Source: an uncultured Bacteroidales bacterium
GTDB taxonomy: Bacteria > Bacteroidota > Bacteroidia > Bacteroidales > Paludibacteraceae
Direction: 5' to 3'
Length of the DNA: 42,120 nucleotides
Assembly (NCBI GenBank): GCA_903830915.1
Contig: CAIKVR010000023.1
Coordinates: 1-42,120, forward strand
The notes under the pieces are model-generated. The model was not told where the DNA came from, did not search any database, and saw nothing but the letters and a program-made list of their open reading frames with translations. Each line of letters opens with the position of its first letter. Position 1 is the stretch's first letter. Shown one piece after another: positions 1-42,120 of the stretch. A program made the position numbers and the translations under genes.

Positions 1-1
1 A

Positions 2-1291
<1,290 letters not shown>

Positions 1292-1317
1292 GATTTTTGT
1301 TAGTATTTAGTTAGTAG

Positions 1318-1356
1318 AAAAAATGCTCTCCAAGTGATTGGGGAGCATTTTTTGTT
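1318..1356 (+). terminator. Intrinsic terminator after metY
   Basis: AAAAATGCTCTCC-AAGTGATT-GGGGAGCATTTTTTG: GC-containing stem followed by a T run. Confidence 0.8.
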
Positions 1357-1608
1357 ATACTTAATACAGCATTTTTCATAGAAGCAGGGAAAGTATCAGA
1401 TTTGGTGTTGGAAAAATTAAAGCCTATAAATTAATACAAATTAATAATTAAATAAGAAAACAATTTGTTTTAGTCGGAGCTTGGTGGTATGGATAGCTGT
1501 GATGTAGATTTATTTCCTGGGTTAACTTATTTGCATAAAAAGGTATTAATTGTCGGATTAATGCACAATGTTATAGGATCTGCTGCTATTTATATATTTT
1601 AAAAAGAT

Positions 1609-1616
1609 TATATTTG
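1609..1616 (+). promoter_or_regulatory. Predicted Bacteroidota -7 box (TATATTTG) upstream of the endonuclease/exonuclease/phosphatase gene
   Basis: Matches TAnnTTTG, 27 nt before the ATG at 1643. Confidence 0.5.
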
Positions 1617-1642
1617 CAACTTAAACTGGAATATGTTTAGTT

Positions 1643-2671
1643 ATGAAGCAAAGAATAGTTATTTTACCGATACTTTTGATACTTATTTTTCAACTTGTTG
1701 CACAACAAAAGGAAAAACAGAATTTCAAGATTGTAAGCTATAATGTTGAAAATTTCTTCGATTGTGTGCATGATTCATTGACCAACGATACCGAATTTAC
1801 ACCTACAGGCATGCGGGGTTGGACCTTTTCCAAATACAAAAAGAAACAAGCCAATATTGCCCGTGTAATTACAGCCATTGGCGGTTGGGATGCACCGGAA
1901 TTGGTGGGTTTGTGCGAAGTAGAAAGCCGCAAATGCCTGATTGATTTGACACATTATTCGGGATTGAAAAACCTGCGCTACAGGTTTCTGCATCACGAAT
2001 CGCCCGACCCGAGAGGCATTGACGTTGCGTTACTTTATCAACCGCATGAGTTTAAACCCATTCATGATGAAGCCATTCCCATTCATTTTCCCAATGCTCT
2101 GCATAGTCGTACCCGCGATATTTTGTTTGCTTCAGGCATAATTCCCACGGGCGATACCTTGCATGTGTTTGTGTGCCATTTTCCGTCCAGGTTGGAGGGT
2201 GAACTGGAGTCGGAAGAGAAGCGAATGTTTGTGGCTTCGGTGCTACGGCATAAATTGGACAGTCTGTTTGCAGCCACTCCAAGACTAAAAATAGTTATCA
2301 TGGGCGATTTTAATGATTACCCCACAAACAAAAGTATGCTGGAAGTGATGAAAGCCAAGTCATTAAATGATTCCATTTCAGATAAGAACTTATATAACCT
2401 GGTTTATAAACTTCATACCGAAGGCAAAGGATCAAATAAACATTCCGGTGATTGGGGTGCATTGGATCAGATGATTGTTTCGGGTGGTTTACTCAATCAA
2501 TCAGGTTCATTTTATACCCGACAATCCGATGCACACTTCTTTGATGCAGATTTTTTGCTCGAAAACGATAAAACCTATCTTGGTAAGCAACCTTTTCGTA
2601 CCTTTGTGGGCATGAAATACCAGGAAGGTTTCTCGGATCATTTGCCCGTGTATGCTGATTTTTGGTATTAA
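1643..2671 (+). CDS. Endonuclease/exonuclease/phosphatase family protein, secreted
   Basis: Signal peptide, then VSYNVENFFD, GLCEVE, IMGDFNDYP and SDHLPVYADF motifs. Confidence 0.88.
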   Translation: MKQRIVILPILLILIFQLVAQQKEKQNFKIVSYNVENFFDCVHDSLTNDTEFTPTGMRGWTFSKYKKKQANIARVITAIGGWDAPELVGLCEVESRKCLIDLTHYSGLKNLRYRFLHHESPDPRGIDVALLYQPHEFKPIHDEAIPIHFPNALHSRTRDILFASGIIPTGDTLHVFVCHFPSRLEGELESEEKRMFVASVLRHKLDSLFAATPRLKIVIMGDFNDYPTNKSMLEVMKAKSLNDSISDKNLYNLVYKLHTEGKGSNKHSGDWGALDQMIVSGGLLNQSGSFYTRQSDAHFFDADFLLENDKTYLGKQPFRTFVGMKYQEGFSDHLPVYADFWY

Positions 2672-2802
2672 AAGCCCCCCTAAATCCCCCTTTGGGGACT
2701 TAAAGACTAATTCTCTGAATTTTTAAAAAAAGAACAATGAAAACGATTGAAAACAGTATAACAACAGATGTTAAGTCCCCCAAGGGGGATTTAGGGGGCT
2801 TT
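2671..2802. repeat. Pair of inverted GC-rich repeats (2671-2703 and 2771-2802) bounding 67 bp; MITE-like
   Basis: Left AAAGCCCCCCTAAATCCCCCTTTGGGGACTTAA; right TTAAGTCCCCCAAGGGGGATTTAGGGGGCTTT. They are near-exact reverse complements. Confidence 0.8.
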
Positions 2803-3522
2803 CATGTTCAACTATTTATTCCCTGCTATATTGACCAACTGTATCCCGAAACAGGCTTCAATACGATAGAAGTGCTTGAGAAAGCCGGTTGTAAGGTGCA
2901 TTATAACCCCAATCAGACCTGTTGCGGTCAACCGGCTTTCAACAGTGGTTACTGGAACGAAGCCGGCAGTCTGGCAGAGAAGTTTCTTACTGATTTTCAA
3001 CCGGATATGCCCATTGTTTCACCATCGGGTTCATGTACAAGCTTTGTGATTCATCATTATCATAAACTTCTCAAGGAAAAGCCCGAATTGCTGGCACGCC
3101 ATGCGCAAATGAAACCGAACATTTATGAACTTTCTGATTTTCTGGTGAATGTGTTGAAAGTTGAAAAACTCGGAGCGAAGTTTCCACATAAAGTTACGTT
3201 TCACGATTCCTGCTCTGCTCTACGTGAATACGGCATCAAAGACGAACCACGCCGACTGCTGGCACAGGTGGAAGGACTTGAACTGATTGAGATGGAAGAA
3301 AGCGATACCTGCTGTGGGTTTGGCGGAACTTTTGCTGTGAAAAATAACGCTATCTCGTCGGCAATGGCGGAGAAAAAAGTGGAAAATGCACTGGCAACGG
3401 GAGCTGAATATGTTGTCAGTACCGAAGCTTCGTGCCTGATGAACATCAATGGTTATTGTGCCAAACACAAATCAGCCGTAAAGGGAATTCATTTGGCAGA
3501 TATTCTGGCAAGCGGATTGTAA
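2737..3522 (+). CDS. (Fe-S)-binding protein, LutA/YkgE-like (CCG domain)
   Basis: VQLFIPCYIDQLYPETGFNTIEVLEKAGC...CCGQPAFN...SGSCTSF...SDTCCGFGGTFAVK...STEASCLMNI. Confidence 0.9.
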   Translation: MKTIENSITTDVKSPKGDLGGFHVQLFIPCYIDQLYPETGFNTIEVLEKAGCKVHYNPNQTCCGQPAFNSGYWNEAGSLAEKFLTDFQPDMPIVSPSGSCTSFVIHHYHKLLKEKPELLARHAQMKPNIYELSDFLVNVLKVEKLGAKFPHKVTFHDSCSALREYGIKDEPRRLLAQVEGLELIEMEESDTCCGFGGTFAVKNNAISSAMAEKKVENALATGAEYVVSTEASCLMNINGYCAKHKSAVKGIHLADILASGL

Positions 3523-3524
3523 CG

Positions 3525-5741
3525 TTATCTTTTCAATTCAATTGTCACACATTTTCCAGCTTCAGCACCTTGTGGTAAAGGGATTTTCAACGTTGTTTCG
3601 TTCGTAAACAAATTGTATTCTGTAAACTCACCATTGTACTTTCCACTTAGGGAAAAACTAAATCCCTTTTGAAGTTGAGTAGGGTCAGCTACTGTGACAA
3701 TCAAATTCTCATCCTGTTTTTCCAACTGAATCAACCCCGGTGTTTTAGACCGGATATAGTCATTCCATCCAAAAGTCTGTACTCGAATTAGTTTGTAGAA
3801 AACAAACTGAAATTCAGAATTATCCGTTGACTTTACTGCTTGAGCAGATGAATTATTCAGAATAATTTCCAACTTCGGGTTGAAAATGAAATCGTTTAAA
3901 CCGGCTTTCGAGACTGAAGGCAAAATCATGTATTGGTATGAATTAGCATTTTTTGCATTTAAACCATGATTAATCCATAACTTAAAGATGGCTTTACTTA
4001 CTTTTTCAGTAGAATATGGATCGGCAATCTGATGCCAGTCACCCGTTTGAGTTGTTATTGATAGTGAAAGTGGAGAGTTTTCAGGGAAATAATAACCAAT
4101 TGAATCGTGCCAAACAGATTTCAAATTTGTTGAACTAATCATGGTGTCATTACATTCTACAGATTTAAAATCAGCAGTTTGAATGGTTGAATTTCCGTGT
4201 TGCAAGCATTGATTTACGCTAGTAATAATGTCTTTTCCCGATTTTGACTGAATATCTATTCCCAAACAAACCAATACTCCATTCATATAAAACCATGATT
4301 TTTTGGCATTTATTCCATTTCGGCTCAAATGAAAAGTTGAAATCCCTGAATTTCCGTTAGTTAGTCCACCCACAAATGAATTTGGATTATGGTAACTATC
4401 TATCGGATTATACCTAATGGTATCAACCACTGGTACAGTAACTCCCGGAATCCTGTTCCAATCCCAAACGGGAAAAATATCGTTGTATTCATTCCCCCGC
4501 CGCATAAAGATTGTACAACCATCAGAAATGAAATGACCTTTTTTATTTTCGTTGTTTGTGAACTCGGTTCCTTTTACACGTGGTGAACATGAACGAATTG
4601 AAATATAGCTATTTACACTTCGGAAAATCGATAAATCAGAACGCCAGAAATGCTTTGTGCCTGTCATTTCCGGCAACCTACCCGGTTTCAGGTTTCGCAG
4701 TATTACATCTTCGTATTTGCCTTTATTGATTGAATCAGCTTGCTGTAACTGATTCAGAGCCACGCACAAACTCAAAACTTTGCCAACCTGTGACTGTTTG
4801 AAAAGTTGTCGGTTACAGGCACTTACATCCATGTTACCACGCCAGGCAATCCAGTTTTCACCATCCAATGCGTAATTTCGCAGAATACTTAATTGAGAGT
4901 CTGAAAACCGTAGCGATGTACCCACAAACACATTGGCATAATACGATAAACTATTGATGTAAGCTAATCCATAGTTACCAAACTGTTGCTGCGGACCATG
5001 TTGATGAAAGCTGAAATCCGGCTGAATACCTTCTTGGGTTGTCTGATAAATTTCAGAAGCAATGGTATCACGGGCTGTTTTTGCCAAATCGTCATCATGC
5101 AGCAAAATTGCTTTTAATAAAACATTTCCGGCAAGCCACACTTTATTTTGACCCGTCATTCGGAATCCTGAATTATTCAGAACAGTTACAGCTTCGGATT
5201 TTTCTGTGCTTGAAAGTTCATTTTCTAATAAAATCACAACTAAACCCAGTGTTTTGGGTACGCCAATCTGATTGTACCACCAGTTTCGACAAACGGGTTT
5301 TTGACTATACCAGGCATTCAGCCCACGATGAAGAAATTCGGAAATATCCTTGTTTTGAAAATATTTTGATTTGGGTTGAATATAGCTGCGACTAACATAC
5401 AACAAGCGGGAAATATGATTCAGCGGATCCCAGCTGCTTAATGCCGGGTCGTTGTAATTAATATCAGTGAATAATCCCTCTGAATTTTGTAACTTAATAA
5501 TCTTTTCCAGTTCGGCATTTTGATGATAAGTATTCAAATAAAGTTCACGTAAACTTAAATCGGTGGTATTTCCTTTGTTTGAGATTATAGTGGCAAGATG
5601 TTGCATATCTTCTGTTCTCAAAAAAGGATTCAGCGAAATTTCAATAATATGGCTTTTAAGGATATTAGTCAGTTGCTCTGCTTGAGAGTTATTGATTGAA
5701 ATAATGAGCAGAGGAACAACTAAAAGAATTAATTTCTTCAT
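3525..5741 (-). CDS. Polysaccharide lyase family 8-like protein (hyaluronate/chondroitin AC lyase family), secreted
   Basis: Signal peptide; NWWYNQIGVPKTLG, DFSFHQHGPQQQFGNYG and RGNMDVSACNRQ motifs characteristic of PL8. Confidence 0.85.
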   Translation of the reverse strand: MKKLILLVVPLLIISINNSQAEQLTNILKSHIIEISLNPFLRTEDMQHLATIISNKGNTTDLSLRELYLNTYHQNAELEKIIKLQNSEGLFTDINYNDPALSSWDPLNHISRLLYVSRSYIQPKSKYFQNKDISEFLHRGLNAWYSQKPVCRNWWYNQIGVPKTLGLVVILLENELSSTEKSEAVTVLNNSGFRMTGQNKVWLAGNVLLKAILLHDDDLAKTARDTIASEIYQTTQEGIQPDFSFHQHGPQQQFGNYGLAYINSLSYYANVFVGTSLRFSDSQLSILRNYALDGENWIAWRGNMDVSACNRQLFKQSQVGKVLSLCVALNQLQQADSINKGKYEDVILRNLKPGRLPEMTGTKHFWRSDLSIFRSVNSYISIRSCSPRVKGTEFTNNENKKGHFISDGCTIFMRRGNEYNDIFPVWDWNRIPGVTVPVVDTIRYNPIDSYHNPNSFVGGLTNGNSGISTFHLSRNGINAKKSWFYMNGVLVCLGIDIQSKSGKDIITSVNQCLQHGNSTIQTADFKSVECNDTMISSTNLKSVWHDSIGYYFPENSPLSLSITTQTGDWHQIADPYSTEKVSKAIFKLWINHGLNAKNANSYQYMILPSVSKAGLNDFIFNPKLEIILNNSSAQAVKSTDNSEFQFVFYKLIRVQTFGWNDYIRSKTPGLIQLEKQDENLIVTVADPTQLQKGFSFSLSGKYNGEFTEYNLFTNETTLKIPLPQGAEAGKCVTIELKR

Positions 5742-5773
5742 CCGGATTCCGATAAATCTCTGATTAATGTAGT

Positions 5774-6877
5774 TTATACGTGTGTTACAAATAAAGGAGT
5801 GTCAGAATGAAGAACCATCTTATAAGCCAGGCTCGGGTTGAAAAGTCGTACAAAAAGATTTCTTCGACGTGTGTTGAACGCCAGTACATTAATCTGGTTA
5901 TCAACCATAAAGGTATTCAAAAGTTCCGGAGTATCGTGAGCATTCAGTAAAGCATAATTAGTAACTAGTTGAGGATAATGATTTGCAAAATAGGATTTTA
6001 TACCCGATAACATTACTTCGTCCCAGGCTTCTTTCTTTTCTGAAGCATGAACAAAATAGAATTCAACTTTATCCGATCCAAAAAGCGAAATTGCGCGGTC
6101 AATGGCAATTAGATCTTTCTGGTCGAAGTTTGTCAGGAAAGCAATGCGTTTGATTTCCTCAGGCGATTGCATAGTCATAAGTACCGGAACTGCAAAAACA
6201 GGGGAGATGCATGATTCCATCACTTCTGCAGTAACACTCCCAATCAGTTCGTTGGTAAGTTTTTTTCCATGTGTTCCCATAACCACTAAAGCTGGATTGT
6301 TTTTCTTGCAGTAATCAAGTATCTGATCCTCAGGAACTCCTTCTTTCATTTCAAAACTAAATGGAATATTGGGAAGTTCGCCCTTGGCAATGCGCTCATG
6401 AATCTGTCGGGTCATTATTTCAATCTCAGCGTTAGCCGAACTGATAATTCTCTTCAACAATTCACTGTCGCTAATGCTGTAAGTGCTTAAATCGTTATTG
6501 GATGAAATGGTGAATGCCGGACTAAAATAAACATATAAAAAAACCACTTCAGCAGCTAACAAATCGGCAAAATAAAAGCCGAAATCCGTTACTTTGGAAA
6601 CCTGATCGGTTAAATCAATCGGTATCAGAACCTGTTGTGTTAATTTACTTCCTGTAACGGGTTCATTTTCCCAGGCACTTTCCATCTCTTCAACAATTTT
6701 CAGGGCTCGTGGTAAATCACTTTCTTTAATACGTACTCTAACTCCGACAGCCAGTTCGGGTTGTTCGAGGTTCAGATTATGAATGACAGTTTCAATACCA
6801 TTTTCATCTAAAACGGTTTTAATCATTTGTGCACGCTGAAAAGTGCGAATGGCCAGAGTTACTAATTTATCTTCCAT
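5774..6877 (-). CDS. Universal stress protein with an N-terminal DUF2007-like domain
   Basis: N-terminus MVKTVLDENGIETVIHN...VRVRIKESDLPRALKIVEE-like; UspA motif VVMGTHGKKLTNELIGSVTAEVMESCISPVFAVP. Confidence 0.8.
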   Translation of the reverse strand: MEDKLVTLAIRTFQRAQMIKTVLDENGIETVIHNLNLEQPELAVGVRVRIKESDLPRALKIVEEMESAWENEPVTGSKLTQQVLIPIDLTDQVSKVTDFGFYFADLLAAEVVFLYVYFSPAFTISSNNDLSTYSISDSELLKRIISSANAEIEIMTRQIHERIAKGELPNIPFSFEMKEGVPEDQILDYCKKNNPALVVMGTHGKKLTNELIGSVTAEVMESCISPVFAVPVLMTMQSPEEIKRIAFLTNFDQKDLIAIDRAISLFGSDKVEFYFVHASEKKEAWDEVMLSGIKSYFANHYPQLVTNYALLNAHDTPELLNTFMVDNQINVLAFNTRRRNLFVRLFNPSLAYKMVLHSDTPLFVTHV

Positions 6878-7158
6878 AATTACACTAATTAATTGATTTA
6901 CAGACTAAAGTTGAGATGTATTTATTCAGTAAAGATTTTGTACTGAACACGTTGTAAAGATAGAACTTTTTAAATAATTTGATGATACTTTATAGAAATT
7001 TTATTTTAATGAATTAAGTGAATATAAATTTCATTATGGTTGTTTGATATTACAACCTATTTTCACAACCTCAGGTTCGATCAAAAACATCTTTTTGTTC
7101 ATTAATCAGCTTTCTGCCATTGCAAAAATTCAGCATGTTTCATGTCGAAAAAAATAAT

Positions 7159-7166
7159 TACTTTTG
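7159..7166 (+). promoter_or_regulatory. Predicted -7 box TACTTTTG upstream of gldE
   Basis: Matches TAnnTTTG in a short AT-rich leader. Confidence 0.4.
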
Positions 7167-7208
7167 TAGCTACTCAAAACGGGATTTTCCGTTTAAACAA
7201 TTGCAAAG

Positions 7209-8546
7209 TTGGAAAAAGAAATTATTTATACCACCATTGGCGGAATAACCATACATCCGATAACTTCATCGGCAGTTATTTCTTTGGTTTTAACCCTATT
7301 ACTATTATGTTTTTCGGCATTGATTTCAGCATCCGAAGTTGCTTTTTTCTCACTTGACCCGAAAACCCTTGATAAGCTGGAAGAAAACGAACAAAAAGCC
7401 GACAAAAAAATTCTGCGATTGCTTAAATCACCTCAGCGGCTATTGGCAACCATTCTTATTGGCAGTAATTTTCTGAATGTAGCTGTGATTATGCTTATTA
7501 CCTATTTCACCACATCTATTTTTAATTTCGATAGTGCTCCTATTTTAGGTTTTATTTTTCAAACCATTATCATCACTTTTGCAATTCTGCTTTTTGCCGA
7601 GATTATTCCAAAAGTTTATGCCACTCAATTTGCATTGAAAACTGTTTATCAGACAGTTCTTGTATTGTCGACTATGGAAAAAATGTTTGGTTGGTTTGTC
7701 AGTTTGTTAGTCAATTCTACTTCAATTGTCAATAACCGGCTTGCACGACACAGCAAATCCAATATTTCGATGGATGAACTTTCACAGGCATTGGAACTGA
7801 CTTCAAACAGCAAGGATGAAGATAAGGAAATACTGGAAGGAATTATTAAATTTGGCAATATTCAGGTAGTTGAAATCATGACCTCACGGGTTGATATGGT
7901 GGTGGCTGATATAAAATCGAATTACAAACAGTTGATGGACATCATCATACAATCGGGATATTCGCGGATTCCTGTTTTTACAGGTACGCGTGATAACATC
8001 AAAGGACTACTTTATATCAAGGATCTTCTGCCGCATTTGGATAAACCTGCTAATTTCCGCTGGCAAAGCCTTATCCGTCAGGCTTATTATGTACCTGAAA
8101 CAAAAATGATTGATGATTTGCTTATTGAATTTCAGGAAAACAGGGTACATTTGGCAATGGTTGTGGATGAGTACGGCGGAATTTCAGGACTAATTACGCT
8201 TGAAGATATTCTGGAAGAAATTGTAGGCGATATTAGCGACGAATATGATGATGAACAGCAGTTGTTTGCTAAAATTGATAGCCATACCTTTATTTTTGAA
8301 GCAAAAATTTTACTCAACGATTTTTTCAAAATATCAGAAATTGATGAAGAAGACTTCCTGAAAATTACGGATGATGTTGAAACTCTGGCGGGTTTGATTC
8401 TTGAACTGAAAGGTGAAATTCCTACAAAAAATGAAAGAATTGATTACGGAAGGTATGTGTTTGAGATTATTGATGTTGATAAACGCAGAATTAAAAAGGT
8501 GAAATTATATATTAAAGACAATTTCAACAAATCAGAAGAAAATTAG
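7209..8546 (+). CDS. gldE: GldE-like CNNM/CBS/CorC_HlyC-domain membrane protein
   Basis: SALISASEVAFFSLDPKTL, EIIPKVYATQFA, CBS pair, AMVVDEYGGISGLITLEDILEEIVGDI. Immediately upstream of gldD. TTG start. Confidence 0.88.
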   Translation: MEKEIIYTTIGGITIHPITSSAVISLVLTLLLLCFSALISASEVAFFSLDPKTLDKLEENEQKADKKILRLLKSPQRLLATILIGSNFLNVAVIMLITYFTTSIFNFDSAPILGFIFQTIIITFAILLFAEIIPKVYATQFALKTVYQTVLVLSTMEKMFGWFVSLLVNSTSIVNNRLARHSKSNISMDELSQALELTSNSKDEDKEILEGIIKFGNIQVVEIMTSRVDMVVADIKSNYKQLMDIIIQSGYSRIPVFTGTRDNIKGLLYIKDLLPHLDKPANFRWQSLIRQAYYVPETKMIDDLLIEFQENRVHLAMVVDEYGGISGLITLEDILEEIVGDISDEYDDEQQLFAKIDSHTFIFEAKILLNDFFKISEIDEEDFLKITDDVETLAGLILELKGEIPTKNERIDYGRYVFEIIDVDKRRIKKVKLYIKDNFNKSEEN

Positions 8547-8553
8547 ACGGAAA

Positions 8554-9138
8554 ATGAATTGTACAAAACAAAATAATGCGCTTATTATCTGCTTTTTAGC
8601 ACTATTACTGTTTGCCTGTGGTAAAACTCCTGTTCCACGGCCTTACGGTTATTTCAGAGTAAGCCTACCGCAACATACTTACCGAATAATTGATACCCTG
8701 AATTTGCCGTACAAGTTCGAGCTGTCGAAAAATGCAGTTTTGGTTAGCCGTGAAGTGAAAGGTGAAAATTACTGGGTCGACCTGTATTATCCCAAACTGA
8801 ATGCCGGAATCTATTGCAGTTATAAACCCGTGAAAGGCAATCTAATTGATTTAGTGGAAGATACTCGCAAAATTGTCTATAAGCACAGTGTAAAAGCGGA
8901 CGGAATTGGCGAAAAAGTGTACGATCATAAAGAGAAAAATGTTCATGGAATTTTATATGATTTAAGAGGAAATACTGCTTCTAATGCGCAGTTTATCCTC
9001 ACCGATAGTGTGAAACATTTTTTTCGGGGAGCACTTTATTTTAATAATGTGCCAAACAAGGATTCAATTGCACCTATGTCAGACTATATCAGAGAAGATA
9101 TCATGCATTTGATGGAAAGTTTTGAGTGGAAAAAATGA
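8554..9138 (+). CDS. gldD: Gliding motility-associated lipoprotein GldD
   Basis: Lipobox LLLFACGK; PVPRPYGYFRVSLPQHTY GldD signature; adjacent to gldE. Confidence 0.9.
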   Translation: MNCTKQNNALIICFLALLLFACGKTPVPRPYGYFRVSLPQHTYRIIDTLNLPYKFELSKNAVLVSREVKGENYWVDLYYPKLNAGIYCSYKPVKGNLIDLVEDTRKIVYKHSVKADGIGEKVYDHKEKNVHGILYDLRGNTASNAQFILTDSVKHFFRGALYFNNVPNKDSIAPMSDYIREDIMHLMESFEWKK

Positions 9139-9761
9139 GCGAATCAGGGCATATTATTGAGAATAACGGTGGACGATTACTTGTTTTCGAAATTTGTAAT
9201 TCAGTTGATGAATTGTTTGGAAAACTTAGCAATATTGAACTTTCAGAATACGCTAATCTAACATCTGACAAACGCAGACTGGAGTATTTGGGAGTTCGGT
9301 TGGCATTGAAAAATCTGTTAGGAGAAGAAAAAAAAATTATCTATACTACCGACGGCAAACCTGAACTTTCGGATAAAAGTTATCATATAAGTGTTTCACA
9401 CAGCGGCAGTTGGATTGCAGTGATGGCTCACAACACTAAAAAAGTGGGAATTGATATTGAAAAACCTACAGATAAAATTTCCAAAATCTATCAGCGTTTT
9501 CTGAATGAAACAGAGCAAAAAGAACTTTCGGGTGGTAAGAATGTGAAACAGTTGTTGTTAGCCTGGTCGGGAAAAGAAGCTTTGTATAAAATTATTGGAA
9601 TAGATGCCGTTGACTTTGCAAATCATTTGCATATTTTCCCATTTGAAGTAAAATCAGAAGGGACAATTGAAGCACAACATATTCCAACAAAAGATTATTA
9701 TAAATTACAATACATTCAAAACGAAGTATATACACTGGTCTATTGCATAGCCGAAAAGTAA
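9126..9761 (+). CDS. 4'-phosphopantetheinyl transferase superfamily protein
   Basis: ISVSHSGSWIAVMAHNTKKVGIDIEKP and LLAWSGKEALYKI motifs. Confidence 0.88.
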   Translation: MEKMSESGHIIENNGGRLLVFEICNSVDELFGKLSNIELSEYANLTSDKRRLEYLGVRLALKNLLGEEKKIIYTTDGKPELSDKSYHISVSHSGSWIAVMAHNTKKVGIDIEKPTDKISKIYQRFLNETEQKELSGGKNVKQLLLAWSGKEALYKIIGIDAVDFANHLHIFPFEVKSEGTIEAQHIPTKDYYKLQYIQNEVYTLVYCIAEK

Positions 9762-9769
9762 GAAAAGAG

Positions 9770-10516
9770 ATGAAAAATATTTACAATCACATACTTGAGA
9801 ACAAAAAGGAGAACCGTAAATTACTTGCAGTTTTGCTCGATCCCGATCAGTGTCGCGGAAGTTTGCTGGCAAGTACCATTGCTGCTCTAAAATCGAATGT
9901 ACCTGATTTTATTTTTGTGGGCGGAAGTCATATACTTTCATCAACCGACTCATTAATAGAACTTTTAAAAGAAGAAACCAAAGCAAGAGTGGTTCTGTTT
10001 CCCGGAAATGCATCTCAATTCAGCACACATGCCGATGCGCTTTTGTATTTATCACTTTTCTCCGGACGCAATGCAGAATTTCTTATCGGTCAGCATATTA
10101 CATCGGCAATTGCCATAAAAAAATCAGAAATTGAAGTGATTCCAACAGGCTATTTATTGATCGATGGAGGAAAACCAAGTTCAGTTGAATATATCAGCAA
10201 CTCCCGCCCCATACCACACGATAAAAATGAAATAGCTTTGTCAACATCAGTAGCTGCTGAATTATTAGGCATGAAACTGATTTATTTAGAAGCTGGTAGT
10301 GGTGCTAACCACCCTGTCAGTTCCGAAATGATTGAGACTGTCAATTCAGGCTTATCAATTCCACTTATTGTTGGTGGTGGAATCAAAACAGTCGAACAGT
10401 TGAAAACGGCCTATAATGCAGGTGCAGATATGGTGGTAGTGGGCAATGTGTTTGAATCAAATCCTTCATTGATTGCCGATTTTGTTCAGTGTAAAAACGA
10501 GTTGAATCAGGAATAA
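9770..10516 (+). CDS. Geranylgeranylglyceryl/heptaprenylglyceryl phosphate synthase (PcrB family)
   Basis: LLAVLLDPDQ, FVGGSH, LFPGNASQFSTHADALLYLSLFSGRN, YLEAGSGANHPV, VGGGIKT. ATG at 9770 preferred over the listed start at 9743. Confidence 0.9.
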   Translation: MKNIYNHILENKKENRKLLAVLLDPDQCRGSLLASTIAALKSNVPDFIFVGGSHILSSTDSLIELLKEETKARVVLFPGNASQFSTHADALLYLSLFSGRNAEFLIGQHITSAIAIKKSEIEVIPTGYLLIDGGKPSSVEYISNSRPIPHDKNEIALSTSVAAELLGMKLIYLEAGSGANHPVSSEMIETVNSGLSIPLIVGGGIKTVEQLKTAYNAGADMVVVGNVFESNPSLIADFVQCKNELNQE

Positions 10517-10517
10517 C

Positions 10518-11063
10518 CTATTTTGCAGGAGTTTGTGAAACTCTGTCAAAAAATGGACTTTTGGAAGAACAGCTAATAGGAATACCGTAAATATTACTGC
10601 AACCGGGCATCAATCCCATTTCCTGAGCTACACGACCTACCGAAAACATTACCCGGCTGTCAACTCTTCTGTCAGCAGCTACAGCACAAGCTGAACCGAT
10701 TGCAATGCCCACATCTACTGAGTTTATTGAGCAGGGAACTTCCGGAAATTTCAACTTTTCAGCACACGATTCAAAACCACAATACCCACAATTCAGGTTA
10801 TGAATTTGTTGTTTAGTGCCAATCAATACGATGGCTTCAGCATGTAAGATATTAGCTGAATCGCGCAACACAAATTTCAATCCTGTTTTTTCGCTATAAA
10901 CCTGCATTGCCTCCGAAAGTTGTTGAATAGTTTCAGTTGTCAGTAAAGCAACTTCAATTATATCAAAGCCTTTCCCTTTTGGTGCAGTTCGTGCAGCCGT
11001 CATCATATCGTTAGCTACCTGAAACAATCGTTCGGTTCGTGTATCTCTTTCGTTGATTATCAT
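10518..11063 (-). CDS. DUF2148 (ferredoxin-domain) protein
   Basis: ERDTRTERLFQVANDMMTAARTAPKGKGFDIIE and CGYCGF...CAVAADRRVDSRVMFSVGR. Confidence 0.8.
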   Translation of the reverse strand: MIINERDTRTERLFQVANDMMTAARTAPKGKGFDIIEVALLTTETIQQLSEAMQVYSEKTGLKFVLRDSANILHAEAIVLIGTKQQIHNLNCGYCGFESCAEKLKFPEVPCSINSVDVGIAIGSACAVAADRRVDSRVMFSVGRVAQEMGLMPGCSNIYGIPISCSSKSPFFDRVSQTPAK

Positions 11064-11080
11064 ATTTCGTTCTGTGTTTA

Positions 11081-11109
11081 GCGTCCAGCGGCTTTAGTCC
11101 GCTTGACGC
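11081..11109. repeat. REP-like imperfect palindrome on one side of the RAYT gene
   Basis: GCGTC-C-AGCGG-CTTTAGT-CCGCT-T-GACGC. Confidence 0.75.
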
Positions 11110-11114
11110 ATGGT

Positions 11115-11699
11115 TTAAATGTAATTTTCCTCCAACTTATCCTGAATCTGAAAATTAGTAATTTCGTATAATTCCTTTGGGTTAAGATGAAACATATCCA
11201 AACCTAATTGTTTATTGACTAAAGTCCCATTTCGTTGACCAATATAATCGGGGTAAGATGAAAATTCCCAATCTTCAATTTTATCAACAAGTTTCGCCAT
11301 TAAAGGATTTTGATGTACATACATGAAGCAATTTAAAGCGTAATCACCTTTGGAGTCATTCAAAATTTTTGATTTCGTTTTATGAGCGAAAAGATTTCCC
11401 TTTCTTCCTATTTGTTTATTCAGAGCTTGGGTATATGAACTTAAAATCGTTCCTAAAACTTGCGATATAAGTTGCATGTCTTCACGCTTTTTCTTTTCGG
11501 AAAATTGAACTCCAACTCCATTAACCTTCAGAATTAAATGAAAATGATTTGGCATCAGGCAATAAGCAATAATGTCCGCATATGCTGGAATATGATTTCT
11601 TATTTTTCGGAGAAAGAACAGATAGTTTTCCCGATTGTAAAAAATGAGTTCATTGCTTCTGTTATAAATATGATAGGTACAATCTTCTTTGAAATGCAT
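11115..11699 (-). mobile_element. REP-associated tyrosine transposase (RAYT, Y1_Tnp superfamily)
   Basis: YHIYNRSN...IIAYCLMPNHFHLILKV (HxH) ... CFMYVHQNPLMAKLVDKIEDWEFSSYPDYIG. Confidence 0.92.
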
Positions 11700-11722
11700 C
11701 TGTTTTATCGCTTTATCTTCAA

Positions 11723-11753
11723 TCCGACAAGCGGCTTAGAGCCGCTGATCGGA
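11723..11753. repeat. REP-like palindrome on the other side of the RAYT gene
   Basis: TCCGA-CA-AGCGGC-TTAGA-GCCGCT-GA-TCGGA. Confidence 0.8.
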
Positions 11754-12545
11754 ATTGAAATCAGAAATTTTCTCCAAAATAAGCTCATCAATCAATCCGT
11801 TTGTTGCAACAATTTCTTTCCCAAAAAGAAAATTATTTCCACCTGAATAATCAGTTATAATTCCTCCTGCTTCTTTAATAATCACTATTCCGGCAGCTAC
11901 ATCCCAAGGCTTCAGATCGTATTCCCAAAAAGCATCAAAGCGTCCGCAGGCCACGTAAGCAAGATCAGTGGCAGCAGAACCCAACCGACGAACTCCACGT
12001 GCATTTTTCATGGTCCATTTCAGAAATTCCATGTATTCGTCCATGCGACTAAAGTCAGAATACGGAAAACCGGTTGCAAGAAGTGAATCATGAATATCAC
12101 TTCGTTTTGAAACCCGAATTGAATGTCCATTCAGATAAGCACCCCCATCTTTCCAAGCGTAGAAACATTCATCCCTGCCGACTTCATACACCACACCCAA
12201 CACCAGTTCATCACTGTCGAGCAAACCAATGCTAACGGCATAAACCGGTACACCCTGAACAAAATTAGTTGTACCATCCAATGGGTCAATAACCCAGTTG
12301 AAACGTTCCCCATGAATATCAGTTGTACCTTCTTCAGCAATGAATCCAGACTCCGGCAGTAGTTTTTGAAGATCTTCAATAATTAGTTTTTCCGAAGCCT
12401 TATCTACATAACTCACCAAATCATGCATCCCTTTACTTTCAACCATACTATCGTTGAAGTTTTTACGCTCGTTAGCCATGAATTTCCCTGCTTTTCGAGC
12501 TATTTCACAAGTTGCCAGGGTTAGTTGTTCGTATTTAGAAGTCAT
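11736..12545 (-). CDS. Inositol monophosphatase family protein
   Basis: FIAEEGT, WVIDPLDGTTNFVQGVPVYAVSIGL and KPWDVAAGIVIIKEAGG motifs. Confidence 0.92.
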   Translation of the reverse strand: MTSKYEQLTLATCEIARKAGKFMANERKNFNDSMVESKGMHDLVSYVDKASEKLIIEDLQKLLPESGFIAEEGTTDIHGERFNWVIDPLDGTTNFVQGVPVYAVSIGLLDSDELVLGVVYEVGRDECFYAWKDGGAYLNGHSIRVSKRSDIHDSLLATGFPYSDFSRMDEYMEFLKWTMKNARGVRRLGSAATDLAYVACGRFDAFWEYDLKPWDVAAGIVIIKEAGGIITDYSGGNNFLFGKEIVATNGLIDELILEKISDFNSDQRL

Positions 12546-12705
12546 TAAATCAAAATTTAAAAATGAATTGCAAAGGTATGGTTTTCTGAACTTTCAGACA
12601 AACGGTTTGGTTATCATTCCAAAATTTATTTAAGTAATAAAATTCATTTTTTGAACATAATTACTAATTTATATTAACAAAAGTATCATTTCTTATTGAA
12701 TAAAC

Positions 12706-12713
12706 TATTTTTG
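12706..12713 (+). promoter_or_regulatory. Predicted -7 box TATTTTTG upstream of the M16 peptidase gene
   Basis: Matches TAnnTTTG, about 75 nt before the ATG. Confidence 0.45.
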
Positions 12714-12786
12714 CAAAACCATTTTTTAAATTAAAAAGTGAATAATAACTGATATTTTAAAGTCAAATCTCAAAACATTCAAAAAA

Positions 12787-15495
12787 ATGAAAAAACTAAT
12801 TTTATTGAGTTTCGTATTATTGATTGCGAACTGGACTTTTGCTCAGATTACTGCTGAAACAACTGTTGAGGGCGTAAAATCGTACAATCTGACCAACAAT
12901 GGATTGAAAATCCTTTTGATTCCAGATCAGTCGCAATCGAATGTAGTGGTGAATATTGTTTACGGAGTTGGATCGCGTTTCGAAGGCTATGGAGAAACCG
13001 GAATGGCGCATTTGCTTGAGCACATGATGTTTAAGCGTTCATCAAAGTTTACGGACATAAAGAAAACAATTGCCGATAAAGGTGCTTATGCTAACGGAAC
13101 TACCTGGTACGACAGGACAAATTATTACGAAGTACTTCCAGCTTCGGACGAAAACCTGAAATGGGCTTTGGAGATGGAAGCTGATCGTATGGTTACAGCC
13201 ACTATCTTACAATCGGATCTGGACAAAGAGTTTTCAGTGGTTCGTAACGAGTTTGAAATTGGAGAAAACAATCCGTCTTCTATTTTGAGTCAACGTATTT
13301 TGTCAACTGCCTATCTATGGCACAATTACGGAAAATCGACAATTGGAAGTAAAGAAGATATTGAAAGAGTTCCTGCCGATAAATTGAAGAAATTCTACCA
13401 GAAATATTATCAACCCAATAATGCAATTTTAATTGTTGCAGGAAAATTTGATGAGAAACAAACTCTTGAGTGGATTGAAAAGAATTTTTCGACAATTCCA
13501 AAACCGTCATTAGCCATAGAACAGACCTACACAGTTGAGCCGGCTCAGGATGGTGAACGCTTCGTAGAGTTAAGACGTAATGGTGACTTGCAATATGTGG
13601 CTATGGCTTATCACACGCCTTGTTTGTCGGACAGTGAGTACGTAGCCAATGAAGCTTTAATTTCTATTTTGACAAATAATCCTTCAGGTATTTTATACAA
13701 AGCACTAGTTGATAGTAAATTGGCAAGTTCAATTTATGGTTATACAGAAATTTTGAAAGATCCGGGATTTAGTTATTATGCCTGCGAAATTTCAAAGGAT
13801 AAGGACATAAATGCTGCTCAAAATGCATTTCTTGAAACAATGAATAAGGTATCGACTATGACTTTTACCGAGGATGATGTAACCAGAGCTAAAAATGAAT
13901 TACTTAAAAATACTGAAAATACCTATAATAATACAGTTAATTTTTCCATTGCTTTGACTGAGTTTATTGGTGGTGGCGACTGGCGTTTATTCTTTAAACA
14001 CAGAGATTATATTGAAAAACTGACGTTGATCGATATTCAGAATGCTGCAAAAAGATATTACCTGACAACCAACCGAACCTGGGGAAAATTTATACCGGAT
14101 AATAATTCCAAACGGACTAGTGTGTCAGAACCTGCAAACATATCAGCACTTGTAAAGGATTACAAGGGCAAAATCAGCGATTCGAAAACAGTAAACTTTG
14201 ATGCAACCGTTGAAAACATCTTGAAAATGTCGGAAGAAGGAAAACTAGCAACTGGCGGTAAATATGTGTTACTGGAAAAACCTACAAAAGGTGATAAAAT
14301 TGAAGGACGATTCCTGCTGAGAATGGGTGATTTACAAACATTAGGTGCTAAATCATTAATTGCCAATCTGACTGCCAAAATGCTGAAAACAGGCACTAAA
14401 ACCAAAAAGAAACAGCAGATTAATGACTTATTGGATAAATTGAAAACGAATATCGATTTTTCAGGTAATGTTGACGGGCTTTATATCCGGTTTAATTCAG
14501 ATAAACCCAATTTCTCACAAGCACTTGATTTGTTGAAGGATATGGTTCGAAATCCATCTTTCAATGCTGATGAGTTTGAAAAACTGAAGCTGGAAATGAA
14601 ATCGGAATTGGAATCAAGTCTAAGTGACCCACAAATGGTAGCCAGCGAGAAACTAACTAGTTTGACTGCAAAATACCCCAAGTCACATCCTTATTATTCA
14701 GCAACAACAGCAGAAACATTGGTTGAACTGAATACCGTGAAACTGGATGACATTATTTCTTATTACACTAAATTCTATGGCGGAAATGCTTCATATTCTG
14801 TGCTGATAGGTGGAATTGATAAACCGATTGCTAAAGAATTTATGTCTAAAACATTTGACAAATGGAATCCACAAGTGGCTTACAAGCGAATATCTACTCA
14901 GTACTTCGATGTTAAATCGCAGGTTCAAACCATTCAGATAAACGATAAGACTAATGCTGCTGTAATGGGCAATCTGAATTTGAATATTGGAGATAATCAT
15001 CCTGATTATCCGGCTATTGATATGGCTAATGAACTTTTGGGTGGTGGTGCTTTCCTTTCATCACGTATTCCGCAGCGATTGCGCGAGGCAGAAGGAATGA
15101 GTTACGGAGCAGGCTCTTATGTTTCCGGAAATCACATAGATCCAACCGGAAGCTGGGGGGTTTATGCTTTTTTCAATCCGCTTTTCAAAGAAAAAATGAA
15201 TAATGCCTTGATGGAAGAAATCAATAAAGCAGTTGCCAAAGGATTCAGCAAAGAAGAATTTGATAATTCATTGAAAGCGTGGTTACAGGGACGAAAAACT
15301 AATCTGAGCATGGATTCATTTCTGGCTTATCAATTACGTGATTATCTTGAAGAAGGTAAAAATATAAAGGAATATGCTGATTATGAGGCTAAAGTAAAAG
15401 CATTAGATATAACTAAAGTAAATGCTGCCATCAGAAAATACTTCGATGCCGGCAAATTTATATTAATCTACGCAGGAGATTTCTCGAAGAAATAA
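12787..15495 (+). CDS. M16 family zinc metallopeptidase (pitrilysin/insulinase-like), secreted
   Basis: GMAHLLEHMMFK (HxxEH), DRTNYYEVLP, and a second M16 domain AEGMSYGAGSYVSG. Confidence 0.93.
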   Translation: MKKLILLSFVLLIANWTFAQITAETTVEGVKSYNLTNNGLKILLIPDQSQSNVVVNIVYGVGSRFEGYGETGMAHLLEHMMFKRSSKFTDIKKTIADKGAYANGTTWYDRTNYYEVLPASDENLKWALEMEADRMVTATILQSDLDKEFSVVRNEFEIGENNPSSILSQRILSTAYLWHNYGKSTIGSKEDIERVPADKLKKFYQKYYQPNNAILIVAGKFDEKQTLEWIEKNFSTIPKPSLAIEQTYTVEPAQDGERFVELRRNGDLQYVAMAYHTPCLSDSEYVANEALISILTNNPSGILYKALVDSKLASSIYGYTEILKDPGFSYYACEISKDKDINAAQNAFLETMNKVSTMTFTEDDVTRAKNELLKNTENTYNNTVNFSIALTEFIGGGDWRLFFKHRDYIEKLTLIDIQNAAKRYYLTTNRTWGKFIPDNNSKRTSVSEPANISALVKDYKGKISDSKTVNFDATVENILKMSEEGKLATGGKYVLLEKPTKGDKIEGRFLLRMGDLQTLGAKSLIANLTAKMLKTGTKTKKKQQINDLLDKLKTNIDFSGNVDGLYIRFNSDKPNFSQALDLLKDMVRNPSFNADEFEKLKLEMKSELESSLSDPQMVASEKLTSLTAKYPKSHPYYSATTAETLVELNTVKLDDIISYYTKFYGGNASYSVLIGGIDKPIAKEFMSKTFDKWNPQVAYKRISTQYFDVKSQVQTIQINDKTNAAVMGNLNLNIGDNHPDYPAIDMANELLGGGAFLSSRIPQRLREAEGMSYGAGSYVSGNHIDPTGSWGVYAFFNPLFKEKMNNALMEEINKAVAKGFSKEEFDNSLKAWLQGRKTNLSMDSFLAYQLRDYLEEGKNIKEYADYEAKVKALDITKVNAAIRKYFDAGKFILIYAGDFSKK

Positions 15496-15510
15496 ATCAA
15501 GCAAAAGGAG

Positions 15511-15550
15511 AAAAAAGACACATTTCAAAATAGAAATGTGTCTTTTTTTT
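15511..15550. terminator. Bidirectional intrinsic terminator between convergent M16 and ssb genes
   Basis: AAAAAAGACACATTTC-AAAATA-GAAATGTGTCTTTTTTTT. Confidence 0.85.
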
Positions 15551-15552
15551 AA

Positions 15553-15975
15553 TCAAAACGGAAGATCGTCTTCGGCAGGTGGTGGAGCTTGTAATGCATC
15601 GGCTGGAGGAGCTGCAACTGCACCGGTAGATTCTGTAGAGTCAGGTTTCTTACCTAATAACTGAATCGTATCTGCGTAAATTTCAGTAGTATAACGTTTA
15701 ACACCCTCCTTTTCCCATTGGCGGGTCTGAAGCTTACCTTCCACATAGATTTGAGTCCCTTTCTTGATATATTTCTCAGCCACTTCGGCCAAACCTCTCC
15801 AAGCAACAATGTTGTGCCACTCAGTTCTATCAGGAACCTGAATTCCGCTTTGTGTTGTGTAACCACGTTCAGTTGTTGCCAAGGTGAAATTCGCAACTGC
15901 CACGTTTTTTTCCAGATAACGTACTTCGGGGTCTTTCCCCACATTTCCTACCAGAATTACTTTGTTTACAGACAT
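15553..15975 (-). CDS. ssb: Single-stranded DNA-binding protein
   Basis: MSVNKVILVGNVGKDPEVRY...TEWHNIVAWRGLAEVAEKYIKKGTQIYVEGKLQTR; acidic C-terminus EDDLPF. Confidence 0.97.
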   Translation of the reverse strand: MSVNKVILVGNVGKDPEVRYLEKNVAVANFTLATTERGYTTQSGIQVPDRTEWHNIVAWRGLAEVAEKYIKKGTQIYVEGKLQTRQWEKEGVKRYTTEIYADTIQLLGKKPDSTESTGAVAAPPADALQAPPPAEDDLPF

Positions 15976-16039
15976 AATAATAAAAATTTAAAGGTTAATA
16001 AATTGGTTTTATTTGTTGCTGTAAATATAAAAAGATATT

Positions 16040-16099
16040 TTTAATTAAAAAAGAAACAGGTCGAAAATATTTTAATTTAATCAAAATATTCTACCTGTT
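16040..16099 (-). terminator. Intrinsic terminator, minus strand, downstream of the Dabb gene
   Basis: Long imperfect stem AACAGGTAGAATATTTT / AAAATATTTTCGACCTGTT followed by TCTTTTTTAATT on the minus strand. Confidence 0.6.
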
Positions 16100-16174
16100 A
16101 TAAACAGAAAAACAATGTTAATCAGGAGGTTATATGTATCAATAATCTATGCAATTTAGAATTAACCTAAATAA

Positions 16175-16480
16175 TTAAACAATATAATCCACAGCAGCTC
16201 GTGCTGTCCTGATTTTTGTAATAAAGGAAGCTACTCGTTTGTGTTCTGGATGTTCCTGATAAGCATCAAGTTCTTCAAAACTATTGAACTCGGAATATAG
16301 TGCAATATCAAAATCTGTTTTGGGGGCATTTGGCACATTGATACCAACTTCAATACTTACAATCTGAGGAATCAGATTTTTGAGGTTTTCTAGTTCTGTT
16401 TTAATGAATACTGCATTTTCAGCTTTCGATTTACCTTCAGCCTCTTCGGCCAGACAAAAGAATACAATATGTTTAATCAT
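16175..16480 (-). CDS. Dabb family (stress-responsive A/B barrel) protein
   Basis: MIKHIVFFCL...FDIALYSEFNSFEELDAYQEHPEHKRVASFI. Confidence 0.85.
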   Translation of the reverse strand: MIKHIVFFCLAEEAEGKSKAENAVFIKTELENLKNLIPQIVSIEVGINVPNAPKTDFDIALYSEFNSFEELDAYQEHPEHKRVASFITKIRTARAAVDYIV

Positions 16481-16502
16481 AAATTAATGTATTGAAATAT
16501 AA

Positions 16503-16919
16503 TTACTTACAAATAACTTTATAGGGTTTGTTGTTTACTTTCAGAAAATAGATTCCGGTTCCGGTTCGGATAAGAAACCTACCTTGAGTTAACTCACCGT
16601 TAAACAGCATCTGACCAGTCAATGCAAACAGTTTTATTTTATTGATTCCGCTGGTAATTGTTACATAAATTCCTTCTGAAGTTCCGATGAATGAAACATT
16701 TTCGTTGGCAGTAATTGTTGAGTTTGTGCCTTGTCCGGGATCATTATCACCTCTTGACCAACCGCTTTGACTACCATCTATCCGAATTACCACTGCCTGT
16801 CCTGAATGATTGTCGGCTTTTGATGATTGACCATAAGAGCTTATTACACCAAATCCTGTAAAGAACAGAATGAGTGCAAGCTTCAGATGTTTAATAATCA
16901 AAGGTTTTGCTGTTTTCAT
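16503..16919 (-). CDS. Small secreted protein ending in a type IX secretion (type A)-like sorting module
   Basis: Signal peptide; C-terminus INKIKLFALTGQMLFNG...GIYFLKVNNKPYKVICK. Confidence 0.55.
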   Translation of the reverse strand: MKTAKPLIIKHLKLALILFFTGFGVISSYGQSSKADNHSGQAVVIRIDGSQSGWSRGDNDPGQGTNSTITANENVSFIGTSEGIYVTITSGINKIKLFALTGQMLFNGELTQGRFLIRTGTGIYFLKVNNKPYKVICK

Positions 16920-17033
16920 TGAGATGATTTTCCTAACTTCAAAATTACTTCATTTCTTCCGAATTCTAATACTTTTTTCGATGAGTTTGCAATATCTTTT
17001 TTTTAGTTGAATTGTTTAACAACTAAATGAAAC

Positions 17034-18611
17034 TCAGAGTTCGTTTCGCATACGTTTCGGGTAGTCGACTGTGTAATGCAGTCCACGACTTTCTTTTCGC
17101 CGTAGCGCATGTTTGATAATCAGGTATGCCACACTTATAACGTTTCGAAGTTCGCAAATCTCACGCGAAACAACAGATTTTTCAAACAAATCTTCAGTTT
17201 CCCGATACAGAATTTCTAATCTGCTCATGGCACGTTGAAGCCTCAGATTTGAGCGTACAATACCCACGTAAGTACTCATGATTTGCTCCACTTCCCGAAA
17301 ACTTTGGGTTATTAATACCATTTCTTCCGGTAGACGGGTTCCTTCGTCATTCCAATCAGGAACAAACTCGTTGAATTGTATATTATGAAGCTGAGACACA
17401 GCATCTTTAACTGTAGCATCGGCATAAACAATGGCTTCTATCAATGAGTTGGATGCCAGTCGGTTGGCGCCATGAAGTCCGGTGCAGGAACATTCACCGG
17501 CTGCATACAAACGTCTTATCGATGTTTTACCGTTTAGGTCTACAGCCACTCCACCGCAGAGATAATGTTGAATGGGTGAAACCGGAATATAATCCTTCGT
17601 GATGTCGATGTCCAACTGGAGACATTTTTTGTAGATATTTGGGAAATGTTCCTTGGTTTCTTTTGGATTTTTGTGAGTAACATCCAGATAGACATAATCA
17701 TGACCATGAAGTTTCATTTCATTATCAATGGCACGGGCTACGATATCTCGTGAAGCGAGCGAACCACGTTCGTCGTATTTCTGCATGAACTCTTTGCCAT
17801 CTTTTGTTCGTAAAACAGCTCCATAACCACGTATAGCTTCTGAAATAAGGTAAGTAGGTCGTTCGCCCGGATGATAAAGTCCGGTAGGATGAAACTGTAC
17901 AAACTCCATATCTTTAATAATGCCACGGGCACGGTGAACCATAGCAATTCCATCACCGGTTGCTATTCCCGGATTGGTTGTTGTGGAATAAACTGTTCCG
18001 ATTCCACCTGTGGCGAGTAAAGTTACTTTGGCCAAAAAAGTATGAATATTATTGCTTTGCTGATTCAGAACATAAGCGCCGTAACACTCAATATCAGGAG
18101 AGTGATGTGTAACTACTTCGCCTAAATGGTGTTGAGTTAGAATTTCAATTGCAAAATAATTTTCGAATACTTCAATTTCGGGATGAGATTTTACCTGACG
18201 AACCAAACTTTGCTGAATTTCAAATCCGGTATTATCCTTATGATGCAAAATCCGGTTTTCGGAATGACCTCCTTCACGATGTAGATTAAACTGCCCATTT
18301 TCATCTTTATCAAAATCGACACCCCAATTAAGAAGTTCGTTGATTTGCGTTGGAGCTTCGTAAACAACTTTCTTAACTGCTGCCACATCACAATGACCGT
18401 CACCGGCTATAAGGGTATCCTCAATGTGTTTTTCAAAATTGTCGGGATCGTACATGACTGAAGCAATGCCTCCCTGAGCATACGAAGTGTTTGATTCTTC
18501 GAGGACAGTTTTACTAAGCAAAGCCACTTTGCCATATTTTGCTGCTTTCAGGGCAAAGCTAATTCCTGCAATGCCACTGCCAATAACCAAGAAATCGAAT
18601 TTGCGGGTCAT
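17034..18611 (-). CDS. nadB: L-aspartate oxidase
   Basis: FLVIGSGIAGISFALKAA, TSYAQGGIA, HREGGHSENRILHHKDNTG, EFVQFHPTGLY, AAGECSCTGLHGANRLASNSLIEA. Confidence 0.95.
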   Translation of the reverse strand: MTRKFDFLVIGSGIAGISFALKAAKYGKVALLSKTVLEESNTSYAQGGIASVMYDPDNFEKHIEDTLIAGDGHCDVAAVKKVVYEAPTQINELLNWGVDFDKDENGQFNLHREGGHSENRILHHKDNTGFEIQQSLVRQVKSHPEIEVFENYFAIEILTQHHLGEVVTHHSPDIECYGAYVLNQQSNNIHTFLAKVTLLATGGIGTVYSTTTNPGIATGDGIAMVHRARGIIKDMEFVQFHPTGLYHPGERPTYLISEAIRGYGAVLRTKDGKEFMQKYDERGSLASRDIVARAIDNEMKLHGHDYVYLDVTHKNPKETKEHFPNIYKKCLQLDIDITKDYIPVSPIQHYLCGGVAVDLNGKTSIRRLYAAGECSCTGLHGANRLASNSLIEAIVYADATVKDAVSQLHNIQFNEFVPDWNDEGTRLPEEMVLITQSFREVEQIMSTYVGIVRSNLRLQRAMSRLEILYRETEDLFEKSVVSREICELRNVISVAYLIIKHALRRKESRGLHYTVDYPKRMRNEL

Positions 18612-18694
18612 TTATTCAAATTTAAAAGTATTGAGGGGATTAAGATTAAATTCTCAAAATATTACTTACAAATATATTGCCAATATACAGGCTT

Positions 18695-18728
18695 AAAAAA
18701 TTTGAGCAGTAGTTTTAGTACTGCTCAA
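18695..18728 (-). terminator. Intrinsic terminator of the GNAT gene
   Basis: Minus strand TTGAGCAGTA-CTAAAAC-TACTGCTCAA-ATTTTTT; 10-bp perfect stem. Confidence 0.8.
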
Positions 18729-18743
18729 TCTGAAATTACTCAT

Positions 18744-19868
18744 TTAAAAATGTTTGATATAAGCCCTTCTTTTCTTGTTGTTTACATGCTCAAAACTTCC
18801 CCATTGAGATGACATTTTCAGGTTTGTTTCCAACTCCGGATTACTTTCTGCAAATTTATAACCATTTTTAGCACTCGCCGGCATTATATCCGCAAACATA
18901 ACTGAATTTACACCTTTATTTTGATAATCAGGATGAACAGCCATAAGGTATAAATCAACCACATCGTTTTTGTTCAACGCATGAAGCATGTGATACCAAC
19001 CGAATGGGAACAAGCTTCCTTTTGCTTTCTGTTGAGCTTTTGTAAAACTTGGCATGGCAATGCCGAGTGCAACAACGTCATCTTTTTCGTCAACAACAAT
19101 AGAAATCGTATCGATACGGAAAAAGCTAAAATACAGCTTTATATAAAAGTCAACCTGTTTCTGATTCAATTTGGTGAAACCATATAAGTGAGAATAACAC
19201 AAATTGAGTAAATCAAAGATTTTCAGCGAGTATTTTTCTACGATCTCTTTGCGCGATTTACATTTAACCGATTTCAGGTTATATTTTTGTTTCACAATAT
19301 CAGCAATCCGGAAGTATTTTTCAGGGAAAACTTCAGGAACTGTAATTTTGTATTCTTTCCAGTCAATGTCCTTTTCAAAACCGTAATCTTCAATGTGTTT
19401 TACATAATAAGGGTAATTATAATTGGTAGCCATTGTGCCAATCTGATCATAACCTTCGATGAGCATTCCTTCGCGGTCGAAATCGGTGAATCCAAGGGGT
19501 CCGTGAATGGCAGTCATGCCATGTTCTTTTGCCCATGCTATTGCTGTGTCGAAAAGTGCAGTTGACACTTCAGTATCGTCAATAAAATCGCACCAGCCAA
19601 AACGTGCATGTTTTTCGTTCCAGGTTTCGTTGGAAACCGGATTGATAATACAGGCAATGCGTCCAACAATTTTATTGTCTTTGAAAGCCATAAAATAAGT
19701 AGCTTCACAAAAATCCAGTGCAGGGTTTTTACCTTTTGTCAGATTAAGCAAATCATCCATTAACAAAGGTGGTGCGGCAAACTCACAATCTTTGTACAGA
19801 TTGATGCCAAACCAAATATACTGCTTTAATTCTTTCTTTGATGTTACTTCGCGGATAGTTACTGCCAT
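18744..19868 (-). CDS. GNAT-superfamily N-acetyltransferase-like protein
   Basis: GPLGFTDFDREGMLIEGYDQIGTMATNYNYPYY and AVHPDYQNKGVNSVMFADIMP. Confidence 0.7.
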   Translation of the reverse strand: MAVTIREVTSKKELKQYIWFGINLYKDCEFAAPPLLMDDLLNLTKGKNPALDFCEATYFMAFKDNKIVGRIACIINPVSNETWNEKHARFGWCDFIDDTEVSTALFDTAIAWAKEHGMTAIHGPLGFTDFDREGMLIEGYDQIGTMATNYNYPYYVKHIEDYGFEKDIDWKEYKITVPEVFPEKYFRIADIVKQKYNLKSVKCKSRKEIVEKYSLKIFDLLNLCYSHLYGFTKLNQKQVDFYIKLYFSFFRIDTISIVVDEKDDVVALGIAMPSFTKAQQKAKGSLFPFGWYHMLHALNKNDVVDLYLMAVHPDYQNKGVNSVMFADIMPASAKNGYKFAESNPELETNLKMSSQWGSFEHVNNKKRRAYIKHF

Positions 19869-19979
19869 AATTACAAGTATTAATTAATAATTAAACGGAC
19901 GTAAAAATAACGCAAAAATATGACAACTGCCAATTTTTTGCGTTATTTTTTGTTTCTTTGGTGATTATGTGCCTGGTAT

Positions 19980-22900
19980 TTATTCCTTTACATTACCTGT
20001 TCTTTTCAGAACTCCCCAACTTACCAACTCCCCTTTTAATGCTTTTTTATACGCTTTGTAAAGAACATAGAAAAGTAACTGACGGTAAATAAATCGTTGA
20101 ACAAATAAATATAAGGCTTTTTTCAAATCAAACTTCTGATTGTCGAAATGGTATGCCATCGACGAAATAATGCAATCGACAAAATAGTAAAGCAGATAGA
20201 AAAAGATATACTGATCGGCATCATGTGAGAACAAACCTAAAATAAACAGAATGTCTACCAATGGTGAAAATAATGGTATGATAAAATTGAATATCAATAA
20301 ATTAGGTAAAGCAATTAAACCAATGTTCGGCTTTTTAAAACTAAAGAGCAAATCGCGGTGTTTCCAGAAGCTTTGCATCATTCCAAATGTCCAACGGGAT
20401 CGTTGTTTCAGAAAACTCTGAATATTTTCAGGAGCCTCGGTGAGAGCCAGTGCTTCGTTACAACTGCGGATAATGTATCCTGCCCGGAGCATTCGCAATG
20501 TCAGGTCGCAATCTTCGGCGAGCGTATCGGTGGTAAAACCGTCAATAACCTGCATTGCAGTTTTACGGAAAGCACCAATAGCACCCGGAACAACCAAAAT
20601 GGCATTCACAGCATCGTAGGCCCGACGATCAAAGTTCTGACTGGTTGTGTATTCGATAGATTGCCAATTGGTTAGCATGTTAACCGTATTTCCTACGCGA
20701 ACATTACCGGCTACAGCTCCTACTTTTTCTTCAGCAAAGAATGGAATCATGCGTGCAATTGCATCGTAAGGCAAAATCGTATCCGCATCAATACAAACAA
20801 GTATTTCGCCGGTTGCTTTTTCAATTCCGAAATTCAGAGCTGCTGCTTTTCCTCCGTTAGGTTTGGTAATCACTCTTACTCTTTCGTTTCCGTCAAAAGC
20901 TTTAGTTACAATATCAAAAGTACTATCTTTCGAACCATCGTCGACAAAAATAACTTCAATATCCGGGTAGGTAGATTTCAAAAGATAATCAACAGTACGA
21001 ACAGCATTTACTTCTTCGTTGAATGCAGGAACAATGATACTTACTTTTGGTTGATAGTCAACTGCTACATTATTGGCATCCCTTTTCTCTTTATAACGTT
21101 GAACAATAGCCAAAATAGCTATTGAAAGTAATCGCGAAATAATCAGGAAAATTGCAACAATAAAAAATCCATCGAGGAAGTGTTCCCAAATGAAGGTAAG
21201 TGTAAAGAACATCAGGTCTAATTTATCGGTGACACTAAATTTGCTTTGAACCGGTGGCATTACCTGATCACGGGTTTTTCCCATTAGATGAGAAACAGAA
21301 ACAAATTCATAACCTCTTGCACGTAACGAATCAATAATAGTTGGTAAAGCTTTTATTGTTGCGCTACGGTCACCACCGGCATCATGCATCAGAAGAATAT
21401 TACCTTTGTTTACCTGTTGAAGTGTACGTTCAATAATTGTATCAGCTGTAACATCTTCCTGCCAGTCATTCGGGTCAACAAATGTTGTGACACAAATAAA
21501 ACCTTCATCGTGTGCAACTGCCAGCGATTTAATCTGTGAAAGTTTTGTTGGTTCAGCATCCGTAATGTACGGAGGGCGAAATAGAAGTGTAGAATAATTT
21601 AGTATACTTTCAAGCAAAAGACGGGTGGAACGAAGCTCAATGCGTTCGCGGTTTTCGGTTGTCTCTTCTAGATTTGGATGCGTAAAAGTATGATTACCAA
21701 TTTCATGACCTTCACGATACTCCCGACGAATAAGTGGAATATTGTTTTGGATATTTCCTCCTGTCACAAAAAATGCAGCAGGAACCTTTTTCTTTTTTAA
21801 TATATCAAGAATTTTAGGAGTATAATCAGCGTTCGGTCCGTCATCGAAAGTGAGAGCCAACTGTTTTGGCTTGTCTGCGCCATAACGTTTAATTAAGTAT
21901 GAACTCGGATAATCATCATATAACTCGTTAGTTATCATTGCATCCTGAGCATTATATTCCATTGTTACATGACCATGGTCGGGAATACTTATCATTTCCA
22001 GCACCTCCCCTTTGCCTTCATAATTTACAGCAGAAATTGACTGAATATATTCAAGTTTCTTGTAATTAAAACCTTTCATTTTCATGAACATAACATCCAG
22101 GTCCTGATTGTAAAATTTCCATAACCGGTCATCTTCTGAACCCAAATACCATAAAGAAACCCCAGCAGCATTGTAATCCTGAGCAGTTCGGATAATATTA
22201 AAAGCACCTACCGCATCGATACAGTGCATTTCATGTTCTTTATCGTAGTTGTCTACGAATTTAAGCGTCAAATCAGCCTGACTAAAGTTGAAATATACCG
22301 GTTCGTTAAGTTCATTCGCTTTTGAAATTAATCCCTGATAAGTAATTGGTTTGCCTAAATAGCTCGTTTGCAAATTCTTACCTTTGCCGGTTGTTTGTTT
22401 TACCCAATCAAAACCATATCCTGCAACGCAGAGAATTATTTTATCGGAAGGAACTTCTTTCATGGCCTCATCAATTGCATCTTCTACAAAATACAAGGAT
22501 GAAATACTTCCGGGTTCACTCTCTGAATAATGTTCGTTGTAAGCCATCAAAAATATGAAATCATAATATTGAGCCAAATCCTTATAAGAAGATACCCTAT
22601 CTGTTGGATCAATATCTATTGTAACTAAATAACCTGATTGGTGAAGCGTTTCAGACAGTTCTTTAGAAAATTGCAGGAGGTAAGGGTTCGAACCTTGCGG
22701 AAGCTTTTCAATATCAATATTAATTCCCTGAAAGTCATTATTCTCAAGTAAATTCTTAATACGTGCGATGAGGGTTTTTCGTAAGTTCGGATTTTTAAGT
22801 ACTACAATGGTACTATCACCGTTAAATTTTCCGCCCCAGAAATTACTCAACATCGGCGTAACAGCCACTTTGTTATTTTGAATAAATTCCAGTGTTTCTG

Positions 22901-23366
22901 TTTCAATTCTTGAGTCGATGGTTCCTTTGGAATCTTTAATAAAGAGCCATTCAGGAAGAATCATGTTTAATTTAGTGATATTTTTGTGAAGTGAAATGCC
23001 TGAGTTCAGATTCCAATTTACATAGAAACCTGCTCTTACAGGAAGATACTTACTTACTTCGGGTGATGATGTGTGCTTAAGCTTCTTGTGTGAGTTCTTT
23101 ATTTTCTTCTTTTTGTATTGTTCCAGTTGCTTTGCAAAATCAATTTGTTCTTTTTTAGATACATAGGTTTTGGATTTGTCGGTATTCAAATCAGGCAACT
23201 TTTTATCGTTGTAAGTGAGTACCTTTAGGTCGTAATCCCGCTTGTTGAACAATGAGATACCTACCGATGCTAGAATTACAAATAAAAAAACCAAAAATAT
23301 ACGTACCACCCAAACAAAGCTTTTCCAACGAGTAGGTGAATTTGTCTGAAATATCTGCTTTTGCAT
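19980..23366 (-). CDS. Trifunctional membrane protein: GH18-like, NodB polysaccharide deacetylase, GT2 glycosyltransferase
   Basis: GINIDIEKLP/FIFLMAYNEHY (GH18-like); LALTFDDGPNADYTPKIL, EIGNHTFTHPN (NodB); VSIIVPAFNEE, VDDGSKD, EDCDLTLRMLRAGY, QRSRWTFG (GT2). Confidence 0.92.
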   Translation of the reverse strand: MQKQIFQTNSPTRWKSFVWVVRIFLVFLFVILASVGISLFNKRDYDLKVLTYNDKKLPDLNTDKSKTYVSKKEQIDFAKQLEQYKKKKIKNSHKKLKHTSSPEVSKYLPVRAGFYVNWNLNSGISLHKNITKLNMILPEWLFIKDSKGTIDSRIETETLEFIQNNKVAVTPMLSNFWGGKFNGDSTIVVLKNPNLRKTLIARIKNLLENNDFQGINIDIEKLPQGSNPYLLQFSKELSETLHQSGYLVTIDIDPTDRVSSYKDLAQYYDFIFLMAYNEHYSESEPGSISSLYFVEDAIDEAMKEVPSDKIILCVAGYGFDWVKQTTGKGKNLQTSYLGKPITYQGLISKANELNEPVYFNFSQADLTLKFVDNYDKEHEMHCIDAVGAFNIIRTAQDYNAAGVSLWYLGSEDDRLWKFYNQDLDVMFMKMKGFNYKKLEYIQSISAVNYEGKGEVLEMISIPDHGHVTMEYNAQDAMITNELYDDYPSSYLIKRYGADKPKQLALTFDDGPNADYTPKILDILKKKKVPAAFFVTGGNIQNNIPLIRREYREGHEIGNHTFTHPNLEETTENRERIELRSTRLLLESILNYSTLLFRPPYITDAEPTKLSQIKSLAVAHDEGFICVTTFVDPNDWQEDVTADTIIERTLQQVNKGNILLMHDAGGDRSATIKALPTIIDSLRARGYEFVSVSHLMGKTRDQVMPPVQSKFSVTDKLDLMFFTLTFIWEHFLDGFFIVAIFLIISRLLSIAILAIVQRYKEKRDANNVAVDYQPKVSIIVPAFNEEVNAVRTVDYLLKSTYPDIEVIFVDDGSKDSTFDIVTKAFDGNERVRVITKPNGGKAAALNFGIEKATGEILVCIDADTILPYDAIARMIPFFAEEKVGAVAGNVRVGNTVNMLTNWQSIEYTTSQNFDRRAYDAVNAILVVPGAIGAFRKTAMQVIDGFTTDTLAEDCDLTLRMLRAGYIIRSCNEALALTEAPENIQSFLKQRSRWTFGMMQSFWKHRDLLFSFKKPNIGLIALPNLLIFNFIIPLFSPLVDILFILGLFSHDADQYIFFYLLYYFVDCIISSMAYHFDNQKFDLKKALYLFVQRFIYRQLLFYVLYKAYKKALKGELVSWGVLKRTGNVKE

Positions 23367-23407
23367 ACGATTTTTAATTATTCAATTACCAATTAATCAA
23401 TTCTTGC

Positions 23408-24817
23408 CTACATTAACTCAAGTAAAACCACATTCTCCACGTGATGGGTATGTGGGAACATATCTATCGGCTGAACGGCTGTAACTTTATAGTTGACATC
23501 CAACAGCTGCAAATCCCGTGCCTGAGTAGCCGGGTTACAACTAACGTACACTATACGACTTGGTTGTGCAAACAATATAGCATCAATCACATCCGTATGC
23601 ATACCGGCACGTGGAGGATCGGTGATAATTACGTCAGGTTTGCCGTGTTTTTCAATAAATGCGGCATTCAAAATGTCTTTCATATCACCCGCATAAAACA
23701 AGGTATTTTCTATTTTGTTTAATTTGGAGTTTACAACTGCATCTTCAATGGCTTCGGGTACATATTCAATGCCGATAACCTGATCCGCCTGATGTGCCAC
23801 AAAGTTAGCAATAGTTCCGGTTCCGGTGTATAAATCATATACCAATTCCTTTCCGGTTAGACCAGCGAAGTTTCGTACCACTTTATAGAGTTCGTAGGCT
23901 TGTTCGGAATTGGTTTGATAGAATGATTTAGAACCAATTTTGAATTTCAAACCCTCCATTTCTTCGTAAATACACTCATTACCTTTAAAAACAAAAACTT
24001 CACGATCGGTTATGGTGTCGTTGGCTTTAGAGTTTATAATCCAGAGCAAGGATGTAATTTGCGGAAATTTATTGGCTATGTGTTGCAGCAGAGCCTCTCG
24101 GGCAGGCTGGTCTTCGTGAAAGAAAACCATGATAAGCATTAGTTCGCCAGTGGAAGTGGTACGAACCATCATGGTGCGTAAAAAACCTTCCTGGTTGCGT
24201 AGGTCAAAAAAATCAAGATTATGCTCTAATGCATAACGGCGTATTTCATTGCGGAGTTGATTGGAAATATCGTCTTGCAACCAGCATTTATTTATATCGA
24301 GAACCTTATCAAATTGCCCCTGAATATGATAACCAACGGCATTCATGGTGTCGAATTGTTTTCCTTCGTTCATTTCTTCGTACGTCCGCCAGCGTTTGTT
24401 GGAAAAGGTAAACTCCAGTTTATTGCGGTAAAATTCCGTGCGGGCTGAACCAAGTATAGGTGAGACTTCGGGTAGTTCAATTTTTCCAATTCGAGTGAGA
24501 TTTTCAACTACTTCTTTTTGTTTATAGCGGATTTGCTCTTCGTAAGGCAGAATTTGCCACTTACAGCCACCACAAATACCATAATGTTCACAAACAGCTT
24601 CAGTTCTTTTTTCGGAGTACTGATGGAATTGAATGACACGCGCTTCCATGAAATGACTTTTTTTGCGGGTTACCTGCAAATCAACTACATCGCCAGGCAC
24701 TGCAAATGGCACAAACACAACAATGTCGTTCACTTTGGCAATGGCTTTTCCTTCAGCAGCAATATCAGTAATCGTAACGTTGGTAAGTATTGGAAGTGGT
24801 TTTTTTGTTTTTGCCAT
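23408..24817 (-). CDS. rlmD: 23S rRNA (uracil-5-)-methyltransferase RumA family
   Basis: TRAM domain; CEHYGICGGCKWQILPYEEQIRYKQ; VYDLYTGTGTIANF; DPPRAGMH; VYVSCNPATQARDL. Confidence 0.93.
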   Translation of the reverse strand: MAKTKKPLPILTNVTITDIAAEGKAIAKVNDIVVFVPFAVPGDVVDLQVTRKKSHFMEARVIQFHQYSEKRTEAVCEHYGICGGCKWQILPYEEQIRYKQKEVVENLTRIGKIELPEVSPILGSARTEFYRNKLEFTFSNKRWRTYEEMNEGKQFDTMNAVGYHIQGQFDKVLDINKCWLQDDISNQLRNEIRRYALEHNLDFFDLRNQEGFLRTMMVRTTSTGELMLIMVFFHEDQPAREALLQHIANKFPQITSLLWIINSKANDTITDREVFVFKGNECIYEEMEGLKFKIGSKSFYQTNSEQAYELYKVVRNFAGLTGKELVYDLYTGTGTIANFVAHQADQVIGIEYVPEAIEDAVVNSKLNKIENTLFYAGDMKDILNAAFIEKHGKPDVIITDPPRAGMHTDVIDAILFAQPSRIVYVSCNPATQARDLQLLDVNYKVTAVQPIDMFPHTHHVENVVLLELM

Positions 24818-24890
24818 GAAATATCATTCTCATTGTTTTGGTGTACAAAAATACAACATTTATTCTGATTTCTCGAAATCTTAATTTTAG

Positions 24891-24969
24891 ACTTCAACTC
24901 ATCTGATGTTTAACTTATCGGATGACTATACTTCAACTCATCTGATGACTTAAAGTCATCTGATGAGTT
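24891..24969. repeat. 18-nt direct repeat (24891-24908, 24930-24947) running into a near-perfect 35-nt palindrome (24935-24969)
   Basis: ACTTCAACTCATCTGATG twice exactly; AACTCATCTGATGACTT-A-AAGTCATCTGATGAGTT. Confidence 0.8.
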
Positions 24970-25098
24970 ACATAATCCTGAAAATATGTCAGGTTTTAAA
25001 TCTCGCCTATAAATCTTAATAAATTCACCATTCAAAATATCCTGAAATGACTGCCATTTTGACAAATATGATCTAAAATAGTGGGAATAAATCAAAAC

Positions 25099-25374
25099 AT
25101 GATTACAGAACAGGAATATAGGGTTGCATTAGAATTAATTGAGCAATATGTAATTCAACAGAATCAGGAAATAAAATACAAACGTACTCATCTAATTGGT
25201 ATAGGATTAAAAAGAGGTGATTATGTTCGGTTTATTGGAGGTTCAGATTCAAAGTATTTAATTAAAGGAAATTGCTATCGGTTGACGGGTGAACCTTTTT
25301 CAATTTTTGTAAGTATAATTGGCGAGAATGGAAAGAGAAAGCAACAAAAGCAAAGCTTTTTTGAACGAATTTAA
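25099..25374 (+). CDS. Small hypothetical protein
   Basis: ATG at 25099 (MITEQEYRVALELIEQYVIQQNQEIK...); the listed start at 25081 is a GTG. Coding-like composition only. Confidence 0.5.
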   Translation: MITEQEYRVALELIEQYVIQQNQEIKYKRTHLIGIGLKRGDYVRFIGGSDSKYLIKGNCYRLTGEPFSIFVSIIGENGKRKQQKQSFFERI

Positions 25375-25677
25375 TAGTATTAATTTCAGTTCATCAACAA
25401 AAAATTATAATAACTTTCTCCAATCTTTTGCTTAAGTGAGCTAATTCCAAGTAATCATAAGCACTGTCCAATTTTTTGTTGTATTTAATGGTGCTTATTT
25501 AGAGAAAGTAAATGACAAACTCGTTCTCAATATAGCTCTTACAAAAAAACGAAGAGCTGGTTTACGGACTTGTGGCACTATTCAAGTGTATTCAATTTTC
25601 CTTTAAAAATATCCAATGGGTAATCCGGATTGAAACAAGTGTGCGATATAAGTTACTATTTGTTGTAACACTAAGAT

Positions 25678-25703
25678 ATTATTTCTACATTTGTAGAAAT
25701 AAT
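25678..25703. promoter_or_regulatory. 26-nt palindrome containing a predicted -7 box (TACATTTG, 25686-25693)
   Basis: ATTATTTCTACA-TT-TGTAGAAATAAT; arms are 12/12 complementary; 17 nt before the ATG at 25721. Confidence 0.65.
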
Positions 25704-25720
25704 CAAGCTTAAACACCCGA

Positions 25721-26632
25721 ATGGAACGAATTTCGTCGTTTACCGAACTAACTGCCCACCTCACAGAATTGAATAGCCGTAAACGTATGGCTGTTGCAAA
25801 TGCTGTGGATGAACATACGCTCGATGCAGTTCTTCAGGCAGTAGAATTGGGTATGATAGAGGCTTTTCTGATTGGTGATGTTGCATCCATAGAATCGCCT
25901 CATTTATTTGAAGAACATTCGCTTTCACCTTACGTTCATATCATAGATGTTCCCGAAGTAAAAGCTGCTGCTGTTGAAGCTGTTCGAATGGTGAAGGATG
26001 GTGAAGCTGATATTCTGATGAAAGGTTTGGTAAATACAGATGTGTTATTGCGGGCAATCCTCGACAAAGAAAAAGGCATTCTGAAACCGGGAACAGTCAT
26101 GACTTACAATGCCGCAATGGAAATTCCCAATTATCGCAAACTGATATTCTTCAGCGATCCGGTGGTTATTCCTTCCCCAAGTCTCGTGCAGCGAATAGCC
26201 ATGATAAAATATGCTATACATACAGCTTACAAATTCGGATTGCCTCACCCAAAAATAGCACTGATTCACGCTACCGAGATTGCCAACCCCAAAATTCATT
26301 ACATGCAGGATTATCTGGATATAATGCAGCTGTGGCGTGAAGGTGAATTTGGCGATGTAATAATGGATGGTCCGTTGGATATTTTTCTGGCTTTGGATGC
26401 CGAGCGTGGTAGCATAAAAAACGTACCAAGTCCGGTATTAGGTGATGCCGATATTCTGATTTTCCCTAACTTTGAATGTGCCAATACATTCTACAAAGGT
26501 CTGGCACTTTTTGCAGGCGCTCAAATGGGCGGATTACTTCAGGGAACCGACAATCCTGTTGTATTGACTTCGCGCAGTGAAACTACTCTCTCCAAATTCT
26601 ACAGTATAGCAATGGCGTGTGTCATGGCGTAA
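25721..26632 (+). CDS. Phosphate acetyl/butyryltransferase family (Ptb-like)
   Basis: ADILMKGLVNTDVLLRAIL, GILKPGTVMTYNAA, FPNFECANTFYKGLALFAGAQMGGLLQGTDNPVVLTSRSET. Confidence 0.88.
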   Translation: MERISSFTELTAHLTELNSRKRMAVANAVDEHTLDAVLQAVELGMIEAFLIGDVASIESPHLFEEHSLSPYVHIIDVPEVKAAAVEAVRMVKDGEADILMKGLVNTDVLLRAILDKEKGILKPGTVMTYNAAMEIPNYRKLIFFSDPVVIPSPSLVQRIAMIKYAIHTAYKFGLPHPKIALIHATEIANPKIHYMQDYLDIMQLWREGEFGDVIMDGPLDIFLALDAERGSIKNVPSPVLGDADILIFPNFECANTFYKGLALFAGAQMGGLLQGTDNPVVLTSRSETTLSKFYSIAMACVMA

Positions 26633-26648
26633 ATACCCATTTCTACTG

Positions 26649-27785
26649 TCATAGATTAGCTGAAAGTTCTTTGATAATTGATGTTGCAGTACGTTTTGCA
26701 GCCCCCACTTCACCTAGTTCACGCATTATCAGGTTGTAGTCATTTAATATGGTGTTACGGTAAGTTTGATGATGAAGGAGTTTTTCAAGTTCATTCGTCA
26801 CATTTTCAACCGTGAAATGTTGTGCTACCAATTCTTTTACTACTTCTTTTTCGGCTACCAGATTTACCAGCGAAATAAACGGAACTTTGATAACGAACCT
26901 CCGCAGAGCAGAAGCTAATTTTCCGAAAATAACATGATAGACGACTACCTGTGGAGTTCCAATTAGTGCTGTTTCGAGTGTTGCAGTACCTGAATTTACT
27001 ATGGCAGCACTTGAATGTTGAACCAGTTCGTAGGTTTTGCCAAAAATTACCGGGATATTTTTACCACTCACTATATTGTAATAAAACAGAGGATCAATTC
27101 CAGGAGCACCGGCAATTATTACCTGATAATCTTTAAATAAAGTTGCCGAATCAATCATACGCTGTAAACAAGCTGAAATTTCCTGCTTGCGGCTACCAGC
27201 CAAAATGGCAATAATTGGTTTTTTATTTAAATTGTTTTGTTCGCAGAACTCTTCAAAAGATTGCTTCTGATTCGGGCGGGCAAGAATTGTCTCAAGGGTT
27301 GGATTGCCCACATATTCAACCGAATAATTATGTTTGGCATAAAACGCTGTTTCGAATGGAAAAATAGTAAACATTTTATCCACATACCGTTTAATGTCTT
27401 TGATGCGATATTCTTTCCACGCCCATATTTTAGGTGAAATATAATAATAAACAGGAGTTTTAAGATTCTCTTTTACAAATTCAGCAATTCGCAGATTAAA
27501 GCCCGGATAATCAATCAGAATAACCACATCCGGTTGAAAATTCACGATTGCTTTTTTACAGTCGTTTATATTGCGAAGTACAATCGGTGCATTTTTAATA
27601 ACAGCCCAGAAACCCATGAAAGCCATATCGTGGTAATGCTTTACCAGTTTACCTCCCTGAGCCTGCATCAAATCGCCACCCAAATAGCAGAATTCAGCTT
27701 CTGAATCCAGCTTTCCCAGTTCATACATCAAGTTTGATGCGTGTAAATCGCCCGATGCCTCTCCGGCTATTAGAAAGTATTTCAT
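26649..27785 (-). CDS. lpxB: Lipid-A-disaccharide synthase
   Basis: MKYFLIAGEASGDLHASNLM, IDYPGFNLRIAE, YYISPKIWAWKEYRI, LAGSRKQEI, VNSGTATLETALIGTPQVVVY. Confidence 0.95.
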   Translation of the reverse strand: MKYFLIAGEASGDLHASNLMYELGKLDSEAEFCYLGGDLMQAQGGKLVKHYHDMAFMGFWAVIKNAPIVLRNINDCKKAIVNFQPDVVILIDYPGFNLRIAEFVKENLKTPVYYYISPKIWAWKEYRIKDIKRYVDKMFTIFPFETAFYAKHNYSVEYVGNPTLETILARPNQKQSFEEFCEQNNLNKKPIIAILAGSRKQEISACLQRMIDSATLFKDYQVIIAGAPGIDPLFYYNIVSGKNIPVIFGKTYELVQHSSAAIVNSGTATLETALIGTPQVVVYHVIFGKLASALRRFVIKVPFISLVNLVAEKEVVKELVAQHFTVENVTNELEKLLHHQTYRNTILNDYNLIMRELGEVGAAKRTATSIIKELSANL

Positions 27786-27787
27786 GA

Positions 27788-27835
27788 TTGGTTACTTGTT
27801 TACTTGTTTCCTCATTTCCTTGTTTCCTCGTTTCC
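27788..27835 (-). repeat. Six tandem degenerate 8-nt units directly upstream of the lpxB start codon
   Basis: Minus strand GGAAACGA GGAAACAA GGAAATGA GGAAACAA GTAAACAA GTAACCAA then TC-ATG. Confidence 0.85.
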
Positions 27836-27839
27836 TGTC

Positions 27840-28124
27840 TCACATCATAAAAAAACTTGAAATCAAATAAGGCATTCCACCTATCAGAATCCCGGTTGCT
27901 ATTCTGAAACTATCAGATTTATAAAACACAAAAACCAGAATCAAATCTGGCATTATTGACAATATAAGCAACTTACCCATAATTACTCCCGGCCAAATTT
28001 GCTTAATAGTTTCAATAAATGATAAGTTATTGGGATAAAACCGGTGAAGATATACCCACATAAACACTACCGGTAAAATTAATCCGGGGATAAGACCGTA
28101 AACGAATTTATTGAAACGTTCCAC
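27840..28124 (-). CDS. Small multi-pass membrane protein, unknown function
   Basis: Hydrophobic segments; sits between surE and lpxB on the same strand; GTG start. Confidence 0.65.
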   Translation of the reverse strand: MERFNKFVYGLIPGLILPVVFMWVYLHRFYPNNLSFIETIKQIWPGVIMGKLLILSIMPDLILVFVFYKSDSFRIATGILIGGMPYLISSFFMM

Positions 28125-28189
28125 TTTGGTTATCGGTTAATTGGTTGACTGATTTTATACTTAACTTTATAAACTTTCAAACTTTCAAA

Positions 28190-28960
28190 CTAAATAGCCC
28201 AACCCTTAATCGCTTCCATAGCTTCATAAGCTGTCAAATCAATCTTTGTAGGAACAATTGATATAAAATTATTCAAAATAGCCCATTCATCAGTATCTTT
28301 AGCATCAGGCTCATTATTTTCAAAATATCCGGTCAACCAGAAATACGATCGACCTTGTGGATCGGTTCGCTTTTCGTATTCCTTAACCCACTGACCATCA
28401 GCCTGACGAGCGACTCTTATTCCTTCAATATTAGCTTTAGGAGCATTCACATTCAGACAAACCCCGCGTTTCAAACCGTTTTTCAGTGCTTCGTTGGTAA
28501 TTTTCAGAATATAAGGTCCGAAATGACTAAAATCTGCTTCAAGAGAATGTGTGTCTATTGAAAAACCTATAGACAAAATACCATTTTCACATCCTTCGAG
28601 TACCGCACCCATGGTACCTGAATAAATCACATTTATCGCTGAATTATTACCATGATTTATTCCAGAAACTATTAAATCTGGTTTGCGTTCAACAATTTCA
28701 TTCAACGCCAACTTCACACAATCAGTTGGAGTACCTGTACAACAGTAACGCTTCAAACCAGCCTCCTCCTCTATTTTTTTGTAGCGAATAGGATGAGTAA
28801 CCGTGAGCGCATTTGATTGTGCCGAACGGGGGCCATCCGGTGCAACTACCACAACATCGCCAATTTCCATCATTAAACGGGTCAACACGTTTATTCCGGG
28901 TGCTTCGTGCCCATCATCGTTGGTAATCAATATATAAGGTCTTTTTTGTTCAATACTCAT
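28190..28960 (-). CDS. surE: 5'/3'-nucleotidase SurE
   Basis: ILITNDDGHEAPGINVL, VVVAPDGPRSAQSNALT, SGINHGNNSAINVIYSGTMGAVLEG. Confidence 0.96.
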   Translation of the reverse strand: MSIEQKRPYILITNDDGHEAPGINVLTRLMMEIGDVVVVAPDGPRSAQSNALTVTHPIRYKKIEEEAGLKRYCCTGTPTDCVKLALNEIVERKPDLIVSGINHGNNSAINVIYSGTMGAVLEGCENGILSIGFSIDTHSLEADFSHFGPYILKITNEALKNGLKRGVCLNVNAPKANIEGIRVARQADGQWVKEYEKRTDPQGRSYFWLTGYFENNEPDAKDTDEWAILNNFISIVPTKIDLTAYEAMEAIKGWAI

Positions 28961-28993
28961 AATCCAATATTTTTACATACGATTTTCTGACTT

Positions 28994-29716
28994 TTACTTT
29001 TTTACTCTCCATACAGTTGCCGACAAAAAAACACTTCCCAATAAAATAAAGTACACTATGTCCCGTGAGTCAATCACACCACGACTCATTGATTTATAAT
29101 GAGCATGAATACCAAGCATATCAAGCAATTGAATGGATTGACCGGAAGTGAAAAATCCCGTTAAAACTTCAAAACCGTAGAAAAGAAAAAAGGAAATCAC
29201 AACTGCTACAATAAAGGAAATAATTTGATTGGACGATAAAGCTGACGCAAAAATTCCAACAGCCACATATACAGCTGCAAGAAAGATTAATCCGATAAAT
29301 GATCCCCAAAAAGCTCCGGAATCAACATTTCCAACCGGTTCGGCCAAATATGAAACGCTGAAATAATACAATATTACCGGTAAAAGTGCCACTAAAACCA
29401 ACAACCATGCGGCAAAATACTTTCCCAAAACAAGCTGACTCTTTGAAAGAGGTTTGGTAATCAGGATTTCCCATGTTCCGGTTTGTTTCTCTTCGGCAAA
29501 AAGACGCATAGTTACTGCAGGACAAAGAAACAAAAATAACCACGGTGCGAGATAAAAAAGCCCATCAACGTTGGCATATCCATTATCCATCACATTGTAT
29601 TCTCCGAGAATTACCCACAGGAATAATCCGGTGATTGTCAGGAAAATTCCAATAACAATATAACCGGTTGCATTGCTAAAAAACGCCCTTAATTCCTTTT
29701 TTAAAACCGAAATCAT
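28994..29716 (-). CDS. gldF: GldF-like ABC transporter permease
   Basis: VLKKELRAFFSNATGYIVIGIFL...FLCPAVTMRLFAEEKQTGTWEILITKPLSKSQLVLGKY. Confidence 0.8.
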   Translation of the reverse strand: MISVLKKELRAFFSNATGYIVIGIFLTITGLFLWVILGEYNVMDNGYANVDGLFYLAPWLFLFLCPAVTMRLFAEEKQTGTWEILITKPLSKSQLVLGKYFAAWLLVLVALLPVILYYFSVSYLAEPVGNVDSGAFWGSFIGLIFLAAVYVAVGIFASALSSNQIISFIVAVVISFFLFYGFEVLTGFFTSGQSIQLLDMLGIHAHYKSMSRGVIDSRDIVYFILLGSVFLSATVWRVKK

Positions 29717-29758
29717 ATTCTTAAACTATTAGCAATCTTTATATGAGATTTATTTTGC

Positions 29759-29766
29759 TATTTTTG
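29759..29766 (+). promoter_or_regulatory. Predicted -7 box TATTTTTG upstream of the PagL-like gene
   Basis: Matches TAnnTTTG, about 58 nt before the ATG at 29824. Confidence 0.4.
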
Positions 29767-29823
29767 CGCTGTCAAAGGTAACCAAAAAAATTGAACCCGA
29801 TACCATTTAAAAGTGATGATTTT

Positions 29824-31023
29824 ATGCGAAACAAGCTTCTATTCCTACTGATTATCTTATGTTCAGGCTTAATTTCTGCACAGACATTTGACAACTACAG
29901 CATTAAATTACAGGGCATTTACGGGAATATTTTGCCTCATGATTCGCATGTTAAAGCGCTAATCCTGAATCCGGTTAAGGGTGCTGAATTGTCTGTTGAA
30001 TTTCAATCAATGAACGAAAAACCATGGTATCAGTTTAATGGATTCCCAATAATCGGGGTTGGTGCAGTATGGCTGAATTTGGGGAATAATGAACAATTAG
30101 GAGATGCCTTTGCAGTTTATCCATACGTTTCTTATCACATTATTAATACAGATTTTTTGAAAATGAATTTCAAAGGTGGAATGGGTATTAGTTACCTCAC
30201 CAAAACATATTACAATACAAATACCGATTTGCTTGGAAATGTATTAACATCTTTAACCGGAACAAATGGAGCAATAGGTTCAAATCTAAATATTTATTTT
30301 TCAGCGGGGGCAAGTGTTGAAATTCCATTGAATAATGCCTTAAGTGTAACCGGTGATTATACTTGGAATCACATGTCGAATGGAAGTGCTGTAGCTCCCA
30401 ATTCCGGTTTGAATTTACTGAATGGATTTGTTGGCCTAAAATATTATCCAAATTATAAAAATTTTCACAGTCCACAAAAACAAAAGTTGCAAGAAATTCC
30501 AAAGAAACTCAGTTTTGAAATTATTGCTTCAGGAGGTTTCCGTCAATTATATTATCTGGATAAGAAAACCTTTCCAATTGCATCGGTGATTGCAGGATTA
30601 TATCATCCAATTACTGACTTTTACCGTATGGGAGTAGCATTGGATGCTTTCTACGATGGAGTATTTGATGGGAATACACAATTTAAACGCTATTATATAA
30701 CAAACAATGAGTTGAAAAATAAATTTCGTATTGGGATATCGTGGCAACATGAAATAATGCTGGGTAAGCTGATTGGGGGATTTGATTTTGGACTTTATTT
30801 ATATGACCCTTTGAAAAACCTATCACCTTACGATAAAGCTAGTGCCGAAACTCTGAACAAAGGATTAATTTATCCATACAATATTGACAATGAAGATGGC
30901 TGGTTTTATACCCGTGCTACGTTGAAATATGCAATCAGCAAACATATTTTTATCTCTACAGGACTAAAAACTCACCTTCAAAAAGCAGAATTTATTGAAT
31001 GGGGATTGGGATATAGACTCTAA
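29824..31023 (+). CDS. Acyloxyacyl hydrolase / PagL-like outer-membrane lipid A deacylase family
   Basis: Signal peptide MRNKLLFLLIILCSGLISAQ; beta-barrel pattern; VTGDYTWNHMSNGSAVAPNSGLNLLNGFVGLKY (H-x-S). Confidence 0.75.
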   Translation: MRNKLLFLLIILCSGLISAQTFDNYSIKLQGIYGNILPHDSHVKALILNPVKGAELSVEFQSMNEKPWYQFNGFPIIGVGAVWLNLGNNEQLGDAFAVYPYVSYHIINTDFLKMNFKGGMGISYLTKTYYNTNTDLLGNVLTSLTGTNGAIGSNLNIYFSAGASVEIPLNNALSVTGDYTWNHMSNGSAVAPNSGLNLLNGFVGLKYYPNYKNFHSPQKQKLQEIPKKLSFEIIASGGFRQLYYLDKKTFPIASVIAGLYHPITDFYRMGVALDAFYDGVFDGNTQFKRYYITNNELKNKFRIGISWQHEIMLGKLIGGFDFGLYLYDPLKNLSPYDKASAETLNKGLIYPYNIDNEDGWFYTRATLKYAISKHIFISTGLKTHLQKAEFIEWGLGYRL

Positions 31024-31046
31024 AAAGTAAAGCTTGAAAATGAATT

Positions 31047-33263
31047 CTATTTTCCAATTACTTCCGACAAAAGCGCATCCAGTAATAATGGGATTTCATC
31101 CTTAGCAATTCCATTTGTAATAAGATAGGGTTTATCTTCGTTGAAACTTGCCAAAAAGAGATCCCAATTACTCCCTGGAATTTCAATGCTTTTTCTATAA
31201 TATCTGATAGCAACCGTATGTTCCCCCTGACACCATGCTATATGAGCCATATTCATAAAATCATGGGAATTAGGATCTGAATCAATAAGTTTCTCAGAAT
31301 AATATGCAGCTTGTTTGATATTTCCGGTAACAAAAGAACACCAAGTAATAGCTCTCCATATTTTTGGATTTTCACTCCCCAGAGCATCCAGTTTGAAATA
31401 TATATTCAGAGCATCTTTAAACTTTCGCAGTTCAACATAACAATGAGCAATTTGCATTAAAACAACATGCTGATCCGGAAGCAAATAATCAACGCGTTGA
31501 TAAAATTCCAATGCCTTTTCATAGTTTCCTGACAATCGATAACAAAGAGCCATTTTACGCACAGTCCAAATATCATCCGGCTGAATGATATCTGCTTTAT
31601 TATATGCATCCAATGCTTTGGCAAATTGGGAAATTTGCTGATACATATAACCAATTTTCTGATATAGAGCTGCTGTCGGTTGAGTTTCGTACTGAATTTC
31701 ATCAAACAGTTCTAAGGCTTGAATATAATGGCTTTTTAAAAAATAATATTCAGCAATATTTGTTTTAAAGTTGCTGTTTCCGGCTAAAATATCAAACAAA
31801 AATGAATGATGCATCGAAAGTGAAAAGCCAAACATATCCGAAAAATCCGAATGTTTGGAAAATAATTTAAAAAAACGGAATAAATCCTGAATGTATTGCT
31901 TAGATGTATTCTTCAAAGCTTGGTCAGGATTTAGAATAGCTTCATCGTTCATCATTTCGGCCATTTGATCTGCCTCTGTTTTGAATGAGTTTTTCAATCT
32001 GTTTCGCTGTGATTCAGGCATTTGTAATATGCTTAAACAGAATGAATATTTGTCGGAATTACACATCACATTGTTTTCGATAAATGCAGAGATTAAGGAT
32101 TTATCTTCTGTTCTGAATAACTCATTTACAGCTGAATACTGAGGCTCGAAAGGCAAAAACCAGTTACTTGGTTCGGAAAAGAAAGAAAAATTCTTTAACA
32201 ACGAAAATGTACTCATGTAAACATCAGCGCCTTCCAACTGCAAATCGCTCAGCTCTTTAAGTTTATCAGAAATTCCACTTTTCTCCAAAATTTCCTGCCA
32301 TTCAGGATTCTCCTCATTCAACTCATCAGGATTAAGCAGGCTTTCATTATCCATTTTGTCCTTCATCAAAGGACTAATTTTCATCATTTCGGGCAGTATT
32401 TCTTCCTGCATTTTTTTTGATATTTTTTCAGTCTCAGCTGTTGAAATTATCTGAATAATAACATTTTGAAGATTTTCTACTATATGACTATCATCAGTTA
32501 ATAACACAAGCCGGTTTCTAACGGATGGAAAATAAGGAAGGAATCTGTTATAGCGTGCCATTATAAAGGCAAGTCCAACCATGGCCCTTTGTCTAACTAT
32601 CTGGTTTTCTGACTGGCATGCATCAAAAAGCATCAGAATTTTGCTTTCGTCGAACAAGCGCCAAAGGTTCAGTGTAAGTGCTGAAATCATAATTGATTTT
32701 TCGGAATTACCCTTGTACCTTTTATCAAGTATTTGATTAAATAAAAACTTATCTTCAGCTTTGTAGGTACTTGTCAACCAAAACAAACGAAACAATTCAG
32801 GTAAAAGAAGTTCGTAATTTGAACGTAAGCGTCTCAATTCAGTTTCATGATTCACATCAGAATTCATAAGAATTTCGGACTGATTATGAAAATACCTGAA
32901 TGAATCAATTAAGTCGGTGTCTGAATTATAATGTTTGGTGAAAGGATAAAAGCGTTTTTGAGAGTATTCGTAATTTGTTGAGTTACGAAACAACAATTCT
33001 TCGCGCAACTCAGAACTTAAAACAAATAATCTGGCAATCAGCTTATTATAAACAGATTTTCTTTCAGGATCATCAATTCCTGTTATATAATATTGAAGTA
33101 GAAAATGATAGTTTTGTTGTAAATCATTCAATCGGTCATTGTATTCACCTACCTGCAACTCGTTGGACAAGACAGCAATTTTATTTATTGCATTTCTGAC
33201 TTGTCCTGAAGAAAGAAAGTGTGCTACAGAGTTGTGAGTAGCATGAATCTGAGCGGAGTCCAT
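31047..33263 (-). CDS. Tetratricopeptide-repeat protein, unknown function
   Basis: C-terminal TPR units (ALYQKIGYMYQQISQFAKALDAYNKADIIQPDD; KMALCYRLSGNYEKALEFYQRVDYLLPD). ATG at 33263 preferred. Confidence 0.8.
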   Translation of the reverse strand: MDSAQIHATHNSVAHFLSSGQVRNAINKIAVLSNELQVGEYNDRLNDLQQNYHFLLQYYITGIDDPERKSVYNKLIARLFVLSSELREELLFRNSTNYEYSQKRFYPFTKHYNSDTDLIDSFRYFHNQSEILMNSDVNHETELRRLRSNYELLLPELFRLFWLTSTYKAEDKFLFNQILDKRYKGNSEKSIMISALTLNLWRLFDESKILMLFDACQSENQIVRQRAMVGLAFIMARYNRFLPYFPSVRNRLVLLTDDSHIVENLQNVIIQIISTAETEKISKKMQEEILPEMMKISPLMKDKMDNESLLNPDELNEENPEWQEILEKSGISDKLKELSDLQLEGADVYMSTFSLLKNFSFFSEPSNWFLPFEPQYSAVNELFRTEDKSLISAFIENNVMCNSDKYSFCLSILQMPESQRNRLKNSFKTEADQMAEMMNDEAILNPDQALKNTSKQYIQDLFRFFKLFSKHSDFSDMFGFSLSMHHSFLFDILAGNSNFKTNIAEYYFLKSHYIQALELFDEIQYETQPTAALYQKIGYMYQQISQFAKALDAYNKADIIQPDDIWTVRKMALCYRLSGNYEKALEFYQRVDYLLPDQHVVLMQIAHCYVELRKFKDALNIYFKLDALGSENPKIWRAITWCSFVTGNIKQAAYYSEKLIDSDPNSHDFMNMAHIAWCQGEHTVAIRYYRKSIEIPGSNWDLFLASFNEDKPYLITNGIAKDEIPLLLDALLSEVIGK

Positions 33264-33265
33264 AA

Positions 33266-33967
33266 TCAACCCATTTTGCTGATTTTTCTCAAACGTTCCT
33301 CATCTATAATCTTCAACTTTCTTCCATCCATGGCAATAATATATTCGTTAACGAAATTTGACAACGTACGAATAGCATTAGAAGTAGTCATATTAGATAA
33401 GTTGGCCAAGTCTTCTCGGGAGAGATAAATACTAATAGTAGCTCCATCTTCTTCCATACCGTAATTTTTTCTTAGCAGCAATAAAGCTTCAGCCAACCGA
33501 CCACGTATATGTTTTTGAGTCAGATTTACAGTTCGGGCATCTGAAGCACCCAAATCTGTTGCGAGTTCTTCTAAAAATCGATAACAAAAAGCATTGTTGT
33601 GACGCAAAATAGATAAAAAAATATCAGCTTTTATCATGTAAACCGTCGATGCCTCAAAAGCAGTAACATTGGTGTTATAACTTTCGCTGGAAATGATAGC
33701 TCTATAGCCAAAACTTTCGCCCGGTTTCAACATTCTAATAATTTGAGAACGACTGCCAACTCCTTCTTTGAACACTTTTACTTTTCCACCGGCCAATATC
33801 ATCATGTGTGTTGGAACTTCGCCCTCACAATGTATCATCTCATTTTTCTTGAAATGATGAATTGTGTAATTATTCCTTACAAACTGCCTTTCGTCGGGAG
33901 TCAACACATCCCAAACCGAGAAAACTTCTTCAATGGGTTTAAGCTCCGAAATGTGTTTCTTTGCCAT
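33266..33967 (-). CDS. Crp/Fnr family transcriptional regulator
   Basis: cNMP-binding fold (GGKVKVFKEGVGSRSQIIRMLKPGESFGYRAIIS) and HTH (LSREDLANLSNMTTSNAIRTLSNFVNE). ATG at 33967 preferred. Confidence 0.9.
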   Translation of the reverse strand: MAKKHISELKPIEEVFSVWDVLTPDERQFVRNNYTIHHFKKNEMIHCEGEVPTHMMILAGGKVKVFKEGVGSRSQIIRMLKPGESFGYRAIISSESYNTNVTAFEASTVYMIKADIFLSILRHNNAFCYRFLEELATDLGASDARTVNLTQKHIRGRLAEALLLLRKNYGMEEDGATISIYLSREDLANLSNMTTSNAIRTLSNFVNEYIIAMDGRKLKIIDEERLRKISKMG

Positions 33968-34181
33968 AATTTTCAGTAAAATATGTTTGACAACAATGTT
34001 ATAAAGCACAAATTTAGTAATTTTTTGATACATACAATCAAAACTCAAAAAAAAAACAATTTATTTTGTTTTTAATCAGTTTTTGAATAACTTTTTTGAA
34101 TCAAGAATGGCAAACTTAGTATGAACCTTGGAGATTAAACTTAAAAACACTCCTTGACAGAATAAAATCAAATAATATACT

Positions 34182-34189
34182 TACTTTTG
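34182..34189 (+). promoter_or_regulatory. Predicted -7 box TACTTTTG upstream of the DUF4105 gene
   Basis: Matches TAnnTTTG; upstream TTGACAG at 34154. Confidence 0.45.
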
Positions 34190-34211
34190 TAATACTATTT
34201 TTCCCTCAAGC

Positions 34212-35414
34212 ATGAAACATATTCTTTTTATTTCATTCATTTTATTGAGTTCCCTTGTTACAAAAGCTCAACAACTGTCATTCAGTGACTCATCTATTAT
34301 AAGTTTGATAACCTGTTCGCCCGGTCAGGAAGTATACGAAAAATTTGGACATACTGCTATCCGAATAAAAGACCCTCAAAGAGGAACCGATGTTGTTTTT
34401 AATTACGGTATATTTAATTTTGACACCCCTGATTTTTATTATAAATTCATAAAAGGAGAAACAGATTATGAGTTAGGTGTTTATGATACCGGCAATTTTT
34501 TGGCTACTTATGCACAACGAAATTCGCTGGTATGGGAGCAAATAATTAATATGTCTACTTCCGAAAAAAGTGCTCTTGTTAAAAACATGTTGAAAAACTA
34601 TGAGCCGGAAAACAGACTTTACAGGTATAATTTTGTTTTTGATAATTGTGCTACACGACCCAGGGATAAAATTTTAGCTACTCTGCATGGGTATGTAAAA
34701 TTCGAGGAGGACAAAGAAGCAAAAACCTATCGCCAGTGGATTGGAATCTATGTTGGGAATGACACATGGTTGAAGTTTGGTATTGACTTAATTTTCGGAA
34801 AAGATGCAGACAAGCCAACTACCTTTACTGAAAGTATGTTTTTGCCAGAAGTACTTATGACAGGATTTCAAACAGCAGAAATTCATGACTCAAATAATGA
34901 AACCAGAAAACTTATTTCTGACAAAACGATATTGATAAATAAAACCTCCGAACCAGTTATAAAGCCTCAACTCGAAGTTAAGCCTTTCGTTTTTTCATTA
35001 ATTCTACTTATTATCGGGTTGATAATCTCGATTTGGGATTATTCCAGGAAGAATTACAGTAAATTGTTCGATTCAGTGATATTGATTGTATCAGGTTTAG
35101 CCGGGATATTAATAACCTATATGATGTTTTTCTCCATTCATCCATTAGTAAGAAATAATTTAAATATTTTGTGGCTAAATCCATTAAATATAATTTTAGG
35201 AATAATAATTTGGTTCCCTAAATTACGTACTCCGGTTTTCTTTTATGGTATTTTTAATATTACTTTGCTTATCGGAGCATTATTTTCATTTGCCTTGTCA
35301 AATCAGATATTTAATCTGGCAGCTTTTCCAATCATTGTTTTGTTGATAGTCCGTTCAACCAGTTGGTTCATGTATTTAAAGAAGAGAATGTATAAACGCA
35401 GATCTGTCATCTGA
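34212..35414 (+). CDS. DUF4105 / Lnb N-terminal periplasmic domain protein with C-terminal membrane segments
   Basis: LITCSPGQEVYEKFGHTAIRIKDPQRGTDVVFNYGIFNFDTPDFYYKFIKGETDYELGVYD and NFVFDNCATRPRDKI. Confidence 0.85.
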   Translation: MKHILFISFILLSSLVTKAQQLSFSDSSIISLITCSPGQEVYEKFGHTAIRIKDPQRGTDVVFNYGIFNFDTPDFYYKFIKGETDYELGVYDTGNFLATYAQRNSLVWEQIINMSTSEKSALVKNMLKNYEPENRLYRYNFVFDNCATRPRDKILATLHGYVKFEEDKEAKTYRQWIGIYVGNDTWLKFGIDLIFGKDADKPTTFTESMFLPEVLMTGFQTAEIHDSNNETRKLISDKTILINKTSEPVIKPQLEVKPFVFSLILLIIGLIISIWDYSRKNYSKLFDSVILIVSGLAGILITYMMFFSIHPLVRNNLNILWLNPLNIILGIIIWFPKLRTPVFFYGIFNITLLIGALFSFALSNQIFNLAAFPIIVLLIVRSTSWFMYLKKRMYKRRSVI

Positions 35415-35437
35415 CCACTCAATCTGAAATAATTATC

Positions 35438-36211
35438 ATGACTAATAAATCATTAGAAAAACTGCCATTAAGGTTTGTTGTTATAATTCCCGCCCGCTAT
35501 GCTTCAACCCGTTTCCCAGGAAAACCGCTTGTTGACATTGGGGGAAAAACAATGATACATCGGGTATATGAACAGGTTTCCAAATCGGTAACTGATGTGT
35601 ATGTGGCAACTGACGACCAACGTATTTTTGATGCAGTAAAAGCGTTTGGAGGAAATGCAATAATGACTTCCGAACAGCACAAAAGTGGAACTGACCGATG
35701 CTATGAAGCTTTTACTCATATCGAGGAATATTTTGATGTGATAATCAATGTTCAGGGCGATGAGCCATTTATTCAGCCGGAGCAAATCATTGAATTGCAA
35801 AAATGTTTTGATGATGAATCAACTCAGATTGCCACACTAGCAAAGAAAATAACCGAAAAAGAGGATTGGGGAGCCCTGAATAATCCAAACAGTCCGAAAC
35901 TGGTGGTAAATAAGAATAATCATGCTCTTTATTTCAGCCGATCAGTAATTCCTTTTAAAAGAGGAACTGAACCTGAGAACTGGATTTCATCACATCCGTA
36001 CCTTAAACATATCGGCATTTACGCCTATCGTGCAGAGGTACTGGGTGAAATTACTAAACTGGAACAATCACCGCTTGAACTTGCTGAATCGCTTGAACAA
36101 CTGCGCTGGTTGGAAAATGGGTACAAAATAAAAGTTGGCTTTACCGATGTAGAATCTATTGGTATCGATACTCCGGAAGATTTGGAGAAAGCAGTCCTAC
36201 TATTGACATGA
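35438..36211 (+). CDS. kdsB: 3-deoxy-manno-octulosonate cytidylyltransferase
   Basis: VIIPARYASTRFPGKPL, VYVATDDQRI, INVQGDEPFI, ALYFSRSVIPF, HIGIYAYR. Confidence 0.96.
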   Translation: MTNKSLEKLPLRFVVIIPARYASTRFPGKPLVDIGGKTMIHRVYEQVSKSVTDVYVATDDQRIFDAVKAFGGNAIMTSEQHKSGTDRCYEAFTHIEEYFDVIINVQGDEPFIQPEQIIELQKCFDDESTQIATLAKKITEKEDWGALNNPNSPKLVVNKNNHALYFSRSVIPFKRGTEPENWISSHPYLKHIGIYAYRAEVLGEITKLEQSPLELAESLEQLRWLENGYKIKVGFTDVESIGIDTPEDLEKAVLLLT

Positions 36212-36233
36212 ACCCATTACAAAAAACTTATCA

Positions 36234-36270
36234 ACAAGCGGAAATATTTAATATTTCCGCTTGTGTTTTT
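36234..36270 (+). terminator. Intrinsic terminator after kdsB
   Basis: ACAAGCGGAAATAT-TTA-ATATTTCCGCTTGT followed by GTTTTT. Confidence 0.85.
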
Positions 36271-36290
36271 AACGGGTAAATTCTGTTACT

Positions 36291-37562
36291 TTGTCCGTTA
36301 TGAAAGCAGAAATTCTCGACAAACTCAAAACACTGGCTGAATCGGCAAAGTACGATGTTTCGTGCGCATCCAGCGGTACTACCCGTAAAAGTATTCCGGG
36401 TGGAATTGGCAACACTGCCGGTTGGGGAATCTGTCATAGTTTCACAGAAGACGGACGCTGTGTGTCGCTGCTCAAAATAATGCTTACAAACTATTGCATT
36501 TATGATTGTGCGTATTGCATTAACCGCCGAAGCAACGACCTGAAACGAGCCACTTTTGCCGTGGAAGAATTAGTGGAACTGACCATCGAATTTTATCGAC
36601 GTAATTATATCGAAGGATTGTTTCTGAGTTCGGGAGTTATCAATACACCCGACTATACTATGGAACGCATGGTTAGGGTAATTAAAGAACTTCGCACTAT
36701 TCATAGGTTCAACGGTTATATTCACATGAAGAGTATTCCCGGGGCAAGTCAGCAATTGGTACATGAAGCTGGTCTATATGCCGACCGACTGAGCGTAAAC
36801 ATTGAAATTCCAACTGAGCAAAACCTGAAAATGCTCGCACCCGAAAAAGATCACGAAAGTGTGTACAAACCAATGCTCTATATTCAGCAGGGTGTGTTGG
36901 AAAGCGCTGAAGAGCGTGCCAAACATCGCTCAGCTCCACGTTTTGCCCCTGCAGGACAAAGCACACAAATGATAATAGGTGCAACTGACGAAACCGACAA
37001 ACAAATTCTGTTTACATCGGCAGCATTGTACAATCGACCCAGCATGAAGCGGGTATATTATTCCGGTTATATTCCTGTTAATTCGTACGATAGCCGCCTG
37101 CCTTCACTAAAACAAGCTCCATTAGTACGCGAAAACCGTCTGTATCAGGCCGATTGGCTGTTGCGATTTTACGAGTTTAAAGTTGACGAGATTGTTGATG
37201 ATAAAAATCCCGATTTGGATTTGGAAATTGACCCGAAACTGGCATGGGCTTTACGAAATCCTCATCATTTCCCGGTGGACATAAATAAAGCTGAGTATAG
37301 TATGATTCTGCGTGTACCGGGCATTGGTGTAAAATCAGCAAAACTGATTGTTATGTCTCGTAGATACAACAAATTAAAGTCGGCAGATTTAAAGAAAATG
37401 GGCATTGTTCTGAAAAAAGCACAATACTTTATTACCTGCAACGAACTTGCAGTTCAGAACGTAAGCGATTCGTCGCCAGAATATGTGCGTCGAGTACTTA
37501 CAGAAAAGAAACTTCTCAAAGGAAAAGAAAACCCAAATCAGCTGTCGCTTTCGTTTGATTGA
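36291..37562 (+). CDS. Putative DNA modification/repair radical SAM protein (TIGR03916 type)
   Basis: LLKIMLTNYCIYDCAYCINRRSND (CxxxCxxC), FLSSGVINTPDYTMERM; C-terminal HhH LRVPGIGVKSAKLIV. Confidence 0.9.
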   Translation: MSVMKAEILDKLKTLAESAKYDVSCASSGTTRKSIPGGIGNTAGWGICHSFTEDGRCVSLLKIMLTNYCIYDCAYCINRRSNDLKRATFAVEELVELTIEFYRRNYIEGLFLSSGVINTPDYTMERMVRVIKELRTIHRFNGYIHMKSIPGASQQLVHEAGLYADRLSVNIEIPTEQNLKMLAPEKDHESVYKPMLYIQQGVLESAEERAKHRSAPRFAPAGQSTQMIIGATDETDKQILFTSAALYNRPSMKRVYYSGYIPVNSYDSRLPSLKQAPLVRENRLYQADWLLRFYEFKVDEIVDDKNPDLDLEIDPKLAWALRNPHHFPVDINKAEYSMILRVPGIGVKSAKLIVMSRRYNKLKSADLKKMGIVLKKAQYFITCNELAVQNVSDSSPEYVRRVLTEKKLLKGKENPNQLSLSFD

Positions 37563-37563
37563 A

Positions 37564-37657
37564 ATAACCCCTAACCCCTAAAGGGGAATTAGGTTAGTTC
37601 CGACTTATTTTAAATTTAGAAAAACACTCTTGTTCCCCTTTAGGGGTCAGGGGTTAT
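37564..37657. repeat. Inverted repeat pair (37564-37588 and 37633-37657) bounding 44 bp
   Basis: ATAACCCCTAACCCCTAAAGGGGAA versus reverse complement ATAACCCCTGACCCCTAAAGGGGAA, 24/25 identical. Confidence 0.85.
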
Positions 37658-37663
37658 ATTTTT

Positions 37664-38425
37664 ATGACAATATTCCACTACGATAAAACATTTGAAGGTC
37701 TGCTTACAGCAGTATTCGATGCCTATAACCGAAAGACTTTCCCTGACAGACTGTTGGCGATAGATGAACCTAATCCATTATTTGTGGCTGAAATGTTTAT
37801 TGTTGTTACTGACGAAGATAAATCAAAGCGTGTATGGAAAGGACTGGAGAAAAAACTGGCACACAATACCTGCAATATGATTACGTATGCCTGGCTATCA
37901 GAATTACAGGGTAGCGATGAACTGATTTTCCGTTATATTCAAAAAACGTTCGACAACAAGCAATCGATTGAAACAAATTTTGCCGACGACGATGTACTGC
38001 AATTGAAAAAACTGGCTCAGAAAGTGAATCACGAAAGACATCGCTTAATTGAACTGGTACGCTTCCAAAAGGCAGCCGACGATATTTTCTTTGCGCCTGT
38101 ATCGCCCGACCACAACAGCTTGCCACTTACACTGGATCATTTTACCGACCGATTTGCTGACCAAAAATGGGTGATTTACGATACCCGACGCAACTACGGC
38201 TTTTATTACGACCTCAAAACGGTTACCGAAATGACACTCGACAACACTGACCTTTTCCCTAAAGGCAAACTGGACGAAAACCTAATGGCAGAAGACGAGA
38301 AACTCTATCAGGAATTATGGAAAGGTTACTTCAAAGCCATGACCATAAAAGAACGTATAAACCTGAAACTGCAACGCCAACACCTGCCAAAACGCTATTG
38401 GAAGTATCTGACTGAGAAACAATAA
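37664..38425 (+). CDS. TIGR03915-type putative DNA metabolism protein (DUF4130)
   Basis: FHYDKTFEGLLTAVFDAYNRKTFPDRL...RLIELVRFQKAADDIFFAPVSPDHNSLPLTLDHFTDRFADQKWVIYDTRRNYGFYYD; adjacent to the radical SAM partner. Confidence 0.9.
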   Translation: MTIFHYDKTFEGLLTAVFDAYNRKTFPDRLLAIDEPNPLFVAEMFIVVTDEDKSKRVWKGLEKKLAHNTCNMITYAWLSELQGSDELIFRYIQKTFDNKQSIETNFADDDVLQLKKLAQKVNHERHRLIELVRFQKAADDIFFAPVSPDHNSLPLTLDHFTDRFADQKWVIYDTRRNYGFYYDLKTVTEMTLDNTDLFPKGKLDENLMAEDEKLYQELWKGYFKAMTIKERINLKLQRQHLPKRYWKYLTEKQ

Positions 38426-38495
38426 AGAAAATAAAGATTGGAAACTTTTTTTTAAGAATAAATCCATTTAATCTCAAATATTCAAATCTATTTTA

Positions 38496-38503
38496 TAATT
38501 TTG
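38496..38503 (+). promoter_or_regulatory. Predicted -7 box TAATTTTG preceding hairpin-repeat copy 1
   Basis: TAATTTTG-CAACTTATTA, 21 nt before the hairpin. Confidence 0.5.
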
Positions 38504-38524
38504 CAACTTATTAAAACAAACACC

Positions 38525-38614
38525 CCGCTGTAGCGACAGCGGCATTACATATTATCAAAAGCGTTAGCTTTTATTCCTACTATTGAAACCTAGACAATCC
38601 ACAAAAAACTACAT
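38525..38614 (+). repeat. Structured repeat, copy 1
   Basis: CCGCTGT-AGCG-ACAGCGG hairpin, CATTACATATTATC, second hairpin AAAAGC-GTTA-GCTTTT, then ATTGAAACCTAGACAATCC...AAAAAACTACAT. Confidence 0.8.
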
Positions 38615-38670
38615 ATTATTTTAAAAATTATTTTTATTTTTGTAAGTGCATATATCAAAATCTAATCAGA

Positions 38671-38946
38671 ATGAATTTACCCAGATATGAGTTAAAAGCA
38701 GAGAAATCATTAGTTATATTTGAATTTATTAGTGACGGTATTAAGGGTAAAATTCCAAAGATTATTAAATTTGACGAAACAAGTTTAAATATTATGAGTA
38801 CAACAATAAAAAAACTAAATACAAGCAAAATACCTATCATTAGGATAGATAATAAATTAGAATTACTCAAAAACAAACCAATTTTTCAGCAGAAACTTAA
38901 TATGGCAAACGAAACACTACGGGCTGTAGGACTGCCTAAGCATTAA
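38671..38946 (+). CDS. Small hypothetical protein (N-terminus resembles DUF6934; possibly chimeric)
   Basis: Promoter-like TATTTTTG at 38635; MNLPRYELKAEKSLVIFEFISDGIKGKIPKIIKFDET. Family memory only. Confidence 0.5.
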   Translation: MNLPRYELKAEKSLVIFEFISDGIKGKIPKIIKFDETSLNIMSTTIKKLNTSKIPIIRIDNKLELLKNKPIFQQKLNMANETLRAVGLPKH

Positions 38947-38963
38947 GCTCTCTCATTTTTCCC

Positions 38964-39042
38964 CCGCTGTAGCGACAGCGGCAATCCATATTATCAAAAG
39001 CCTTAGCTTTTATTTAAACTTAAAACTCAAAAAAAACTACAT
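38964..39042 (+). repeat. Structured repeat, copy 2 (degenerate 3' part)
   Basis: CCGCTGTAGCGACAGCGGCAATCCATATTATCAAAAGCCTTAGCTTTTATT...AAAAAACTACAT. Confidence 0.8.
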
Positions 39043-39107
39043 TTTTAGACCAATAAACAAAAAAATAATATTTTTAATTTTATCGTTCAAATGTGAATAA
39101 CTATTCA

Positions 39108-39115
39108 TATATTTG
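39108..39115 (+). promoter_or_regulatory. Predicted -7 box TATATTTG preceding hairpin-repeat copy 3
   Basis: TATATTTG-CAACTCATATTATTA, 21 nt before the hairpin; same layout as copy 1. Confidence 0.5.
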
Positions 39116-39136
39116 CAACTCATATTATTACCTCGT

Positions 39137-39190
39137 CAATTGTAGCGACAATTGCATTACATATTAAACAAAGCGTTTTTAAATATTATC
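39137..39190 (+). repeat. Structured repeat, copy 3, with covarying stem
   Basis: CAATTGT-AGCG-ACAATTG then CATTACATATTAAACAAAGCGTT; both stem arms differ from copies 1/2 but stay complementary. Confidence 0.8.
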
Positions 39191-39351
39191 CTGACTTGAA
39201 ATCTGGACAATTTCAAAAGTAACTTGGATGATAGCAACTAACGCTCCACGACTATAACAATATAGGCGTGGGGCTGTTGCTTTATCATTAGTTACAGGGT
39301 CGTCCAGAACCTCAAGTCAGTGATAAAGCAAACAGTTCCCACGCTTTTTTT
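39191..39351 (+). ncRNA. Candidate structured RNA / attenuator with two mutually exclusive folds ending in an intrinsic terminator
   Basis: Seven nested helices by hand (46 bp) over 39191-39320; alternative hairpin 39266-39287 with 39321-39344 followed by T7. Confidence 0.65.
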
Positions 39352-39429
39352 ATGCCCGAAAATGAACAAAAACTATATATGGAGTTACCCGAAAATCCAA
39401 AAACAGAGTAGGAAATTAACTGTAAAAAA

Positions 39430-40251
39430 ATGAAAAAACAAATCAAAAACATCAGCTTGATAGCATTATTATTTGCTATGACTTCATTAATTATCTCTTG
39501 TCAAAGTAAAACAGATAAGTTTCTTGACAAATATGAATCTATCACCAAAACTTTAGAAGAGAAAGTGAAAAAAGGTGACAAAATAAGTTCTATTTCAGAT
39601 TTGACAGATATGTTTGCTGATTTGGCAGAATTTAGTGACGAAAAGGAAATGAAAGCAATGGAAGAGAATTTGAATGGAGCACAAAAGTCAAGACTTCTAA
39701 AGATTTCCGCAAGATATGCTGATGCAATGTTGAAACTACAAGGGTTAGATACCTCTAAAATGATGAAAGATATTCAAAATGTGTCATCAAAAGCTATGGA
39801 GAAAGTAGAAGATATAAACAATCCTCAAATTGAAAACAACAATAAAAAAGTGGTAGGTTCAGGTAAAGACCAAGAACTATCTGAGTATGATAAAGAAATA
39901 TTGGGTACTTGGTCAGGCACTTTAAGTGGCAGCAACTTAGCAACTAAAAAATTGATAATTGTTTTTACAAAATCCTCGTTCAATCAACAAAAGAACTTTG
40001 GAAATGTAGAAGGATACAGCACTGTTAATAATACAAATAAAACAGCTTTTGTTGGTACTTTTTTCTGTGATGCTGATACACCAGTATTAGAATTAAACGA
40101 GCCGAAAACAAGTGGCACTAATGGAACTTTTAAAATAAGCAGTTTAAGTTGTGAGGGTGAAGAATCTGTAAACAGAGATAAAATTTGTGGAACTTGGATT
40201 TCCTATAATGGTCAATTACAAAGGGAAGTTAGATTAAAAAGAATGAAATAA
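39430..40251 (+). CDS. Hypothetical lipoprotein
   Basis: Lipobox SLIISCQ; charged alpha-helical middle; C-terminal ILGTWSGTLSGSNLATKKLIIVF domain. Confidence 0.75.
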   Translation: MKKQIKNISLIALLFAMTSLIISCQSKTDKFLDKYESITKTLEEKVKKGDKISSISDLTDMFADLAEFSDEKEMKAMEENLNGAQKSRLLKISARYADAMLKLQGLDTSKMMKDIQNVSSKAMEKVEDINNPQIENNNKKVVGSGKDQELSEYDKEILGTWSGTLSGSNLATKKLIIVFTKSSFNQQKNFGNVEGYSTVNNTNKTAFVGTFFCDADTPVLELNEPKTSGTNGTFKISSLSCEGEESVNRDKICGTWISYNGQLQREVRLKRMK

Positions 40252-40316
40252 ATGTTTCTTAGACTATTTATAATGCCTTAAAAAAATAAACTATTAATTT
40301 TTAAAATAAATTTATT

Positions 40317-40919
40317 ATGAAAAGAACAATGTTATTTTTCGAAGCAGTTTTATTTACTGCATTTATTCTTACAGGTTGTGCTGCAAAAAACACAAATGAT
40401 AAGGATAATTCTATTAAGTCTCTACAAAAGACAGATTCTGTTGTGGTAAAAAAAACAGATAATAAAGTCACTTGTACAGAATGTGAAAAAACAAAAGATG
40501 GTGAGACATATACCATCAAAGAATGTAAATTCAGGGATTACAAATCAGTTAAAAATACATTTATTAATTCTACAAATGGTCATGAGTACTATGAATACAA
40601 ACTTACTAAACTCGTTGGCAATAAGGAGATACCCATTAAAAATATTGAATTATTTAACGATAAAAGGAATGAATTACTTTCAATAATTAATGAACGTATG
40701 CGTGCGGTAATTAATATACATTATGGTGAAGAAGGGGTCTCTGATTGTTTGCCCAATGATGATCCTAATAGAAAATTTACTTTTGATCAAATAAATATCA
40801 CTTTTCAAGAAGGCAAGTTTCTGTTTAATGTTTCACTTGGATTACCGGATGCTTGTGCAGCATTCGATCAAAATGATGTTGAAATCTCCATTAAAGATAT
40901 TGAGAAATACCTAAAGTAA
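40317..40919 (+). CDS. Hypothetical lipoprotein
   Basis: Lipobox ILTGCAAK; no family recognised. Confidence 0.75.
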   Translation: MKRTMLFFEAVLFTAFILTGCAAKNTNDKDNSIKSLQKTDSVVVKKTDNKVTCTECEKTKDGETYTIKECKFRDYKSVKNTFINSTNGHEYYEYKLTKLVGNKEIPIKNIELFNDKRNELLSIINERMRAVINIHYGEEGVSDCLPNDDPNRKFTFDQINITFQEGKFLFNVSLGLPDACAAFDQNDVEISIKDIEKYLK

Positions 40920-40949
40920 TCAGATACTCATAATATTTAAAATTAAGCT

Positions 40950-41531
40950 ATGAAAAAAGCAGTTATAGCATTGTTTTTATTCACATTAACGAATTTTTGT
41001 ATTGCTCAAACAGGTCAGAGCAAACAAATAGAAGTTCTAGTAAATAATATTTTTGTGAGATCAAATGGATTAACATCCATGATAGTATTTAATTTTCAAT
41101 ATGAGAATAAATATACTATGAGAGTTATAGCAATCCCTCAAACAGAAATTGTCAATGTTAGTGGAACTTATATTTTGTCAAATTCAGGAACAGATAAGGC
41201 AAATTTAATTTTAAATCCAAAATACATTAATAAATCTTCTGCTTATAATCGGTTTCAGGATTTTAAAATAGATAAGTTTATATATAATAATCTACAATTT
41301 GATCTTCGGAAATTCCTTGAATCAGATGTACAAAAATACATTTCAGAAAATCCATTACTTGCTCAGGCCTCAAACGATGAGAATAAAAATCCATTTTACA
41401 TTTTGCAAGGTAATGTGAACTTTTATTCAAGAAAGTTAGATTCAAAATCAGAACGAGAGGCCAAAATGAAACAACAAGAAGAAAAAGAAAAGAAAAAAGC
41501 TGACTTAGAAGAAAAACTAAAAGGTTTGTAA
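40950..41531 (+). CDS. Hypothetical secreted protein
   Basis: Signal peptide MKKAVIALFLFTLTNFCIAQ; highly charged C-terminal tail. Confidence 0.7.
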   Translation: MKKAVIALFLFTLTNFCIAQTGQSKQIEVLVNNIFVRSNGLTSMIVFNFQYENKYTMRVIAIPQTEIVNVSGTYILSNSGTDKANLILNPKYINKSSAYNRFQDFKIDKFIYNNLQFDLRKFLESDVQKYISENPLLAQASNDENKNPFYILQGNVNFYSRKLDSKSEREAKMKQQEEKEKKKADLEEKLKGL

Positions 41532-41588
41532 TTTGAACTTAAATTTGATTTGAATATACCTCTAATAATCACATATAAAGTTATAATC

Positions 41589-42120
41589 ATGAAAAAAACA
41601 ACATTATTCCTAACATGCATTTTAGTATGTATCTCTTTTTTTTCTAAAGCTCAAGATAGGCAAGATGAGGTGAGACAAAAATTACAGTTGTCTATTGATG
41701 CCCAATCAGATGTGTTGAGTCATGTAACTGGTTGGTCAAAAATTGAAAACGCTGAAGGAAAATTTTGGAAACAATCAGATATAAATGAAGAGAATAGCTA
41801 CTTGCCTAGATTTAACAAATATTCAGGCTTTAAATCATTAAGAATTTATAAGTTTTCAATAGAAGGTTCGATATTCTATGTGCTTAATCAAGTTTATACT
41901 GGAGGTAATCACTATTTTGTTTTTAACGAGTCATCATTTGAACAATTGAAATTAGATTGCAGGGATGTGTTGTTATTTCCAGAAGTAGATAATAGACGTA
42001 TTTCAATTAAATATGTTGGATATCAAGACAAATATCAAACTGTTGATTTTCACGCAGTATATGATGATTTTAATCCTGAATTATTACTTAAAGACAATGA
42101 AATGATTAGAGTATTACTTA
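41589..42120 (+). CDS. Hypothetical secreted protein, truncated by the window end
   Basis: Open from ATG 41589 to the edge: MKKTTLFLTCILVCISFFSKAQDRQDEVRQKLQLSIDAQSDVLSHVTGWSKIENAEGKFWKQ. Absent from the ORF track because there is no stop. Confidence 0.75.
   Translation, partial: MKKTTLFLTCILVCISFFSKAQDRQDEVRQKLQLSIDAQSDVLSHVTGWSKIENAEGKFWKQSDINEENSYLPRFNKYSGFKSLRIYKFSIEGSIFYVLNQVYTGGNHYFVFNESSFEQLKLDCRDVLLFPEVDNRRISIKYVGYQDKYQTVDFHAVYDDFNPELLLKDNEMIRVLL

Follow-up and report, generated by a model that had tools for sequence, protein, structure and literature searches.

Results

The window analysed here is a stretch of 42,120 nucleotides from an uncultured Bacteroidales bacterium of the Paludibacteraceae, and all of the features described in it lie on the forward strand. 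A putative controlled gene at 39430..40251, predicted to encode a 273-aa lipoprotein, heads a series of same-strand ORFs (40317-40919, 40950-41531 and 41550-end). A promoter had been predicted upstream at 39108 by the sequence-only reading, and the sequence TATATTTG (39108..39115, the TANNTTTG box) is indeed read there as the -7 box of the Bacteroidota sigma-A, whose consensus is given in PMC7366714 and PMC9723704. It is followed by the small hairpin P1 (CAATTGT-AGCG-ACAATTG, 39137..39154), which is repeated in the source genome and specific to the subfamily of the window copy. The P2 region (39166..39190) is degenerate in the window copy; most copies of the same subfamily carry AAAAGC-GTTA-GCTTTT. 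A long hairpin and the T7 tract of a predicted intrinsic terminator (39345..39351) come next. The known DUF805b RNA motif (RF02914) lies separately in the same leader at 39379..39414, with a score of 44.8 bits against a gathering score of 35.6.

Two truncated copies precede the full one. The first, at 38504..38621, retains the promoter, P1 and P2, lacks the long hairpin, and lies ahead of a DUF6934 gene (38671-38946); the second, at 38949..39049, retains P1 and P2. Such copies, with promoter and/or P1/P2 and no long hairpin, were also seen elsewhere (L088, 5143-5273 and 4403-4548; L089, 3434-3563 and 2733-2842). They precede DUF6934, ORF6N or KilA-N genes and often form same-strand arrays with a full copy at the end. 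Possibly, the 5' part constitutes a regulatory or mobile module in its own right.

Two predicted folds compete for one strand

The nested hairpin proposed earlier, Fold A, was obtained with RNAfold as the minimum-energy fold of 39185-39355 at -62 kcal/mol. Shuffled versions of the window copy reached -33.8 +/- 4.0 kcal/mol (z = -7.0), and none of 200 equalled it. The coordinates given for the arms that carry the argument were found correct to the base when read against the sequence. In stem a, the 5' arm CTGACTTGA (39191..39199) pairs with the 3' arm at 39312..39320, as seen both in the sequence and by RNAfold. Stem b (5' arm 39202..39208, pairing with 39302-39308) is flanked on both sides by conserved internal loops, GAAA/CCTC and AATTT/GGG. 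The 5' arms of stems c, d and e (39219..39250) form the putative antiterminator strand, which holds the shared middle strand GCGTGGGGCTGTTGCTTTATCAT (39266..39288).

The middle strand has a second partner, the tail TGATAAAGCAAACAGTTCCCACGC (39321..39344), which is a diverged copy of the 5' arms and provides the 3' half of the Fold B terminator stem. Two arm pairs of Fold B were read in the sequence, namely TTGCTTTATCA / TGATAAAGCAA (39277-39287 / 39321-39331) and GCGTGGG / CCCACGC (39266-39272 / 39338-39344). The competing helix was confirmed, and it extends a little further than first described: because CTGT in the middle strand also pairs with ACAG in the tail, Fold B is a single bulged helix of 11 + 4 + 7 bp, and it abuts the T-run directly. 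The paired arms and the alternative helix are thus confirmed. The proposed three-strand architecture, in which diverged 5' and 3' strands compete for the middle strand beside an intrinsic terminator, holds for the window copy, is kept by covariation in the family and is supported.

A multicopy family in Bacteroidia

Two things not seen in the sequence-only reading are that the element occurs in many copies across the class and that it is associated with particular genes. A search of the source genome with 39100-39430 gave 15 matches, and a covariance model was built from six of them. With this model, 24 copies were found in the source genome at E < 0.01, part of them truncated to the 5' portion. 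Of 40 relatives, 23 carry the element; they fall into 6 of 17 genera, and the copy number per genome ranges from 0 to 27. In Bacteroidia-wide samples, strong matches appeared in 54 of 295 genomes and 33 of 156 genera, and all 25 positive genomes of the phylum sample belong to Bacteroidia. A pattern search named Flavobacterium, Prevotella, Hoylesella, Paraprevotella, Tannerella, Odoribacter, Culturomica, Paludibacter and others as carriers.

Phage, plasmid and viral collections yielded very few matches: one short match each among plasmids and phages, and one viral contig. One full copy is carried by a plasmid of Bacteroides finegoldii, 5' of a gene for a lipocalin-like lipoprotein. On the B. 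finegoldii plasmid NZ_OY725960.1 a related element (L353, 2501-2740) adjoins a recombinase gene, and another (L354, 2440-2740) lies on MT835917.1, a gut phage-labelled contig of similar size (15.5 kb). These plasmid and phage-labelled copies suggest some horizontal transfer.

In 5' to 3' order the anatomy of the element comprises the TANNTTTG promoter, subfamily-specific small hairpins, stems a to e, the tail and the T-run. The Fold A hairpin has about 40-50 bp in five stems, which differ greatly in sequence from copy to copy and retain their pairing. Sequence conservation is low except in the two internal loops, which are kept family-wide, and in the apical stem GCTCACGCC/GGCGTGGGC; there is no invariant seed. 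The tail, about 25 nt long, is similar to the 5' arms of stems d and e, frequently as GATAAG...CCACGC. Over 103 copies, Fold B has a median stem of 20 bp with a loop of 27 nt, and in 94% of them no more than 2 nt separate its helix from the T-run. The T-tract is weak in a few copies (TGATTTT, TTCTTTT).

Covariation of both folds

Covariation in homologs was assessed with 36 diverse copies and 500 shuffles per fold, and it is strong for both folds. In Fold A, 84.6% of cells are paired and double changes occur in 34 of 41 pairs, including all five consensus pairs of stem a. Its covariation score of 0.452 compares with 0.212 +/- 0.009 for the shuffles, none of which reaches it. In Fold B, 79.6% of cells are paired, double changes occur in 16 of 21 pairs, and the score is 0.316 against 0.210 +/- 0.012, again reached by none of the shuffles. 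When Fold B was slid as a control, the score did not exceed 0.137.

The 5' arm, middle strand and tail change together in per-copy triples. Matched tail/middle changes are seen as AGTCCGCG with GCGCGGACT in L114, CACCC with GGGTG in L106 and L134, CCCACA with TGTGGG in L093, CACGG with CCGTG in L201 and CCACAC with GTGTGG in L155, and they fall in separate lineages. Pairing between the tail and the middle strand of one and the same copy averages -23.2 kcal/mol in 103 copies, in comparison with -19.4 kcal/mol for the tails of other copies and -11.4 kcal/mol when the middle strand is shuffled. For 26-nt windows downstream the value was -8.8 kcal/mol; about 21 of them were compared per copy, and in 96 of the 103 copies none paired as well as the real tail. 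Relatedness of the copies could account for part of the Fold B signal. Because relatedness can raise shuffle-based scores, greater weight attaches to the slid controls and to the separate compensatory cases. Judged from these alignments, both folds are under selection.

Position relative to genes and promoters

A downstream gene could be called for 104 full copies. In 103 of them it is on the same strand, and its start lies most often 20-130 nt past the T-run. In the pattern-search set, which partly overlaps the first, the figure is 99 of 104. The gene upstream is mixed in strand (64 + / 26 -). Given the same-strand counts, it is very probable that the element is a 5' leader, and not an independent RNA or the end of a mobile element. 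The possibility of an IS end had been raised as a refuting outcome; unlike an IS end, the element occupies 5'-leader positions. A TANNTTTG box was found within 190 nt upstream of the first stem in 61 of 101 full copies, where 11 were expected.

By a domain-match tally, 34 of 98 first downstream genes are of the restriction-modification or restriction-helicase kind, as a raw share, and nearly all types of such systems are represented. The subfamily with P2 AATAGCATTCTGCTATTG and tail GGATAAGGATTTAGTTCACGC, found in the order of the window, precedes many kinds of restriction-modification genes. These include HsdM, HSDR_N_2/N6_Mtase fusions, Type III Mod, EcoRI methylase with a GmrSD/HNH partner, Eco57I, Type IIG, Type ISP, a DrmD-like SNF2 helicase and PLD helicases. 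The window-type subfamily also lies ahead of a restriction-modification gene in L136. Other downstream genes encode T9SS Por_Secre_tail, Fib_succ_major and fn3 proteins, lipoproteins and ion channels. In Flavobacterium and its allies many of the genes encode SusC-like TonB-dependent receptors, about 220-460 nt downstream.

Behind the restriction-associated subfamily, a TPR-repeat protein of about 660 aa recurs (L094, 4562-6547; L161, 221-2197; L271, 1410-3386); it is possibly an undescribed defence component. At L090 2274-4376 (G039:C295) the copies are in tandem. Behind every one of them come a small membrane ORF, one for a Tox-URI2-like protein and a third ORF; the array resembles repeated toxin modules, each with a leader of its own.

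Comparison with known RNA families

The hairpin could not be assigned to a known family, as the sequence-only reading had held. Rfam 15 was searched at gathering and permissive thresholds, and nothing credible was found over the hairpin in the window or in the other scanned loci. The matches in these loci were DUF805/DUF805b, one tRNA and weak chance matches. 6S-Flavo and Flavo-1, whose exclusion had been advised, gave no match in any of them. Skipping-rope RNA was dropped, there being no Rfam match to it. With regard to a metabolite riboswitch, only two small conserved internal loops were seen, and no Rfam riboswitch matched. In open-access text no account of such a leader in Bacteroidetes was found. 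The RNA family is therefore apparently undescribed; this novelty is provisional, based on Rfam 15 and open-access text.

Flavo-1 (RF01705) and 6S-Flavo (RF01685) are structured RNAs of Bacteroidota (PMC2864571), and PMC9723704 reports Flavo-1 matches as indistinctly sense or antisense to transcripts. That paper also gives 64 structured 5' regions for F. psychrophilum, without describing such a leader in the passages covered; some of these regions could be copies. The DUF805 and DUF805b RNAs (RF03081, RF02914) form a cis-regulatory motif of Bacteroidota that shares the leader in some copies. DUF805b differs in being a separate short motif, 28 nt past the T-run and without overlap with the hairpin, and it is also present in the leader of two further copies below the gathering score. 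Motifs of this DUF805/DUF805b kind are recurrent neighbours of the element and were also noted close downstream at L007 1782-1813 and L215 1770-1802, and farther off at L101 326-390.

Discussion

Computation establishes the family, its two covarying folds, the terminator geometry, the same-strand position and the promoter enrichment. On this basis the element probably is a cis-acting 5' leader that works as a transcription attenuator with a large antiterminator hairpin. RNA polymerase would start at the TANNTTTG promoter and produce an untranslated leader of about 230 nt. Since Fold A holds the middle strand, it is taken as the antiterminator. Once Fold A has formed, the tail would have no partner and the U-tract no stem, and transcription would continue into the gene. 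If Fold A were prevented or opened, the tail and the middle strand would form an intrinsic terminator of about 20 bp, Fold B, and transcription would stop. A factor (protein, ligand or RNA) at the two conserved internal loops, the obvious place for it, would shift the balance between the folds. Transcription of the element, termination in it, read-through as its default and a factor acting at its loops are what we infer from these structures. Two hallmarks of intrinsic-terminator attenuators are present: a terminator stem followed by a U-tract lies 5' of a same-strand gene, and a conserved antiterminator is mutually exclusive with it.

With nothing barred from pairing, the probability that Fold A holds the middle strand exceeds 0.9 in 84 of 103 copies; Fold B is dominant in none. 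When tail pairing is wholly barred in A, the median difference of A from B is -1.9 kcal/mol. Bistability of the two folds was therefore dropped, as near-equal energies hold only with the tail so barred. When the window copy is folded as a growing chain, Fold A has already formed in full by the time the tail emerges, so that Fold B would need a trigger. Because the predicted equilibrium strongly favours Fold A, read-through would be the default and the terminator conditional. Under default antitermination, termination would need the 5' arm to be blocked or Fold A to be opened. A leader-peptide attenuator was also considered and rejected. An ATG before the apical stem (ATGCTCA[CT]G..GCGTGGGC) occurs in 29 of 103 copies only; the frame relation and stop position of the short ORF vary among copies, and a 9-codon frame is common to 13.

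Three other explanations were weighed against the attenuator. A stand-alone small RNA acting in trans, with the downstream gene served by a promoter of its own, would account for the element's own promoter, its terminator-like 3' end and its many paralogous copies. Bacteroides does possess multicopy paralogous small RNAs, FopS and GibS (PMC11697453); FopS has canonical sigma-AB promoters and a link to SusC genes. However, the description given there is of trans-acting RNAs with a single-stranded stretch at the 5' end, the R1 seed in FopS, and a terminator hairpin. They lack a long antiterminator and are not tied to leaders, and in anatomy they differ from the present family. The small-RNA explanation is unlikely, considering the nearly constant strand and usual closeness of the next gene, the low conservation without an invariant seed, and the covarying antiterminator, which a plain terminator does not explain. 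We give a similarly low weight to a 5' mRNA stabiliser or a protein-binding or processing hairpin, working by Fold A alone with the tail as a duplication remnant that has no role in termination. It agrees with Fold A as the ground state and with the stronger covariation of Fold A than of Fold B. Nevertheless, such a hairpin needs neither the covariation between tail and middle strand nor the T-run that directly follows the tail in nearly all copies.

A mobile or recombination DNA element (an integron attC-like hairpin, an IS200/REP-type end or a MITE) is highly improbable. The dispersal within a single order, from genomes without the element to the most copy-rich, the mostly shared strand of neighbouring copies and the cargo-like downstream genes would fit it. 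On the other hand, the fixed relation to the downstream gene together with a mixed upstream gene argues against both attC-like and transposon-end readings. It is the opposite of attC, which marks the 3' end of a cassette gene on the same strand, and an integron attC site was rejected. The helices contain G-U pairs and covary as RNA, and the mobile collections were poor in matches. A search of the source genome for IntI (TIGR02249) returned generic tyrosine recombinases only, all below the curated cut-off.

The attenuator reading has known parallels. BglG/LicT RAT hairpins and ANTAR dual hairpins are attenuators whose antiterminators are stabilised by proteins. Like these, the present family sits in leaders and combines an internally looped antiterminator hairpin with an intrinsic terminator, only one of which can form at a time, a principle described in PMC3369936. 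In contrast to them, its hairpin is much longer, the 3' arm of its terminator is a diverged copy of the 5' arms, and its target genes are unrelated.

If the attenuator is real, it represents a class-wide cis-regulatory RNA family absent from Rfam 15, and the three-strand competition gives direct predictions for reporter mutants. Because a single leader type fronts unrelated restriction-modification systems, a common on/off switching of defence is suggested. A bolder possibility, which we hold only tentatively and consider rather doubtful, is that one portable RNA switch and not any particular protein regulator controls nearly all restriction-modification types (I, II, IIG, III, ISP and DISARM-like), surface proteins and SusC-like receptors across Bacteroidia, with a single cue sensed by the leader RNA. 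The family, if real, stands ahead of genes on which phage resistance and nutrient uptake depend in Bacteroidota of the environment and the gut.
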